From the NCBI RefSeq assembly GCF_023517775.1, contig NZ_CP082904.1:1302001-1366000 (forward strand): a DNA stretch of 64,000 bases. The letters are read 5' to 3'. Below the pieces are notes generated by a model. That model made no database searches, was not told the DNA's origin, and worked only from the letters and a program-made list of their open reading frames with translations. Both the position numbers and the translations under genes were made by a program. The DNA is from Mixta hanseatica (lineage in GTDB: Bacteria > Pseudomonadota > Gammaproteobacteria > Enterobacterales > Enterobacteriaceae). Shown here piece after piece: positions 1 to 64,000 of the stretch. Within the stretch, counting starts at the first letter, position 1, and each line of letters starts with the position of its first letter.

Positions 1-95
1 TAATTGCGATCGTTTTTTCGTAGCTCGGCCTTCTTCAGATTCCGCTTAACTGGCTCGTAATGCTCAGGCCAGATTTTCAGTTCGTGTGTCGTCAT
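1..95 (-). CDS. DUF3850 domain protein, partial (cut by window start)
   Basis: The minus strand reads MTTHELKIWPEHYEPV and goes on to an ELRKND motif before running off the window. This matches the N-terminal motif of DUF3850, a small ASCH/PUA-like phage and bacterial family of unproven nucleic-acid-related role. The start is supported by a strong GGAGG at 101-105, six bases upstream. It lies in the leftward early operon of the prophage, just after a terminator, so its transcription probably depends on antitermination. Only 31 residues are visible. Confidence 0.7.
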   Translation of the reverse strand, partial: MTTHELKIWPEHYEPVKRNLKKAELRKNDRN

Positions 96-112
96 GCTTT
101 CCTCCAGGCAAT

Positions 113-137
113 AAAAAACCGCCTCGGTGGGCGGTTT
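113..137 (-). terminator. Rho-independent terminator in leftward operon
   Basis: The minus strand reads AACCGCC - short loop - GGCGGTTTTTT: a GC-rich stem with a T run. It lies between the truncated gene at 158-311 and the ribosome site of the DUF3850 gene, as expected for an intra-operon terminator read through under N-type antitermination. Confidence 0.7.
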
Positions 138-157
138 GATGGGTTCGGGCTTATTGC

Positions 158-311
158 TTATTCAGCTAGTTTTACCCGGATACTTAAAGGCTTTGATGGG
201 GTATTCCCTACCTGAATCCCGCTACGCTGCGTTACCATATATTTGGTTGCCACGCCATCTTCTACCAAAAACATCTCCCCACCCAAAGTAGGCTCAGTAG
301 AAAAGTCATAG
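158..311 (-). pseudogene. C-terminal fragment of an early-left prophage gene, cut by IS911-like element
   Basis: An open minus-strand frame of 51 codons enters from the IS boundary and stops with TAA at 158-160. It contains GGEMFLVEDGVATKYMV and ends IRVKLAE. The 5' part is absent on the other side of the IS, so it was removed together with the intervening DNA. I do not recognise the family. Same strand as the DUF3850 gene, so probably the same leftward operon. Confidence 0.6.
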
Positions 312-383
312 TGTAGTGGTTTACTGAATTTGGCCACCCGAACAGAGGTGATATGCTCACCTCAGAACATTACAGGTGCCTCA

Positions 384-1552
<1,169 letters not shown>

Positions 1553-1560
1553 CCACTACA

Positions 1561-1768
1561 CTGCCAGCTTGAGCAGCAAGAGAGTGATGGCTGGATTGAG
1601 TGGGGAGGTGGGGAAATGCCAGTCTCTCCTGAAAGTGTCGTAGATGTTAGGTGGCGCGCCGGAGGAAAGATGACGGTTGAAGCAGGCGGCAGATCTTGGG
1701 CTCATGATGGAAGGTTTTCCGACATCATCGCCTATCGGGTGATTGAGAATGATGGGAGGGAAGGATGA
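1561..1768 (+). pseudogene. 3' fragment of a Nin-region/early-right phage gene truncated by the IS
   Basis: Frame open from the IS edge (CQLEQQESDGWIEWGGG) to a TGA at 1766-1768, which overlaps the ATG of the next gene (ATGA). The WIEWGGGEMPVSPESVVDVRWR segment resembles small phage proteins with a W-I-x-W / V-D-V-R core, but I cannot name the family. The 5' half is missing and not found left of the IS, so it was deleted. Confidence 0.6.
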
Positions 1769-1866
1769 GTGATTTCTTCAATGAACACGTGATGCGATAT
1801 CACTGGGAGGCCCTCAAGCGTCGTCACGCTGAGTGGCTGTCCCGAGCTAAACAGGAGGCCTCATGA
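1765..1866 (+). CDS. 33-residue phage protein
   Basis: Begins MSDFFNEHVMRYHWEAL and ends RAKQEAS. Both ends are in ATGA-type overlaps (stop of the upstream fragment at 1766-1768; the start of the next gene at 1863 overlaps its stop at 1864-1866), the tight coupling typical of lambdoid early-right operons, and GGGAGGGAAGG precedes the start. Function unknown. Confidence 0.55.
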   Translation: MSDFFNEHVMRYHWEALKRRHAEWLSRAKQEAS

Positions 1867-2060
1867 CAACCCAAACCAACGGCGATGAGCTGGAGCAGCG
1901 CCGCAACTGGAGAGCATTTCTATCTTGGTGGTGCGCCCCTGAGCAGCAGGAGCTGAGATATTCATGCGCTCAAGGGTGGGGATGGAAGATTTGGCAGGCG
2001 GCGACCAGCAGCAAACAGGAGCAGAGCGATGGAGAAACAGACATATCTCATCAGAGATAA
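1863..2060 (+). CDS. 65-residue phage protein of unknown function
   Basis: Starts MTTQTNGDELEQRRNWRAFL; Trp-rich middle (FLSWWCAPEQQ, GWGWKIWQAA). Translationally coupled to the gene before (ATGA) and overlapping ninB by 32 bases. An AGGAGG motif at 1854-1859 sits just upstream. No recognisable domain. Confidence 0.6.
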   Translation: MTTQTNGDELEQRRNWRAFLSWWCAPEQQELRYSCAQGWGWKIWQAATSSKQEQSDGETDISHQR

Positions 2061-2463
2061 CCGAATACGCCAGAGCTGCATAGAAGCCATCCAGAACCTC
2101 CCCACCAATACCGATCGCCCCCTACAGATAATCATCCAGGAAGACACCCGCAGCCTTGCGCAAAATCGCATGCTTTGGGCCTGCCTGCGTGACGTATCGC
2201 AGCAGGTGGTGTGGTACGGGAAGAAACTCGACTCCGACAGCTGGAAGAACATATTCAGCGCCAGCCTGAAGGGGCAGGAGACGGTGCCGGGCATCAATGG
2301 CGGCTTCGTGGTGCTGGGCCAGTCAACAAGCAAAATGCGCGTCAGTGAGATGCGTGACCTTATCGAATTAATCCACGCCTTCGGCATCGAGCATAACGTC
2401 AGATTCAGTGATGAATCAGCACGCGCTCGGGAGTGGGCGAACAGATCTGGGAGTGCAGCATGA
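2029..2463 (+). CDS. ninB: Recombination protein NinB
   Basis: 144 residues. The sequence IIIQEDTRSLAQNRMLWACL and the later RVSEMRDLIELIHAFG and SDESARAREWA match NinB (Orf) of lambda, which binds single-stranded DNA and SSB and acts in RecF-pathway-like recombination, replacing RecFOR functions in phage crosses. The start overlaps the previous frame, and its TGA overlaps the ATG of the next gene at 2460. First fully intact recognisable gene of the Nin region after the IS-associated deletion. Confidence 0.88.
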   Translation: MEKQTYLIRDNRIRQSCIEAIQNLPTNTDRPLQIIIQEDTRSLAQNRMLWACLRDVSQQVVWYGKKLDSDSWKNIFSASLKGQETVPGINGGFVVLGQSTSKMRVSEMRDLIELIHAFGIEHNVRFSDESARAREWANRSGSAA

Positions 2464-2741
2464 GCAATATCAGAGAAGAAATCCACAACGTACTGGCAGA
2501 CGGCTATTGGTATTCATCGAAAGAGATTCTCGACACTGTTTGCCACAAGACCGGTGCCACTCGCGTCCAGGTTAACTCAGCCCTTCATACCATGTCCGGC
2601 AGCGGTGAAATCATCAAAGAGCGGGAAGAGACAGGCCATCGCCACTGTCGCTTTCGCATCGGGAAAGAGAAGTTCGCATTCGGTATCAGCGCCAGCATCT
2701 CACTGTTTGACAGCCTTCTGAAATCAGTGAGGACAGCATGA
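2460..2741 (+). CDS. Small phage protein, winged-helix-like
   Basis: 93 residues from the ATG that overlaps the ninB stop. The first part (REEIHNVLADGYWYSSKEIL and VNSALHTMSGSGEIIKERE) looks like a winged helix: helix, helix, then a turn with a charged wing. The rest (RFRIGKEKFAFGISASIS) is unassigned. Probably DNA-binding, by inference only. Confidence 0.6.
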   Translation: MSNIREEIHNVLADGYWYSSKEILDTVCHKTGATRVQVNSALHTMSGSGEIIKEREETGHRHCRFRIGKEKFAFGISASISLFDSLLKSVRTA

Positions 2742-2953
2742 ACGCAACAATCGAGACCATCCCTGAATTACTGGTGAAGACGCGCGGAAATATGACCGGG
2801 CTGGCGCAGCAACTTAAATCTAACCGAGCAACCATCCGCAAATACGCTCGCGACTTCAACGCAACTCATCATGCCATTGTGAACGGCGTTTTGATGACTT
2901 TTCGCGGACAGTTGGGCGCCCATAAGAGGGAAGGGAAATGCGACAAAGAGTGA
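2738..2953 (+). CDS. ninH: NinH-like protein
   Basis: 71 residues. ETIPELLVKTRGNMTGLA and NRATIRKYARDF form a helix-turn-helix, and HHAIVNGVLM is the characteristic C-terminal NinH motif known from lambda. ATGA overlap with the gene before. NinH is thought to be a Fis-like DNA-binding protein; its role is unsettled. The tail after residue 58 differs from lambda. Confidence 0.75.
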   Translation: MNATIETIPELLVKTRGNMTGLAQQLKSNRATIRKYARDFNATHHAIVNGVLMTFRGQLGAHKREGKCDKE

Positions 2954-3108
2954 GCATCACACAGAAAGCGATAGATAACCTCAAGTTCCGCGTCACCCAC
3001 CGTAAGCCCCGCAAGAAATCAATCCCAACCGCCAGCCAGATAGCCACGTTTGATTACGTAGGCGGCCTGTTGCGCGCTAAATGGGACCGGATGAGGACGG
3101 CACGATGA
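2938..3108 (+). CDS. ninE: NinE-like protein
   Basis: 56 residues: MRQRVSITQKAIDNLKF, then KPRKKSIPTASQIATFDYV and KWDRMRTAR. Spacing and residues follow lambda NinE (R-Q-R-x-S-I-T; K-P-I-P; T-F-N-Y; W-x-x-R-R), recalled from memory. Both ends overlap neighbours; its TGA (3106-3108) overlaps the next ATG at 3105. Function unknown in the family. Confidence 0.72.
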   Translation: MRQRVSITQKAIDNLKFRVTHRKPRKKSIPTASQIATFDYVGGLLRAKWDRMRTAR

Positions 3109-3254
3109 GCGAACCAACAGAACAAATCTGCGCTGACTGTGGAATCCCGCTGTCACCAGACGAGACCTTTGTCTGCTCTGACTGCTGTGCTTTCTACACG
3201 ATATTCAGAGACCCTAACGGATATATGGCTGGAGACGATGATGAGGAAGCATAG
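3105..3254 (+). CDS. ninF: NinF-like zinc-ribbon protein
   Basis: 49 residues with two CxxC pairs (CADCG at about 10-14 and CSDCC at about 24-28) and an acidic tail (AGDDDEEA), like lambda NinF. The four cysteines suggest a zinc ribbon. Coupled to ninE by an ATGA overlap. Function unknown. Confidence 0.72.
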   Translation: MSEPTEQICADCGIPLSPDETFVCSDCCAFYTIFRDPNGYMAGDDDEEA

Positions 3255-3477
3255 ATTGCTGGTAATAGGACCGCTGCCAGAGATCGCCAGAGCAGCACTA
3301 TCTAACGCCGCGGAACTAGTTAGTATCGCAGAGGTGAACAGGAATCCATTTGAGCATTCACCAACAGCCGACCTGGGGGTGAAATCGCTTGAAGCATGGC
3401 AGCAAAGACTGAAACGCGGGGCGGGCTTTGCATCCGCACGCAGGAAGGCGAAAAAGAACAGGAGACGACATGGTTAA
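3241..3477 (+). CDS. Small basic phage protein
   Basis: 78 residues, MRKHRLLVIGPLPEIARAAL to a very basic end (RRKAKKNRRRHG). Two ATGs lie in tandem at 3238 and 3241; the GGAG at 3231-3234 gives better spacing to 3241. Overlaps ninF and ninG in other frames. Unrecognised; the basic tail suggests nucleic-acid contact. Confidence 0.55.
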   Translation: MRKHRLLVIGPLPEIARAALSNAAELVSIAEVNRNPFEHSPTADLGVKSLEAWQQRLKRGAGFASARRKAKKNRRRHG

Positions 3478-4078
3478 AGGCAAAGCGCCGAAGCCGAAGA
3501 AGTGCCGTATCTGCCCTGAGAAGTTTATCCCCCGCAGCACCACCCAGACAGTTTGCTCCCCTAAATGTGCCATCCAGCTCGCTAACCAGTTATCCGAACG
3601 CAACAGAAAGCGCCAGGAGAAGCTACAGCGCGATGAATTACGCATACGCAGGGAAAAGCTCAAAACAAAATCTGACTGGTCTAAAGAGGCTCAAATTGCC
3701 GTTAATCGGTATATCTTCTGGCGCGACTATGGGAGGCCATGCATAGCCTGTGGAAGACCGCTTAACTACGGCGTTCGGGGCGGGGCAGTAGATGCAAGTC
3801 ACTACCGGTCACGCGGCTCGGCATCACATCTTCGGTACAACGTTTTCAATATCCACGCGGGCTGTGTTCGCTGCAACCGCGAGCTGTCCGGGAACCTCAT
3901 CCCGTTCCGAATAAACCTCATCGGGAAGATTGGCGCCGATCGCGTCGAAAAACTCGAACACGACAACACACCGCGCAAATTCGATATCGACTACCTGAAG
4001 CGAATGAAGGCCATCTTCACGCGCCGGGCTCGTCATTACGAAAAGCTGCGTAAACGTCAGATGGAGTGTGCAGCATGA
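3470..4078 (+). CDS. ninG: Recombination endonuclease NinG (Rap)
   Basis: 202 residues. The N-terminal CRICPEKF and CSPKC pair forms a zinc site, and the C-terminal half has CIACGRPL, then DASHYRSRG, then CVRCNREL, the His/Cys pattern of NinG/Rap. Lambda Rap is a structure-specific endonuclease that cleaves recombination intermediates (Holliday junctions, D-loops) and raises phage-plasmid recombination. Start ATG at 3470 inside GACATGG, overlapping the previous stop. Ends in an ATGA overlap with the next gene. Confidence 0.9.
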   Translation: MVKGKAPKPKKCRICPEKFIPRSTTQTVCSPKCAIQLANQLSERNRKRQEKLQRDELRIRREKLKTKSDWSKEAQIAVNRYIFWRDYGRPCIACGRPLNYGVRGGAVDASHYRSRGSASHLRYNVFNIHAGCVRCNRELSGNLIPFRINLIGKIGADRVEKLEHDNTPRKFDIDYLKRMKAIFTRRARHYEKLRKRQMECAA

Positions 4079-4212
4079 CCGAATACCTCAAAGACAAATG
4101 GCTGAAGTTGCGGCTGTTCAAAACAAGTCGGATGTTCGAGTGCAATTACCGAATCCTGCGAAACACAGCGAAGATTATGGGGGCCAAGCATGAGCTTAGA
4201 AGCAACGGTTAA
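4075..4212 (+). CDS. 45-residue phage protein between ninG and Q
   Basis: MTEYLKDKWLKLRLFKTSR to GAKHELRSNG. ATGA overlap with ninG and 23-base overlap with Q. Lambdoid phages often have a small ORF in this place. Basic, no recognised domain. Confidence 0.5.
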   Translation: MTEYLKDKWLKLRLFKTSRMFECNYRILRNTAKIMGAKHELRSNG

Positions 4213-4957
4213 ATATCATTTCCCGAAGACAGCAAGCTTTGCCGGAATGCCGCCTGCAACAGCTTCTGATTCACTTTCCGGTACTGACTACATGGCTGCT
4301 ATGGGAATGACACAAAGCCGCGCTCCGTTAGGCTACGCAGCTTTCATGGGGAAGGTTGGGGTAAGTGAGAACGACGCCGCACGCGCCGTTACTCTGTTAA
4401 CTGAATATGCGTTGAGTACCTGCGATAAGGTTGCCGCCTTACGCAAGCTTAGAAGTGATATTAAGCCAGCCGTTATGCAAACGCTCGCAACTTATGCCTA
4501 CATGGATTATTGCCGCAGCGCCGCCAGCGTCAAGCCGTGTGACTGCTGTCAGGCTAAAGGATTCATCGAGGCGGATGTGTTTACGATGAAATCCCCACTA
4601 TCTGGCGGTTATGCCAGAAACGTCAAAGAGACTGTGCGCGTGCTGTGCAAGCAGTGTGGCGGGAAAGGCGTTGTTTCAACGGCGTGTCGCGATTGCAATG
4701 GCCGTGGACGTGCAGTGATGAAAGCGGAGACTGAAAAGCAGGGCGTGCCGGTAATGGGTGACTGCAAGAGGTGCGGCGGGCGTGGGTTTGAACGCATTCC
4801 GTCTACTGAAGCGCACAATGCCGCCTGTGAAATTACCGACGTAATCAGCATCGACACATGGAAGAAGAGTTGCAAGCCGTTCTATGACCAGTTAATTGGC
4901 AAGCTGGAAATAGAGGAGTCATGGGCCAACTCGGCATTAAACAAAGTAACTTCATAG
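4190..4957 (+). CDS. Q: Late gene antitermination protein Q (lambda type)
   Basis: 255 residues, longer than lambda Q (207). The N-terminal half (ATASDSLSGTDYMAAMGMTQ, then VLxLATYAYMDYCRSAA-like) follows lambda Q closely. The middle is an expanded DnaJ-like zinc region with four CxxC-type motifs (CDCC, CKQCGG, CRDCNG, CKRCGG) where lambda has fewer, which explains the length. Q binds the qut site at the late promoter and lets RNA polymerase pass tR' into lysis and structural genes. With the upstream control region deleted, Q may no longer be transcribed from pR. Confidence 0.92.
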   Translation: MSLEATVKYHFPKTASFAGMPPATASDSLSGTDYMAAMGMTQSRAPLGYAAFMGKVGVSENDAARAVTLLTEYALSTCDKVAALRKLRSDIKPAVMQTLATYAYMDYCRSAASVKPCDCCQAKGFIEADVFTMKSPLSGGYARNVKETVRVLCKQCGGKGVVSTACRDCNGRGRAVMKAETEKQGVPVMGDCKRCGGRGFERIPSTEAHNAACEITDVISIDTWKKSCKPFYDQLIGKLEIEESWANSALNKVTS

Positions 4958-4994
4958 CGCAATAGGGAATAGCCCATTAATTTATCGTTGGCTA

Positions 4995-5023
4995 TTTACT
5001 TTTCCCGAAGTTGGGGGTATGAT
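4995..5023 (+). promoter_or_regulatory. Late promoter pR'
   Basis: TTTACT (4995-5000) and TATGAT (5018-5023) with 17-bp spacing, placed 38 bases after the Q stop, just where lambdoid phages carry pR'. The qut site should overlap this promoter. Transcripts would stop at the hairpin at 5069-5097 unless Q acts, giving a short 6S-like RNA. Confidence 0.7.
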
Positions 5024-5068
5024 TCCTAACAGTTGAAGTTGCGCCCGGTTGTTAAGGGCGAACCAAGA

Positions 5069-5097
5069 AGCCCGAGGTTAACGCCTTGGGCTTTTTT
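5069..5097 (+). terminator. Late terminator tR'
   Basis: Stem AGCCCGAGG / CCTTGGGCT with a 6-base loop followed by TTTTTT. Position right after the putative pR' start (about 5030) gives a leader of roughly 65 bases, like the lambda 6S RNA. Confidence 0.8.
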
Positions 5098-5102
5098 GTT
5101 TC

Positions 5103-5235
5103 TGCGCAACAGGCAAGGGCATTTATGCAGCTGCGACAAAGTGCGGCGCACCGGCCGGTGCTAAGTGCTCTTTCCGTTGTGGTGAATACTGGCTTCTGTT
5201 GACCACATCATCGGGAATAAGCACCCGACACCACA
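5103..5235 (+). ncRNA. Candidate structured RNA downstream of tR' (lambda-like)
   Basis: TCTGCGCAACAGGCAAGGGCAT ... GTGCTCTTTCCGTTGTGGTG ... CACCACAACC. From memory, lambda has TCTGCACAACAGGTAAGAGCAT ... GTGCTCTTTCCGTTGTGCTG ... CAGCACAACC in the same place. GTTGTGGTG (5178-5186) can pair with CACCACAAC (5230-5238), and the corresponding lambda segments GTTGTGCTG/CAGCACAAC pair too, with a compensatory C-G swap. An alternative pairing of GTTGT with GCAAC near 5107 is also possible. A coding role is not seen. Confidence 0.45.
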
Positions 5236-5256
5236 ACCTAATTCCAACTTACAAAG

Positions 5257-5279
5257 ACCAGCCAAAGAGCTGGTTTTTT
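5257..5279 (+). terminator. Terminator between tR' region and holin
   Basis: ACCAGC - CAAAGA - GCTGGT followed by TTTTTC on the plus strand. A second block before the lysis genes, presumably also passed by Q-modified polymerase. Confidence 0.65.
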
Positions 5280-5391
5280 CGTTTTTGCGCACGACGAATC
5301 CCTTACCACACTCCTCGTGATCCTTGTCGTCGATGCGCATTTTATTCCTTTCAACAATGACACACAGCCACCCCGAAGGCGGGAGGTGGAG

Positions 5392-5754
5392 ATGAAACGT
5401 ATGCCCGAAAAAGATCCTGGGTTCTGGGCAAGCCTTATAGCCTGGCTCTATGCCCACAGAAACGAATCCGGTTATGCAGGCCTTGCGGGCGTAATGGCTC
5501 TCCTCCGCGCGACATATCTCGGTAAAGAGCCGTGGCCTCGTCGTCTTCTCGATGCGGCGATGTGCAGCTTCTTTGCTTTCTTCCTTCAGCCAACGCTGCA
5601 GGTGATTGGCTCTGTATTTAACTGGAACTTCAGTGAAGACACGACTCGCGTTGCTGCTGTTTTCCTTGGCTTCCTTGGTGTGGATTACATCTCGTCGAAA
5701 ATCCGGCGCCAGATTGATAAACGATTTGGAGACAGTGATGTTAACAGCCAGTGA
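5392..5754 (+). CDS. Lambda-type holin with dual start
   Basis: 120 residues. Starts MKRMPEKDPG, the same layout as P22 gp13 (MKKMPEKHD) and lambda S (MKMPEKHD), where two starts make antiholin and holin. Three hydrophobic segments follow (about 28-42, 53-75, 86-103) and a basic C-terminus (KIRRQIDKRFG). Holins form the inner-membrane lesion that lets the endolysin out. ATG at 5392 has GGGAGGTGG upstream; the second ATG is at 5401. The stop overlaps the endolysin start. Confidence 0.85.
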   Translation: MKRMPEKDPGFWASLIAWLYAHRNESGYAGLAGVMALLRATYLGKEPWPRRLLDAAMCSFFAFFLQPTLQVIGSVFNWNFSEDTTRVAAVFLGFLGVDYISSKIRRQIDKRFGDSDVNSQ

Positions 5755-6370
5755 GTTTCAAAGAGCTGCCGGCGTCAGTGATGTTCTGCGCGATGCCTGG
5801 TACACAAACATTGCAATGGCGATGAGCAAATACGGCATTAACACGCCGCTGCGTCAGGCTCATTTCATTGCACAGACCGGCCATGAATCTTCTGGCTTCC
5901 GCAAGGTGGAAGAGGGACTGAACTATAGCGAAAGCGCTTTGCTTTCCATGTTCAGTAAGCGCATTACCCCGGCACAGGCCAAGAAGTACGGACGCAACGA
6001 GCTTCACGCTGCCGACCAGAAGATGATCGCGAGCATCATTTACGCGAACCGGAACGGCAATGGCGATATCGAATCAGGTGACGGCTATCGCTATCGCGGG
6101 CGTGGACTGATTCAGATTACCGGTAAGGCTAACTATGCCGCTCTGGTAGAACAGCTCGGTGCTGACGTGGTTGGCAACCCTGACCTGTTGACCGGATACA
6201 AGCTGGCTGCCGAATCGGCTGCGGCATGGTGGAAGAATCACGGATTAAATGAACTTGCTGATTCTGATGATGTTACCCGCATCACCAGAATCATTAACGG
6301 TGGCACTAACGGTTTAGATGACAGGAAATCCCGCCTCACAAAGGCTAAGGGGATTCTATGCTCAACGTAA
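5738..6370 (+). CDS. GH19-family endolysin
   Basis: 210 residues. Motifs AHFIAQTGHESSGF (catalytic Glu in the GHES context), YRYRGRGLIQITGKANY and WWKNHGLNELAD are those of chitinase-like glycoside hydrolase 19 lysozymes, which cut the glycan of peptidoglycan. No signal peptide, so release depends on the holin. Start ATG 5738 overlaps the holin end by 17 bases; the C-terminus overlaps the Rz start. Confidence 0.9.
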   Translation: MLTASEFQRAAGVSDVLRDAWYTNIAMAMSKYGINTPLRQAHFIAQTGHESSGFRKVEEGLNYSESALLSMFSKRITPAQAKKYGRNELHAADQKMIASIIYANRNGNGDIESGDGYRYRGRGLIQITGKANYAALVEQLGADVVGNPDLLTGYKLAAESAAAWWKNHGLNELADSDDVTRITRIINGGTNGLDDRKSRLTKAKGILCST

Positions 6371-6813
6371 TCAGCTTCATCCGAAATTACTCACACATCA
6401 TCATTATCGGCCTCGTCTGCATTGCGTTGTGGGGATTGAATGCCCGCAATGGCCAGCTGATGGCAACTAACGACAGGCTGGAAAAGCTGGCAAACAGTAA
6501 AGACGAACAAATAAACGACCTGCGATCGAAAAATGATGACCTGGCATCCAGCGTTGATGCTCTGGTCACTGCAGTAAATCAGCAAAACGCCGTCATGTCT
6601 CAGGTCACTGAGCAACGGGCTTTAACAGCACAGCAAAACAGGAAGCTCCAGAATGAAATCAAGCGCTATCTGGCGGCGGACAAGTGCGCTGTCGCTCCTG
6701 TTGACAGCAATGCTGTTGACCGGCTGCGCGAAGCAGCAAAGTCCGCAAGTGGAGTACAGGGCGATAAAAAGTCCGCAAATCAGCCTGCCGGCGGAGCTTA
6801 CCAGCCCCATTGA
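6358..6813 (+). CDS. Rz: Rz-like i-spanin
   Basis: 151 residues: one N-terminal membrane segment (about 12-28, HIIIIGLVCIALWGL) then a long coiled coil (about 35-105). Inner-membrane spanin partner that, with Rz1, fuses inner and outer membranes in the last step of lysis. Start overlaps the endolysin end; Rz1 is nested in its 3' part in another frame. Confidence 0.82.
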   Translation: MLNVISFIRNYSHIIIIGLVCIALWGLNARNGQLMATNDRLEKLANSKDEQINDLRSKNDDLASSVDALVTAVNQQNAVMSQVTEQRALTAQQNRKLQNEIKRYLAADKCAVAPVDSNAVDRLREAAKSASGVQGDKKSANQPAGGAYQPH

Positions 6814-6946
6814 TGTTCCGTCGGTGCCCGATAGCCTTACATTTGGCGAAAGCGTTGAGCTGAATGCAGAACTGTATGGCGTGATTGGTCAGTGCAACAT
6901 TGACCGGGCAGCTATACGGAAAATCGACACCTCCAGATCGCAGTGA
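6653..6946 (+). CDS. Rz1: Rz1-like o-spanin lipoprotein, nested in Rz
   Basis: 97 residues with a signal sequence and a lipobox LLTGC (Cys about 25). The first half lies inside Rz in the +1 frame and the rest extends past the Rz stop, the embedded-then-overlapping layout of lambdoid spanins. Pro-rich stretch follows the Cys (SPQISLPAELTSPIDVP), as in Rz1. Confidence 0.82.
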   Translation: MKSSAIWRRTSALSLLLTAMLLTGCAKQQSPQVEYRAIKSPQISLPAELTSPIDVPSVPDSLTFGESVELNAELYGVIGQCNIDRAAIRKIDTSRSQ

Positions 6947-6987
6947 CAAACCCCAAGAAGATTCACCTTCAGTAACAGAGCGACATC

Positions 6988-7013
6988 AGCCTCGCATAAC
7001 GCGGGGCTTTTTT
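6988..7013 (+). terminator. Terminator after the lysis cassette
   Basis: AGCCTCGC - ATAAC - GCGGGGCT followed by TTTTTT. Followed by a 150-base gap with no gene I can support before the KilA-N gene. Confidence 0.75.
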
Positions 7014-7161
7014 ATGCCCGCAATAAACCGCGCCATGCCCGGCGCATTTAACAACACAGAGCCTTTCAGGAATCAGCTTCGGAGATAACCGTTATAAGCG
7101 GCGGCTTCTCTGTGGGCGGTTATCTGGGCAACGAGGCTTATTCACTAAAAGGTAAGACGCA

Positions 7162-7683
7162 ATGAATATTGTCCCATTGAACTACAAAGGTGAAGCTATT
7201 CGATTCAATACCGAAGGCTGGGTCAACGTAACAGGTGTCGCTGAGCGATTTGGTAAGCGTATCGATAACTGGATGCGCCTGGCTGAAACGCTGGAATACA
7301 TCCGTGCATTAGATGAAGCATTAACTGGTGCAGATTCGCAAATTTTACATCCCTCACAATCGAGGTATGTAAAAACAAGCAAGGCAAGAAAGGATCGGGG
7401 CGGCGGAACATGGCTTCATCCGAAGCTTTCTGTGGCTTTTGCTCGTTGGTGTGATGCTCGCTTTGCGGTCTGGTGCGACCTGCACATTGATAGCCTGCTT
7501 CGTGGCGAACTGACTGAGCAACAGAAGTTTGAGCAAGCTTGCCGTATTCGCGATGACCGGAAATCCAAAGCCAGTAACGGGGCAAGAGAGATGGCTCGCT
7601 GGCGATGGGATAAGCCAGCCATTGAGGCTAATGTGGAATTCTGGCGTGAGCAGCTTCAGTTGACGCTGGATATTGCCAGTTAA
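7162..7683 (+). CDS. KilA-N domain protein
   Basis: 173 residues. The N-terminal part (INFNTEGWVNVT-like, AERFGKRIDNWMRL) and the central GGGTWLHPKLSVAFARWCDARF motif define the KilA-N DNA-binding domain of phage antirepressors and related regulators; CDLHIDSLL follows. GGTAAGACGC lies ahead of the ATG. Placed between lysis and packaging genes, a usual place for moron-like or regulatory genes. Possibly an antirepressor or a host-modulating factor; not proven. Confidence 0.85.
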   Translation: MNIVPLNYKGEAIRFNTEGWVNVTGVAERFGKRIDNWMRLAETLEYIRALDEALTGADSQILHPSQSRYVKTSKARKDRGGGTWLHPKLSVAFARWCDARFAVWCDLHIDSLLRGELTEQQKFEQACRIRDDRKSKASNGAREMARWRWDKPAIEANVEFWREQLQLTLDIAS

Positions 7684-7823
7684 TGGGCGGCGCAAAACTG
7701 CGTTATCGAAAATATCAATGAGTTATTGAGAGCCTATTTCACAACGGCTCTTTGTCCGCTGCTGGACGTGCGCCTGAACTACCTCCTACACTTTGTAACG
7801 TGTCTCATAAAAAAGGAGGATTC

Positions 7824-7952
7824 ATGTCTGAGCGTCCGGTCGAAGGAGATCACCCTGACTATGACCCTAAACCAGTCTCGCCTAATCCAGATGAAAAAGG
7901 TGAAGGTAAAGACGATCCACATAAAGCACCTGAGTCAGGAGATAAATTCTGA
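7824..7952 (+). CDS. 42-residue acidic disordered protein
   Basis: MSERPVEGDHPDYDPKPV to APESGDKF; made almost only of D, E, P, K, G and S. AAAAGGAGG seven bases upstream is a very strong ribosome site, which argues that it is translated. Own terminator directly after it. No homologue recognised. Confidence 0.6.
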   Translation: MSERPVEGDHPDYDPKPVSPNPDEKGEGKDDPHKAPESGDKF

Positions 7953-7961
7953 ATCATGCTA

Positions 7962-7983
7962 AGCCGCCTCCGGGCGGTTTTTT
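7962..7983 (+). terminator. Terminator after the acidic small protein
   Basis: AGCCGCC - TCCG - GGCGGTT then TTTTT. It would insulate the small gene from the packaging operon. Confidence 0.7.
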
Positions 7984-7995
7984 ATTGGAGTAAAC

Positions 7996-8268
7996 ATGGC
8001 TGACACCTACCGCATTACAGTAACCACTAAGTCAGGCGAAACGCATGAAGGCCTGATGAACCGTTCGCAGCCGGAAATGGTTAATGGCTTCATCGGCGTT
8101 GCTCGTGAAGATGGCGCCTGGGTATATCTGGCACCTGATGACGTGCTGAAGATGGAGTATGTGCCGGAGCCGCTTAAAGAGGTCGAGCCAGAGCCCAAGC
8201 CAGAGACTGAAACCGAACAATCAGCGCCGGCCGATGAAACAGATTCGGCTGAAGAGACAACAGAGTAA
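7996..8268 (+). CDS. Phage protein with acidic Pro/Glu tail
   Basis: 90 residues. The first 55 (YRITVTTKSGETHEGLMN, ..DGAWVYLAPDDVLKMEYV) form a likely small beta barrel; the last 35 are an E/P-rich disordered tail. GGAG upstream. Sits immediately before terminase small subunit. Function unknown; a packaging or head accessory role is only inferred from position. Confidence 0.6.
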   Translation: MADTYRITVTTKSGETHEGLMNRSQPEMVNGFIGVAREDGAWVYLAPDDVLKMEYVPEPLKEVEPEPKPETETEQSAPADETDSAEETTE

Positions 8269-8277
8269 GGAATAGTT

Positions 8278-8715
8278 ATGGCGACCAATTCTAACGCTGG
8301 CCGCCCTTCTGATTATCTACCAGAGGTGGCTGCTGACATCTGTTCACTGCTTGCCGATGGTGAAAGCCTGCGCAAGGTATGTGAGCGCCCAGGCATGCCG
8401 AACAAGTCTACGGTCTTTCGTTGGCTTGCTCAGCATGAAGAATTTCGCGACCAATACGCGAAAGCCACAGAGACGCGCGCCGACGCAATCTTCGAAGAGA
8501 TGTTCGACATAGCCGATAACGTTGCCGAAGAGGCCGCGGCGGTAGGTAAGGCCCGTCTGCGCATCGATACTCGCAAGTGGGCTTTGGCTCGCATGAACCC
8601 GAAGAAGTACGGCGACAAAGTCAGTCAGGAAATCGACCACAAATCATCTGATGGCAGCATGACGCCAAAGCCAACCACTATCCAGCTTCTACCTGTAGAG
8701 CCAAAGCATGAGTGA
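8278..8715 (+). CDS. Terminase small subunit
   Basis: 145 residues. GRPSDYLPEVAADICSLLADGESLRKVCE and MPNKSTVFRWLAQHEEFRDQY are the helix-turn-helix of terminase small subunits of this class, followed by an oligomerisation helix rich in Ala/Glu/Asp and a short tail. It recognises the packaging start site on phage DNA. Overlaps the large-subunit start by 8 bases. Confidence 0.86.
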   Translation: MATNSNAGRPSDYLPEVAADICSLLADGESLRKVCERPGMPNKSTVFRWLAQHEEFRDQYAKATETRADAIFEEMFDIADNVAEEAAAVGKARLRIDTRKWALARMNPKKYGDKVSQEIDHKSSDGSMTPKPTTIQLLPVEPKHE

Positions 8716-9937
8716 ATCTGTCCAGCTTCCGATTCCTGCCAAACTCGCTCCGTTGTTCACTGCTACCAATAAGCGTTATCGCTGCTCACATGGCGGGCGT
8801 GGTAGCGCCAAGACGCGCACATTCGCACTGATGACTGCCGTAAAGGCATATCAGGCCATGATGAATGGTGAAAGCGGCGTAGTGCTTTGCGCTCGTGAGT
8901 TCATGAACTCGCTTGAAGAGTCGAGCATGCAGGAAGTGAAGCAGGCAATCATGTCTGTACCATGGCTGGCCGCCAATTTTGATATCGGTGAGAAATATAT
9001 CCGCACCATTGATAAAAGCGTCAGCTACGTATTCTGCGGCCTGCGCCATAACCTCGACAGCATTAAGTCGAAAGCACGCATTCTTCTGTGCTGGGTCGAT
9101 GAGGCCGAATCAGTCAGTGAAACAGCGTGGCAGAAGCTCAGCCCTACGGTTCGTGAAGAAGGCTCAGAGATTTGGGTGACATGGAACCCTGAAAGAGATG
9201 GCAGCGCCACTGACAAGCGGTTCCGCAAAGAGGCTGGTGACGACTGCATCACTGTCGAAATGAACTACACGGATAATCCATGGTTCCCCGATGTGCTGGA
9301 AGGTGAACGACAGAACGACCAGCGGCGTCTTGACCCGGCTACCTATGCATGGGTATGGGAAGGGGCTTATCTTGAAAACTCCGATAAGCAGGTTCTGGCC
9401 GGCAAATATCGTGTCGCTGAATTCTCGGATGAACTGTGGAAAGAGGCTGAGCGCTTATTCTTCGGTGCTGACTTTGGCTTCGCTAAAGACCCGAACACGC
9501 TTATCCGCGATTTCATCATCGGCAATACGCTTTATATCGAATACGAGGCATACGGTGAGGGTGTTGAACTCGATCATATGCCAGCGTTCTACGACAAAAT
9601 CCCCGGCAGCCGCGAGTGGCCTATCAAGGCTGACTCTGCGCGACCAGAAACAATCAGCTATTTGCGTAGGCAAGGATTCAATATCTCAGCCGCAAGCAAA
9701 TGGCAGGGCAGCGTAGAGGACGGTATAAGCCACCTGCGCGGTTTTGATGAAATAGTTATCCATCCCCGCTGTAAAAATGTCGCCAGAGAAGCCCGGCTGT
9801 GGTCATACAAAACCGACCGCATCACTGGAGAGGTTCTGCCGAAACTGGCAGATGGTGATGAGCACACATGGGATGCGATCCGCTACAGCCTTGACGGACA
9901 CATCAAGCGCAAATCCTCCGGCGCCATCTTCTTTTAA
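8708..9937 (+). CDS. Terminase large subunit (PBSX type)
   Basis: 409 residues. Walker A GGRGSAKT at 29-36, Walker B LLCWVDEAES at about 130, and the nuclease part opens with FFGADFGFAKDP (first Asp of the RNase H-like fold), with DGDEHTWDAIRY near the end. ATPase motor and nuclease that cuts the concatemer and drives DNA into the prohead. Start overlaps terS. Confidence 0.93.
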   Translation: MSESVQLPIPAKLAPLFTATNKRYRCSHGGRGSAKTRTFALMTAVKAYQAMMNGESGVVLCAREFMNSLEESSMQEVKQAIMSVPWLAANFDIGEKYIRTIDKSVSYVFCGLRHNLDSIKSKARILLCWVDEAESVSETAWQKLSPTVREEGSEIWVTWNPERDGSATDKRFRKEAGDDCITVEMNYTDNPWFPDVLEGERQNDQRRLDPATYAWVWEGAYLENSDKQVLAGKYRVAEFSDELWKEAERLFFGADFGFAKDPNTLIRDFIIGNTLYIEYEAYGEGVELDHMPAFYDKIPGSREWPIKADSARPETISYLRRQGFNISAASKWQGSVEDGISHLRGFDEIVIHPRCKNVAREARLWSYKTDRITGEVLPKLADGDEHTWDAIRYSLDGHIKRKSSGAIFF

Positions 9938-9946
9938 GGAGCAACA

Positions 9947-11398
9947 GTGAGTGAAAACAATAGCGAGGTTTCATTCCTCGTGAACGCCCTTGCTGATGCG
10001 ATAGGGCGGCAGCGCATGCTGTATGCCGGACAGCCTGGCAACACGAAGCGGACGAAACTTTGGGATGAGTTCGGCTACCCGGATAATCTCGAATTCGACC
10101 GTTACTACCGGGCTTATGAGCGAAACGCCGTGGCACATGCTGCGGTGCATAAGCTTCTGGATTCCTGCTGGGCTGACCGTCCAACCATCATCGATGGCGA
10201 TGAGAATCAGGAGGCGGACGAAACAAACCAGTGGGAAGCTTCAGTAACCAAGCTACTAAATCGCCACTGGCCGAAGCTGAAAGATGCTGACCGTCGAAAT
10301 CTGGTTGGCCGATATTCAGCGCTGCTGATTCAGTTTCGTGATGGCTGTCCATGGTGGGAGCCAGTTGATCGCAATGTCGTGGGGCGCCTGAAAGATAAGG
10401 CAATCGTGCGATTCATCCCTGCCTGGGAAGCGCAGGTTAAACCTGGCAATTTCGATACTGACACGCAATCTGAGACCTACGGCCAGCCAGTGAAGTACAA
10501 CTTCAACGAGCAACCAATTGGCGACGACGGGACATATGGGTCGGTGCGCAGCGTTGAGGTTCACCCTGAGCGCATCATCATTCTTAGCGAAGGCTCTGAA
10601 GACGAGAATATGCTCGCTGGCATTCCTCTGCTTCGCGCAGGCTACAACAAGCTGCTCGACCTTGAGAAGGTTTCCGGCGGTAGCGCTGAGGGCTTCCTGA
10701 AGAACGCCAGCCGTCAGCTGGGCATCGCTTTCGATAAGGAAACTGACCTCCAGACATTGATGAGTCAGGCCAAAGACGCCGGATTTAAAGATTTGGGTGA
10801 TGCGCTGAACGATAAAATCAGGCGCATGAATAGCGGCACTGACTCCGCTCTGGTTATGCAGGCTGGACAAGCCTCTGTGCTTTCGGTGGCTCCAGCTGAC
10901 CCCTCGCCAACCTGGACTGTTACAGCTAACGAATTCGCTGCCTCAATCCAGATTCCATTTACCATCTTGTTCGGTCAGCAGACCGGGCGCCTGGCATCTG
11001 ATGAGGATAAGGCTGACTGGGCTAAGCGATGTAACGGACGCCGGTTCGGGTTTATGACCTCATTCGTGAAAGCCGTAATTGAGCGAATGTGGACTGTCGG
11101 CGTCATTGATGCACCTTCATCCGGAGGGGTTACGCTGGCATGGTCTGACCTTCTGGCTCCGAGCGAGAAAGATAAGATTGCCAACATGCAGGCGCTTGCT
11201 GACGTGGCTCAGAAAACGCAACAGGCATACGGCACGCCAGCCATCGAGCCTAACGAGATTCGTGCAGCAGGTGAGCTTGAGCCATTCAAGACTGAAGAAC
11301 CTCCTAACCCGGATAATAAAACAACCAATAAGGACCCGCTGACAGATGATAAAGACAGCGAAGGTTCGAATCGGAACCCCGATAATTCCACGCAATAA
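9947..11398 (+). CDS. Portal protein (DUF1073 family)
   Basis: 483 residues, GTG start at 9947 with AAGGAG at 9936-9941. DEFGYPDNLEFDRYYRAYERNAVAHAAVHK near the N-terminus and the IQIPFTILFGQQTGRLASDEDKADW block are typical of DUF1073 portals. Forms the dodecameric DNA gate at the head vertex. Database pipelines often label this family anti-CBASS Acb1; position between terL and the head morphogenesis gene argues for portal. The C-terminus is a disordered D/N/P tail. The next gene starts inside its end (11346). Confidence 0.85.
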   Translation: MSENNSEVSFLVNALADAIGRQRMLYAGQPGNTKRTKLWDEFGYPDNLEFDRYYRAYERNAVAHAAVHKLLDSCWADRPTIIDGDENQEADETNQWEASVTKLLNRHWPKLKDADRRNLVGRYSALLIQFRDGCPWWEPVDRNVVGRLKDKAIVRFIPAWEAQVKPGNFDTDTQSETYGQPVKYNFNEQPIGDDGTYGSVRSVEVHPERIIILSEGSEDENMLAGIPLLRAGYNKLLDLEKVSGGSAEGFLKNASRQLGIAFDKETDLQTLMSQAKDAGFKDLGDALNDKIRRMNSGTDSALVMQAGQASVLSVAPADPSPTWTVTANEFAASIQIPFTILFGQQTGRLASDEDKADWAKRCNGRRFGFMTSFVKAVIERMWTVGVIDAPSSGGVTLAWSDLLAPSEKDKIANMQALADVAQKTQQAYGTPAIEPNEIRAAGELEPFKTEEPPNPDNKTTNKDPLTDDKDSEGSNRNPDNSTQ

Positions 11399-12335
11399 AG
11401 CCGACCCCGCGCAATCCTCCCGACCGGTTAACCGGATGTTCCGCGACATAGAAAGCCGCTACTACCAGATTAAGGTGGATTTGCGGCACCTATTCGACGA
11501 GCAGCTTATTGGCCGGGAGGTTGAGGCTAACAGCCAGTCAGGCTACGCGGTGCATGGTCAGGTGTTCTATCAGGTTAACATTGGCCGGTATATCTACGAC
11601 CTCTCTGCTCGCGCATTGTCCCGGCTGCTTGAGTCGGTGCAAGGCATTCTCGACAGGCATCTGCTTGACGGTGGTGAGCAAAACCTGTGGGCCATGACAT
11701 ACATCACTGACGAGTATGAGCGCGGCACGCAGCAGGCTTTCACAAATCTGTCGGTACAGTCGGTCATATACGAGCAGCAAACCTCTCTGGCGCAGCTTCT
11801 GACTTCTCCGGGATACCTGAACCAGATAGCAGCAACGCAGGTCTCCACGTACAGCGAGTGGCGCTCAGTAAGCGATAAGGCGCGCGGTGACCTGGCTAAC
11901 GTCATCACTGACGCGGTGGCTCGCGGTATCAACCCACGCGAAACAGCCCGCATCGTCAGCGAACGTCTCGATGTTTCCATGTCATCGGCCAAGAATATTG
12001 CGCAGACGGAGCAGGTTGGCGCTTTGAGGCAGGCTCAGCGGCAGGAGACGGAGTGGTCACGCGACCGACTGGGATTAAACACTGCGATGCTTCATCTGTC
12101 AGCCCTCAAACCAACATCCCGTACATGGCATGTTGCCCGGCATGGAAAGGTATATACGCCGGAAGAGGTTGAGGAGTGGTATTCGCGAGACGGTAACCGG
12201 TGGCGGTGCTATTGCAGTCAGATACCTGTAATTCTCGATGATGACGGAAAGGTGGTTAATCCCGGCCTGATTGAGCGGCTTGCACAAGAGCGCCAGCAGT
12301 GGGCAGGCACAGAACAAAAGAGAGGTCGCAAATAG
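11346..12335 (+). CDS. Head morphogenesis protein (SPP1 gp7 / Mu F type)
   Basis: 329 residues. The C-terminal two thirds carry the Phage_Mu_F pattern: VARGINPRETARIVSERL, then AKNIAQTEQVGALRQAQ, then RTWHVARHGKVY and RWRCYCSQIPV. Minor head protein associated with the portal, possibly ejected. Overlaps the portal gene by 53 bases in another frame. Confidence 0.85.
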   Translation: MIKTAKVRIGTPIIPRNKADPAQSSRPVNRMFRDIESRYYQIKVDLRHLFDEQLIGREVEANSQSGYAVHGQVFYQVNIGRYIYDLSARALSRLLESVQGILDRHLLDGGEQNLWAMTYITDEYERGTQQAFTNLSVQSVIYEQQTSLAQLLTSPGYLNQIAATQVSTYSEWRSVSDKARGDLANVITDAVARGINPRETARIVSERLDVSMSSAKNIAQTEQVGALRQAQRQETEWSRDRLGLNTAMLHLSALKPTSRTWHVARHGKVYTPEEVEEWYSRDGNRWRCYCSQIPVILDDDGKVVNPGLIERLAQERQQWAGTEQKRGRK

Positions 12336-12346
12336 CGGCCTTTTTT
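12324..12346 (+). terminator. Terminator after head morphogenesis gene
   Basis: GGTCGC - AAATA - GCGGCC followed by TTTTTT. Lies between the portal-side and capsid-side head genes, so it is an internal late-operon terminator overcome by Q. Confidence 0.6.
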
Positions 12347-12377
12347 ATTGCCCGTAATTTAACAAAGAGGAAGCAAC

Positions 12378-13781
12378 GTGAAACTTTCGAGTATTCATGT
12401 AAAGAGCCTCGCCATCAACGCTGCCAACATTTCAACAGAGACCATCGACGGTGACGAGCATATCGTTATCCGTGGCGTCGTGCCGGTCGTGGATGACGTT
12501 GTGATGAATGGCGGCCTGTATCCGGCGGCGGAGATTAACAAGTCGTACCAGACGCTCGAAGGTAACCAGATGCCGCTCGGGCATCCGAAAATTGGTGGTG
12601 AGTACGTCAGCGCCAGCAACCCGCGAGCAGTAAATAAATTCCACATCGGCGCATGGGCCGAGAATGTCCGCAAAGACGGCGATCGCGTCGTCATGGACAT
12701 GAAAATCAACAAGCGTTACGCAGAAGGCACGGAGAAGGGTAAGCGCGTTCTGACCCGCATTGAAGAGATGCAGGCTAACTCAGGCGCAGAGCCTATCCAT
12801 GTTTCTACCGGCCTGCTGCTGAGTCGTGAGCAGAACAAAGGCAAGTCGAAAGGCAAGAGTTACTCATGGGTAGCGCGGAACATGCGCTTTGACCATGTTG
12901 CCATTCTGCTGGACGAGCCAGGCGCCGCAACGCCAGATGAAGGCGTGGGGATTTTCGTTAATGCGGATAACTCCACTGAAGAGGTTGAGACCGCGACCGT
13001 AGACCTGACATCGGCAGCCAACTGCACGCAGGAAGGCCTGCTGAACAAAACGAAGTTCTTCTTCACCAACGCCTCAAATTTCTCATTCGACGACATTCAG
13101 CGCGCTATCGGCGAAAAGCTGCGTGAGGGTCGCTCTGATGACAACTGGCTGTGTCCTGAATCGGTCTGGCCGGACACCTTCGTTTACCGGGATGACTCCC
13201 GCTATTTCAAACAGAAGTACCTCATCGACGATGACGGCGCAGCCCAATTCGTCGGCGAACCCGTAGAAGTCGTGCGCAAACAACCTGAGTACGAAATTAA
13301 AACCAACGGAGAAGAGAATCCGATGAAAGACCTGATTATCAATGCGCTGAAAGCCGCTGGTAAGCCGACTGAAGGTAAGTCAGATGCCGAGCTGATGGAC
13401 GCTTACAACCAGATGGCCGCCGAAAAGGCAGTTGGCAAAGAAGAGACGCCGGAAGAAAAGGCCGCTCGCGAGAAGAAAGAGGCTGAAGAAAAGGCGGCCA
13501 AAGAGAAAGCCAATAACCACGAAGAAATGCCTGCGTGGGCGAAGCTGCTGACCGAGCAGGTTTCTGCCCTGAACAGTCAGTTCAACGCTAACGCCGACAA
13601 AGAGAAGACCGAGAAGCGCACCGCTGTTAAGGCGAAATTCGGCCTCGATGAAGCGGCAGTAAACGCCCTTGACGGCGCCGCACTGGATGGCCTCTACGCA
13701 CAATGCCAGACCTCTATCGGCCTGAATGGCTCATTCCGCCAGGCTAACTCTAATCAACCCATCAGCGAAATGCCGGAGTAA
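12378..13781 (+). CDS. DUF2213 prohead protease/scaffold fusion
   Basis: 467 residues, GTG start at 12378 with AGAGGAAG upstream. Residues 1-200 follow DUF2213 (GGLYPAAEINKSYQTLEGNQMPLGHP, RFDHVAILLDEPGAATP), a predicted prohead protease. After residue about 330 comes a highly charged coiled coil (EKAAREKKEAEEKAAKE) and then a helix-rich tail, the layout of a scaffold. Protease and scaffold thus seem to be made as one chain. A possible internal start at 13323 (MKDLIINALK) with GGAGAAGAG before it could produce the scaffold alone. Confidence 0.8.
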   Translation: MKLSSIHVKSLAINAANISTETIDGDEHIVIRGVVPVVDDVVMNGGLYPAAEINKSYQTLEGNQMPLGHPKIGGEYVSASNPRAVNKFHIGAWAENVRKDGDRVVMDMKINKRYAEGTEKGKRVLTRIEEMQANSGAEPIHVSTGLLLSREQNKGKSKGKSYSWVARNMRFDHVAILLDEPGAATPDEGVGIFVNADNSTEEVETATVDLTSAANCTQEGLLNKTKFFFTNASNFSFDDIQRAIGEKLREGRSDDNWLCPESVWPDTFVYRDDSRYFKQKYLIDDDGAAQFVGEPVEVVRKQPEYEIKTNGEENPMKDLIINALKAAGKPTEGKSDAELMDAYNQMAAEKAVGKEETPEEKAAREKKEAEEKAAKEKANNHEEMPAWAKLLTEQVSALNSQFNANADKEKTEKRTAVKAKFGLDEAAVNALDGAALDGLYAQCQTSIGLNGSFRQANSNQPISEMPE

Positions 13782-13784
13782 AAA

Positions 13785-14216
13785 ATGGCTAAAGACGGAA
13801 AGCACGTAATTCACGCCGGTGGCGTATTCCCGAACCCTCTCCTGAACCGCGAAGGTGCTGCGGCCGCTGCAACTGCTCCGGGCGCCGTCGGTTTCTTTGA
13901 TGCAGGCAAGTTCACCGCATCTGTAGACGGAGCTGAGGACGCAGTTCTGTATGTCGCCAACTACGACTACCTGCGCTGCCTGTCGGTGGATGATGACATC
14001 CCGGCCGGTGAGATGGTTGTGGGTATTCATCCGCTGCCGGGCATGTTCCTGAACGTCCGCGCCGCTGCCGGTACCTATACCAAAGGGCAGCCACTATCCA
14101 TTGCAAACGGCCGCGTTAAAGCTGCGGCAGAGGGCGAGGCAGTTCGCTGCTACGTCGAAGAAGACAAATCATACACGGCAGCTGCAGGTGACCTGCTGCG
14201 CGTAGTTATTAAGTAA
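13785..14216 (+). CDS. Head decoration-like protein
   Basis: 143 residues, beta-rich (GEMVVGIHPLPGMFLNVRAAAGTYTKG, AAAGDLLRVVIK). A small protein placed between scaffold/protease and major capsid genes is usually a capsid decoration or DUF2190-type protein. I cannot assign the exact family from sequence. Starts 4 bases after the previous stop. Confidence 0.6.
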   Translation: MAKDGKHVIHAGGVFPNPLLNREGAAAAATAPGAVGFFDAGKFTASVDGAEDAVLYVANYDYLRCLSVDDDIPAGEMVVGIHPLPGMFLNVRAAAGTYTKGQPLSIANGRVKAAAEGEAVRCYVEEDKSYTAAAGDLLRVVIK

Positions 14217-14227
14217 GGAGCGCCTGA

Positions 14228-15295
14228 ATGTTTGTATTTTCTAAATCTCTCGGCGAAAAGACCGGGAACCTTGAGGTAAATCAGGCTCAGTTTGCTGAGC
14301 TGCAGGCAGCGCGTCAGGAAGGCGCACAAGCTGCGGCAGACTTCCTCGGTCGCGTGCGTGGTATTCGTGAGGATTCGGGTCGCCTGGATGCAACTAACGC
14401 TGTTGACGATATCCGCCGCCTGTACCGCGCTTTCGATACCACCGTCCTTGCGCAGTTTGAATCGACCACTCAGTTCACCCTGTTGAATGACCTGATGCCG
14501 CTGTCTCGCTCAGTGCGCATCGAGCAATCTCGCTATGACTATGCACGTACCGGCGGGCGCGGTTGGGCTCACACTTCAATGAGCGGGCAGATTGGTGCAG
14601 CGCTGGATGCGAAGTCTTATACCTTCGACGGCACCATGGTTCCTATCCACGATTCCGGCTTCAAATTCACCTGGCGCGACCCGATTTTCAACAGCCCGTC
14701 AGCGCTCCAGTCACAGGCCGATGCGCAGCGTGGCTCTGTAGAAGACGTGCAGCGTCAGTATGTTGACTACATGTTCAATGGCTTCCGTGACTCTGAAGGT
14801 AACTACGTTCAGTTCGACGGCCTGACCTGGAAAGGCCTGAAAGCTGACGAGCGTGTTGCTCAGGTAACTCTGACCTTTAACTTTGCGACCAGCACCGACC
14901 CGGTAGCGCTGCGCACTAACGCAATTGCGCTGCGTGACGTTGTTCGTGTAACCAACAGCCAGTACGCACCGCAGACGTGGTACGTCTCTGCAGAAATCAT
15001 GTCGAACCTCGAGCGTTATTTCGACGTGAACGCGACCCGCACCGTGCTGGAAGAGTTGCTGAAGCTGTCCGGCATTGACGCCATCAAAGAAGATGCGCAG
15101 CTGTCAGGTAACGAAATTCTGATTGTGCCACTGACTGCAGGTGTTATCGCTCCTATCGTTGGACAGGCCATTGGCACCGTCGCAGACCCGCGCCCGTTCT
15201 ACAACAGCGATTACGTCTGGCGCACATGGGGTGCGATGGGCCTGATGGTTAAGCAGGACATCAACAACAAATACTCCGTAATCCACGCCTCTTAA
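14228..15295 (+). CDS. Major capsid protein
   Basis: 355 residues: N-terminal arm (to about 60), then HK97-like core with RSVRIEQSRYDYARTGGRGWAHTSMS and the C-terminal SGNEILIVPLTAGVIAPIVGQ and YVWRTWGAMGLMV. Order scaffold - decoration - capsid supports the call. AAGGAG before the ATG. Forms the hexamers and pentamers of the head. Confidence 0.85.
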   Translation: MFVFSKSLGEKTGNLEVNQAQFAELQAARQEGAQAAADFLGRVRGIREDSGRLDATNAVDDIRRLYRAFDTTVLAQFESTTQFTLLNDLMPLSRSVRIEQSRYDYARTGGRGWAHTSMSGQIGAALDAKSYTFDGTMVPIHDSGFKFTWRDPIFNSPSALQSQADAQRGSVEDVQRQYVDYMFNGFRDSEGNYVQFDGLTWKGLKADERVAQVTLTFNFATSTDPVALRTNAIALRDVVRVTNSQYAPQTWYVSAEIMSNLERYFDVNATRTVLEELLKLSGIDAIKEDAQLSGNEILIVPLTAGVIAPIVGQAIGTVADPRPFYNSDYVWRTWGAMGLMVKQDINNKYSVIHAS

Positions 15296-15305
15296 GGAGC
15301 GAACA

Positions 15306-15671
15306 ATGGCACTTGTGAAAATCCTGAGCAGTAACCTTTTCGCCGGTGCCGGTTTCCAGAAACTGGAGGCCGGTAAAGTCTATGACGTTGATAAGGACAT
15401 CGCCGATAAGTGGATTAGGTCAGGCCGGGCGGAGTCCACTAAAGAGAAAGGCGAGGCGCTTCAGTTTGAGGTGGCTACGCCTTCTTCTGGCAGCCAGAGT
15501 GATACCTCAGAGCTTCAGGCCCAGCTTGATAGTGCGCTAACGCAGGTTAAGCAACTGCAGAGCGAAACAGAAGCGAAAGAAAAAGAGCATGCGGACGCAC
15601 TGGCGGCAGAGAAGAAACGCGCTGACGATGCAGAAGCGGCTCTGGCAGCGGCAACCAAAAAGGATAAGTAA
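15306..15671 (+). CDS. Head-region protein with coiled-coil tail
   Basis: 121 residues. N-terminal 45 residues (KVYDVDKDIADKWIRSGRAE) look like the short lipid/edge motif seen in small phage head proteins; residues 65-121 are a continuous charged coiled coil (SALTQVKQLQSETEAKEKE). Function unknown. Preceded by TAAGGAGCG. Confidence 0.6.
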   Translation: MALVKILSSNLFAGAGFQKLEAGKVYDVDKDIADKWIRSGRAESTKEKGEALQFEVATPSSGSQSDTSELQAQLDSALTQVKQLQSETEAKEKEHADALAAEKKRADDAEAALAAATKKDK

Positions 15672-15673
15672 CC

Positions 15674-16051
15674 ATGGCAGCCCAAATCACGCTGGAAGAC
15701 GTAAAACCGCTGATGGCTGAGCTGGGCTTCACGGTTCCTGATGCTGTGCTGCAGTTGCTCATTGACCAGGTTAGTGCTGCTTCTGCCTGTATGGACGGGG
15801 CGGGCTACTCCGAAAGCCTGCAAAAACTTTTGCTCATCTATGCAGCCGCGCGATTAGCGGCCCTGTCCGGCGCACGTAAAATCTCATCTCAGTCTGCACC
15901 GTCTGGCGCGTCGCGGTCGTTCACTTACGACAGCGCCGGCACGGACTATCTCTATAGGCAGATTCTGGCATGGGATACCAACGGTTGTCTGGGTGGGGTG
16001 CCGATCGCAGGTAATTCAGTCGGCTTCTTCGATGTTATTGGGGGGTGCTGA
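15674..16051 (+). CDS. Head-tail connector protein
   Basis: 125 residues: helical N-terminus (ITLEDVKPLMAELGFTVPDAVLQLLIDQV) then LLIYAAARLAALSG, and a conserved-looking C-terminus. Helical bundle and position after the capsid gene fit a gp6-like connector. TGA overlaps the next ATG. Confidence 0.65.
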   Translation: MAAQITLEDVKPLMAELGFTVPDAVLQLLIDQVSAASACMDGAGYSESLQKLLLIYAAARLAALSGARKISSQSAPSGASRSFTYDSAGTDYLYRQILAWDTNGCLGGVPIAGNSVGFFDVIGGC

Positions 16052-16221
16052 TGGCATGGGTAAGTGTCGACAACAGGCTGCCAAAGCCATTCGCTCGCGT
16101 CTGGATAAAAACCTCTGACAGCCGGCAGGCCACCGGATATGTTAACAGCGGCGGCAAGTGGGTGATTCACTGCCCGCGTATCGCTGCTGCAAACCCGTCT
16201 GTAATCGCCTGGAGGGAATAG
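16051..16221 (+). CDS. DUF551-like small protein
   Basis: 56 residues, MAWVSVDNRLPKPFARVWI then KWVIHCPR and a final IAWRE. The W-V-S-V-x-x-R-L-P opening and V-x-x-W-x-E-type end are those of DUF551 proteins common in phages. The A of its ATG is the last base of the previous stop. Function unknown. Confidence 0.65.
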   Translation: MAWVSVDNRLPKPFARVWIKTSDSRQATGYVNSGGKWVIHCPRIAAANPSVIAWRE

Positions 16222-16223
16222 CT

Positions 16224-16568
16224 ATGTCATCAGTAGCTTCTTGGTCATACACTGCCAAGGCGACAATCTGGCGAAGCCTAGGGCAGGATGAGTATGGCGA
16301 TACGTCATTCGCCCCGCCTGAAGTCATTATGTGCGACTACGGAAGCACAGCAACAGCCCGGCTCGGCGCTATCGGCATCGAGATGAACATCAAAAACACG
16401 CACTGGACTGAGTACTCAGAGGCGAAAAAGGGCGATTACATTCTGATTGGCGAGTCCGCCGAGGTTGACCCTATTGCTGCCGGCGCTGATGAAGTGATGC
16501 AGGTTATCCGCTATGCCGATACGTTCGAGCGCATTGCAGATGACTATGCAATTTTGACGGGAGCGTGA
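16224..16568 (+). CDS. Head completion/neck protein
   Basis: 114 residues. Start ATG 16224 has GGAGGG at 16211-16216. Beta-rich: SYTAKATIWRSLGQDEYGD, KKGDYILIGES, DTFERIADDYAILTGA. Size and place match a stopper/neck protein, by position and fold impression only. Confidence 0.6.
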   Translation: MSSVASWSYTAKATIWRSLGQDEYGDTSFAPPEVIMCDYGSTATARLGAIGIEMNIKNTHWTEYSEAKKGDYILIGESAEVDPIAAGADEVMQVIRYADTFERIADDYAILTGA

Positions 16569-16569
16569 T

Positions 16570-16938
16570 ATGGGCGTGAAGATTAAAGGTGTCCGCCAGG
16601 CTCAACAGAACCTTAACGCGCTAATTGGTGATATTCAGGGGCGCAAGGCTGCCAGAGCTATTCAGAGTGCGCTAATTATCGGCTCATCTCAGGCTTCTCT
16701 GTACACGCCCATTGATACCAACACACTGATTAACAGCCAGTTTCGCGAGTTGAACGCTAACGGAACCAGACTGACCGGCCGCGTTGGTTATTCAGCTAAC
16801 TACGCCGCATACGTCCACGACCCCAACATCCCGCAAAACTTCAGGAGGTCTACTGCTCAGAAAGAGTTCCTGACTAAGGGCTTTGAAGATACACGGGATG
16901 TTATCGATCGCACCATCAAAAAGGAGATGGAGCTATGA
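16570..16938 (+). CDS. HK97 gp10-like tail/neck protein
   Basis: 122 residues. VRQAQQNLNALIGDIQGRKAARAIQSAL, then TPIDTNTLINSQF, then VGYSANYAAYVHD is the gp10-like pattern (A-P-x-D-T-G-x-L; Y-A-x-x-V). Tail completion protein at the head-tail junction. Confidence 0.78.
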   Translation: MGVKIKGVRQAQQNLNALIGDIQGRKAARAIQSALIIGSSQASLYTPIDTNTLINSQFRELNANGTRLTGRVGYSANYAAYVHDPNIPQNFRRSTAQKEFLTKGFEDTRDVIDRTIKKEMEL

Positions 16939-17156
16939 CACGTCATAACTTTCATTATGTTGGAGATGGGCTTGGTCGTCGCCGGGTCTTAGTGAATGGC
17001 AACGAGATAAAGCAAGTGGTCTGGGCTGATATCACACGTGGCGTACTACTTTACCATCCATCGCCGCTTCGCCGGCATAAAAACAGCCGGGATGAAATCT
17101 ATTCGCGCCGCCTGCGAGGCAGCATTGAAGTGATAATGATGGAGGATTCACCGTGA
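16935..17156 (+). CDS. Small protein of unknown function in tail region
   Basis: 73 residues, MTRHNFHYVGDGLGRRRVLVNG to EVIMMEDSP. Overlaps the previous gene by ATGA and the next by GTGA, so it is tightly coupled to the tail genes. VNGNEIKQVVWADITRGVLLYH suggests a small beta sandwich. Unrecognised. Confidence 0.6.
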   Translation: MTRHNFHYVGDGLGRRRVLVNGNEIKQVVWADITRGVLLYHPSPLRRHKNSRDEIYSRRLRGSIEVIMMEDSP

Positions 17157-17536
17157 CGCCTCAGATGCATGTACGCGTGCGCGAGTTGTTTGGTGCTGCG
17201 GGCCTCTGCGATAACTCTGTAGTGCAAATGCTGGTCTGGCGCGATACGAGCAATAAGGCCGATCGGTTCATCGTGTTCCGCCCCAACGGAGGCTCTGCGA
17301 TTCGTAATGACCTTGGCTCTGAATACTACGTCATGGTCGATGTAATCAGCCCGGTCGATAACTTTCGCGCCACTGAAGAAGCGGTTAGCGACATCATCGA
17401 TTACGTCCAGAAATTCCCCACGCCTAACGATTGCATCGGGCACATCGAGAATATTGGCGGAATCCCTGCTCCGGTACTCACAACAGAAGGTCGCCTTGTC
17501 TGGCGCCTGCAGTTCGCTGTTTTGTATGGGGAATAA
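17153..17536 (+). CDS. Tail terminator-like protein
   Basis: 127 residues, GTG start at 17153 overlapping the previous TGA, with GGAGG upstream. NKADRFIVFRPNGGSAIRNDLGSEYYVMVDVISPVDN and RLVWRLQFAVLYGE follow the beta-alpha layout of U-like tail terminators that cap the tail tube. Position just before the major tail protein supports this. Confidence 0.7.
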   Translation: MTPQMHVRVRELFGAAGLCDNSVVQMLVWRDTSNKADRFIVFRPNGGSAIRNDLGSEYYVMVDVISPVDNFRATEEAVSDIIDYVQKFPTPNDCIGHIENIGGIPAPVLTTEGRLVWRLQFAVLYGE

Positions 17537-17639
17537 TAGGTATAATGGTTGGGCGCGGCTAGACCGGCCAGTCGAAAGCGGAGAACACAGACTCTGTTGC
17601 CGCGCACCCATCATCTGTGAAACCTACTGTGGGGTTTAA
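17537..17639 (+). other. Possible structured leader or mobile-element junction in front of the HNH gene
   Basis: 103 non-coding bases. A TATAAT box lies at 17541-17546. GCGCGGC (17553-17559) can pair with GCCGCGC (17599-17605) over 7 perfect pairs, enclosing an ACAG-ACT-CTGT hairpin near 17587-17597 and a CGGCC palindrome. Outer TAGGT / ACCTA may also pair. No T-run, so not a terminator. Could be a structured RNA, a promoter with a translation-control leader, or the footprint of the homing endonuclease. Confidence 0.35.
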
Positions 17640-18194
17640 ATGGAAATCGATAGAAATAAAGAACTGCCTATCCCATTTCTGCGCGAGTGCCTAGATTACA
17701 ATCCAGAGACTGGCATTCTTACATGGAAAAAAAGGCCTGAAAGCCACTTCCTGCATTCATCGAGGGCGGATGGCGGTTTTAATAAAAAATTCGCTGGAAA
17801 AGTAGCCGGAAATGTAATGGGAAGAGGTTATATCTGGATAACTTTATGCGGGCAGTCTCATTTCGCTCATCGCCTAGCGTGGGCCATTCATTATGGCAAA
17901 TACCCGGATGGGATAATTGATCATGATAACGGAGATCGTACTGATAACCGAATATTAAACCTGGTCGAATCTACCAACGAGAAGAACTCGCGTAACCAAA
18001 AAATGCGAAGAACTAACACCAGTGGTCATATGGGTGTGTGTTTGCGCAAGGATACTGGAAAGTATCGTAGCTTTATACAAGAAGGCGGGAAACGCATCTG
18101 GATTGGCAACTACGATACATTCGAAGAAGCGGTAGCTGCCCGGGTGGCCGCAGAGAAGAAGTACGGATACCACGAAAATCACGGTCGAAATTAG
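17640..18194 (+). CDS. HNH homing endonuclease with AP2 domain
   Basis: 184 residues. FLRECLDYNPETGILTWKKRP opens an NUMOD-like region, then AHRLAWAIHYGKYPDGIIDHDNGDRTDNRILNL is the HNH core (DHxNGxxxDNR with L-x-x-V), and TSGHMGVCLRKDTGKYRS ... IWIGNYDTFEEAVAAR is an AP2 DNA-binding domain. Free-standing homing endonuclease that cuts related phages lacking it. It splits the tail terminator and major tail protein genes, has its own leader and a terminator behind, and is less GC-rich in codon choice than its neighbours, consistent with later insertion. Confidence 0.92.
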   Translation: MEIDRNKELPIPFLRECLDYNPETGILTWKKRPESHFLHSSRADGGFNKKFAGKVAGNVMGRGYIWITLCGQSHFAHRLAWAIHYGKYPDGIIDHDNGDRTDNRILNLVESTNEKNSRNQKMRRTNTSGHMGVCLRKDTGKYRSFIQEGGKRIWIGNYDTFEEAVAARVAAEKKYGYHENHGRN

Positions 18195-18211
18195 GCCAAA
18201 AATCACCAGCG

Positions 18212-18237
18212 AAGGCTGCCTAAGGGCGGCCTTTTTT
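18212..18237 (+). terminator. Terminator after HNH gene
   Basis: AAGGCTGCC - TAAG - GGCGGCCTT followed by TTTT. Insulates the endonuclease gene; the major tail protein gene begins 28 bases further on. Confidence 0.75.
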
Positions 18238-18264
18238 ATTGCCTAAAAAAGAGGAATATCACTT

Positions 18265-19008
18265 ATGGCTATCTGCCAGACGGATAACACAAAGCTATTT
18301 GGCCGCGCCATTGTCTTGGAAGTGGCAGATGGCTGTGCTGATGCAGTTCCGCAGGAATCAGAATGGAAAGCGCTGGCCGCCGGGACTTCCAAAACTTTCG
18401 ATATGAGCCCAAACTCGGTTACCTCAGATGCGGACGACACTAAGGGCTATGTGGAAAGTATCGTAACCAACGCGGACCTGACCATTTCATTCGAGGGTGA
18501 AGTGCGCCAAAACGACAGGCTGGACCAGTACGGTGTGTTTCGCCTGCTCAAGTACTTTAATACTGAAATTCAGGCTGCACGCCAGCCAACCATTTGGGTC
18601 CGCATGGAGTTTGGCGCCGTTACCTTGCAGGGTTACATGGTTATCAACGCCTTCAGTATTGATGGTGGTAGTAATGACATTGTCACCTTTAGTACTGAGT
18701 TTAAAGTGGCTGACGCCAGTACTTTCCAGATTGAAGATACTGACGAAACCGTATCTGCTACTGGTGTAACGGTGACTCCGGCGACTACCTCACTTGCTGT
18801 CGGTGCAACACGACAGTTAACAGGCTCGGTTAATCCTTCTGACGCGACGGATAAGTCCGGCACATGGACAACTTCTGATGCGACCAAAGCAACGGTGAAC
18901 TCTACCGGTCTGGTAACCGGCGTGGAAGCCGGAAGTGCAACGATTACCTTCAAATCCAATGACGGCAATTTTACCGGCACTTGCGCGGTTACCGTGACCG
19001 CTCCGTAA
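18265..19008 (+). CDS. Major tail protein with C-terminal Ig-like (Big_2) domain
   Basis: 247 residues. Residues 1-160 form the tail tube part (TKLFGRAIVLEVADG, GYVESIVTNADLTISFEGEVR, FSTEFKVADAS). Residues about 165-247 are a bacterial Ig-like domain: VTVTPATTSLAVGATRQLTGSV, WTTSDATKATVNSTGLVTGV, GSATITFKS, CAVTVTAP. Lambda gpV has a similar surface-exposed Ig domain. RBS AAGAGG upstream of ATG 18265. Confidence 0.88.
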   Translation: MAICQTDNTKLFGRAIVLEVADGCADAVPQESEWKALAAGTSKTFDMSPNSVTSDADDTKGYVESIVTNADLTISFEGEVRQNDRLDQYGVFRLLKYFNTEIQAARQPTIWVRMEFGAVTLQGYMVINAFSIDGGSNDIVTFSTEFKVADASTFQIEDTDETVSATGVTVTPATTSLAVGATRQLTGSVNPSDATDKSGTWTTSDATKATVNSTGLVTGVEAGSATITFKSNDGNFTGTCAVTVTAP

Positions 19009-19060
19009 CCATTCCAAAGGGCGGTTACGGCTGCCCTTGATAATGATTACGGAGAGCATG

Positions 19061-19735
19061 ATGACCCCGGTAAAAGAGATTGGCGAATGCCTGATTACAG
19101 TGGGCGATGACGATTATTTCTTTCGCCCCTCGTTTCTGAATATGACACGCATAGGCGACCCGCAGGAGATTGTGCAGGCATTCTATTATCTGCATAACGA
19201 TGAGGTCACACCGCTACTGCAAAAGGCGCTGATGACGTATGGAGTAGTCCCTGAATGGCTCCTTCGCTACATGGGGCGACCACAATTCGCCAAGCAGGCG
19301 GTTTACGCTGCAATGAACGTCATGCAGGCCTGTTGCGATCGGGATGTTTCTGCGCTGACAGGTGAACTGGTGCCGGGTAAAAGCGGCAAGTGGGGCATGG
19401 TGTATCGCAAAGGTGCTATCCCGATGCAAAACATCGTGCTGATTGCTCAGTCGCTGATTACCCACGGCATTATCGGCAAGGCTAAAGTACGCCAGCTACA
19501 GCGCCACGAGACAGGCAAGGCAACGACCGAATTTAATGCTTTCGAGTACATTAATGCCGCTCGCAACCACTTCGGAATGAGTCGTCAGGAAGCTGAGCAG
19601 CTTAGCATGACGGAGTTTACCCTTCTCCTTGCGAGCAAGTATCCGAATGAAAAAGGATTTACCAGAGAAGAGTATGACGCAGTGGCGGATGAGTACATGG
19701 CTAAGAAGGCGAAAAGGCTCAAAAGGGCCGCGTGA
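19061..19735 (+). CDS. Tail assembly chaperone-like protein (DUF6246 type)
   Basis: 224 residues from ATG 19061, chosen because GGAG at 19051-19054 gives six-base spacing; upstream in-frame starts at 19037, 19043 and 19058 are less well placed. EIGECLITVGDDDYFFRPSF and later SRQEAEQLSMTEFTLLLASKYP suggest the small helical protein that chaperones the tape measure protein. Located between major tail protein and tape measure. I see no obvious slippery site giving a longer G-GT-type product. Confidence 0.7.
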   Translation: MTPVKEIGECLITVGDDDYFFRPSFLNMTRIGDPQEIVQAFYYLHNDEVTPLLQKALMTYGVVPEWLLRYMGRPQFAKQAVYAAMNVMQACCDRDVSALTGELVPGKSGKWGMVYRKGAIPMQNIVLIAQSLITHGIIGKAKVRQLQRHETGKATTEFNAFEYINAARNHFGMSRQEAEQLSMTEFTLLLASKYPNEKGFTREEYDAVADEYMAKKAKRLKRAA

Positions 19736-19755
19736 ATTCTCAGGGTGATGGTTTC

Positions 19756-19823
19756 TTGCTTCACATTGCATAAGATTCCCTTTAGGATAAATCCGAATAT
19801 TTTTTGCTTTTAGGGATAGGGAA
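19756..19823 (+). promoter_or_regulatory. Conserved moron leader (promoter and RBS block)
   Basis: The 70 bases before the lipoprotein gene share TCTTGCTT, TTGCA, TTTAGGATAAATC-GA and GGGATAGGGAA with the leader of a different gene at 37035-37104 in the second prophage. The shared part probably holds the moron's own promoter (TTGCAT with an ATAAAT-type -10) and its ribosome site. Exact promoter elements are uncertain. Confidence 0.45.
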
Positions 19824-20204
19824 TTGAAAAAGATAATTTTAGTCGCTGCTTTATCGGTAATTATGGCTGGATGCGCCTCTTCTGGTAACCGTTCTCTTGA
19901 AAAAGAAACGCAGGTGAGTGTTCAGAGCAAGATTCAGAATGGCGTTACCTCTAAGGCTCAGGTCAGGCAAACCTTCGGTGACCCAACTGGCGTCAGTTTC
20001 ACGGATGGCGGCAATGAAATCTGGACCTACGCACTGGCCAAGGTAAAGGTTGACGGGAAAACGTTTATTCCTTTTTATGGTCTTTTTCATAATGGATCCA
20101 AGACTAATTTGAAGCAGCTTGTAATCCTGTTTAAAAATGACGTCGTTGAGAAATACACGCTGTCAGAATCGAACACTGATACAAAATCAGGATGGGCTGA
20201 TTAG
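19824..20204 (+). CDS. Lipoprotein moron (SmpA/OmlA-like)
   Basis: 126 residues from a TTG start at 19824, aligned with the ATG of the equivalent gene in the second prophage. Signal peptide with lipobox IMAGC (Cys about 17). The mature part (KIQNGVTSKAQVRQTFGDPTGVSF, NEIWTYALAK) follows the BamE/SmpA fold. Separate leader and terminator inside the late operon mark it as a moron expressed from the prophage. HK97 gp15, a superinfection-exclusion protein, sits in the same place next to the tape measure gene, so exclusion or envelope modification is a reasonable guess. Confidence 0.8.
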   Translation: MKKIILVAALSVIMAGCASSGNRSLEKETQVSVQSKIQNGVTSKAQVRQTFGDPTGVSFTDGGNEIWTYALAKVKVDGKTFIPFYGLFHNGSKTNLKQLVILFKNDVVEKYTLSESNTDTKSGWAD

Positions 20205-20226
20205 CCTAATAATTAACATCAAACAC

Positions 20227-20252
20227 AACCTCGCCCCGGCGGGGTTTTTTTA
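20227..20252 (+). terminator. Terminator after the lipoprotein moron
   Basis: AACCTCGC - CCCC-type loop - GCGGGGTT then TTTTT. Lies 18 bases before the tape measure ATG. Confidence 0.78.
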
Positions 20253-20269
20253 TGTCCGGAGAAAGCTGA

Positions 20270-22624
20270 ATGGCGGGTCAAGAGAATGTAGGCAGCATCG
20301 TCTATGAAGTGGATATGGAGCTTGCGCCCCTCATTCAGGGCAGCCAATCTGCAAACAGGGCGATAGGCCAGTTGGAAGGCGTAGCTGATCGCGCCGGTAA
20401 AACATTTAAAGGGCTGGATACGCAGCTCACATCTACAGCAAAAGCCGTTAACGACGCATCCAACTCATCCGGGCGATTCAAAACAAGCTTCCAGCAAGCG
20501 GGTTATCAAATTCAGGACTTTATTGTCCAGGTGCAGGGCGGGCAGTCCGCTCTTGTTGCTTTCAGTCAACAGGGTTCACAATTAGCCGGAGCATTTGGCC
20601 CGGGCGGCGCTGTTCTTGGTGCTGTCATTGCTCTGGGCTCCGTTCTGGCTGGCGTACTCATGACGGCGCTAGGTAGCAGCAGCAATAAGATGAAAGAGCT
20701 GCAGGAGGCGGCAGAAGAGCTTAACAAAGTCGTTGTCATTAACAGCCAGGGCGTTGCTGCACTGTCAAACGACTACGCCCGACTTGCTGCCACTAATGCC
20801 GCGCTGGCAACGCAATTACGTGATGCGGCCGTAGCTAAATACGCCGCTGAAGTAGAAAACGCAAGGAAGGCGATCTCTAACATTGCAGAAGAACAGACTT
20901 CATGGTGGCGCAGCTTTTCCGGCGGCGTGGCCAGCGTGACCGCCGCAGGCAATGCTCTCGATACGCTGAATATCAAAACCGATAATTTCAGGGACGCAAT
21001 CAGCCAGGCTGAAGGCGCTGGCACGGCTTTTCGGTCAAGCACTCAAACGTTGCTTTCAACCGTCGATATGATGGCGAGTAAGTTTGATATTTCTGAGCAG
21101 TCGGCATTTACCCTCGTTAAGCAACTCAACGACCTCGCAAAGAATCCAACGCCTGACAATGTAACTCGCATTTCTCAGTCCCTTGCTTCAATGAAAAGCA
21201 CTACTGATGAAGGTCGCCTGGCATTAGCAAACTTCCGTGATGAGCTGGCTAAAGCTGGCGCTTCTGCTGCCCAAGCCGAGCAGGCGGTAAAAGACCTTGA
21301 AGCCAGCATTGGCAGGATGCGAACAGAGGCGCAAGCCGCAAACTTTGACTCCCTCACCAAAGGCCTTAATCAGCAACTGATTGCTCTCAAACAAGGGAAG
21401 CAGGCAGCTGTAGAGTATGCGATCGCTCAACAAGACCTGACAGATGAGCAGAAAAAAGAAGCTGTGGCTTTAAGTCGCCAGGTTGCCGCAGCTGAGGCAG
21501 ATGCTGAAGCGAAAAGGAAAGCAGAGCAAGCCGCAAATCGGATGGCCAAATCGGAAGATGGTGTAGCTCAGAAGCTGGAAAATCTGAGGCAGAAGGCTGA
21601 ACTTTCAGGGCAATCTACCGGTGAACTTTCTCGCCAGCAGGCAATTCTTCAGGCGCAACAAAGCCTTGGTAATAAAGCCACTCAGGAACAGATAAACCTG
21701 GCCGGCCAGTACGCCGCAAAAATATGGGACCAGAATAACGCACTCAAAGAGCAGGCGCAGATTAAGCAGGGGCAAAAATTTGCTCAGCAGGAAATTACAG
21801 GAGCGAAAACACAGATTGACCCTGCAACAGGGCAGGCCGTAGACCCGTTAGCGAAGGTAAATCAGGAAGAGCAGCAAAAACTTGCAGCACTTGCCCAGTA
21901 CCAGGCGCTTGATACACAAAACACGCAGCTATACGAAGACGCCAAAACAGCCATTCAACAGCAGGCCAGTAATGAGCGTATTCGCATAGCTCAGGAAGAG
22001 GCTGATAACAGCGCTCAGGCAATGAGTATGCTACTTGGAGCCACATCCAGTTCCTTTGATTCTCTCGCTCAGGTAATAGGTGAAGGGGCTGGAAAATCAA
22101 GCGCTGCTTATAAGGCCATGTTCGTAACAGCTAAAGCGTTTGCTGTGGCTCAGGGGCTGCTTAACCTGCAAACAGCCATTGGTAATGCTTTAGCCCTGCC
22201 ATGGCCAGCTAACATCCCGGCTGTAGCAGCAGCCGCTGCCGCGGGTGGTCAGGTTATTAGCGCAATTGGCGGTATTAGCTATGGTGGCGGGAGGAAGAAC
22301 GGCGGTCCAGTATCTGCAGGCGGCCTCTATCAGGTTGGAGAGAGCGGATTACCGGAAATCTATCAGGCCAGCAATGGGCGTCAGTACATGATCCCCGGCG
22401 ATAACGGTTCGGTAATCAGCAATAAGGACTTGCAGGGAGGTGCATCTGGGGGCGGTGTGGTTATCAACATCCAGAACTACACAAACTCAACCGTGGATGC
22501 GCAGGCAAACGACACCGGAAACGGCATTACCGTTGATGTGATTGTCGCAGACCTTAATCAGGGAGGCCCGATTAGCCAGGCCATTTCCAGCAACCATCAG
22601 GCGCCACGTAAGGCGAGAGGATAA
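20270..22624 (+). CDS. Tail tape measure protein
   Basis: 784 residues. Long helical protein with Gln/Ala-rich coiled coils (about 300-580), a hydrophobic stretch at about 110-145 (GGAVLGAVIALGSVLAGVLMTAL), and a small Gly-rich C-terminus (GGRKNGGPVSAGGLYQVGESG, the usual tape-measure end motif). Sets tail length and is ejected into the host envelope. The first 49 codons are duplicated in decayed form at 37505-37652. Confidence 0.92.
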   Translation: MAGQENVGSIVYEVDMELAPLIQGSQSANRAIGQLEGVADRAGKTFKGLDTQLTSTAKAVNDASNSSGRFKTSFQQAGYQIQDFIVQVQGGQSALVAFSQQGSQLAGAFGPGGAVLGAVIALGSVLAGVLMTALGSSSNKMKELQEAAEELNKVVVINSQGVAALSNDYARLAATNAALATQLRDAAVAKYAAEVENARKAISNIAEEQTSWWRSFSGGVASVTAAGNALDTLNIKTDNFRDAISQAEGAGTAFRSSTQTLLSTVDMMASKFDISEQSAFTLVKQLNDLAKNPTPDNVTRISQSLASMKSTTDEGRLALANFRDELAKAGASAAQAEQAVKDLEASIGRMRTEAQAANFDSLTKGLNQQLIALKQGKQAAVEYAIAQQDLTDEQKKEAVALSRQVAAAEADAEAKRKAEQAANRMAKSEDGVAQKLENLRQKAELSGQSTGELSRQQAILQAQQSLGNKATQEQINLAGQYAAKIWDQNNALKEQAQIKQGQKFAQQEITGAKTQIDPATGQAVDPLAKVNQEEQQKLAALAQYQALDTQNTQLYEDAKTAIQQQASNERIRIAQEEADNSAQAMSMLLGATSSSFDSLAQVIGEGAGKSSAAYKAMFVTAKAFAVAQGLLNLQTAIGNALALPWPANIPAVAAAAAAGGQVISAIGGISYGGGRKNGGPVSAGGLYQVGESGLPEIYQASNGRQYMIPGDNGSVISNKDLQGGASGGGVVINIQNYTNSTVDAQANDTGNGITVDVIVADLNQGGPISQAISSNHQAPRKARG

Positions 22625-22625
22625 A

Positions 22626-23099
22626 ATGGCAATCGCTTATCCCGACTGGCTTCCGCTTGCGCAGAAGTCGAGCAAAAACCCAACCACAGATACGGGGTTC
22701 CGCACTGACCAGCCGCAGGTCGGCGCCCCGATATTCCAGAAGCTCACTGATGACCTGAAAACCTCGTTCTCCCTGACATGGATATTCAACCGTGACCAGC
22801 ACAGGGCATTCATGCAGTGGCTCAGGAGCCCGAATTACCTTGATAACTGTAACCAGTGGTTCAGCATGCCGCTGGGTACGGGCACGGGTGTGACGGGGAT
22901 TGAGCTGCAGGAGTTGCACTTCACTGCATGGCCCACATGGAACCAGACCGGCGGGGTGTTCACCTGGACCGGAAACGTCATTGCCCGTGAGCTTAAAAAC
23001 TCTGATGACGACTTTGACGATATTATTGTTGAGTTGCCGCCGCCATGGGCCAGCTGGCTTGACGAAATTGTCACAGAGATATTGCCAGAGGTGAGCTGA
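22626..23099 (+). CDS. Minor tail protein (distal tail type)
   Basis: 157 residues from ATG 22626. YPDWLPLAQKSSKNPTTDTGFRTDQPQVG, FSLTWIFNRDQHRAFMQWLR and WTWTGNVIAREL-like end resemble minor tail proteins that follow the tape measure in lambdoid siphophages. TGA overlaps the next ATG at 23099. Confidence 0.72.
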   Translation: MAIAYPDWLPLAQKSSKNPTTDTGFRTDQPQVGAPIFQKLTDDLKTSFSLTWIFNRDQHRAFMQWLRSPNYLDNCNQWFSMPLGTGTGVTGIELQELHFTAWPTWNQTGGVFTWTGNVIARELKNSDDDFDDIIVELPPPWASWLDEIVTEILPEVS

Positions 23100-23569
23100 T
23101 GCCTTCTTTCCGCGAATACAAGAGCCGCCGGCCGAACAGGGTGTTATATGACACCCTGACTTTTTACAGTGAAGTGTTCGGTTATATCCGCCTTGTGAAT
23201 ATGCAGATATTTCCCAAGACATTTGCCGGGCAGGTTTATACCCCATGCAGGATGGAAATCAGCGAAAGCCAGCAGAGCAGCACCCCTGTTATCGACTGCA
23301 CGGTAAAATTCAGCCGGCTCGCGCAGGATTTCAAGCAGCAGCTGAAGAAATGGAAGGGTGCGGCACGAATCACGCCAATATCGGTTACTTATCAGCGCTT
23401 CGACTCTGCTGATACAAGCACGCCACTAAAGCCCTGGACGCTCTATGTTAATGACGTGAGCATGGACCAGAATGATGTCACTGTTACGCTGACGCTGAAA
23501 AACCCACTCAACAACAACGTTGGGCGCCTCTATACGCCTGAAGAATTCCCCGGACTCCAGAATGCTTAA
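23099..23569 (+). CDS. Minor tail protein (DUF1833-like)
   Basis: 156 residues, SRRPNRVLYDTLTFYSEVFGYIRLVN, TPCRMEISESQQ and VNDVSMDQNDVTVTLTLKNPL. Composition and place match DUF1833-type minor tail proteins. Overlaps both neighbours, so translation is coupled. Confidence 0.7.
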   Translation: MPSFREYKSRRPNRVLYDTLTFYSEVFGYIRLVNMQIFPKTFAGQVYTPCRMEISESQQSSTPVIDCTVKFSRLAQDFKQQLKKWKGAARITPISVTYQRFDSADTSTPLKPWTLYVNDVSMDQNDVTVTLTLKNPLNNNVGRLYTPEEFPGLQNA

Positions 23570-24029
23570 ATCTGAATTTATCGACATGGTAACGGGCGTA
23601 CCGTGGGCTGACCGCGCCTGCTCGTTTGATGAGATGGATTGCTGGGCATTAGTCGTCCTCTATTACCGGCACGTTCTCGGCATTGAGATTCATCATGCAC
23701 CTGATTACGAAGCCGGCGCTGATTTCCTGACGTGTTTCTCCAGTGAGGTTGTGTACTGGTCTCTTTCGGATGTGATAGCCGAAGACGGCATATTCATTGC
23801 CTGGTACGGATCACAGCCCGTACACGTTGGACTGATAGTTGGCGGTCGGGCATTGCACAGCCGCGGTGAAAGCGGGCATGTCCGCGCAGACAGCATCAGA
23901 ACCATCCAGAAGTTATTTACCAAGGTGGAATTTTATTATTATGCCGATAATCCAGATTCAGCGCGTTCCCGGCCTGCCGAAGGAAAGGGAATTTGTGGCG
24001 CCGGGACAGATATTCAGCGACTGGCTTGA
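23562..24029 (+). CDS. NlpC/P60-type tail assembly protein (gpK-like)
   Basis: 155 residues from ATG 23562. Cys in DEMDCWALVVLYYRHVLG and His in PVHVGLIVGG are the catalytic Cys and His of the NlpC/P60 peptidase fold. Peptidoglycan-active component of tail tips. Ends with 89 bases overlapping the start of the hub gene in another frame, an unusually long overlap; the last 30 residues are Arg/Ser/Pro-rich and probably not structured. Confidence 0.82.
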   Translation: MLKSEFIDMVTGVPWADRACSFDEMDCWALVVLYYRHVLGIEIHHAPDYEAGADFLTCFSSEVVYWSLSDVIAEDGIFIAWYGSQPVHVGLIVGGRALHSRGESGHVRADSIRTIQKLFTKVEFYYYADNPDSARSRPAEGKGICGAGTDIQRLA

Positions 24030-26424
24030 GGGTCAGAATCTGCATAATGAGGTGCGGATTAACGTAAATGGCAGGGAGCTACAGGACGATGATGAACTGG
24101 CCTTTCCTGTACAAAATGATGACCGGATTATCATTTTTGACCAGCCAAAAAGCGGCGACCTTGTTAAAACCATCCTCAACCCGCTTGAGCACCTCAACCC
24201 GATAAAATTCACGCAGAAAATCATGTCAGGGCTGATTAAGCAGCCATCTGCTGGAAGCATAGGGCAAAGCAAAACCTCGCCAAACAACAGCCTGAAGGGC
24301 CAGACCAACCTGGCGCGTAACGGTGAGGCAAAGCCGGATAACTTTGGTCTTATTCGCGCCTTTCCTGACCTGATTCAGGAGTCTCTTTTCGAGTACACGA
24401 ACAACCTGAAGTACATCACCGAGTACATGAATTTCGGCCTCGGGTATTATACGGTCAGCTCGGTTCGCTATTCAGAGTCCAACCTTGGCTCGATGGCCGG
24501 CGCCTCATTCTCAATTTACAACCCGGGGCAGGCGATCGGGACCGTAAATGAGGGATACCAGTTTGATGATGTGGACGGGCAGGAAGTACCCGGGCAGAAC
24601 GAATCCGGCGATTTCCCTATAGAAAGCGCATCGGCGAAAACAGTTATCAGCGGAAAATACTCAGGCGGCCAGATACTCATGAAGATAGTCAAACAGACCG
24701 AGTTTGATTACTTCATGGGGCTGGCATTGCCACATGCGGTAACGTTCGTGGTGAACCTGACATACCCCACGGCTTCCGGCAACGTAACGAAAGACTTTAC
24801 GCTTTCAGGCGTTCTGACATCGGCAACGCAAACCGATAATGGCTCAGTGACCAGTCCGGTCTATTACTACAACTTTGTGCTGGGCAATATTAATGGCTCC
24901 GGCGCCTCGTATGTCACAACCGCTACCATCAACAACACTAAATTCGTCCTCAACGATAACGAGGCGCTGGTCGTGGGCCCGTTCTTCTCTCCGGTTCCGT
25001 CAAGTCAGCTATGGCTGCATACTCAGTCAGGGCTGGGCGGCAACAGCGAGACGAACTGGAAGGTTACCCTGTGGCGCGTTGATGATGATAATGCGCAGGT
25101 GCCCGGAACCACCCAGACGTTCACGTACCGCCAGACAACGCCTCACGACTCAACCAGTGAAACCTTTTATCGAACGGACAAAATAACGCCCAAAGGTGGT
25201 TACGGACGCTATGCAATCAACTTCCAGCGCACTGACAACAGCAGTGACGCCAGTCAGCTGAAGGTTGAAGCAATCCATGCGGTGAACGTCCGTACTGGCG
25301 TGTCGTACAGGAATGACACGATAGTCAGGGTTACGGTAAGGCAGACAGAGAACGCAACCAGTGCCCGGGAGCGTAAATATAACGCCCTCATTAACCGGCA
25401 CGTTATCAGCTATAACCTGACAACCCAAAAGGTGGATTACACCATCCGGCCGTCACGAAAGTTTGCTGATATCGCGCTGCACAACTGGCTCGTCATTGGT
25501 GGGCAGGCAGAATCCTCGATTGATATTTACGGTCTCTACCAGATACAGGCAGAGCTGGATGCTATTGATGAGCGGCTGGGGTATTTCGATTACACCTTTG
25601 ATGATGAAGATGTCTCACTCGGTCAGCGTATGGAAACCATCTGTGATGCGGCAGGGGTGAGCGTGTTCTGGGATGATGGGGTGCTCTCATTCACCCTGGA
25701 TAAAAAACGGGACCGGCCGGCGACGGTTTTCAACCGGTCAAACACGGTTGAGACTGGTTACTCCCTAAGCTACGACATGACGCTGCCTGGCGGATATGAC
25801 GGTGTTGAAGTCCAGTACCGCAACCCGACCACAAATAAACAGGCATTTGTTCGCTACCGCATCAGGAACAACCAGATTGAGCTGGGTGAACCGGTTAAAG
25901 CGAAGAAGTTTGAGATGATGTATATCCGTGATGCGTTTCAGGCTGATTACCGGGCAAAGAAAGAGTGCCGGCGCCTGATATATTCACGCATGAGCATGGG
26001 TATTACTGCTCTGGCTGACGGGGAGTGGGTGAATGTAGGGGATATGGTTCAGATACCGGACACCTACGACACCAACCAGCAGGCGGGGTATATCGTTTCT
26101 CGAAATGGTAATGACTTTGAAACCAGTGAGCGCATCAACTTCTCTGGCTCAATGTTCGTTGTGGTTACTGACAGTCAGGGTAACCCGACGGCCCGTTATC
26201 CGGCCAGCCCGCGGTCAGATACTGCTTTTGGCTTCACTGCAGCAATACCCGATATTGATCTGAATATTTTTGACGGTTACAACGTTCAGTCCCCTTCGCG
26301 CTATGTCATCGCAACAACTGAAGAGCTTGATTCCACTCGCTGGATAATCAGTGAGAAGAAACCAAACAGTAATGGCACTACCTCGCTAAATCTCGCGGAA
26401 TACAGCGATCTGATTTACTCCTGA
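23941..26424 (+). CDS. Tail tip/central hub protein with N-terminal ubiquitin-like domain
   Basis: 827 residues from ATG 23941. Residues 1-72 (MPIIQIQRVPGLPKEREFV, EVRINVNGRELQDDDELAFPVQNDDRIIIF) are a beta-grasp, gpI/tail-assembly-like domain. A membrane-active helical linker (about 80-95) is followed by the hub proper with DGVEVQYRNPTTNK and MVQIPDTYDTNQQAGYIV, as in lambda gpJ-like or phage tail tip proteins. Combines functions that are separate genes (I and J) in lambda. Confidence 0.8.
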   Translation: MPIIQIQRVPGLPKEREFVAPGQIFSDWLEGQNLHNEVRINVNGRELQDDDELAFPVQNDDRIIIFDQPKSGDLVKTILNPLEHLNPIKFTQKIMSGLIKQPSAGSIGQSKTSPNNSLKGQTNLARNGEAKPDNFGLIRAFPDLIQESLFEYTNNLKYITEYMNFGLGYYTVSSVRYSESNLGSMAGASFSIYNPGQAIGTVNEGYQFDDVDGQEVPGQNESGDFPIESASAKTVISGKYSGGQILMKIVKQTEFDYFMGLALPHAVTFVVNLTYPTASGNVTKDFTLSGVLTSATQTDNGSVTSPVYYYNFVLGNINGSGASYVTTATINNTKFVLNDNEALVVGPFFSPVPSSQLWLHTQSGLGGNSETNWKVTLWRVDDDNAQVPGTTQTFTYRQTTPHDSTSETFYRTDKITPKGGYGRYAINFQRTDNSSDASQLKVEAIHAVNVRTGVSYRNDTIVRVTVRQTENATSARERKYNALINRHVISYNLTTQKVDYTIRPSRKFADIALHNWLVIGGQAESSIDIYGLYQIQAELDAIDERLGYFDYTFDDEDVSLGQRMETICDAAGVSVFWDDGVLSFTLDKKRDRPATVFNRSNTVETGYSLSYDMTLPGGYDGVEVQYRNPTTNKQAFVRYRIRNNQIELGEPVKAKKFEMMYIRDAFQADYRAKKECRRLIYSRMSMGITALADGEWVNVGDMVQIPDTYDTNQQAGYIVSRNGNDFETSERINFSGSMFVVVTDSQGNPTARYPASPRSDTAFGFTAAIPDIDLNIFDGYNVQSPSRYVIATTEELDSTRWIISEKKPNSNGTTSLNLAEYSDLIYS

Positions 26425-26444
26425 CCACCACTCATCCACCACAG

Positions 26445-26468
26445 GCCAGCCTTAGCGCTGGCTTTTTT
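26445..26468 (+). terminator. Terminator between hub and tailspike genes
   Basis: GCCAGC - CTTAGC - GCTGGC followed by TTTTTTT. Separates the tailspike gene as its own unit. Confidence 0.72.
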
Positions 26469-26480
26469 TATGGAAAAATT

Positions 26481-28469
26481 ATGACCACACAACCTACACA
26501 GAATCCAGTACCGAGTGAATCACCGCGCGACCTGAAGTTTAACGCCGGTAAGATTGATGAGTTTGTGACTTCGCTTGCCTGGCGATACACAGACCGTTTT
26601 GGCTATCAGCATTACACAATCGAAGGGCTGCGTAAGCTGGCGTTTGACGCTATCAGTGGTTTCGGCTGGATTTTAAAAGAGTCCTTTGAGGATGGCGCTA
26701 CGTTAACCTTGCCGAACGAGGCTCTGCTCTGGGCGGAGAATGGCGAATATTACCGCTGGTCAGGGAGTTTACCCAAAGAGGTGCCAGCAGGCTCGACACC
26801 TGATACAACGGGTGGAGTAGGGCATGGAGCATGGGTAGGTATTGGTGATGCTGCCTTAAAAACAATGCTGGCATCAACTGCCGGCGCCAGCATGATCGGA
26901 ATGGAGGCAGGTGGAACGCTTGAGCAAATCATCCACTACGTTACTCCTGAGCAATTCGGCGCCATCGGCGATGGCACGCTACATCCACTTTCTGAACGAT
27001 ACACAACATTATCCGCGGCGCAGGCTGTTTATCCATTTGTTACTGCCCTTAGTCAATCAATCGACTGGGCAGCCTGTCAGAAGGCGGAGAATGAAAACCG
27101 TGGTTTCAGACCAGTCCGTTGCCCTTTTTACGCCAAATACCATCTAGGAAATGATTACCTAAAGTTGGGTGAGAAAAGTAAATGGTACGGGAATACCAAT
27201 CCAACTGTTGATCGCCCCTGCACTACTTTTATCAGAGAAGGATCTAATTCTACATTCGGACAAAACTGTATTGTTAGGGTTATGAACTCAGCGGAGGCCG
27301 GGAGTACAGATGAATTTGTCCGAGGTATAGTATTTAAGGGGTTTTATTTAACACGTAACCGTCCCCGCAGATACAACAGCAAGTACGAGGGGTCAATAGG
27401 TTTTCATGCTAACTTTGCCATCATGGCTGACGTTGATGTGGCCATCAGCGGTTGTGAATACGGATTTTTCGGCTACGGCCCGTGGGGTTTAACCGGACGA
27501 ATTCGTGTGGACTCGTGTCATAAATCTATTTGGTTAGACCCCGATACATCTACGCCGGAGTACATATCTAAAGGCGGCTCTATCACTGCACTTGATTTAC
27601 GTGTTGAAGTTGACGCCTGCGTGTATGGGCCGGTATTGCGCCATTGCCAATACAGTCAACTATCAGGATGGGTAGAAGGCATGATAATTGACTCGTCGGT
27701 TTTCCCTATTTATGACTCGGCAAACGAAACAGCTATAGCGGTTACTACTTACGGATGTGATGGTATCGATATAACCAATCTGGGTATCGAAGCCTGGCAG
27801 GGCGTGCATGTTTACAACAACGGCAGCACCGTCAGTGTTGGTATGAAATGGAATCAGGATAAAAAACTAACCAGTACTACCGGAAAGCACGGGCCGTACC
27901 ACGCAATGTCTGTTCTAATGGGCAATACAGAATTATTTACGCTGCCGTCGGGTAATAATGCTTATTATTATGCGCAAAATGGTGCGATGCTGACTTTGCG
28001 AAATATGACAGGGGATATGTCAACTTCAGATTTTGCTACAACATATCTCATTAATGTAGACACTGCATCACGTTTTATGATGGAGAACACAGGGATTTAT
28101 TTCGGGAGTAGCAGACTGATAGCACCCGCGAATTGGGCAAACATTGACTGTATAAACGACAGATTTATGCCTATTTACCTCGCACCTAACGGTTATGAGT
28201 ATGAGGGGAAAGGTATTTCATATGGGACCACATACTCCACTCAACTCATAAACGGCGGTGATGGCAGGGTGCAACTCACCCCACCAACAGGGTGGAAAAT
28301 AATCGGAGTCGAAGCTTGGGTTATCATTGGAACGCAGGGGCAGGCGACATCCGTGGCTCCCATTGGTATCGTGAGTTTTAGTGATACAGCGGTCATTTTG
28401 CAAACTCCAGTAAATACCGCAAACACATTCAGTATCAACTACAAGCTTCGCCTAAAGGTAAACAAATAA
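26481..28469 (+). CDS. Tailspike with beta-helix domain
   Basis: 662 residues. N-terminal attachment domain (ESPRDLKFNAGKIDEFVTS, SLAWRYTDRFGYQHYTIEGLRKLAFDAI, then GGVGHGAWVGIGDAALK) is the type shared by tailspikes of lambdoid siphophages. EQFGAIGDGTLHPLSERY at about 155 opens the pectate-lyase-like beta helix that binds and probably cuts O-antigen. The C-terminal 100 residues form a small sandwich. The gtr operon following it may change the receptor in the lysogen. Confidence 0.85.
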   Translation: MTTQPTQNPVPSESPRDLKFNAGKIDEFVTSLAWRYTDRFGYQHYTIEGLRKLAFDAISGFGWILKESFEDGATLTLPNEALLWAENGEYYRWSGSLPKEVPAGSTPDTTGGVGHGAWVGIGDAALKTMLASTAGASMIGMEAGGTLEQIIHYVTPEQFGAIGDGTLHPLSERYTTLSAAQAVYPFVTALSQSIDWAACQKAENENRGFRPVRCPFYAKYHLGNDYLKLGEKSKWYGNTNPTVDRPCTTFIREGSNSTFGQNCIVRVMNSAEAGSTDEFVRGIVFKGFYLTRNRPRRYNSKYEGSIGFHANFAIMADVDVAISGCEYGFFGYGPWGLTGRIRVDSCHKSIWLDPDTSTPEYISKGGSITALDLRVEVDACVYGPVLRHCQYSQLSGWVEGMIIDSSVFPIYDSANETAIAVTTYGCDGIDITNLGIEAWQGVHVYNNGSTVSVGMKWNQDKKLTSTTGKHGPYHAMSVLMGNTELFTLPSGNNAYYYAQNGAMLTLRNMTGDMSTSDFATTYLINVDTASRFMMENTGIYFGSSRLIAPANWANIDCINDRFMPIYLAPNGYEYEGKGISYGTTYSTQLINGGDGRVQLTPPTGWKIIGVEAWVIIGTQGQATSVAPIGIVSFSDTAVILQTPVNTANTFSINYKLRLKVNK

Positions 28470-28489
28470 GCCCCTAGCGGGGCTTTTTC
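28469..28489. terminator. Bidirectional terminator between tailspike and gtr operon
   Basis: AGCCCC - TAGC - GGGGCT with T run on the plus side and A run upstream on the other strand; convergent genes end on both sides within 10 bases. Confidence 0.8.
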
Positions 28490-30072
28490 CGTGATTTACG
28501 TAAATATAACAACAGAGAAAGTAAAATAAAAAGAGATGAGAAAATAAAAGGAATTAATGTTATTAATTTATTGTAGCTTAACTCAACATCTCCCTGTATT
28601 GGTCCATTGATAATGGTAATGCCATCTTCAGATGAACTTACTGGTATTTTACTTCCATTATATTTGGCTTGATATCCAGCATAGTACATTACTGGAAGCT
28701 CGATTTCACCAGATTCTGACGCACTTACTTTGAACGTAATAGATGACCAGGAATGGATAATTGCCAATAGGTATGGCTTGTTTTTAATCTCCTGGATTTT
28801 GCTTATATTTCTTTCCTTAGCATCCTCAAAATCCGTGTTCATATAGTCATGGAACTCATGATGCCTTATTTCGTCCACTCTGTTTTGCATTGCTGACTGC
28901 ATTGGAAAAAAAGAAAAAATAAAAGAGAATGTTAGTATTGTGGCGTTTAAAATAGTAGAGTTGATGCTCTTTAAGAAAAAAACAGAAACTATCACCGTGG
29001 CTGGCACTGCAATCAGCATTAGCCTCCACGGGAACTGTATAAACCTTATTAACGGGGTTTTCTCGCTAATCATGTACCACGGGAATAAATTTGTGGATGC
29101 AGCAAAAAAAAGCAAAGCTATAATGGCTATCGATTTTGTTCCCAAAGAGTCAGGAATGAAACTTTTAAATAAATAGCAAAACAAAAGTATATTTAAAACC
29201 AAGCCTGATGATATAACCAATCCCTTTGTCGTCATCCCCGTAGTCAGCGGCTCTGAAAAAATAAGCTCGGTAATGCTAACGCCAAACTTGCCAATAGTGT
29301 TATATGATACTGCCAGTGCGTGAAACGCAAAAACATCACCTTTGAAAAAATGATATATTAACGGAATAGTGAAAAAAAGCGACGCGGCTGAAACGAAGAT
29401 GATACATTTAGCTATGTAGATTAAATTCTGCTTATTAGTTGCCATCCTGACGTTAATTGTAAAGTAAAGCGTGATATATATTAAGCAAACTATAAATGAC
29501 GGAATATTTGAAAGAAGAACGGCAAGTACACCGAGTGGAAATAAGGCTTTGCCTTCAACATCCTTTATTATAGCTCTTGCGCCCGTTATTATCATCGGTG
29601 CAAATGCCATTGCCATTAGTTCTCCAGCGTCAATGCGAATATACGCATCATTGAGAAAATAACCTGAGCCTACAAAAAGTATAGCTGCTATGGCGGCATA
29701 GTATCTACATCTTAATACAGTAAATGATGATAAATACATGGATGCAAATGCAATTATTATTATTACAGCAATACTAATCTTGAATTGCGTTACGTCACTA
29801 ATACTATAAAGCGAAAACGCCTTAATCAATCCCATCAAGTATGCGCTTAATGGGGGGTAGAACATATTCCACGAATATCCATACCAGTTGTCACTATAGT
29901 AGTCAAACAAAGGTGGCATGTTTATGTGATACAACTGATTATTAATATCTTTCATTCTTTGGAAGTGGGCCATAGCGTCATAGCTATAGAAAGTTCCACC
30001 CATAAAGCATGGATATAGCAAGACGAATAGGCTTGCCAGGGCAAATAATACAATATGTCTATTTCTTTTCAT
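28474..30072 (-). CDS. Multi-pass membrane protein, putative GT-C glycosyltransferase
   Basis: 532 residues with at least ten hydrophobic segments. FYSYDAMAHFQRMKDINNQL after the first membrane helix (acidic residues in the first periplasmic loop) and NMFYPPLSAYLMGLI are typical of GT-C fold transferases of the PTPS-related/YfhO group. Last gene of the gtr operon, 58 bases after the previous one. Very AT-rich, unlike the phage late genes. Likely transfers or modifies a sugar on O-antigen; specificity unknown. Confidence 0.65.
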   Translation of the reverse strand: MKRNRHIVLFALASLFVLLYPCFMGGTFYSYDAMAHFQRMKDINNQLYHINMPPLFDYYSDNWYGYSWNMFYPPLSAYLMGLIKAFSLYSISDVTQFKISIAVIIIIAFASMYLSSFTVLRCRYYAAIAAILFVGSGYFLNDAYIRIDAGELMAMAFAPMIITGARAIIKDVEGKALFPLGVLAVLLSNIPSFIVCLIYITLYFTINVRMATNKQNLIYIAKCIIFVSAASLFFTIPLIYHFFKGDVFAFHALAVSYNTIGKFGVSITELIFSEPLTTGMTTKGLVISSGLVLNILLFCYLFKSFIPDSLGTKSIAIIALLFFAASTNLFPWYMISEKTPLIRFIQFPWRLMLIAVPATVIVSVFFLKSINSTILNATILTFSFIFSFFPMQSAMQNRVDEIRHHEFHDYMNTDFEDAKERNISKIQEIKNKPYLLAIIHSWSSITFKVSASESGEIELPVMYYAGYQAKYNGSKIPVSSSEDGITIINGPIQGDVELSYNKLITLIPFIFSSLFILLSLLLYLRKSRKKPR

Positions 30073-30130
30073 AAATGCACCAGTTGTTTAAATGGGGCCT
30101 ATATTTCTGATTATTTTAAGTGGCGCTGAG

Positions 30131-31561
30131 CTACTGTAATTCTATATGGATGTCTTTCTCTGCATATATATTAAAATATCTTTTTTGAGTAAGGGTGGCC
30201 TTTTCTTTAGTCATTTCTGGGATACCCATTTCAGCCTTTACTCCATAGTGTTTTAACATCACCATTCCAGACCAGTTATAAAGCGGCATGACCATCCACT
30301 TAAGGGAAGGGAATCTCTTAAATTCCATGTTAGTAGCGACGGCGGTAGATATCTGACCAGAGATATACACCTTTTTACCATCCAGCTTAGGTGGCAACGA
30401 AGATGCTATATCATAGAACACCTTATCTTCGAGCGAGCGCTGATGTTTACTTGCATTTCCATATGCAGACGAGTAAGACAAGGAGAACATTACAGGAATA
30501 ATGCATACGATTGTTGTGATTTTTTTTGATGAGAGTATGGATGCTAGGTAGCCGATAAGTAGCATAAACCCAGGCAATCCCATCATTACGCGAGGGGCAA
30601 CCACAGTTTTATCGACAAAGATAAATGGTCCAGCAATTGAGAATAGTGCCACTGCAATGCCTGAAGCAAACATAGCAAAGCCAATAATTTTGGATGGTAA
30701 AGAAAAATCAGACTTTGCCACTCTGAAAGACAGAATTATCAAGCCAACAATCGCAACTATAATAATCAGTACCCAAGCCATGTAAAGCGAGTCATTCATC
30801 AGGCTTGATGCGATATTCCAGAATCTTTCAAAGTTGTAAAACAGGCTTTTAGCCGGATCATCAGCTTTTAATACAAGATCTGAGTGAACATTTTTCGACA
30901 AGAAGAATGGGGTCACACCCTTCATGTAGATTATCATCCCAATAATTGCGCTGGCCGCTCTTTCGACAGACATTCGTAATGCATCTATTCCGTTTCCCCA
31001 ACTGTAAAGTGCGAAAGTTATTTCTATGGCGCACAAAGATAGGAACACATTTATTGTTGCTTGATAGAGACTCAAGGCAAGCACAAGGCATACAGCACCA
31101 AATAGCACCCTAAATGCCAACTTAAATGATGCAGCCATTTTAGAGTAAGGCAATACGGCAAGGAAAACTCCAAGCATCATGGGGAAGGAGTCAAAGTGAT
31201 AAGAAAGATTTTGAAGGAAGAACGGGCTTAATGAAAATAAAGAAAAAACTACGCCAGATGCGATGCCACGATTAATCGCAAACCGGCAATAAAGCATTAC
31301 TGACGAAGCTCCAAGCAATACGCCAGCCAGTATCAGAGATAATGGGAAAGAATCAACAACGAATCCTGAACCAAACCCAAGTGCCATGACAGCAACGTCA
31401 GACAGAGGGCGACCAAGTGCTCCCCAGTACGCCTCACCATTTGCCGTTCTAAGTATATCATCCTGATATAAAACGCCTGAAAGCATGATCGGCAACACAA
31501 AGAGTGCTGTAGTCAAAACAATTACCCAGCACCCGCTATCAAATTTATTCAACTTCAACAT
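30131..31561 (-). CDS. O-antigen glucosyltransferase (GtrII-like, Gtr specificity protein)
   Basis: 476 residues, about 11 membrane segments. The first periplasmic loop has [24 protein letters not shown], which is the GtrII (Glucos_trans_II) signature with the acidic pair. It moves glucose from undecaprenyl-phosphate-glucose to O-antigen in the periplasm, changing serotype. Starts inside the end of gtrB (17 bases overlap). Confidence 0.85.
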
Positions 31562-32474
31562 TTTTCTTCCTTTGCTTAAGAATAAATCTCGGTCGCTGCT
31601 TGGACTCTAAATAAATCCTGCCGATGTACTCACCAAGAACACCAATCCCAATCAGTTGAACCCCGCCAAGGAACAGGATGGAGACAAGCAGAGAAGGATA
31701 CCCGCGCACAGCATTACCGAATGCTAGCGTATCTACAATCATCCACGCACCGTAGATAAATGCTATGCCAGCTACGATGAGACCGATGTACGTCCATACG
31801 CGCAGAGGGAATGTTGAGAAGCTTGTTATCCCCTCAAGGGCAAGGTTCCACAGTTTCCACCCGTTGAATTTTGTATTACCGGCAACGCGTTCCGCACGGG
31901 CGTATTCGACAACATCAGTACGACCGCCAACCCAGCTCAGGATGCCTTTCATGAACAGGTTGCGCTCTGGCAGCAGCCTGATGTTGTCCACCACTTCCCG
32001 AGACATGAGGCGGAAATCACCTACGTTCTCTTCAATCTTCGGGTTGCTGATTTTGTTGTGCAGCTTATAGAACATTTCAGCGCTCTTGCGCTTCAGGCGG
32101 CCATCCGTAGAACGGTCCGTGCGTTTCGCCAGAACGACATCGGCTCCTTCCTGCCATTTGGCTATCAGCTGCGGAATCACTTCAATCGGGTCCTGCAGAT
32201 CAACGTCGATGGGAATGACCGCGTCTCCGGTGGCATGCTCAAGCCCAGCGAACAGCGCCGGCTCTTTACCAAAGTTACGCGTGAAAGACAGCGGCTTAAC
32301 GAGAGGATCAGACACGGCCAGCGCGTTGATAATGCTCTCTGTGCTGTCTTTACTGCCGTCATTAATAAAGACAATTTCCACTTCATACTGAGGTAGTTCT
32401 TTGCGAACGGCCTGATAAAAGATAGGTATGGCGTCCTCTTCATTGAACACCGGAACCACGAGAGATATTTTCAT
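31545..32474 (-). CDS. gtrB: Bactoprenol glucosyltransferase GtrB
   Basis: 309 residues. GT2 fold: [49 protein letters not shown] and two C-terminal membrane helices (about 235-255 and 268-288). Makes undecaprenyl-phosphate glucose from UDP-glucose. ATGA-type overlap with gtrA. Less AT-rich than the two transferase genes that follow, as usual in gtr clusters: gtrAB conserved, gtr specificity genes variable. Confidence 0.93.
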
Positions 32475-32830
32475 TTCGCATCCCTGAAAACGATGAATCG
32501 CGAGTAAAAGAAGCCCGTCACAAGGCTGATTGCTGAGAACAGGATAAGAGTTACGATCGGGTTAAGCTCAAGGCGGTCACTCATTGCACCAACTGATGCG
32601 GCCATAGCGCCCATGAAAGCAACATAAAGGATATAGCGCCCGGGCGTTACCCGACTGCCGAAGGTGTAGCGAGCATTAACGCAGAACGAGAAGGTGACAG
32701 CGATGATGAAGGCTATGAGGTTAGCAATGCTCTGGCTGGCACCCGCCACCCAGCACGCGCCAAAAACTATCCAGTGTATAGCCGTGTTCAGAACACCCAC
32801 CGACACATATTTAGAGAACAACCTGAGCAT
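32471..32830 (-). CDS. gtrA: Bactoprenol-linked glucose flippase GtrA
   Basis: 119 residues with four membrane helices ([77 protein letters not shown]). Flips undecaprenyl-phosphate glucose to the periplasm. First gene of the operon; 170 bases upstream to the att site with no other gene. Confidence 0.92.
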
Positions 32831-33020
32831 ATGTAACCAATCCTTATGAGAGTTGTCTGATCTTAACGGCGGTCACACAGAAGGCAAGAGAGAGGTGAGA
32901 CAAATGTGGGACATGCAGGGCTTTGTGACCTTTGCCAAAGCTTTGCATGTTTTCGCATCGTGGGACGTGTGAGCGCGGCAGAATGCGGTAAGTTATTGTG
33001 TTAAAAGGTGATTCTAGGAA

Positions 33021-33065
33021 CTTCTAAGCCGTAGGTCACAGGTTCGAATCCTGTAGGGCGTGCCA
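33021..33065 (+). other. Attachment core: 3' part of tRNA-Arg(UCU), attR-type of the first prophage
   Basis: CTTCTAAG (anticodon loop with TCT), GGTTCGAATCC (T arm) and AGGGCGTGCCA (acceptor with CCA) are the 3' 45 bases of a tRNA-Arg(UCU)-type gene (argU). The preceding bases do not form a 5' tRNA half, so this is an att duplicate, not a gene. The intact tRNA should lie to the left outside the window. Order gtrA - att - int is that of P22-type attP, meaning a second int-first element follows. Confidence 0.85.
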
Positions 33066-33080
33066 TTAAATATCAATTAG

Positions 33081-33616
33081 TTACGCAATCCGCAAACCTA
33101 CCTGATTTCCTCCTTGTGTCGTATTTGTGTCGTTGTCACCTAAAAGTGAGTCAATTTTGCGCGCATGCTCCGTTAAGTGGTTAGGGGCGAGGTGAGCATA
33201 TCGACGCACCATTTCTATGCTTTCCCAGCCACCCATTTCCTGCAGCGCCGACAACGGAACTCCTGACTGAATGAGCCAGCTTGCCCAGGTGTGTCGCAAG
33301 TCGTGAAACCGGAAGTCCTCAATACCTGCCCGCTTGAGTCCGATCCGCCACGCTGTGTTATCATCACACCGCATCTTCCTGACCGCCGGAGTCTTGGTTC
33401 CGTCAGGCCGGGTTGCCTCTTTGGTGTGGACGAATACCCATCGCGAATGTTTCCCGATTTGCTCCTTTAACACCCTGCATGCCGTATCATTCAGAGCCAC
33501 GCCAATAGACTTGCCCGCTTTGGCGTTCTCGGGGTTTATCCATGCGACCTTTCTTTGCATATCGACCTGCGTCCATTTAAGGTCGAGGATGTTGCTGCGC
33601 CGTAGTCCGGTAGTCC
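33081..33616 (-). pseudogene. Tyrosine integrase, N-terminally truncated
   Basis: The minus frame is open from the junction near 33616 to 33081. It begins [14 protein letters not shown] (catalytic Arg), and continues with [15 protein letters not shown] (HxxR) and [15 protein letters not shown] (catalytic Tyr). The SAM-like N-terminal domain and about half the protein are missing; in their place, on the other strand, a DUF927 gene starts abruptly. The first internal ATG (33560) would remove the catalytic Arg. Likely the integrase of the second, decayed prophage. Non-functional. Confidence 0.82.
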
Positions 33617-34707
33617 ACTTCTATGAGCAATCGAGCGCCGGCAAAACTACGACCGCGAATGTCGCCAGTAGTCTCTACGGCAACCCTGACCAGCTGCGAC
33701 TGACATGGTACGGCACCGCTCTAGGGCTGGCTAATGAAGCTGCCGCCCACAATGATGCGCTGATGCCGCTGGATGAAGTGGGGCAAGGCGCTGATCCAGT
33801 TAGCGTCTCGCAGTCAGCTTATGCGCTTTTTAACGGCGTAGGGAAACTTCAGGGAGTCAAAGAAGGCGGTAACCGTGATCTGAAACGCTGGCGCACAGTG
33901 GCGATCAGCACCGGCGAGATGGATTTAGAAACCTTCATCGCTATGGCGGGTCGCAAAGCGAAGGCCGGGCAGTTGGTCAGGCTGCTGAATATCCTACTGA
34001 GTAAGGCTGTGAGATTCCACCAGCACGAGAACGGCAAGCAGCACGCCGATGCGCTGAAAGACGCTTATCAGAATCATCACGGGGCAGCAGGACGTGAATG
34101 GATCAAATGGTTAGCAGGCAATCAGCAACAGGCTACTGAGGCTGTCAGAGAAGCGGAGGCGCGCTGGCGAAGTCTTATCCCGGCAGAATACGGCGAGCAG
34201 GTACACCGCGTGGGCGCACGCTTTGCCATTCTTGAGGCTGCGTTACTGCTGGGCCGCGTTATCAATGGATGGGACGAGCAGACGTGCCGCGACGCCGTTC
34301 AGCACAGCTATGACGCCTGGGTGAGAGAGTTTGGTACCGGCAACAAAGAACATCAGCAGATCATCGCCCAGTGTGAAGCGTTTCTGAACGCCAATGGCTA
34401 CAGCCGGTTTGCCCCTTTCCCGTATGACCCTCAGTCGATGCCAATCCGTGAGATGGCTGGCTATCGCGCCAGCGGCAACCATGACGATGATCCGATCGTC
34501 TTTTACACCTTCCCGGCAACGTTCGAGCAAGAGATAGCCAGTGGATTCAATCCCAAGCAGTTCGCCCGGGTGCTGGCAGAGAGCGGCATGCTGACACCAC
34601 CGACCAGCGGCAGAGGCTTCCAGCGTAAGTCGCCCAGGATTAACAAGCGTCAGTACAACGTCTACGTGATCCAGTACCGACCAGAGGATGAGGCACTGGA
34701 AGAGTAA
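33617..34707 (+). pseudogene. DUF927 helicase-like protein, N-terminally truncated
   Basis: Open from [18 protein letters not shown] (Walker A) through NDALMPLDEVGQGADP (Walker B-like) and WRTVAISTGEMDLETFI to IQYRPEDEALEE. This is the C-terminal part of a DUF927 (phage/plasmid replication ATPase, distant from P4 alpha and primase-helicases). The N-terminal half is lost at a junction with the integrase; upstream codons in this frame are antisense integrase DNA. No start or ribosome site belongs to it. Confidence 0.82.
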
Positions 34708-34708
34708 G

Positions 34709-34722
34709 CCTCACATGTGAGG
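34709..34722. repeat. 14-bp perfect palindrome after DUF927 gene
   Basis: CCTCACATGTGAGG, 1 base after the DUF927 stop, followed by ATTTTAG. Could be a weak terminator or an operator at the edge of the repeat array that begins nine bases further on. Confidence 0.5.
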
Positions 34723-34730
34723 ATTTTAGT

Positions 34731-34841
34731 GTTGGTTCAGTTAGTTCAGTTGGTTCAATCTTTTATTATCTTTGATTTATAAGGAAATTAAATTCAAAAG
34801 TGAACCAACACTGAACCAACAAAGGGCTGTTTTGAACCAAC
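34731..34841. repeat. Iteron-like array of TTGGTTCA repeats in two orientations
   Basis: Three tandem 9-mers GTTGGTTCA / GTTAGTTCA / GTTGGTTCA (34731-34757), a 43-base AT-rich segment, then three inverted copies TGAACCAAC at 34801, 34812 and 34833, spaced 11 and 21 bases (one and two helical turns). No gene is present. Repeats flanking an AT-rich core beside a replication ATPase gene look like a replication origin (as in P4-type crr/ori), though a regulatory region for the next gene or an RNA hairpin is also possible. Confidence 0.6.
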
Positions 34842-34880
34842 ATACTCAGCGTAAAAACATTATTTTTCAGGTCGGCGCAC

Positions 34881-35190
34881 ATGGTAAGTGACAAAAAAAG
34901 CAGAAGAACTTGAAGCGAAAGGTTTGCACAGAAGAGCAGCCTCTCGCTGGCTGGAGGTGTTCGACAATTGCGACACAGAAGTCGGGCGGGAGTGGATCAG
35001 ATCCCGCCGCAATCAGTGTCTGGCGAAGCGTGTTCGCCCTGCTGTGCTTATTGACACCTTTGGCGATGTCACCAGAGCCGCAGGCGACACACAGCGCAGA
35101 ATGGGGTTAGCCAAACCGGACGGCGAGGCCTTCAGGTTGAAAGATGAAGTGAGTTATCAATCAAGGAAGGTCGGAAAACAAAGAAAGTAA
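34881..35190 (+). pseudogene. PerC-family transcription regulator with probable frameshift near the start
   Basis: ELEAKGLHRRAASRWLEVFDNC and EWIRSRRNQCL form the PerC signature (AARRW...RRNxC). PerC proteins act as transcription activators in enteropathogens and phages. ATG at 34881 reads MVSDKK, the normal family start, then meets an A7 run (34892-34898) and shifts into a stop; with A6 it would continue in the frame of the signature. A GTG at 34888 can start the signature frame directly, so the gene may still be made. The C-terminus is ordinary (RKVGKQRK). Confidence 0.72.
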
Positions 35191-35256
35191 CAACAATTGC
35201 AATGTTAATAATTATTGATAGGATGTTTCCGATTGCAATCAATGGAAATATAAAGA

Positions 35257-35613
35257 ATGAAAAAGGTTTTGGCAGTGGCGCTTGGGGCGTTGTTACTTTC
35301 AGGATGTACTGTGCGTGTTGCTGATATGACTGTCGCAAGCACCAAAAACTACAATTTGAACGCAGCTAAGTTTGAGAAAGGTGCTCGCGTGACCGGCGAA
35401 GATAAAGCGCCAATCGTAATTTTCCCTTTAGGTATTCCGAACGTTAAAACGGCTATGGATCACGCTATTGAGAAAGATAAGTGTGCGGTTGGCTTGAGCG
35501 ATGTGGTTATCTACCAGTTAAACCACGCCTTCCTCTTCGGCACATACGGTTTCCGTGTTGAGGGTACGCAAATTATCGACAAATCACAGATGGGATGTGA
35601 AAACCACATCTGA
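35257..35613 (+). CDS. Phage lipoprotein
   Basis: 118 residues. Signal MKKVLAVALGALLLSGC (lipobox LLSGC, Cys 17), mature part with two more Cys (DKCAVGLSD, QMGCENH) that may pair. Own terminator behind. Likely moron of the second prophage affecting the outer membrane. Unrecognised family. Confidence 0.7.
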   Translation: MKKVLAVALGALLLSGCTVRVADMTVASTKNYNLNAAKFEKGARVTGEDKAPIVIFPLGIPNVKTAMDHAIEKDKCAVGLSDVVIYQLNHAFLFGTYGFRVEGTQIIDKSQMGCENHI

Positions 35614-35618
35614 TAGCA

Positions 35619-35642
35619 AGCCACCTTCGGGTGGCTTTTTTC
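35619..35642 (+). terminator. Terminator after the phage lipoprotein
   Basis: AGCCACC - TTCG - GGTGGCT then TTTTTT: stable tetraloop hairpin with T run. Confidence 0.8.
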
Positions 35643-35656
35643 TAGGGGGCAAGGAA

Positions 35657-35692
35657 ATGAAAAAGTCTATTCTGGCATGTTTTATATCTGTG
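35657..35692 (+). pseudogene. Signal-peptide gene cut by IS911-like copy 2
   Basis: ATG AAA AAG with AAGGGGGCAAGGA-like ribosome site; MKKSILACFISV is then interrupted by the IS, where the frame ends after ten residues (SGLLNLAT). Probably a small secreted or lipoprotein gene. No matching 3' part is seen past the IS, so the downstream portion was deleted. Confidence 0.55.
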
Positions 35693-35764
35693 TGTAGTGG
35701 TTTACTGAATTTGGCCACCTGAACAGAGGTGATATGCTCACCTCAGAACATTACAGGTGCCTCA

Positions 35765-36933
<1,169 letters not shown>

Positions 36934-36941
36934 CCACTACA

Positions 36942-37023
36942 AGGAGCACATGCTAAAGCTCGAGATGAACAGCGCATGCGATTGTTGGCTTCATATTCTT
37001 CCGAATTCAGAAACAGCTTTTAG
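36942..37023 (+). pseudogene. C-terminal fragment after IS copy 2
   Basis: One frame is open from the IS edge (GAHAKARDEQRMRLLASY to FRNSF) and stops at TAG 37021-37023. 26 residues with good helical character. It does not continue the signal peptide gene on the left of the IS and stops where the moron leader begins, in the position of the end of the tail assembly chaperone gene of the first prophage. Confidence 0.4.
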
Positions 37024-37104
37024 TACCACGTTAAATCTCTTGCTTCCCTTTGCACAACATTTTATTTAGGATAAATCTGAATAATTTGTTTTTTGGATAG
37101 GGAA
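37024..37104 (+). promoter_or_regulatory. Moron leader, second prophage
   Basis: Carries the same blocks as the leader at 19756-19823: TCTTGCTT, TTTGCAC, TTTAGGATAAATCTGA and GGATAGGGAA before the start codon. Genes behind the two leaders are unrelated. Confidence 0.45.
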
Positions 37105-37443
37105 ATGAAGAAAATAGTTATCGGTGCGGTGATCGCAGTCGCTGTTACGACAGGAGCAAGCAAGCCTCCTTATAATCTACACGTGCCGTCAGATCCCACT
37201 GCAACCTATACCGTTTTAGATATCGGTAGCAAAGGCAACTTAGCTACCATCATTACTAAGCGAGAAGGAGCATCAGGGACAACGTATTCGCAGCGCGCCT
37301 ACGAATGCAACGAAAGAAAGGTGATGTATTTAGGTTCTGGCGAGACTTTAGAACAGATGAAATCCTCTAAACCAGACGATACCCCTTCTGAAATATTCGA
37401 TGGGTCTATCGCCGATTATGTTGGTAGAGAGTCTTGCGGTTAA
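37105..37443 (+). CDS. Secreted moron protein of second prophage
   Basis: 112 residues from ATG 37105. Signal-peptide-like N-terminus (MKKIVIGAVIAVAVTTGASK) without a lipobox Cys, so probably periplasmic. Two cysteines (AYECNERK, RESCG) could pair. Shows no similarity by eye to the lipoprotein in the equivalent place of the first prophage, although leader and following tape measure start are shared. Unrecognised family. Confidence 0.68.
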   Translation: MKKIVIGAVIAVAVTTGASKPPYNLHVPSDPTATYTVLDIGSKGNLATIITKREGASGTTYSQRAYECNERKVMYLGSGETLEQMKSSKPDDTPSEIFDGSIADYVGRESCG

Positions 37444-37466
37444 TGATACGCCAATACTAAAGAAAT

Positions 37467-37489
37467 AACCCTCATCTGAGGGTTGTTTT
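37467..37489 (+). terminator. Terminator after second moron
   Basis: AACCCTC - ATCT - GAGGGTT then GTTTT. Its position before the tape measure start matches 20227-20252, but the stem sequence is different. Confidence 0.65.
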
Positions 37490-37504
37490 CACCTGGAAAA
37501 AATG

Positions 37505-37652
37505 ATGGCAGGTCAAGTGAATGTAGGCAGCATCGTCTATGAAGTGGATATGGAACTTGCGCCACTTATTCAGGGAAGCGAGTCTGCAAACAGGGCAATA
37601 GTCTAGTTGGAAGGTGTGGCTGATCGCGCCGGTAAAACATTTATAGGTTATG
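37505..37652 (+). pseudogene. Tape measure protein, 5' fragment with nonsense mutation
   Basis: Begins MAGQVNVGSIVYEVDMELAP, nearly the same as the intact gene at 20270. A CAG-to-TAG change (codon 34) stops the frame, and homology ends near 37643 at AACATTTA, where the IS3-family remnant begins. Direct evidence that a second, related prophage was present here. Confidence 0.85.
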
Positions 37653-38284
37653 TCCGTTACCCAACCTGAGCCTTTATCCCGACACGCCTCATTAATTGCC
37701 AGTCTTTTTTTACTCGGCACTGTTGCCCGGTACTTGCAGGTCGGGATGGATCTTGTGATAGCCATAAACGTAACCCGACTCTAGCCAGAACGGCTTGATC
37801 TGCCCCGTCAGCTTCAGGTCAGCATAATGCCGTCGTGAATGCGGCTGCTGAAGCCAGGCGTAAAACCCACCCGGATCAACATCGGGCACCCAACAGAGCA
37901 GGCGAACAGGCCAGCAACGGTTGTTGTCACGGATAAAGGCGTACCTCAGTCGGACAGCTTTGCGAAGCGCCGCGGTTTTTTTAATATGTCCCGTTTGTCA
38001 GTAACCTGCTTCAGCTCTTTCTGGATCTGTCGGATCTTAGCCTGAGCATCTGACTGGATTTTATTGGTGTAGAGGCCTGGTGCATATGCTTTTATCCAGG
38101 CATAAAAACTCTGGGTGGTAATACCGAGACGTGTTGCAACGCTGGAAACAGAATGACTGCGATCAACAACCTGTTTGACCGCTTCAATTTTAAACTCTTC
38201 GGGATAACGCTTACCGCTCATGGGCACCTCTCTATAAGCCATTTTAAATGACTCTGAGGTGCCTGTTAAATCCGTGGCGATTCA
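37653..38284 (-). mobile_element. Decayed IS3-family (IS51-group-like) element
   Basis: Right end has the repeat TGAATCGCCACGGATTT (read on the minus strand from 38284). orfA (37946-38221) starts MSGKRYPEEFKIEAVKQVV and is nearly whole. The orfB part is broken and has internal deletions: pieces reading YAWLQQPHSRRHYADLKLTG, QIKPFWLESGYVYGY and GSGWVTDIT remain in changing frames. The left end is fused to the tape measure fragment. Not able to move by itself. Confidence 0.8.
37946..38221 (-). pseudogene. IS3-family OrfA in decayed element
   Basis: 91 residues from the ATG at 38221. HTH with RSHSVSSVATRLGITTQSFYAWIK and a coiled coil ending TDKRDILKK, then a different end. The orfB partner is broken. 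Confidence 0.7.
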
Positions 38285-38369
38285 GTTTAGATTTTTTCTC
38301 GCAAACAGGGCAGAGGGTATCAGAATCAATTCTGGAAACCTGATCCATAACGCAGCTTAATTTAGACAT
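38285..38369 (-). pseudogene. Small Cys protein truncated by IS3-family element
   Basis: ATG at 38369, MSKLSCVMDQVSRID then DTLCPVCEKK (CPxC pair). The frame runs into the IS end and stops soon after. The 3' part is lost. Either the last phage gene or a chromosomal small zinc-binding protein. Unrecognised. Confidence 0.45.
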
Positions 38370-38567
38370 TTTCGTTTGCCCTTTCTGGTGGATGAGTCTT
38401 ACACTATCACGGTTGTATATTTTTCACCCTAAAGCCTGTTTATTTGCGTGCTATTAGCAAAGCCGAGATGGCTGGTGCCTGATGAGACGTGGTCAACACC
38501 AAACCCTGTTTTGACTATCTATCAAATTATCAGTGGGCCTGAAATTCAATTACTAAAGGGATCGTCT

Positions 38568-38756
38568 ATGCAACGTGTTCAGCTTAATCACATTACTTTT
38601 GATATTGGTTTCGATAATGACATCTACTTTGCGCGCGCCACGTCTGGCCCGTCATCGACAGGCCGCAACATTGAAGAATTATCTGCCAACCTTGCTGAAA
38701 TCACGGGCATCAAAAAAGAAGATTTATCTGCCCATATCAGCGATATCCTATCCTGA
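38568..38756 (+). CDS. 62-residue hypothetical protein
   Basis: MQRVQLNHITFDIGFDNDIYF, then GPSSTGRNIEELSANLAEITGIKKEDLSAHI. AAAGGGATCG precedes the ATG at 38568. The helical C-terminal half looks folded. No recognised family; no partner gene next to it. The following 295 bases up to the phosphatase gene hold only a weak GGCGCT/AGCGCC hairpin near 38763 and nothing else I can support. Confidence 0.5.
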   Translation: MQRVQLNHITFDIGFDNDIYFARATSGPSSTGRNIEELSANLAEITGIKKEDLSAHISDILS

Positions 38757-39051
38757 TGATGTTCAGGCGCTCTCGGCAGAAAGCGCCAGGTCGTCAACGT
38801 AGTGTGTCAACACAGTATGGTTAACGCTATGCTATCCGCCGTTTTATAGCGATTATTCCCCTAAATCACCTTGCGGAAGGCTACAAAAGCGTAGCCGACG
38901 CTGCCCATATGTTCATCCATTGCCTCATTAGCCATGAAGACGAAGTAAAAGTCAGGTGGCCATCAGGGCAGCCGGGCTGCCGATCGGGCTGCGGCAGCAG
39001 ACGGGATCGTCAGCTAAGATAAGCATCAGTAGCGTAAGCAGAGGCAAAATA

Positions 39052-39873
39052 ATGGCGGATATAAAACTTATTGCGGTAGATATGGATGGCACCTTTCTTG
39101 ATGACCGAAAAAATTATAATCGTGCGCGCTTTGCCGAGCAGTATGCGGAATTAAAGGCTCGCGGCATCCGATTTGTGGTCGCCAGCGGCAATCAGTACTA
39201 CCAGCTGCGCACTTTTTTTCCCGATATCGCCCATGAGATCGCCTTTGTAGCGGAAAACGGTGCTTATATCGTGGAGGCGGGCGAAGATCGTTTCGTTGGT
39301 GAGTTTCCTAACGGCGATGTGGCGAAGATTATCGATACGCTGGCGCGCGGCAACTATCCGCAGCTGAATTATGTGCTTTGCGGCTATCACAGCGCCTGGT
39401 ATTTCCCCTCTGCGCCTGCGGCCTATATTGAAAAGATGCGCCGCTACTGTTACCGCCTTCAGCCGGTAGAACGGCTGGATCAGATTAACGATCGCCTGTT
39501 TAAATTCGCGCTGAATCTTTCTGATGAGTATGTGCCGATCCTGATGGCGGATATCGACCGGCATCATGCTGGTGTCGCGACTGCCGTCACCAGCGGTCAT
39601 GGCTCCGTTGACCTGATTATTCCCGGTTTGCATAAAGCGCACGGCCTGGCGTTGTTGCAGCAGCGCTGGGGTATCGCCAACCCGCAGGTGGTGGCGTTCG
39701 GCGACGGCGGCAACGATCTGGAGATGCTCAGCCAGGCCGGGTTTGGTTACGCTATGGCCAATGCGCCGGAACGGGTAAAGGCTGCGGCGGGATATCTGGC
39801 ACCGACAAATAATCAGCAGGGCGTGCTGGAGATCATTCAGCAGTTATTGGATGGCCGCCCGCCGTTTGATTAA
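39052..39873 (+). CDS. Cof-type HAD sugar phosphatase (YbiV-like)
   Basis: 273 residues from ATG 39052. HAD motif I AVDMDGTFLDD (nucleophile Asp), motif II VVASGNQYYQL, motif IV FGDGGNDLEML, with HAD-IIB cap between. VAENGAYIVEAGEDRFVGE and IIPGLHKAHG are as in E. coli YbiV, a phosphatase acting on sugar phosphates such as ribose- and fructose-phosphates. Its stop overlaps the end of the convergent dehydrogenase gene. Confidence 0.88.
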   Translation: MADIKLIAVDMDGTFLDDRKNYNRARFAEQYAELKARGIRFVVASGNQYYQLRTFFPDIAHEIAFVAENGAYIVEAGEDRFVGEFPNGDVAKIIDTLARGNYPQLNYVLCGYHSAWYFPSAPAAYIEKMRRYCYRLQPVERLDQINDRLFKFALNLSDEYVPILMADIDRHHAGVATAVTSGHGSVDLIIPGLHKAHGLALLQQRWGIANPQVVAFGDGGNDLEMLSQAGFGYAMANAPERVKAAAGYLAPTNNQQGVLEIIQQLLDGRPPFD

Positions 39874-41027
39874 TCGGTACAGCGCCAGGCCTGTTCCAGC
39901 ATCCAGCGCTGCTGCGCCGGGCTGTAATTGACCAGTGAATTTTTATTGTTGGCGCGCGCCACTATCCATTCGGCTTCGCTGGCGCTGAGCGTGGGCGGTT
40001 GCAGCCAGAAAGGAAACACCGCGTGTTGCTGTAGCCACTGCGCCAGCGCGCTTGCCGGGGAAGGATGGGGCGTACCGAATAGCGACAGCTGTAGCTCCGC
40101 CATTAACGCCTGCTGCTGCGGATGCTCGCTGTTATCCAGTAGAGTTAAAAATGGAAACAGCAGTCGACCGCAGACTTCGCCGTGATGATACGTTTTGATC
40201 GCCCCCAGTTCGCCCGCAATGCCATGAATTACTCCTAATCCCGCCATGCTCAGGCTTAATCCTCCCAGCCACGATGCGAGTAGCATCGCCTCGCGCGCCT
40301 CGTCCCCTTGTTGATCCTGACGATTAAGATGCGGCCAGCCTTTAATAAAATGCCGCATACCGTTAAGCGCGGTCTGACGGGTAAACAGGTTACCTTTGGC
40401 GGAAAGCCAGGCTTCAAACAGATGGGTAAAGGCGTCGATAGCGCAGCAGGCAAGGATCTTATCCGGCGCGCCCTTAAGAAGATCGGCATCCAAAATGGCA
40501 ATCTGCGGCACAAAATTAGCGTGGCGCAGCGAGGCTTTTACCTTGATATCCGCCTGGTCAGTCACTACTGCGTTTTGCGTCACTTCGCTGCCGGTGCCCG
40601 CCGTGGTCGGGATGGCAATCAGCGGCAGCGTGGCGCCGCTAACCGGCATATCGCCCACTTTTTCCAGATAGCGCAGGGTATTCAGCGGATACTGGCTAAC
40701 AGCGGCAAAGGCTTTGGCCGCATCCAGCACGCTGCCGCCGCCAATCGCCACCACGCGCTCAACCTGGCCGCGCCAGCGCGCGACCCAGCGGTCGATATTA
40801 TCCGGTGAAGCTTCGTGAGCTACTACTTCATAGCCAATCAGCAACGGCTTCAGCGCTGGACTGATGGCGGCGTAATGCGGGCTGTTAAGAAAGGAGCGGC
40901 TGCAAAATAATAGCGTCGCCTGCGGCGTTTGTTGAAGCAGCGGTAATAATTGTTGCAGGCTGCCTCGGCCAAAAAAAGTTTGTCGGTTAGCGATTGTCTG
41001 ACTGATTAGCACATTGGTTTCCGCCAC
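39870..41027 (-). CDS. Iron-containing alcohol dehydrogenase
   Basis: 385 residues. NAD(P) site VVAIGGGSVLDAAKAFA, substrate/metal region IPTTAGTGSEVTQNAVV, metal ligands in CAIDAFTHLFEAW, GLGVIHGIAGEL and KTYHHGEVCG. Family III (Fe-dependent) dehydrogenase of unknown substrate. Divergent from gntT with 278 bases between, so it may share control with gluconate uptake, but this is not shown. Confidence 0.86.
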   Translation of the reverse strand: MAETNVLISQTIANRQTFFGRGSLQQLLPLLQQTPQATLLFCSRSFLNSPHYAAISPALKPLLIGYEVVAHEASPDNIDRWVARWRGQVERVVAIGGGSVLDAAKAFAAVSQYPLNTLRYLEKVGDMPVSGATLPLIAIPTTAGTGSEVTQNAVVTDQADIKVKASLRHANFVPQIAILDADLLKGAPDKILACCAIDAFTHLFEAWLSAKGNLFTRQTALNGMRHFIKGWPHLNRQDQQGDEAREAMLLASWLGGLSLSMAGLGVIHGIAGELGAIKTYHHGEVCGRLLFPFLTLLDNSEHPQQQALMAELQLSLFGTPHPSPASALAQWLQQHAVFPFWLQPPTLSASEAEWIVARANNKNSLVNYSPAQQRWMLEQAWRCTD

Positions 41028-41163
41028 GGTTTTCCAGGAAGAAGATGAGTTTACCAGCCAACCGCTGCGCTATGGATAGCCGGATAGGCGCAACCTGGCG
41101 GTAAAAAGTTGATCCTGTTCGCAAATCAATAATTCTGTCGGTGACTCTCATTCCAGTGACATA

Positions 41164-41193
41164 TTGTTACCGTTACCATGTTATCGGTAACAA
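41164..41193. promoter_or_regulatory. GntR-type operators in front of gntT
   Basis: Two overlapping sites TTGTTACCGTTACCAT (41164-41179) and ATGTTATCGGTAACAA (41178-41193). Both resemble the GntR operator of E. coli gntT/gntKU (ATGTTACC-GTAACAT type), 113 bases before the start. Implies repression by GntR and induction by gluconate. Confidence 0.72.
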
Positions 41194-41305
41194 TGCGGCA
41201 ACATTTTCATTTGCTGCTAAGCCTGTCACTCGGTTTATTCCTGGCGTGACCCACAATGATAAAGTCAGGCCGTTGCTGCTGGCGGCCCTTCACCGGAGAA
41301 AAATT

Positions 41306-42622
41306 ATGCCATTAGTTATCGTTGCGGTCGGAGTCGCGCTGCTACTCCTGCTAATGATTCGCTTCAAGCTTAATGGATTTATCGCGCTGATTTTGGTTGC
41401 GCTGCTGGTGGGCGTGATGCAGGGCATGCCGGTCGATAAAGTAATCGCCTCCATTAAAACCGGCGTCGGCAGCACCCTGGGCAGCCTGGCGCTGATCATG
41501 GGGTTCGGCGCGATGTTAGGGAAGCTGCTGGCGGACTGCGGCGGCGCGCAGCGTATTGCGACCACGCTGATTGCGAAATTTGGCCAGCGTCATATCCAGT
41601 GGGCGGTAGTATTAACCGGCTTTACCGTAGGTTTCGCCCTGTTTTATGAAGTAGGCTTTGTGCTGATGCTGCCACTGGTTTTCAGCATCGCCGCTTCGGC
41701 GCGCGTGCCGCTGCTTTATGTGGGCGTGCCAATGGCCACCGCCTTATCGGTAACGCACGGCTTCCTGCCGCCGCACCCGGGCCCCACCGCGATCGCGACG
41801 CTGTTTAATGCTGATATGGGTAAAACGCTGCTGTTCGGCACCCTGTTAGCGATCCCGACGGTGATTCTTGCCGGTCCGGTTTTCGCGCGCTTTCTGAAAA
41901 ATATCGATAAACCTATTCCGCAAGGGCTCTACAACCCTAAAACCTTTAGCGAAGCGGAAATGCCCGGTTTCGGCGTGAGTGTCTGGACGGCGCTGGTGCC
42001 GGTTATTCTGATGGCTTTGCGTGCCGTGGCGGAAATGATCCTGCCTAAAGGGCATGTTTTGCTGCCCTGGGCCGAGTTCTTTGGCGATCCGGTGATGGCC
42101 ACGCTGATTGCCGTACTGATTGGGATTTTCACCTTTGGCCTTAATCGCGGCCGCAGTATGGAAGAGGTGATGAATACGCTGACCGACTCCATCAAAATTA
42201 TCGCCATGATGCTGCTGATTATTGGCGGCGGCGGCGCATTTAAGCAGGTACTGGTCGACAGCGGCGTGGATAAATATATTGCCGGACTGATGCATGCTAC
42301 CAACCTGTCGCCGATTTTTATGGCCTGGTCGATTGCCGCCGTGCTGCGTATCGCATTGGGATCGGCAACCGTTGCAGCGATTACCGCCGGCGGCATCGTG
42401 GCGCCGCTGATTGTTACCTCAGGCGCCAGCCCCGAGCTAATGGTAATTGCTGTGGGGTCCGGTAGCGTTATTTTCTCGCACGTTAACGATCCCGGCTTCT
42501 GGCTGTTTAAGGAGTATTTTAACCTGACTATCGGAGAAACCATGCGCTCCTGGTCGGCGTTGGAAACCATTATCTCGGTATGTGGGTTGGTGGGCTGCCT
42601 GCTGCTCTCTTCTGTTATCTAA
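41306..42622 (+). CDS. gntT: High-affinity gluconate:H+ symporter GntT
   Basis: 438 residues, the length of E. coli GntT, with nearly the same sequence in blocks (MPLVIVAVGVALLLLLMIRF at the start, TVGFALFYEVGFVLMLPLVF, LSVTHGFLPPHPGPTAIATL, GSGSVIFSHVNDPGFWLF). About 12 to 14 membrane segments. Imports gluconate for the Entner-Doudoroff path. Start ATG 41306 has GGAGAAAAATT before it; upstream in-frame codons lie in the operator region. Confidence 0.93.
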   Translation: MPLVIVAVGVALLLLLMIRFKLNGFIALILVALLVGVMQGMPVDKVIASIKTGVGSTLGSLALIMGFGAMLGKLLADCGGAQRIATTLIAKFGQRHIQWAVVLTGFTVGFALFYEVGFVLMLPLVFSIAASARVPLLYVGVPMATALSVTHGFLPPHPGPTAIATLFNADMGKTLLFGTLLAIPTVILAGPVFARFLKNIDKPIPQGLYNPKTFSEAEMPGFGVSVWTALVPVILMALRAVAEMILPKGHVLLPWAEFFGDPVMATLIAVLIGIFTFGLNRGRSMEEVMNTLTDSIKIIAMMLLIIGGGGAFKQVLVDSGVDKYIAGLMHATNLSPIFMAWSIAAVLRIALGSATVAAITAGGIVAPLIVTSGASPELMVIAVGSGSVIFSHVNDPGFWLFKEYFNLTIGETMRSWSALETIISVCGLVGCLLLSSVI

Positions 42623-42707
42623 GCGATAGCGGCAGCGTAGCGGGGTTCTCCGGCTGCGCTGCTGCCCGCATAGCCCGTTAGGGTCACGCAGCGGTGACCC
42701 TGATGTT

Positions 42708-42953
42708 TTAATGCGGCTGGCTAAAACCGGCCTTAATCATTTGCTCGCGTAGCGCCCGCGTAATTTCACGGTTGCCGCCGGTTATCGGATAGATAACATT
42801 ATTGACCACATCATCCAGATAGTGCTCATCGAACTCCTGCAAAGAGAGCGCATCGCCGCCCTCATCGTGGATAGCCATCGTACCCTTGATATGATCGCCG
42901 GCATGGTTCGCCTTCAGACAATATCTGCCCATACTGGTATCAATCGTACTCAT
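42708..42953 (-). CDS. 81-residue hypothetical protein
   Basis: MSTIDTSMGRYCLKANHAGD, then HDEGGDALSLQEFDEHYLDDVVNNVIYPITGG and a helical end REQMIKAGFSQPH. GGAGG-like GAGGTC before the start. Acidic, single Cys. I do not recognise the family; looks like a stress-type small cytosolic protein by composition only. Confidence 0.6.
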   Translation of the reverse strand: MSTIDTSMGRYCLKANHAGDHIKGTMAIHDEGGDALSLQEFDEHYLDDVVNNVIYPITGGNREITRALREQMIKAGFSQPH

Positions 42954-43239
42954 AAGACCTCCGTTTTACAGGCTGACAAAAAGTCGCTAAGACACCGGGT
43001 TGATACCCGTACTAAGTTTAGCGGTCTTTATGATGCGGATCGAAGCGGCAGGGCAGGGAAATGCGTCGGGCGCGATCTGAATCGCAAAATGCAAAATCCA
43101 CAGTCTTAACTATACTTAAGCGACAGATAACGTTGCGGTTATTGGTATAGCGACAAACAGACTTAGTAGAAGCTGACCGCAGCATACTTTACTTATTGGC
43201 TGCATCGCCGACGGCAGCACAGCCTGCAAGGAGAATGGA

Positions 43240-43323
43240 ATGAAAATTATACTGTGGATTATTGCTATTATCTTTATCGTTGGGCTACTGACACTGACCG
43301 GCGTATTCAAAATTCTATTTTAA
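43240..43323 (+). CDS. yohP: YohP-type small membrane protein
   Basis: 27 residues, MKIILWIIAIIFIVGLLTLT then GVFKILF. From memory, E. coli YohP is MKIILWAVLIIFLIGLLVVT-GVFKMIF, also 27 residues. AAGGAGAATGGA gives the ribosome site. One membrane helix. YohP is inserted through SRP acting on its mRNA-released state and may be stress-related; function unclear. Confidence 0.85.
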   Translation: MKIILWIIAIIFIVGLLTLTGVFKILF

Positions 43324-43358
43324 CAGAATTAGCGGCACCTCAGACAGGTGCCGCTTCT

Positions 43359-43556
43359 CTATGGTGCCAGCCTGTTATTGCGTTGTCTGATAAGGCAACG
43401 GGCAATAGGATCTATCTCGGTATGGGGCAGCAAATCCCGTACGGTAAAAGGTTTTAAGCAATACGCACATACCGCGCCGTGGTGAAACGTCCCTTTTTGG
43501 CCCCCGGTAGTATAGCGAAACCTTTTGCTGCCACAGGCGGTGCATCTTACTTTCAT
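43359..43556 (-). CDS. Putative zinc-ribbon protein
   Basis: 65 residues from the ATG at 43556 (MKVRCTACGSKRFRYTTGG). CTAC and CAYC pairs 22 residues apart form a zinc ribbon, followed by FTVRDLLPHTEIDPIA. An ATG six bases further out (43562) is equally possible. The much longer upstream frame is hydrophobic and unlike the family. Similar small proteins exist in many enterobacteria without known role. Confidence 0.65.
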   Translation of the reverse strand: MKVRCTACGSKRFRYTTGGQKGTFHHGAVCAYCLKPFTVRDLLPHTEIDPIARCLIRQRNNRLAP

Positions 43557-43679
43557 GACCATCCTTATCTTCCTTACTACTGATTTCGCGGCGAGAAATA
43601 TCTTAGCAAAAACATATGAAAGATCTATAAATTTACTTAATCTGTTCAAGGTTGTTATGATCACAAGGTAAATCAATGA

Positions 43680-44285
43680 AAAGTAAGATAATTTAATATA
43701 TTGCGACAGGTGCCCCCGGAGATATCAGCTATCTAATGCTGCTTTCAATGATTTTCCTCAATAAGAAATTAAATAGTTTGCTTTTGTTTATCCATTTCTG
43801 TTAGCGAAAGGAAAGCTTACAGCAGGCTCTATCCGTGTTGATGGCGGAATTGAAGCGCCAAAAGCGTATTGAAAATTAAAGTCAGAGGACACGTTAGCGC
43901 TACGCAGTAACTTCACGGTGATAAAAAACGTTGTTTACCGTTCGCACAAAGTTTTTATTACACCGGGTGATAATTTTCCGTAGTAAAGATTGAGGCAGGT
44001 AAAAAAATCGCTTTTTTAACGCTTTTTATCAGACGTAACGGCATATACAGCGGCTTTTTAGAAAATTGTCTTAATTTATAATAGCTTGATAAGAAACCAG
44101 GGTAAGCGTCGTGCTTAAGCATCCGGCGGATGAGGCGATTTCTGGTTCATACAAAATCGTCACCTGTGAAAAAATAGCGATATTTATCACTTTTTCTTCA
44201 CGACGCACTGGACAAAAGGCGCGGCAATTGCTGTACTTAACCCCGACACAGTTTAGTGTCCATTTTTCATGTAAAGGTAATATAG
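43680..44285. other. 606-base region without intact gene; SDR remnant and cspE leader
   Basis: GGCAGCTTAC-like segment at 43816-43860 translates LTAGSIRVDGGIEAP, the end motif of short-chain dehydrogenases (TGxxxxVDGG), but no upstream part of such a gene is present, so it is a relic. The next 300 bases are AT-rich with poly-A/T tracts. The last 120 or so bases are probably the long 5' untranslated leader typical of cold shock genes. No other gene supported. Confidence 0.4.
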
Positions 44286-44495
44286 ATGTCCAAGATCAAA
44301 GGTAACGTTAAGTGGTTTAATGAGTCCAAAGGATTCGGCTTCATTACTCCGGAAGATGGCAGCAAAGACGTATTCGTACACTTCTCTGCTATCCAGAGCA
44401 ATGGTTTCAAAACCCTGGCCGAAGGTCAGCGCGTTGAGTTTGAAATCACTGACGGCGCAAAAGGCCCATCTGCTGCTAACGTTATCGCTCTGTAA
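44286..44495 (+). CDS. cspE: Cold shock-like protein CspE
   Basis: 69 residues with RNP1 KGFGFIT (15-21) and RNP2 VFVHF (29-33) of the cold shock domain. RNA chaperone and transcription antiterminator, constitutive at 37 C in E. coli. CspE rather than CspC because of its place next to ybeM - tatE - lipA. Ribosome site GTAAAGG. Confidence 0.92.
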
Positions 44496-44516
44496 GTTAA
44501 CAGTCAGAATTTTAAA

Positions 44517-44542
44517 AACCCGCCTTTTGGCGGGTTTTTTTT
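44517..44542 (+). terminator. cspE terminator
   Basis: AACCCGCC - TTTT - GGCGGGTT with TTTTTTTT behind it. Confidence 0.88.
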
Positions 44543-44549
44543 ATCTACA

Positions 44550-44648
44550 TTAACGGTAAAGATATAAACCCACAAAACTTATCAGCGAAACGCAGCTTAA
44601 CACCAGAGCAAAGAGCTCAGACAGGCAGCGCGGCATCAGATTCTTCAT
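44550..44648 (-). CDS. 32-residue putative membrane protein convergent to cspE
   Basis: Start ATG at 44648 with AAAGGAGTGATT upstream, an excellent ribosome site. MKNLMPRCLSELFALVLSCV then SLISFVGLYLYR: one hydrophobic helix from about residue 11 to 30 and positive N-terminus. Ends 8 bases from the cspE terminator, which would serve it in reverse poorly. No family recognised. Confidence 0.6.
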   Translation of the reverse strand: MKNLMPRCLSELFALVLSCVSLISFVGLYLYR

Positions 44649-44835
44649 AATCACTCCTTTCCGTAAAATCTGCTTTCAGTGTGCCGCCATAAGATTAAGG
44701 AAACATTAATTATTGCGTGACTGCACATAAAAAGCGGTAGTAAGCATTTACGCCCCGTATCTGCTTGCCTCAGCGCCTTCACTACGGCTATATACAGGTA
44801 ATCTTAATGCGATGGGCGCACCTGCAGGAGGCGCA

Positions 44836-45273
44836 ATGAATATTCGTGCAGCTCAAATAACAGACAGTTATGCCTTAATCTCTTTACTGACTGAATTAGG
44901 CTATGGGCATACCGGGAGCTTGATGCACGACCGCCTGGAGCAGTTGCTCAACCATCCGGACGAAAGGTTGTTGGTGGCGGAAGATCGGCAAACCGTACTG
45001 GGTTTTCTGTCGCTACATTTTATTCCGCAGCTGGCGCTGGCAGGCGATTTTGCCCGTATTAGCTATTTTTGTATTGCTGAAGGCGAGCGTAGCAAAGGGG
45101 TAGGACAGCATCTGCTGTCGCATGCCGAACAGCTGGCGCGTGAGCGAGGTTGCGATCGGATGGAAGTGCATTGCCATGAGTCGCGAATTAAAGCTAACCA
45201 GTTTTATGCGCGTGAAGGCTATAGCGAATCGCCGCGCTATCGCAGCAAAGCGCTGGCGTCAGGCCAACAATAA
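44836..45273 (+). CDS. GNAT-family N-acetyltransferase
   Basis: 145 residues from ATG 44836 (GCAGGAGGCGCA upstream). ERLLVAEDRQTVLGFLSL (beta strands 3-4), AEGERSKGVGQHLLSHAEQLAR (acetyl-CoA binding R/K-x-x-G-x-G) and FYAREGYSESPRYRSKAL. Substrate unknown. 39 bases before ybeM and probably cotranscribed. Confidence 0.85.
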   Translation: MNIRAAQITDSYALISLLTELGYGHTGSLMHDRLEQLLNHPDERLLVAEDRQTVLGFLSLHFIPQLALAGDFARISYFCIAEGERSKGVGQHLLSHAEQLARERGCDRMEVHCHESRIKANQFYAREGYSESPRYRSKALASGQQ

Positions 45274-45312
45274 ACCGTTTGCCGGTCAGGACATCGCAAA
45301 GAAGGGGAAAAG

Positions 45313-46104
45313 ATGAAAGTAGCTATGGGGCAGTTTGCGGTCGCGCGCGAATGGCAGAGAAATGCGCAAACCTGCATTCAGCTGATGCAACAGGCGGAAC
45401 AGGCTGGCGCGGCGTTGTTGGTACTGCCTGAAGCGGTGATAGCGACCGATATTCAGGACTCTGGGCTGGCGGTCAGAGAGGCGCAGCCGCTGGATGGCCC
45501 GTTTGTGACTCAGCTGTTGTCAGCCAGCCGTCAAAGCGCCCTCACTACGCTATTCAGCGTTTATGTCCCGGATGGCCCTGAGCGGGCAATTAACGCGCAA
45601 ATCGCGATACGCGACGGTGAAATCATCGCACGCTACGATAAGCTGCATCTGTACGATGCGTTCGAGATGCAGGAGTCAAAACGCGTTACCGCCGGCGAGG
45701 CGATTCCGCCGCTGTTGGAGGTTAGCGGCATGAAAGTGGGGATGATGACCTGCTATGACATCCGTTTTCCGGAACTGGCGCGTCGCCTGGCGCTGGACGG
45801 CGCGGAAGTGCTGGTGCTGCCCGCTGCGTGGGTCAAAGGGCCGCTGAAAGAGCAGCACTGGGAGGTATTGGTAACTGCAAGGGCGCTGGAAAACACCTGC
45901 TATCTGATTGCTGTCGGTGAATGCGGGCCACGCAATATTGGCAGCAGCCTGATTGTCGATCCGCTGGGCGTGGCGATAGCTCGTGCTGCCGAAGGCCCGG
46001 CGCTGGTGTTTGCCGAGCTGGATGCGCAGCGTATCCAAAGCGTCCGACACCGGCTGCCGGTGTTAGCTAATCGCCGGTTTAACCGTCCGGAGCTGAAAGT
46101 ATAA
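45313..46104 (+). CDS. ybeM: Deaminated glutathione amidase (nitrilase family, YbeM-like)
   Basis: 263 residues. Nitrilase triad: Glu in LLVLPEAVIAT (about 40), Lys in IARYDKLHLYDAF (about 110), Cys in KVGMMTCYDIRFPEL (about 146). Nit1-type repair enzyme that hydrolyses deaminated glutathione. E. coli K-12 has a broken copy in the same location; this one is complete. GAAGGGGAAAAG upstream. Confidence 0.9.
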   Translation: MKVAMGQFAVAREWQRNAQTCIQLMQQAEQAGAALLVLPEAVIATDIQDSGLAVREAQPLDGPFVTQLLSASRQSALTTLFSVYVPDGPERAINAQIAIRDGEIIARYDKLHLYDAFEMQESKRVTAGEAIPPLLEVSGMKVGMMTCYDIRFPELARRLALDGAEVLVLPAAWVKGPLKEQHWEVLVTARALENTCYLIAVGECGPRNIGSSLIVDPLGVAIARAAEGPALVFAELDAQRIQSVRHRLPVLANRRFNRPELKV

Positions 46105-46258
46105 CAACGGTTTTATCAGGCGTAGCGGGCAGTATAAGCAGCTTCCAACTTAAGCGGCGCTACGAAAATTTGTAATCTGTTACAAGTGGCAGTTGTATTG
46201 CGTGACGTTCTGCGCGTTAATAGCGGCAGTTGGCTTCTCGTTAATGTAAGAAGGTGTT

Positions 46259-46459
46259 ATGGAAGGTATCAGTATTGCCAAGTTACTGGTTATCGGTGCG
46301 TTGATCGTACTGCTGTTCGGCACGAATAAACTCCGTTCGCTGGGTGGCGATTTAGGTGCCGCCATCAAAGGCTTTAAAAAAGCGATGAAGGATGAAGATG
46401 CGGCACCTGCGGCCAAAGCAGAAGAGATGCCTGCGGAGCGCGTCACCCATAAAGAGTAA
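46259..46459 (+). CDS. tatE: Sec-independent translocase protein TatE
   Basis: 66 residues. [20 protein letters not shown] membrane helix, [24 protein letters not shown] amphipathic helix. TatA paralogue in the twin-arginine export pore. Same place as in E. coli, beside lipA. Confidence 0.93.
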
Positions 46460-46508
46460 AATCGGCAGCGGCATTAAGTTACAGAATGTAACTGCGCAGC
46501 AGCAATAA

Positions 46509-46532
46509 AAAGCCAGCTAAGCTGGCTTTTTT
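46509..46532 (+). terminator. tatE terminator
   Basis: AAGCCAGC - TAA - GCTGGCTT and T run. Confidence 0.85.
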
Positions 46533-46634
46533 ATGCCTGCAGTCGCAAGCCAGCGCGCAAGCAATACGGTAGCCCCTTTTCCCTGGCGCAGTCCATAAAA
46601 ATAAAGTTATCCGCTTCTCCGTGCCATAGCCCAT

Positions 46635-46664
46635 AAAAAAACGCAGCCTCAGGCTGCGTTTTTT
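46635..46664. terminator. Bidirectional terminator downstream of lipA
   Basis: AAAAAACGCAGC - CTCAG - GCTGCGTTTTTT, symmetrical A and T runs, 22 bases past the lipA stop. Confidence 0.88.
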
Positions 46665-46685
46665 GCTACGGGTCATGAAAGAGCG

Positions 46686-47651
46686 TTATTTGACTTCCAG
46701 ACCTTTCGCCTGCAAATCAGCGTGATAGGAAGAACGTACGAAAGGACCACAGGCGGCATGGGTAAAGCCCATCGCCAGCGCTTCCTCTTTCATTTCATCA
46801 AACTCCGCCGGGCTGACATAGCGCTGAACCGGCAGGTGATGGCGGCTTGGCTGCAGATACTGACCCAGTGTCAGCATAGTGACACCGTGACGACGCAGGT
46901 CGCGCATCACTTCGATAATTTCCGCATTGGTTTCGCCCAGGCCCACCATCAAGCCCGACTTGGTGGGGATATCCGGATGCGCTTCTTTAAAGCGCTCCAA
47001 CAGCTTCAACGACCATTCATAGTTAGCGCCGGGACGAACCTGACGATAAATACGTGGTACGTTTTCCAGATTATGGTTAAACACGTCCGGCGGCGTTGCG
47101 GTGAGGATCTCCAGCGCACGATCCATACGCCCGCGGAAATCAGGCACCAGCGTTTCAATTTTAATCGTTGGATTTTTTTCACGGATCGCGGTGATGCAAT
47201 CGGCAAAATGCTGGGCGCCGCCGTCACGCAGGTCATCACGATCGACAGAGGTCACCACCACATAGCGCAGGCCCATATCGGCAATGGTCTGGGCCAGCTT
47301 GGCCGGCTCATTGCTGTCTGGCGTAAGCGGACGGCCATGCGCCACGTCACAGAAGGGGCAGCGACGGGTACAGATGGCGCCCAGGATCATAAAGGTGGCG
47401 GTACCGTGGTTAAAACATTCTGCAAGATTAGGGCAGGAGGCCTCTTCACAGACAGAGTGCAGACCGTTTTTACGCATCGCCGCTTTGATGCCCTGAATGC
47501 GGCTGGAATCGGCGGGCAGTTTGATCTTCATCCATTCCGGCTTGCGCAATAACTCCTGGCGCTCGGTTACCACGGTTTTCACCGGGATTAACGCCATTTT
47601 GTCTGCGTCGCGATATTTGACGCCGCGTTCCATCTGAATCGGTTTACTCAT
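46686..47651 (-). CDS. lipA: Lipoyl synthase
   Basis: 321 residues, as in E. coli. Two iron-sulfur sites: auxiliary cluster Cys 68, 73, 79 ([13 protein letters not shown]) and radical SAM Cys 94, 98, 101 (CTRRCPFC). Inserts two sulfurs in octanoyl groups on lipoyl domains. The C-terminal FVRSSYHAD Ser ligand is present. ybeF, which in E. coli lies between lipA and lipB, is absent. Confidence 0.96.
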
Positions 47652-47823
47652 AAGCTTGCAGTTTCCAGGTTGGATTGCAGTTTGAAAAAAGGCGGTAACT
47701 CAATGAGTCGGCTGCTTTTTCAACTTTATTTGAAAAAAGTGCAAAAATTATATCATTTCATCGGCGGACAAACAGCCTGACGGCGTGGTAAAAAGTTGCA
47801 AATTTGTAAAGCAGCCTGCACGG

Positions 47824-48483
47824 TTACAAAAAATCTGAGCTTTCTGCGGGCTGCCAGCTGGCCGACGGAATAGCGACCTGCTGCAAAAATTTTTCAATCA
47901 GTACCGGCTGTACCGCTTCCGGCGTCACGCCTGCATGAAACGCGCTCAGCTGCGTCATCTCCAGCCCAGCGTAGCCGCAGGGATTGATCCGCTGGAAAGG
48001 CGCGAGGTCCATCGCGATATTTAAGGCCAGGCCATGAAAGGAGCATCCCTGGCGTATACGCAATCCGAGCGAGCAGATTTTCTTGCCGTCTACATAGACG
48101 CCAGGCGCATCAGGGCGCGCATAGGCCGTCACATCGTAATGTGCCAGCGTTTCAACCACCGTTTGTTCGATAGCCGTCACCAGCTGGCGAACGCCCAGCT
48201 TACGGCGTTTCAGATCGATGAGCACATACATCACCTGCTGGCCAGGACCATGATAGGTCACCTGACCGCCGCGATCGCTTTGCACGACGGGGATATCGCC
48301 GGGCATCAGCACATGTTCCGCCTTACCCGCCTGGCCCTGAGTGAAAACCGGCGGATGCTCTACCAGCCACAGCTCATCTGGCGTATCGGTCGTGCGGCTA
48401 TCGGTAAACTGATGCATGGCAAGAGAGACAGATTCCCACGGGCGCAGGCCCAACGGGCGAACAATAAGAGGAGGCTGCTGCAA
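47824..48483 (-). CDS. lipB: Octanoyl-[ACP]:protein transferase LipB
   Basis: 219 residues. [20 protein letters not shown], catalytic Lys/Cys region [23 protein letters not shown] and [14 protein letters not shown] (catalytic Cys). Transfers octanoyl from ACP to lipoyl domains, the substrate of LipA. 172 bases separate it from lipA; I see no other gene there. Confidence 0.95.
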
Positions 48484-48567
48484 AACGTGCTTTCCGTTTC
48501 AGAGAAAGAATGAAGTATAACGCTGCTCCTGGACGAGCTCTACCCGCCCAGGCGGATGCGTGATGGG

Positions 48568-48831
48568 TTACAGCACCATACGCACAATTTCAATTTTACC
48601 CAGCTCTTCATACAGCGTTTCGACCTGCTCGATATGGGTCGCATTGATGGTGATAGAGACGGAGTGGTAGTTGCCTTTGCTGCTGGGTTTGACATCTGGC
48701 GTGTAATCGCCCGGCGCATGGCGCTGCACCACTTCCACCACGTGATCAACCAGCTCAGGCTGCGCCAGACCCATCACTTTATAGGTGAAGGAGCAGGGGA
48801 ATTCGAGCAGTTCATTCAGTTTGGTTTTCAT
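48568..48831 (-). CDS. ybeD: YbeD/DUF493 protein
   Basis: 87 residues: [21 protein letters not shown] and [22 protein letters not shown], as in E. coli YbeD. ACT-like small protein, proposed to affect lipoate metabolism because of its fixed place beside lipB. Confidence 0.93.
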
Positions 48832-48846
48832 AGAGACTCCGGTGCT

Positions 48847-48873
48847 AAAAAAAGACTCCCGCCGCAGCGGGAG
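48847..48873 (-). terminator. dacA terminator
   Basis: Minus strand CTCCCGC - TGCG - GCGGGAG then TCTTTTTTT, 59 bases downstream of the dacA stop. A second hairpin GAGGGC/GCCCTC (48904-48926) precedes it. Confidence 0.75.
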
Positions 48874-48931
48874 CTTACTTATAGATAGGTTATATGGGCG
48901 AAGAGGGCGAATATCAATGGCCCTCTGCGCC

Positions 48932-50143
48932 TTAACCGAACCAGTGGTGGAACATCAGCTTAATATAATCCACGATACGGCTGAAGAAACCGCCTTCCGG
49001 CACTTCGTTCAATACTACCAGTGGACGCTGTTCGATGGTTTTGCCGTCCAGCTGGAAGTTAATGGTGCCGACCGCCTGGTTTTTCTGCAGCGGCGCATGC
49101 AGTTCCGTATTGCTTAGCACATAGCTGGCCTTCAGATCTTTCATCCGGCCGCGCGGGATGGTCAGATACATATCCTTGCTCACGCCAAGCTGCACGCGAT
49201 CGCTATTGCCAAACCATACCGGCTCCGAAGCGAACTCTTTTCCGGCTTTCAACGGCGCGACGGTTTCAAAGAAGCGAAAGCCCCAGGTTAACAGCTTTTT
49301 ACTTTCAACTTCACGGCCTTTATAGGTGTGACCGCCCAGTACTGCCGAGATCAGACGCATCTGGCCTTCGGTGGCAGAGGCGACCAGGTTATAACCGGCA
49401 GAGTTGGTATGACCGGTTTTGATGCCGTCGACGTTCAGGCTGGTATCCCACAGCAGACCGTTACGGTTCATCTGACGAATATTGTTAAAGGTAAACTCTT
49501 TTTCTTTATAGACTGCATACTCTTCCGGCACGTCGCGGATCAGCGCCTGGCCAATCAGCGCCATATCGCGCGCGGAACTGTATTGCCCATCGGCATCCAG
49601 CCCGTGCACCGTCTGGAAATGCGTATTCTGCAAGCCCAGCGCTTTAACGTAGTTGTTCATCAGGCCGACAAACGCATCCTGACTGCCCGCCACATAGTCC
49701 GCCATCGCGACGCAGGCGTCATTGCCGGACTGCAGCACGATACCGCGCGTCAGCTGGGAAACCGGTACGCGATCGCCCGGCTTCAGGAACATCAGCGAAG
49801 AGCCACGGAACACCGGGTTGCCGGTCGCCCAGGCATCCTGGCCCACGGTAACCAGATCGTCCTGATGGATTTTGCCTGCTTTCACTGCCTGACCGATAAC
49901 ATAACTGGTCATCATTTTTGTCAGGCTGGCCGGATCGCGACGCGCATCCGCATTCTTTTCAGCAAGAACTTTCCCTGAGTTATAGTCGATCAGGATATAC
50001 GCTTCTGCGTCAATATCCGGTACGCCAGGGATCATGGTTTTAAGATTAATATCTTCAGCCAGCGCGGCCTGACTCAGGCTCAGGGCAATCACGGTGCCCG
50101 CCGCCAGGCGCTTAAAATAGTGACAGGTTTTCAGCGTATTCAT
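48932..50143 (-). CDS. dacA: D-alanyl-D-alanine carboxypeptidase DacA (PBP5)
   Basis: 403 residues. Signal peptide 1-29 (ending QAALAE), active-site S73-L-T-K76, SGN in [14 protein letters not shown] in [12 protein letters not shown], and the C-terminal amphipathic anchor ([14 protein letters not shown]). Trims pentapeptide stems in the periplasm and maintains cell shape. Confidence 0.95.
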
Positions 50144-50291
50144 GTTAGGGACAACATCATCCGTGGAGGTTAGTGAAAAAAGTGCCTTACTATAACAAAA
50201 GGCGTTTTTACCGGCATCCTACTTCGCGTCGACAAAATAAACAGCCAGCCTGCTGGCTGAGGTCTTCACGCAAAGCGGATGCCGTTAATAT

Positions 50292-51389
50292 TTACATGCC
50301 GCTTTGAATCACGGTAATAAAGGATTGCTGGTTGGCTTCGCCGATCAGCCGTTGCTGTAGCGCTGCCGCCTGCGGGCGGGAAGCGAACGGCCCCAGCTGT
50401 ACGCGATAGAGTTTACCGCTGCGGGCTACCGAACCCGGCACGCCAAACTGCGATTTCAACTTATCAGCCCACTGTTGCGCCCGATCGGCATCGCTGAGCG
50501 CGCCAACCTGAACTACATAATTCCCGGCTGCCGCCGGAGAAGCGGCTGCGGCTGCAGGCGCGTTGGCTGGTGCCGGCGTAGGGGCTGCTGTCGGGTTCTC
50601 TGGCTCGCTGCCTTCCAGCACGCCCGCATGGAGCGGCGTCGGCGCGCCCAGAAAACCGCTGCTGCGTACCGGCGCTCCCATGGCGTTATCGCTGGTCAGG
50701 GTACTGTTATCAACCGGATGCACATCCTGCGGCTGTTCGGACACGGTTGGCTGCCCTGCGGCTGCGGAGCCGCCCATTACCATCATCCCGCCGCCGATGT
50801 CGGGGCGCGACGGCAAGGCGTAGCTCTGTTTGGCGACCACGGTGCCGATGGTGCCGGGGCCGGAAAGCGAACCGTCCGGCGCGACTTTAATATAATCGAC
50901 GCGTACCCGGGTATTGTTGGAGATATTCAGCCGATCGCCAGCTGCGCGTGACAGGTCAATAATGCGGCCTGGGGTATAAGGGCCGCGATCGTTAACGCGT
51001 ACCACCAGCTGCCGACCGTTGGCCAGGTTGGTGACCCGCACATAGCTGGGCAGCGGCAGGGTAGGGTGCGCCGCGGTCAACGCTTCCTGATCGAAGGTTT
51101 CACCGATAGCGGTACGCATGCCGTTCGTCTGATCGCCATACCAGCCGGCCAGTCCGGTTTCGCTGTAGTTCGACGGATCTTTTATAATCCGCCAGGTTTT
51201 ACCGTTAACGCTGTAATCCTGACTGGTGGCCGGATTTATCGGCTCATAGCGCGGCTCGACGCCGCCGATTTCAACTACCGGACCATTATAAGCGGGCTGC
51301 TGCACAGCGGGCGCCTGCTGTTCTGTGGGAGTTGTACAGGCGGCAAGCAGCAGCGAAGCCGCACCCACCCAAAGCCAATCCTTACGCAT
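50292..51389 (-). CDS. rlpA: Septal ring lytic transglycosylase RlpA
   Basis: 365 residues from the ATG at 51389 (MRKDWLWVGAASLLLAAC, lipobox LLAAC). DPBB domain with GLAGWYGDQTNGMRTAIGE and VRVNDRGPYTPGRIIDLSRAA; a long Pro/Ala linker; SPOR domain (YVVQVGALSDADRAQQWADKL) that binds denuded glycan at the septum. Starts 10 bases after rodA. Confidence 0.93.
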   Translation of the reverse strand: MRKDWLWVGAASLLLAACTTPTEQQAPAVQQPAYNGPVVEIGGVEPRYEPINPATSQDYSVNGKTWRIIKDPSNYSETGLAGWYGDQTNGMRTAIGETFDQEALTAAHPTLPLPSYVRVTNLANGRQLVVRVNDRGPYTPGRIIDLSRAAGDRLNISNNTRVRVDYIKVAPDGSLSGPGTIGTVVAKQSYALPSRPDIGGGMMVMGGSAAAGQPTVSEQPQDVHPVDNSTLTSDNAMGAPVRSSGFLGAPTPLHAGVLEGSEPENPTAAPTPAPANAPAAAAASPAAAGNYVVQVGALSDADRAQQWADKLKSQFGVPGSVARSGKLYRVQLGPFASRPQAAALQQRLIGEANQQSFITVIQSGM

Positions 51390-51399
51390 CGAGAGCCTC

Positions 51400-52518
51400 T
51401 TAAACGCTTTTAGACAATAATTTTCGGTGTGTGTGAATTGACATAACGATGCCAAATCCAGCCATCAGTACAATCAGCGCCGAACCACCGTAGCTGACCA
51501 GCGGTAAAGGAACGCCAACCACCGGTAAGATACCACTTACCATGCCGATATTAACGAAAACGTACACAAACAAAATCAGCATCAGGCCGCCGGCCATCAC
51601 CCGACCAAACGTGGTCTGGGCGCGCGCGGCGATAACCAGGCCGCGCATAATCAGCAGCAGGTAAAGCGCCAGCAGGATCAGCACGCCAACCAGTCCCAGC
51701 TCCTCGGCCAGTACGGCGAAAATAAAATCGGTATGACGCTCCGGCAGGAACTCCAGCTGTGACTGGGTACCATGCAGCCAGCCTTTGCCGCGCAGGCCGC
51801 CAGAGCCGATCGCGATTTTAGACTGAATAATATGGTAACCGGCGCCCAGCGGATCGCTTTCCGGGTCGAGCAGCATCATCACGCGATCCCGCTGATAGTC
51901 ATGCATCAGGAAAAACCACAGCACCGGGATAAAGGCGGCGACCAGCACGACGGCCACGCCAATCAGCTTCCAGCTCATCCCGGAGAGAAACAGCACGAAC
52001 AGGCCGGAGGCGGCAATCAGAATCGAGGTGCCGAGATCGGGCTGCGCGGCCACCAGCAGGGTCGGCACAAAAATCAGCACCAGCGCAATGCCGGTATTCT
52101 TTAAGGTGGGCGGACAGATATCGCGGTTGATAAAACGCGCCACCATCAGCGGGACGGCTATTTTAGCGATTTCCGAAGGCTGAAAGCGCACAACCCCTAA
52201 ATCAAGCCAGCGTTGCGCCCCTTTACTGATATGGCCGAAGGCGTCTACCGCAATCAGCAGTATCACGCAAACCACATACAGATAGGGCGCCCAGCCTTCA
52301 TAGACGCGCGGCGGCACCTGCGCCATCGCCACCATGACCGCCAGGCCCATAAAAATCTGGCCGATTTTACGTTCCATCATTCCCGGATCCTGACCGCTGG
52401 CGCTCCACATGACAAAAGCGCTGTAGATCAACAAGCAGGAAATAATAATTAAAAACAGCGGATCGATATGAATCTTGGTCCAGATCGATTTTTTTTGCGG
52501 ACTATCGTTCATGGACAT
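51400..52518 (-). CDS. mrdB: Rod shape glycosyltransferase RodA
   Basis: 372 residues, ten membrane helices (SEDS family). [16 protein letters not shown] and [16 protein letters not shown] (catalytic Asp), [21 protein letters not shown]. Polymerises lipid II with PBP2 in the elongasome. AAGGTG lies 8 bases before the ATG at 52518; the in-frame ATG at 52512 corresponds to the E. coli start. Confidence 0.95.
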
Positions 52519-52520
52519 CG

Positions 52521-54425
52521 TTATTCACCTTCATAACCGGGCGGTGTCGGCGCAGCATCCGGCAACACCGTATTATTATCGCCTAACATAATGTGGTCGA
52601 GGATCTGACGCATCACGGTACCCACAGCAGGGCCCGCGCCGCCGTTCTCCAGAATCATCGTTACCGCCACGCGCGGCTTATCATAGGGAGCGAACGCCGT
52701 CATGAGTTTATGGTCACGCAGCCGCTCGGCGATTTTGTGCGCATTATAGGTCTCATTTTCCTTCAGGCCGAACACCTGCGCCGTACCGGATTTCGCCGCG
52801 ATTTTATACGGGGCGTTATCAAAGCTCTTATGAGCGGTGCCGTTTGGCCGGTTAGCTACGCCGTACATGCCATCTTTGGCGATCTCCCAGTAGCCGGAGT
52901 GAATATCGCCAATCGGCTGGGCAGGCGGCTGGCGGTAAGGCACCAGCAGATTATTTTCCCGCGTGGCGCGCAGCAGGTGCGGCGTTTTGATGATGCCGTC
53001 GTTAATGAGAATCATCAGCGCTTTGTTCATCTGCAGCGGCGTTGCCGTCCAGTAGCCCTGACCAATGCCCACCGGAATGGTGTCGCCCTGATACCACGGC
53101 TTTTTGAAACGCTTCATTTTCCATTCGCGCGTCGGCATATTGCCGGGGTTTTCCTGCGGCAGATCGATACCGGTACGCTGACCATAGCCAAATTTATTCA
53201 TCCACTCGGACAGGCGATCGATGCCCATATCGTAGGCAACCTGATAGAAGAAGGTATCCGCAGACTCTTCCAGCGAACGGGTGACGTTCAGCCGACCGTG
53301 TCCCCATTTTTTCCAGTCGCGGTAGCGCTTTTCTGAGCCTGGCAGCTGCCACCAGCCGGGGTCGAACAGGCTGGTATTACGATTGATCACCCCGGCGCTC
53401 AGGGCCGAAACGGCCACATAGGGTTTCACCGTCGAGGCGGGAGGGTAGGCGGCCTGAATCGCACGGTTATACAGCGGGCGGTTTTCATCCTGCAGCAGCG
53501 CCTTATAATCCTTACTGGAAATGCCATCGACAAACAGGTTCGGGTCATAGCTTGGCGTGGAGACCATCGCCAGAATCTCGCCGGTGCGCGGATCGCTTAC
53601 CACCACCGCCGCGCGGCTGCCGACCAGTAGCGTTTCAATATACTGCTGCAGCTTAAGATCGATGGTCAGCCAGATATCGCGCCCGGCCTGCGGCGACTGC
53701 TCATGCAGCTGGCGGATAACGCGGCCACGGTTGTTGACCTCAACCTCTTCATAGCCGGTTTTGCCATGCAGCACATCTTCGTAATAGTTTTCGATGCCCA
53801 ACTTACCGATATCGTGCGTGGCCGCGTAGTTAGGCCATTTACCCTCTTTATCCAGGCGCGCCACGTCGCGATCGTTGATTTTAGAGACGTAGCCCACCAC
53901 ATGGGTCAGCGTCTGACCGTAAGGATAGTAGCGACGCTGATAGCCTTTAACCTCTACGCCGGGAAAGCGATACTGGTTAACGGCGAAACGGGCGACCTGA
54001 ACATCATTCAGCGCGGTTTTCAGCGCGATAGAGGTAAAGCGACGCGACCGCTTACGCTCTTTCTCAAAATTATCAATATCATCATCGGTGAGATCGAGCA
54101 CCGGGCGCAGCGCCTGCAGCGTCTGCTGAAGATTATCGACTTTTTCCGGCACCAGCTCCGCCTGGTAAATGGTGCGATTCAGCGCCAGCGGCGTGCCGTT
54201 GCGGTCATAGATAATGCCGCGGCTGGGCGCCACCGGCACCAGCTTGATACGGTTTTGGTTAGAACGGGTACTGTAATCTTCGAAGCGTAAAATTTGTAGA
54301 TGATACAGGTTAAAGACCAGAATCCCGGAGAGCAGGAAGATGCCGACAAAGGCCAGCAGCGCTCGCCGTACAAACAGGGTCTGCTCGGCAGTATAGTCAC
54401 GAAAAGAGTTACGTTGAGATTTCAT
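52521..54425 (-). CDS. mrdA: Penicillin-binding protein 2
   Basis: 634 residues from the ATG at 54425 ([19 protein letters not shown]), as in E. coli. One membrane helix, then pedestal and transpeptidase. Active site [13 protein letters not shown] has Ala where E. coli has Gly just before the Ser; SxN in EESADTFFY and KSGTAQVFG are normal. Elongasome transpeptidase partner of RodA. Two bases before the RodA gene start. Confidence 0.95.
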
Positions 54426-54459
54426 CCGCTGTTTGGGGTGTCCATTTTGCCTTATCGGG

Positions 54460-54930
54460 TTATTCACGATGATAAGGATGATTCGCAGTAATGCTCCATG
54501 CACGATACAGGCTTTCTGCAACCAACACGCGTACCAACGGATGAGGCAGCGTAAGGGCTGAAAGCGACCAGCTCTGTTCCGCCGCCGCTTTGCAGGCTGG
54601 CGACAACCCTTCCGGGCCGCCAATCAGCAGGCTGACGTCGCGGCCATCCTGCTTCCAGCGCTCCAGCTGTTGGGCAAGCTGCGGCGTCTCCCACGGCTGT
54701 CCGGGAATATCCAGCGTCACAATACGGTTGCCCTTACCGACGGCAGCCAGCATCGCTTCCCCTTCTTTTTCAAGAATACGTTTGATATCCGCGTTTTTAC
54801 CGCGCTTACCGGCGGAGACTTCTGTCAGTTCCAGCGGCATATCTTTTGGAAAGCGGCGCAGGTATTCCATAAAGCCGGTTTGAACCCACTCCGGCATTTT
54901 GGTGCCTACGGCGACAAGCTGCAACTTCAC
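54460..54930 (-). CDS. rlmH: 23S rRNA pseudouridine(1915) methyltransferase RlmH
   Basis: 156 residues. SPOUT fold with [17 protein letters not shown] (SAM knot) and a C-terminal [18 protein letters not shown]. Methylates pseudouridine 1915 of 23S rRNA in the decoding region of the 70S ribosome. Confidence 0.95.
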
Positions 54931-54933
54931 GAC

Positions 54934-55251
54934 TTAACTCCAGAGCTTTTCCAGCTCATACAGGTGACGACTCTCTTCCTGCATGACGTGAACAATAATT
55001 TCACCGAGATCGACCACGACCCAGTCGGCCACATTTTTCCCTTCCACGCCCAGCGGAATCAGGCCAGCCGCACGGGATTCTTCCATCACATGATCGGCAA
55101 TCGACATCACATGACGTGAAGAGGTGCCGGTACAGATGATCATACAATCGGTGATGCTGGATTTACCCTGCACGTTGATCGCAATAATGTCCTGACCTTT
55201 CAGGTCATCAATCTTATCAATAACGAAATCTTGGAGTTCTTTACCTTGCAA
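54934..55251 (-). CDS. rsfS: Ribosome silencing factor RsfS
   Basis: 105 residues from a TTG start at 55251 ([19 protein letters not shown]). AAAGGTG upstream at six-base spacing and the E. coli length support TTG; a GTG at 55260 would add three residues. [19 protein letters not shown] and [17 protein letters not shown]. Binds uL14 and blocks subunit joining in stationary phase. Confidence 0.92.
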
Positions 55252-55339
55252 AAGGTTCACCTTTTAAGCGTTTCTGTTGTCTGTAAAACGCGCTTTGCGG
55301 CGCCTGAAAAATCGAGCGGCGCAGTATAGCATGCGCTTA

Positions 55340-55984
55340 TCAGGGGCGATATAAGCCGTGATGATTGATATAGTCGATCACCGCGGACGGCAGCAAATCG
55401 TCACAGGAAAGTCCCTGATGGCGACGACGACGGATATCGGTAGCGGAGATTGGCACCAGCGGCGTATCCGCCAGCCAGATTAACCCGGCAGGCTGTTGAT
55501 GCAAGGCGCTGGCATCCTGGGTCTGATGCTGCCGAAGCCAGCGCTGTAGATCCGGCGTTGGCATCGTGCGATCGTAGCCCGGGCGCTGGCATACCAGAAG
55601 ATGACAGAGATCCATCAGTTGCTGCCAGCGGTGCCATTTGTGCAGGCTGAGCAGCGAGTCCTGGCCGATGATAAAGGCCAGCGGCTGTTGCGCGCCGCGC
55701 TCGGCACGCAGTTGCTCCAGTGTTTCGACCGTGTACGAAGGGGCTTCACGCTCCAGCTCGCGCGTATCAAGGTTAAACAGTGGACGATCGGCGATCGCCA
55801 GCTTTACCATCGCCACGCGCTGTGCGGCGCTGGCTTCAGGCTGAGGTCGATGCGGCGGCACGTTATTCGGCAGCAGCGTGACCTGACGTAATCCCACTTC
55901 CAGCGCCAGCGCCTGCACGGTTTTCAGGTGGCCGTAATGAATCGGATCAAAGGTGCCGCCAAACAGCGCATGCAGTGAAGCCAT
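55340..55984 (-). CDS. nadD: Nicotinate-nucleotide adenylyltransferase
   Basis: 214 residues. [18 protein letters not shown] has the nucleotidyl transferase HxGH motif (HYGH); [14 protein letters not shown] near the end is the ISATxIR motif. Makes NaAD from nicotinate mononucleotide in NAD synthesis. In E. coli cobC follows; here only 79 bases separate it from rsfS. Confidence 0.94.
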
Positions 55985-57016
55985 TTAAAATTCGCCTAAT
56001 TCTGCAGGAAGGGCTTTATTACATAGCAGCAGCGAGAGGGTTTCCAGCTCCGGCCACAGCCGCTGACCGTAATCCTGTTTGAGGGTGATTTCCAGGCGCG
56101 TCAGCAATTGAATGGCCTGGCGGATTTGCACTAACGTCAGGCGCTGCAGCGCTTCGCTGAACAGAGCGCGACGATTTTGCCATACGCGATGTTGATCGAA
56201 TAAGGTGCGCAGCGGGACACTGCTCTGCTGACGTTGTAGCGTTAACAGCAGCAGCAGTTCGCGCTGCAGGGTACGGATTAAAATCACCGGCTCGCTCTCT
56301 TCAGCGGCAAGCTGGCGAAGAATATGCAGCGCGCGTTTGCTTTTGCCCGCCAATAGGGCATCAACCCAGTGAAAAGGGGTAAAATGCGCGGCATCGCTTA
56401 CCGCCTGCTCCACGCGCGGCAGCGTGAGTTTGCCATCCGGCCAGAGCAGCGATAAACGTTCCAGCGCCTGCGCCAGCGCCAGCAAATTGCCTTCATAGCA
56501 ATAGCAAAGCAGCTGACAGGCTGCGTCATCTAAATCCAGTTTCAGACTTTTAGCGCGCGCGGCAACCCAGCGCGGCAGCTGCGCATGTTCAGGCGTAGCA
56601 CAGGGCACCAGCACCGCCTGTGCGCTCAGTGCTTTAAACCAGGCGCTGTTTTCCTGCGCTTTGGTCAGCCGGTTCCCGATAATAATCGGCAGGATGTCGC
56701 TGTGTAGCAGAGTGCTTAGCTTCTCCAGCTGGCTGGCCATTGCCGCATTGGGACCATTTTCCGGCAGCGTTAAGGTCAGCGTCTGACGACTGGCAAACAG
56801 GCTCATCGCCTGGCAGTTGCTGAACACGCCGTCCCAGTCGGTCTGGTTATCCAGCGCGACGTTAAAATGTTCAATAAACCCCTGCTGCTGCGCGCAGGCC
56901 TTGATCGCATCATGGCTCTCCTGCAGCAGCAACGGCTCATTGCCCATTAGCAGATAACAGGCACGCAGCCCCTCGTGGAGCTGCGTGCGGAGTTGCTCAG
57001 GGTAAATCCTGATCAT
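55985..57016 (-). CDS. holA: DNA polymerase III subunit delta
   Basis: 343 residues. [20 protein letters not shown] and [19 protein letters not shown] as in E. coli HolA; central [19 protein letters not shown]. Clamp loader wrench that opens the beta ring. Directly joined to nadD, and 4-base overlap with lptE upstream. Confidence 0.94.
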
Positions 57017-57615
57017 TGCAGACTGGTAGCCGATGAAGAGGAGACTTCCGGTGAATCCTCACCCGGCGCCAATACGTCCGGTGACGGCAGCGTCTCTTTA
57101 TCGTTCAGCTGCGCGGCGTGCACCGTCAGCAGTTTACGTACCAGCTGTTCGGCGACACGCTGACGCATTTCATCGCGAATGATGACCTGTTCGGCATCTT
57201 TCGCCAGCGCCGCCAGCGGGTTATCTACGAACGAACGGTAGGTGGTCGCGTTGATAGGATAGATACCCTTATTCGGTATCACTACCTGTGCGCTGACCGT
57301 CATCACCATGGAATACTCCGCCGTGACGCCGTTCTGAAACACCGATGCCGTATCCTGGCCCTGACGCTCTGCTGCCAGGCGCAGGGTAGGCAGGTCGGTA
57401 CGGGTGCCCGCGTTTTCCGCATCTACAACCGTAATATTATTCAGGCGTAGCTGCTGGCGCACCGTGCGCGCTAACGGACCGTAAGGATCACTGCTTTGCA
57501 ATACCAGGGTACGCAACTCATGCGGTACCTGAGTGGTGCTGCGCAGATGGAAGCCGCAGCCGGCGGTAACCAGTACCGCCAGACCGAGTAAAAAGGTAAA
57601 AATCGGATGTCGCAC
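57013..57615 (-). CDS. lptE: LPS assembly lipoprotein LptE
   Basis: 200 residues. Signal with lipobox VTAGC (Cys 20), then [20 protein letters not shown], typical for LptE. Plug of the LptD translocon. The C-terminus is extended and Ser/Pro/Glu-rich. Confidence 0.93.
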
Positions 57616-57629
57616 AGTTCCTCCTGAAC

Positions 57630-60212
57630 TTAACCCACAACCAGGTTAAGCAGTTTGCCCGGGACGTAAATCACTTTACGAATGGTCACGCCGTCCAGGT
57701 ATTTCGCCACCAGATGCTCCTGCGCGGCCAGCGCCTGAACCTGATCCTGAGTGGCATCCGCCGCCACGGTAATTTTACCGCGCACTTTGCCGTTAACCTG
57801 CACTACTACCAGCACCGAATCTTCCACCATCGCGGCTTCATCAGCAACCGGCCATGGCGCATTATCAATCTCGCCTTCGCCACCCAGCGCCTGCCACAGC
57901 GTAAAGCTGGCGTGCGGAGTGAAAGGATAAAGCATACGCACCACGGCCAGCAGCGCTTCCTGCAGCAGGGCGCGATCCTGTTCGCTCTCCTGCGGCGCGC
58001 GCGCCAGCTTGTTCATCAGCTCCATAATCGCCGCGATAGCGGTGTTGAAAGTCTGACGGCGACCGATGTCATCAGAGACTTTAGCGATGGTTTTATGCAG
58101 ATCGCGACGCAGCGCTTTCTGGTCATCGTTCAGGCTGTTGATATCCAGCGCCACGGTCGCGCCTTTCTGGCTGTGCTCGTAAGCCAGTTTCCAGACGCGC
58201 TTCAGGAAGCGGTTAGCGCCTTCAACGCCCGACTCTTGCCATTCCAGCGTCATTTCCGCCGGTGAAGCGAACATCATAAACAGGCGAACGGTATCGGCGC
58301 CGTAACGCTCAACCATCAGCTGCGGGTCGATACCGTTATTTTTCGATTTCGACATTTTACTCATGCCCGCGTAGATCACCTCGCGGCCAGAGGTATCGGT
58401 CGCCTTAACGATGCGGCCTTTCTCATCGCGCTCAACGGTCACATCTACCGGGGAAACCCAGTTACGCTCGCCGTTTTCGCCCAGATAATAGAAGGCGTCC
58501 GCTAACACCATGCCCTGGCACAGCAGGCGTTTCGCCGGCTCGTCAGAGGTAACCATGCCCGCATCGCGCAGCAGCTTGTGGAAGAAGCGGAAATACATCA
58601 GGTGCATTATCGCGTGTTCAATACCGCCGATGTATTGATCGACCGGCAGCCAGTAGTTAGCCGCAGCGGGATCCAGCATGCCTTTATCGTAGTCAGGGCA
58701 GGTGTAACGCGCGTAATACCAAGAGGATTCCATAAAGGTATCGAAGGTGTCGGTTTCACGCAGCGCCGGCTGACCGTTAACGGTGGTTTTTGCCCACTCC
58801 GGATCGGCTTTAATCGGGCTGGTAATGCCATCCATTACCACGTCTTCTGGCAGGATAACCGGCAGCTGATCTTCCGGCGTCGGCATCACCGTGCCATCTT
58901 CCAGCGTCACCATTGGGATCGGCGCGCCCCAGTAACGTTGACGGGAAACGCCCCAGTCGCGCAGGCGGTAGTTAACTTTACGCACGCCCACACCTTTTTC
59001 CGCCAGGCGCTCAGCAATGGCGTTAAAGCCCGCTTCATGATCAAGGCCGTCGAACTCGCCGGAGTTAAACAGCGTGCCCTTGTCGGTCATGGCCGCCGCG
59101 CTGACGTCCGGCTCGCTGCCATCAAGATTCAGCACTACCGGCTTAATCGGCAGATCGTACTTGGTGGCGAACTCCCAGTCGCGCTGATCGTGAGCAGGCA
59201 CCGCCATCACCGCGCCGGTGCCATATTCCATCAGCACAAAGTTAGCGACCCAAACCGGCACTTTTTCGCCGCTCAGCGGGTGGATAGCGAACAGGCCGGT
59301 CGCCATGCCTTTTTTCTCCATGGTAGCCATTTCAGCTTCGGCTACCTTGGTATTACGGCACTCGGCAATAAAATCGGCCAGAACGGGATTATTCATCGCC
59401 GCCTGGGTGGCCAGCGGATGACCAGCGGCAACCGCCACATAGGTTGCACCCATAAAGGTATCGGGACGCGTGGTATAGACGGTCAATTTCTCTTCGCTGG
59501 CGTCTACCTCAAAGGTGATCTCCACCCCTTCAGAACGGCCGATCCAGTTGCGCTGCATGGTTTTAACCTGTTCCGGCCAGTCTTCCAGCTTGTCCAGGTC
59601 GTTCAACAATTCGTCAGCGTAGTCGGTGATTTTAATAAACCACTGCGGGATCTCTTTACGCTCAACTTTGGTATCGCAGCGCCAGCAGCAGCCGTCGATG
59701 ACTTGCTCATTCGCCAGTACGGTTTGATCGTTCGGGCACCAGTTAACCGCCGAGGTTTTTTTATAAACCAGGCCTTTTTCATACAGTTTGGTGAAGAACC
59801 ACTGTTCCCAGCGGTAATACTCTGGCTGACAGGTCGCCAGTTCACGGCTCCAGTCATAGCCAAAGCCCAGCAGTTTCAGCTGGTTTTTCATGTATTCGAT
59901 GTTGGAGTAGGTCCAGGGGGCCGGCGCGGTTTTATTTTTTACCGCGGCGCCTTCTGCAGGCAGGCCGAAGGCATCCCAACCGATCGGCTGCAGGACATTT
60001 TTACCCAGCATACGCTGGTAGCGGGCGATCACATCGCCAATGGTGTAGTTGCGCACATGGCCCATATGAAGGCGACCAGAAGGATAGGGCAGCATTGAGA
60101 GGCAGTAATATTTCTCTTTGCCTTCTTCTTCGGTCACTTTGAAGGTCTGTTGTTGATCCCAGTGTTGTTGAACGTGGGATTCTATCTCTTCCGGGCGGTA
60201 TTGCTCTTGCAT
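57630..60212 (-). CDS. leuS: Leucyl-tRNA synthetase
   Basis: 860 residues from the ATG at 60212 ([20 protein letters not shown]), as in E. coli. HIGH-like [24 protein letters not shown], large editing insertion with [16 protein letters not shown], and zinc region [13 protein letters not shown] longer frame upstream has no ribosome site. Divergent from ybeL; the 286-base gap between them holds only their promoters as far as I can see. Confidence 0.96.
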
Positions 60213-60498
60213 GGCAGCCTGTGGTCCTTTATGAATAGCGCGAAGCCTGAACTGTGTAGATAAGATCCGCATAGCATAGCCGATAAGGCTTTGCTGCAAC
60301 AACACCTGACGGCAACCGGCAGGCCATTTCTCTGTAAGCTGGAAGCGTGCCTGCAGAATTTGCTGCGAATCACGGTACAGGCGGAGTAAATCCGTGATAA
60401 GCGCTAGAATTAAAAGCAACGCCGATACAGAGTGCTAACAAATTCAACGCGCGGAGGGCGCAGGTACGTAGTCATCAATCGCGATAACAGGAGAAAAT

Positions 60499-60981
60499 AT
60501 GAATAAGGTGGCGCAGCATTATCAGCAACTGATCTCTTCGCTCAGCGAGCGTTTAACCCAGGGCGATCGCGATATCGACGGTATGGTGGAGCGTGCCCGA
60601 CAACAGCTTATGATGCACAGCGATTTGTCACGCAATGAGGTAAATGAAGTGACGCGCGCGGTGCGGCGCGATCTGGAAGAGTTTGCCCGTAGCTATCAGG
60701 AAAATGAGAGCGACGCGACCGACAGCGTATTCATGCGCGTGATACGCGAGAGCCTGTGGAAAGAGCTGGCGGATATTACCGATAAAAGCCAGCTGGAGTG
60801 GCGCGAGGTGTTCCAGGATCTTAGCCACCACGGCGTCTATCAGAGCGGGGAAGTGGTAGGGCTGGGGAACCTGGTGTGTGAAAAGTGTCACTTTACCCGG
60901 GCGATCTATACGCCGGAAACCCTAACGCTCTGTCCAGAATGCGGACATGATCATTTTCAACGCCAGCCTTTTACGCCCTGA
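60499..60981 (+). CDS. ybeL: YbeL zinc-ribbon-containing protein (DUF1451)
   Basis: 160 residues. N-terminal helices (YQQLISSLSERLTQGDRDIDG), C-terminal zinc ribbon CEKCHFTR and LCPECGHDHF (two CxxC). Sigma-H-induced in some relatives; function unknown. GGAGAA before the ATG. Confidence 0.93.
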   Translation: MNKVAQHYQQLISSLSERLTQGDRDIDGMVERARQQLMMHSDLSRNEVNEVTRAVRRDLEEFARSYQENESDATDSVFMRVIRESLWKELADITDKSQLEWREVFQDLSHHGVYQSGEVVGLGNLVCEKCHFTRAIYTPETLTLCPECGHDHFQRQPFTP

Positions 60982-61000
60982 ACCGGTACGGCTAAAGCGA

Positions 61001-61022
61001 AGGGCAGCCAACCGGCTGCCCT
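61001..61022. terminator. Bidirectional terminator between ybeL and gltL
   Basis: AGGGCAGCC - AACC - GGCTGCCCT, convergent genes end on both sides within 20 bases. T-runs are weak. Confidence 0.7.
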
Positions 61023-61027
61023 AATGG

Positions 61028-61753
61028 TTAATGCAGAATTTTAGCCAGGAAGTCTTTGGCGCGATCGGAGCGTGGATCGGCGAAAAAAGCTTCTTTCTGG
61101 GCATCCTCAATAATTTTGCCCTCATCCATAAAAATCACCCGGTTAGCCACTTTACGGGCAAAACCCATTTCATGGGTTACCACCATCATCGTCATGCCTT
61201 CTTGCGCCAGCTCTACCATGACATCCAGCACCTCGTTAATCATTTCCGGATCAAGTGCGGAAGTCGGTTCGTCAAACAGCATCGCTACCGGATCCATACA
61301 GAGCGCGCGCGCAATCGCCACGCGCTGCTGCTGCCCGCCGGAAAGCTGAGCGGGGAACTTATTGGCGTGGGCGGAAAGACCCACGCGATCCAACAGCTTC
61401 AGGCCTTTGTCGCGCGCCGCCTCTTTGTTGCGTTTCAGCACCTTTTGTTGGGCCAGCGTCAGGTTTTCTATAATGCTGAGATGAGGGAAAAGCTCAAAAT
61501 GCTGGAACACCATCCCGACTTTAGAACGCAGCTGGGCCAGATTGGTTTTTTTATCGTTTAGCTGAATGCCGTTAACTTCAATGGTGCCTTGCTGAATAGG
61601 TTCCAGGCCGTTTACGGTTTTGATCAAGGTAGATTTGCCGGAGCCGGAAGGGCCACAAACCACCACCACTTCCCCTTTATTCACCTGAGTGGAACAATCG
61701 GTCAGCACCTGAAAGTGACCATACCACTTTGAAACGTTTTTCAGGGTAATCAT
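61028..61753 (-). CDS. gltL: Glutamate/aspartate ABC transporter ATPase GltL
   Basis: 241 residues. Walker [16 protein letters not shown], signature [15 protein letters not shown], Walker [16 protein letters not shown], switch His in VVTHEMGFA. Powers uptake of glutamate and aspartate with GltJK and GltI. Confidence 0.95.
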
Positions 61754-62434
61754 TTAAACCGTCCTTTTTCTTTTTAGATAGCTGACCAGCATTGACGCGC
61801 TAATACTGATAACGAAATAAACCAGACCGGCAAACAGAATCATCTCGACCTGAGTGCCGTCACGTTCGCCAATTGACGTGGCGGTGCGGAAGAAGTCGGC
61901 CAGGCTTAATACATAAACCAGCGAGGTATCCTGAAACAGTACGATGCCCTGCGTCAGCAGCAGCGGCACCATGGCGCGAAACGCCTGCGGCAGAATAATC
62001 AGCCGCATGGTTTGTAGCGGCGTCATGCCCAGCGCCAGTCCGGCGCTGGACTGCCCGCGAGAAATACTTTGGATGCCGGCGCGGATAATTTCGGAATAGT
62101 AGGCCGCTTCAAACAGCGAGAAGGCCACCATGGCTGAAATCAGACGGATATCGGTCTTCGGCGAAATGCCCAGCACCTGTTGTAAAAAGCTGGGCACCAC
62201 CAGATAGAACCACAGCAGCACCATCACCAACGGCACGGAGCGGAACAGATTGACATACAGTTTGGCAAACCAGCTGATCGGCTTAAAGGTAGAGAGACGC
62301 ATCACCGCCAGCAGCGTACCCCAGAGGATGCCGAACACCACTGCCGTAACGGTGATTTTCAGAGTAATGACCAGGCCGCTAATCAGGTAAGGCAGGCTGG
62401 GGGCAATGGAACTCCAGTCAAATTCGTACATCAT
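61754..62434 (-). CDS. gltK: Glutamate/aspartate ABC permease GltK
   Basis: 226 residues (E. coli 224). Five or so membrane helices and the EAA loop [22 protein letters not shown]. Ends flush with gltL; overlaps gltJ by 4 bases. E. coli starts at MYEFDW, the second Met here. Confidence 0.95.
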
Positions 62435-63171
62435 TTACTCCCCATATTGCCGGGCAAACGCACCTTACGCTCTATCAGGCTCATCAACAGCATAATCACC
62501 AGGTTGATGGCGATATAGGCGAGCGTAATAGCGGTGAAAGATTCGTAGGCATGTGCGGAATAGTCCAGCAGCTTGCCCGCCTGCGCCGCCATATCTACCA
62601 GGCCGATGGTAGAAGCGATAGCCGAGTTTTTAACCAGGTTCAGCATTTCCGAGGTCATCGGCGGCACAATCACCCGATAGGCATTCGGCAGCAGGACATA
62701 GCGATAGGTTTGCGGCAGCGTTAACCCCAGCGCTAATCCGGCGTTTTGTTGACCGCGCGGCAGCGACTGAATAGCCGCGCGCACCTGTTCACAAACGCGG
62801 GCGGCGGTAAACAGGCCAAGGCAGATAGTGGAAGAGAGGAAAAACTGCAGGTTAGGATCGAGTTCGGCTTTAAACCACATCCCCAGCTCTTCACCGACCA
62901 GTTCCGGCGCCACCAGATACCAGAAAAAGAACTGAACGATTAAAGGAATATTGCGGAACAGCTCAACATAGCAGGTGCCAATCGCTGACAGCAGTCGGCT
63001 GGGCGCCGTACGCAGAATGCCAAAGAAAGACCCGACAAAAAAGGCGATGATCCAGGCGCATAACGAGACGGTAACCGTGGTTTGCAATCCTGACCACAGC
63101 CAGCCGAGATAGGTGGTGTTTCCAAACGGGGCCTGTTCGAAAAAAATGCCCCAGTTCCAGTCAATACCCAT
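62431..63171 (-). CDS. gltJ: Glutamate/aspartate ABC permease GltJ
   Basis: 246 residues. [20 protein letters not shown] and EAA loop [22 protein letters not shown]. Partner permease of GltK. Confidence 0.95.
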
Positions 63172-63184
63172 AACAAACTCCGGT

Positions 63185-63208
63185 AAAAAAGGGTAGCTAA
63201 GCTACCCT
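63185..63208 (-). terminator. Terminator in the gltI-gltJ gap (3' end of SroC)
   Basis: Minus strand AGGGTAGC - TTA - GCTACCCT followed by TTTTTT, 14 bases before the gltJ start. Reduces gltJKL relative to gltI and forms the 3' end of the released sRNA. Confidence 0.85.
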
Positions 63209-63325
63209 GAAGATTGATGAGAGGCCTCTGTGGAACGTGAGCCGGGGAACGACCGATTCACGCTGTCTGTCCGGGCCTGTTTTCAGCAATCGAGTGGGCG
63301 ACGCATCGCCCTGTTTTCATTGTAA
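63185..63325 (-). ncRNA. sroC: SroC-type sRNA from the gltI-gltJ intergenic region
   Basis: In E. coli and Salmonella, SroC (about 150-160 nt) is cut from the gltIJKL mRNA between gltI and gltJ, ends at a strong terminator and acts as a sponge for GcvB. The 154-base gap here is the right size, noncoding and ends in the hairpin above with a U tail, a good Hfq binding 3' end. The 5' end is not seen directly; assignment rests on position and terminator. Confidence 0.7.
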
Positions 63326-64000
63326 TTAATTCAACGCTTTATCATTTGGCGTCTTGAACAGGGCTTTCATATCATCGGAAAGCGCAAAGTTCATATTGAG
63401 GTTTTTCGGTGGAATAGGCTGTTTAAACCAGGTATCAAACCACTTTTCCGCCTGGCCGGAGGTTTGCGCTTTAGCGATGGTGTCATCAACCAGCGCCTTG
63501 AACGCCGGGTCATCTTTGCGCAGCATACAGCCATAGGCTTCCTTCGACTGCGGCGTGCCGACGATTTCCCAGTTGTCCGGTTTCTTCGCCTTGGCGCGTT
63601 CACCGGCCAGCAGCGCATCATCCATCATAAAGGCGACGGCGCGTCCGGTTTCCAGCGTGCGGAAAGAGTCGCCGTGATCTTTCGCGCTAATAATGCGCAT
63701 CTCCATTTTTTTCTCATCGTTCAGCTTATGCAGCAACACCTCTGAGGTGGTGCCGGAGGTGACGACCACGGTTTTGCCTTTCAGATCGGCGAAATCTTTA
63801 ATCGGGCTGCCTTTTTTAACCAGCAGACGCGTACCGATAATAAACACCGTATCAGAGAAGGCGGCCTGTTTCTGGCGCTCCAGGTTATTCGTGGTGGAGC
63901 CGCATTCAAAATCGTAAGTGCCGTTTTGCAACAAAGGAATGCGGTTTTGCGAAGTCACCGGCAACATTTTGACCTGCAGATCCGGCTTGTTCAGTTTGGT
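63326..64000 (-). CDS. gltI: Glutamate/aspartate periplasmic binding protein GltI, partial (cut by window end)
   Basis: C-terminal 224 residues visible, starting TKLNKPDLQVKMLPVTSQNR. YDFECGSTTNNLERQKQAAFSD and KGKTVVVTSGTTSEVLLHKL are typical for GltI. The frame is open to the edge, so the N-terminus and signal peptide lie beyond. Confidence 0.95.
   Translation of the reverse strand, partial: TKLNKPDLQVKMLPVTSQNRIPLLQNGTYDFECGSTTNNLERQKQAAFSDTVFIIGTRLLVKKGSPIKDFADLKGKTVVVTSGTTSEVLLHKLNDEKKMEMRIISAKDHGDSFRTLETGRAVAFMMDDALLAGERAKAKKPDNWEIVGTPQSKEAYGCMLRKDDPAFKALVDDTIAKAQTSGQAEKWFDTWFKQPIPPKNLNMNFALSDDMKALFKTPNDKALN

Follow-up and report, generated by a model that had tools for sequence, protein, structure and literature searches.

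The array of short repeats described here is located in a 64,000-nt stretch of the Mixta hanseatica genome (contig NZ_CP082904.1, positions 1,302,001 to 1,366,000), hereafter the window, whose own numbering is used throughout. The array lies behind an open reading frame with a DUF927 domain. The genes and features of the locus are as follows.

33081..33560, minus strand: tyrosine integrase gene, C-terminal part (Pfam Phage_integrase), adjoining gtrA as in P22-like phages
33616..34707, plus strand: TOPRIM-DUF927 initiator (Rep) gene, 3′ part (Pfam DUF927); the DNA match to relatives L025 and L053 starts at 33616
34709..34722, no strand: 14-bp palindrome CCTCACATGTGAGG, between the DUF927 stop and iteron 1
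34731..34739, plus strand: iteron 1, GTTGGTTCA, perfect copy
34740..34748, plus strand: iteron 2, GTTAGTTCA, one mismatch
34749..34757, plus strand: iteron 3, GTTGGTTCA, perfect copy
34758..34800, no strand: AT-rich core, presumed melting region
34772..34784, plus strand: core motif TTGATTTATAAGG, found again in relatives of several iteron words, not in all
34801..34809, minus strand: iteron 4, TGAACCAAC, inverted
34812..34820, minus strand: iteron 5, TGAACCAAC, inverted, 11 bp after iteron 4
34833..34841, minus strand: iteron 6, TGAACCAAC, inverted, 21 bp after iteron 5
34888..35190, plus strand: PerC-like regulator gene, a satellite accessory outside the predicted origin
35257..35613, plus strand: small ORF without a Pfam match, 354/357 bases identical in Pantoea septica L025

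The array begins 23 bp 3′ of the DUF927 stop (ORF end at 34707), and the A+T content is 85% over 34761-34800. Five of the six iteron copies are without mismatch; the middle forward copy, i.e., the place of iteron 2, has one mismatch in several intact relatives as well. The three tandem 9-mers, AT-rich spacer, three inverted copies and 14-bp palindrome reported in a preliminary description of this DNA are thus confirmed, with matching coordinates and spacing. When the window was searched by spacing only, the repeat sequence being ignored, the array scored 39/40 and took the top rank within the 64 kb, and the best spacing score in five base-shuffled 64-kb sequences was at most 0.66 of the maximum. 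By this comparison the array is not a chance product. The pattern is found at a single site in the whole 4.44-Mb genome, and the exact pattern is present in 3 of 394 genomes of the order (M. hanseatica counted), each time with a DUF927 gene directly before it. The palindrome is identical in L053 and conserved at 13/14 positions in L016, and the exact sequence is not general among the 95 unique loci described below; CACATG or CATGTG is found at most 30 bp from the stop and before the first iteron in 40 of these.

As a correction to the preliminary description, the DUF927 gene is broken. The ORF extends over 33334-34707, and only the domain end (Pfam profile positions 190-282 of 284) is kept, together with the C-terminal portion. 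About 555 N-terminal residues are missing, and what remains starts at the Walker A region. A structure model of the fragment has a mean pLDDT of 58.8 and is poor over the helicase part. The truncation junction is near 33605-33616, where the integrase fragment is fused to the Rep gene, and DNA matches to intact relatives also start there. The match to Pantoea septica L025 continues at 93.2% identity through 35693, spanning the array, the PerC gene and the small ORF; the latter is absent from the match to L053 within the compared stretch. A family search of the genome found no second DUF927 gene, and of the element layout the window retains just the Rep end, PerC and one ORF. On the left, 30131-33560 carries P22-like gtr genes and the integrase fragment in phage-form order (gtrA adjoining int), fused to the satellite remnant; the gtrA-int region is 68-71% identical to Cronobacter phage ENT47670 and P22. 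On the right the remnant is bounded by transposase genes at 35729-36933 and 37946-38242 (Pfam HTH_Tnp_1, rve), which we take to be of the IS3 type.

Arrays were scored in 167 DUF927 loci taken from annotated records, GTDB genomes and IMG/VR contigs, including 30 loci from a search of the order, which gave 69 DUF927 matches in all. Excluded beforehand were loci that have no stop or less than 250 bp of downstream sequence, and also the genome's own two copies, L008 and L009. An 8-mer was counted as an array when the 450 bp behind the stop contained it at least four times and this count exceeded the highest of 60 shuffles. Such arrays are found in 129 of the 167 loci, the window included. In control windows scored in the same manner, 148 upstream and 167 within the gene, no more than 3 copies were seen, and 1 of 135 far-downstream windows had 4 copies. 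Arrays after the gene in DUF927 relatives, the check proposed in the preliminary description, support the candidate origin. Among 38 stretches from other genomes, many arrays with other words were seen, and some stretches were without an array.

The 38 loci that fall short of this definition are of several kinds. Two sister clades, of 8 and 6 loci, account for fourteen, and a further 15 have distant DUF927 proteins. In three (L047, L056, L061) the array lies beyond an early stop, it has decayed in L038 and L058 and is weak in L059, and in L031, L043 and L045 there is no array in the available sequence. In the two sister clades an array of equal spacing is present far upstream of the DUF927 gene in 12 of the 14 loci, thus the origin has moved within the element. 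Loci with relocated arrays are the L130-L139 clade (e.g., L182, near 1227), L175, L176, L179 and L180, with words GTCGGTTCA and GTCGGTTA-like. At three of four places inspected the relocated array begins 33-39 bp behind an integrase-like gene (Pfam-confirmed in one of the three); at the fourth this gene is outside the viewed stretch. In a second set of 96 loci for these clades, with overlapping contigs, the best spacing match lies at most 120 bp after the gene in 60, a match of at least 0.78 is located elsewhere in 24, and the remaining 12 gave only shuffle-like scores in the spacing search.

Geometry and repeat words were compared in 113 close-family loci with arrays, reduced to 95 once identical rows were dropped; the trees do not include relocated, decayed or distant loci. 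The forward copies follow one another at 9 bp (125 steps, with 18 steps that skip one copy), the inverted ones at 11 and 21 bp. The step from the last forward to the first inverted copy is 53 bp in 55 of the 95 loci and 62-65 bp in 28. The array is short, as in the window, in 43 loci and long, with a second set, in 52. The core has a mean A+T content of 77% vs 56% in the 450 bp downstream. A core motif, roughly TTGnTTTATAAGG, recurs in some relatives across several iteron words (TTTATA in 47/95, TTTATAAGG in 23/95) and is possibly a melting element. Twelve repeat words are found on this spacing: GTTGGTTCA in 72 loci, GTTGTCTCA in 7, ACGGGTTAT in 4, CTTATCCCA in 3, GTGGGTTAC in 2 and seven more once each, the register of ACGGGTTAT and GTGGGTTAC (6 loci) having been set by hand from the spacing. 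The words GTTGGTTCA, GTTGTCTCA, ACGGGTTAT and GTTGTCCCA are found in intact relatives. Most copies within one array share the new word, and the spacing is unchanged.

The preliminary description spoke of a phage origin. The intact relatives inspected have the layout of a phage-inducible chromosomal island (PICI), a small satellite element that travels with the help of phages; the order is int, AlpA, Icd-like, Rep and array, int, AlpA and Rep all pointing the same way. An AlpA homologue is found in the available DNA of 78 of the 95 unique array loci, so that the element is better described as a PICI. A zinc-ribbon/Toprim front end is present in three of the four Rep relatives scanned (L003 is without it) and is lost in the window. 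A 12.15-kb circle was found beside an integrated copy; it could be an excised, non-replicating form.

It had also been stated that no origin was described for such elements. Gram-negative PICI origins are in fact published: two iteron sets around AT-rich DNA, 3′ of rep, are described in PMC6092414 (Fillol-Salom 2018), where the EcCICFT073 origin is plasmid-tested and iteron sequences are printed in Fig. 2a, and PMC10111431 places DUF927 within the 'Primase' family of PICIs, for which it gives the origin as downstream. According to PMC7581432, SaPI Rep recognises downstream iterons via its C-terminal domain, Cch (which has DUF927) is related to SaPIbov1 Rep, and SaPIbov1 Rep is itself a DUF927-related initiator with iterons downstream.

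The array shares with the EcCICFT073 origin the location directly 3′ of rep, the two iteron sets around an AT-rich stretch and, in its intact relatives, the int/AlpA/Rep layout. The position 3′ of the initiator gene is that of the window and of the 129 loci, with the two sister clades as the exception. In contrast, the CFT073 element, taken as EcCICFT073 by its layout, carries a Rep of the D5_N/DUF5906 kind and repeats of the GGTAGACA type, where the copy in the window has DUF927 and GTTGGTTCA and is a remnant. The GGTAGACA-type repeats after the D5-type Rep gene of this element (L010, 8997-9240) were missed by the DUF927 spacing search. SaPIbov1 Rep (8TCH) has a homologous helicase core; the elements here differ in being from Enterobacterales and in the zinc-ribbon/Toprim front end of three of the four relatives scanned. 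The likeness to P4 suggested earlier is reasonable: paired iterons are likewise found at crr, immediately 3′ of alpha, and alpha also has Zn-ribbon and Toprim domains at its front, but the P4 helicase is of the D5 type and not DUF927, and ori and crr of P4 are separate. A further close system is the SCCmec Cch helicase (5DGK), which differs in belonging to an SCC element; SCC elements carry serine recombinases. The feature in the window is therefore very probably a decayed DUF927 PICI origin of an already known kind.

Repeat words were mapped on trees of different parts of Rep. On the tree of the C-terminal domain the word changes 11 times in 95 loci, the minimum for 12 words, and the count is still 11 when the last 41 residues are removed. 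On the helicase tree 19 changes are required (first half 19, second half 17), and shuffled labels give 22-23. Seven of the 12 words are singletons, so that the 8 extra changes required by the helicase tree arise among the five words seen in at least two rows. In 47 loci with a downstream ssb, which have 7 words, the C-terminal domain needs 6 changes (the minimum), the 139 columns before the domain 8, the helicase 9 and ssb 10. With kinship ignored, 16 of the 22 best word-separating columns are in the last 36 Rep residues. Domain and origin thus change in step, more closely than either neighbour does, and this supports the C-terminal domain as candidate iteron binder.

It should be considered that co-inheritance of word and domain might reflect linkage only, whereby adjacent DNA recombines together without recognition. 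The domain-coding DNA stops about 25 bp short of the origin, the change count drops toward the 3′ end of the gene (19, 17, 11) as linkage would also predict, and in Yersinia pekkanenii a segment of Rep end and origin occurs in triplicate and so moves as a block. However ssb, on the other side of the origin, fits the word worse (10 vs 6 changes; 47 loci, 7 words), a new word is shared by most copies of an array at unchanged spacing, and two clades keep the spacing with the array kilobases from the domain-coding DNA. Linkage as the sole cause is thus judged unlikely, and it may be part of the explanation.

The preliminary description had proposed a candidate origin on the basis of iterons, AT-rich DNA and an initiator-helicase gene. 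This proposal is now backed by the relatives, the circle, the SaPIbov1 Rep homology and the co-variation of word and C-terminal domain. The segment 34731-34841 is therefore very probably, as predicted from sequence comparison, the replication origin of a Gram-negative DUF927 (SaPIbov1-Rep-like) PICI, orphaned in this genome.

The array might still be in use in M. hanseatica, e.g., as a decoy or extra start for the Rep of an incoming related satellite, and its six sites are intact, with 54/54 iteron bases equal to those of L025. The truncation may, however, be recent, in which case intact sites need no selection, and no full DUF927 gene was found in the genome; continued use is accordingly improbable. 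Less credit still is given to a function at the RNA level, in which the inverted repeats would fold at the 3′ end of the DUF927 transcript, as a UTR hairpin or a terminator. The array stretch does fold at z -5.3 relative to dinucleotide shuffles, none of 200 being as stable, but with the six iterons fixed and all other bases shuffled, an equal or better fold was seen for 67 of 500 sequences (124 of 500 without the palindrome), so that the hairpin does not clearly exceed in strength what the repeats give by themselves. As sides of a stem the forward (9, 9) and inverted (11, 21) spacings are also mismatched, and the sister clades carry the same array far upstream of the gene; this reading is very doubtful. 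That the array is an operator for the PerC-like regulator or AlpA, serving regulation and not replication, is most implausible: the PerC gene begins 46 bp past the last iteron in the window and AlpA homologues accompany 78/95 arrays, but of the 90 unique array loci for which 4 kb or more of downstream sequence is available just 23 have PerC, and the repeat word follows the Rep C-terminal domain.

For the predicted origin, the array, its geometry, the location rule, the homology, the co-variation and the circle were computed directly, and we infer binding, melting, helicase loading and silence as follows. The Rep C-terminal domain, predicted to be TcpK-like (a DNA binder; TcpK is a winged helix), would read the 9-bp iterons to either side of the AT-rich core; ring helicases would load at the iterons and melt this core, and the Toprim front end would prime. 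In the window the origin would remain inactive until a related satellite brings in a Rep that matches it; silence of this orphan is expected because its Rep lacks about 555 N-terminal residues and is fused to what is left of a prophage integrase. For origins of the DUF927 type in Gram-negative bacteria, the literature searched gave no test of binding or of replication.

A comparable exchange is found in the PLE satellites, which swap origin and initiator domain as a module under attack by the ICP1 nuclease Odn, as described in PMC8263062. The likeness lies in a satellite origin whose DNA-binding domain co-varies and is module-swapped; PLE differs in its RepA_N initiator and three ~30-bp semi-palindromic iterons. 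A search with the Rep C-terminal domain for an Odn-like nuclease gave 79 proteins of 76-233 aa. A phage nuclease with the same domain was rejected, as the 79 matches fit gene fragments by names and lengths, seven sequences having been inspected. This one search, whose range ended at fusions of about 236 aa, found no Odn-like partner for DUF927 PICIs.

Yersinia pekkanenii L033 has three copies of a segment that runs from the C-terminal end of Rep through the origin into the following gene (4024-4716, 8479-9298 and 9660-10509). One junction gives rise to a chimeric ORF, P0059, labelled HNH by one source; a Pfam scan of P0059 gave no match above the cut-off, the search table having given PF26362. 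P0059 is the only one of the 79 matches with such a label, and it is a recombinant ORF in the triplicated segment.

Ten genomes have at least two DUF927 copies, and in four of these (G248, G126, G286, G377) there are two arrays of at least 4 copies. The words differ between the co-resident copies in all four; G123 has one clear array and a weak second array with the same word. There is only a hint here that co-resident copies carry unlike words.

Neither the switching of words at constant spacing nor relocation of the origin behind int was seen described, and a search of the titles and abstract openings of open papers gave none on co-variation of word and C-terminal domain for DUF927 PICIs. 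We lean somewhat toward the view that enterobacterial DUF927 satellites comprise many origin-specificity groups, like plasmid incompatibility groups. The word and the Rep C-terminal domain, the last ~35 residues most of all, would be swapped as a matched pair on one spacing scaffold, and the origin would be able to leave rep and settle behind int. Selection may come from co-resident satellites or from origin-aimed phage weapons, as for PLE and Odn.

An unannotated array is now assigned to a known replicon type, and the spacing rule detects such origins regardless of the repeat sequence. With matched change of word and Rep C-terminal domain, which satellites may share a cell, or fall to the same anti-satellite weapon, becomes a question of the protein/DNA binding matrix.
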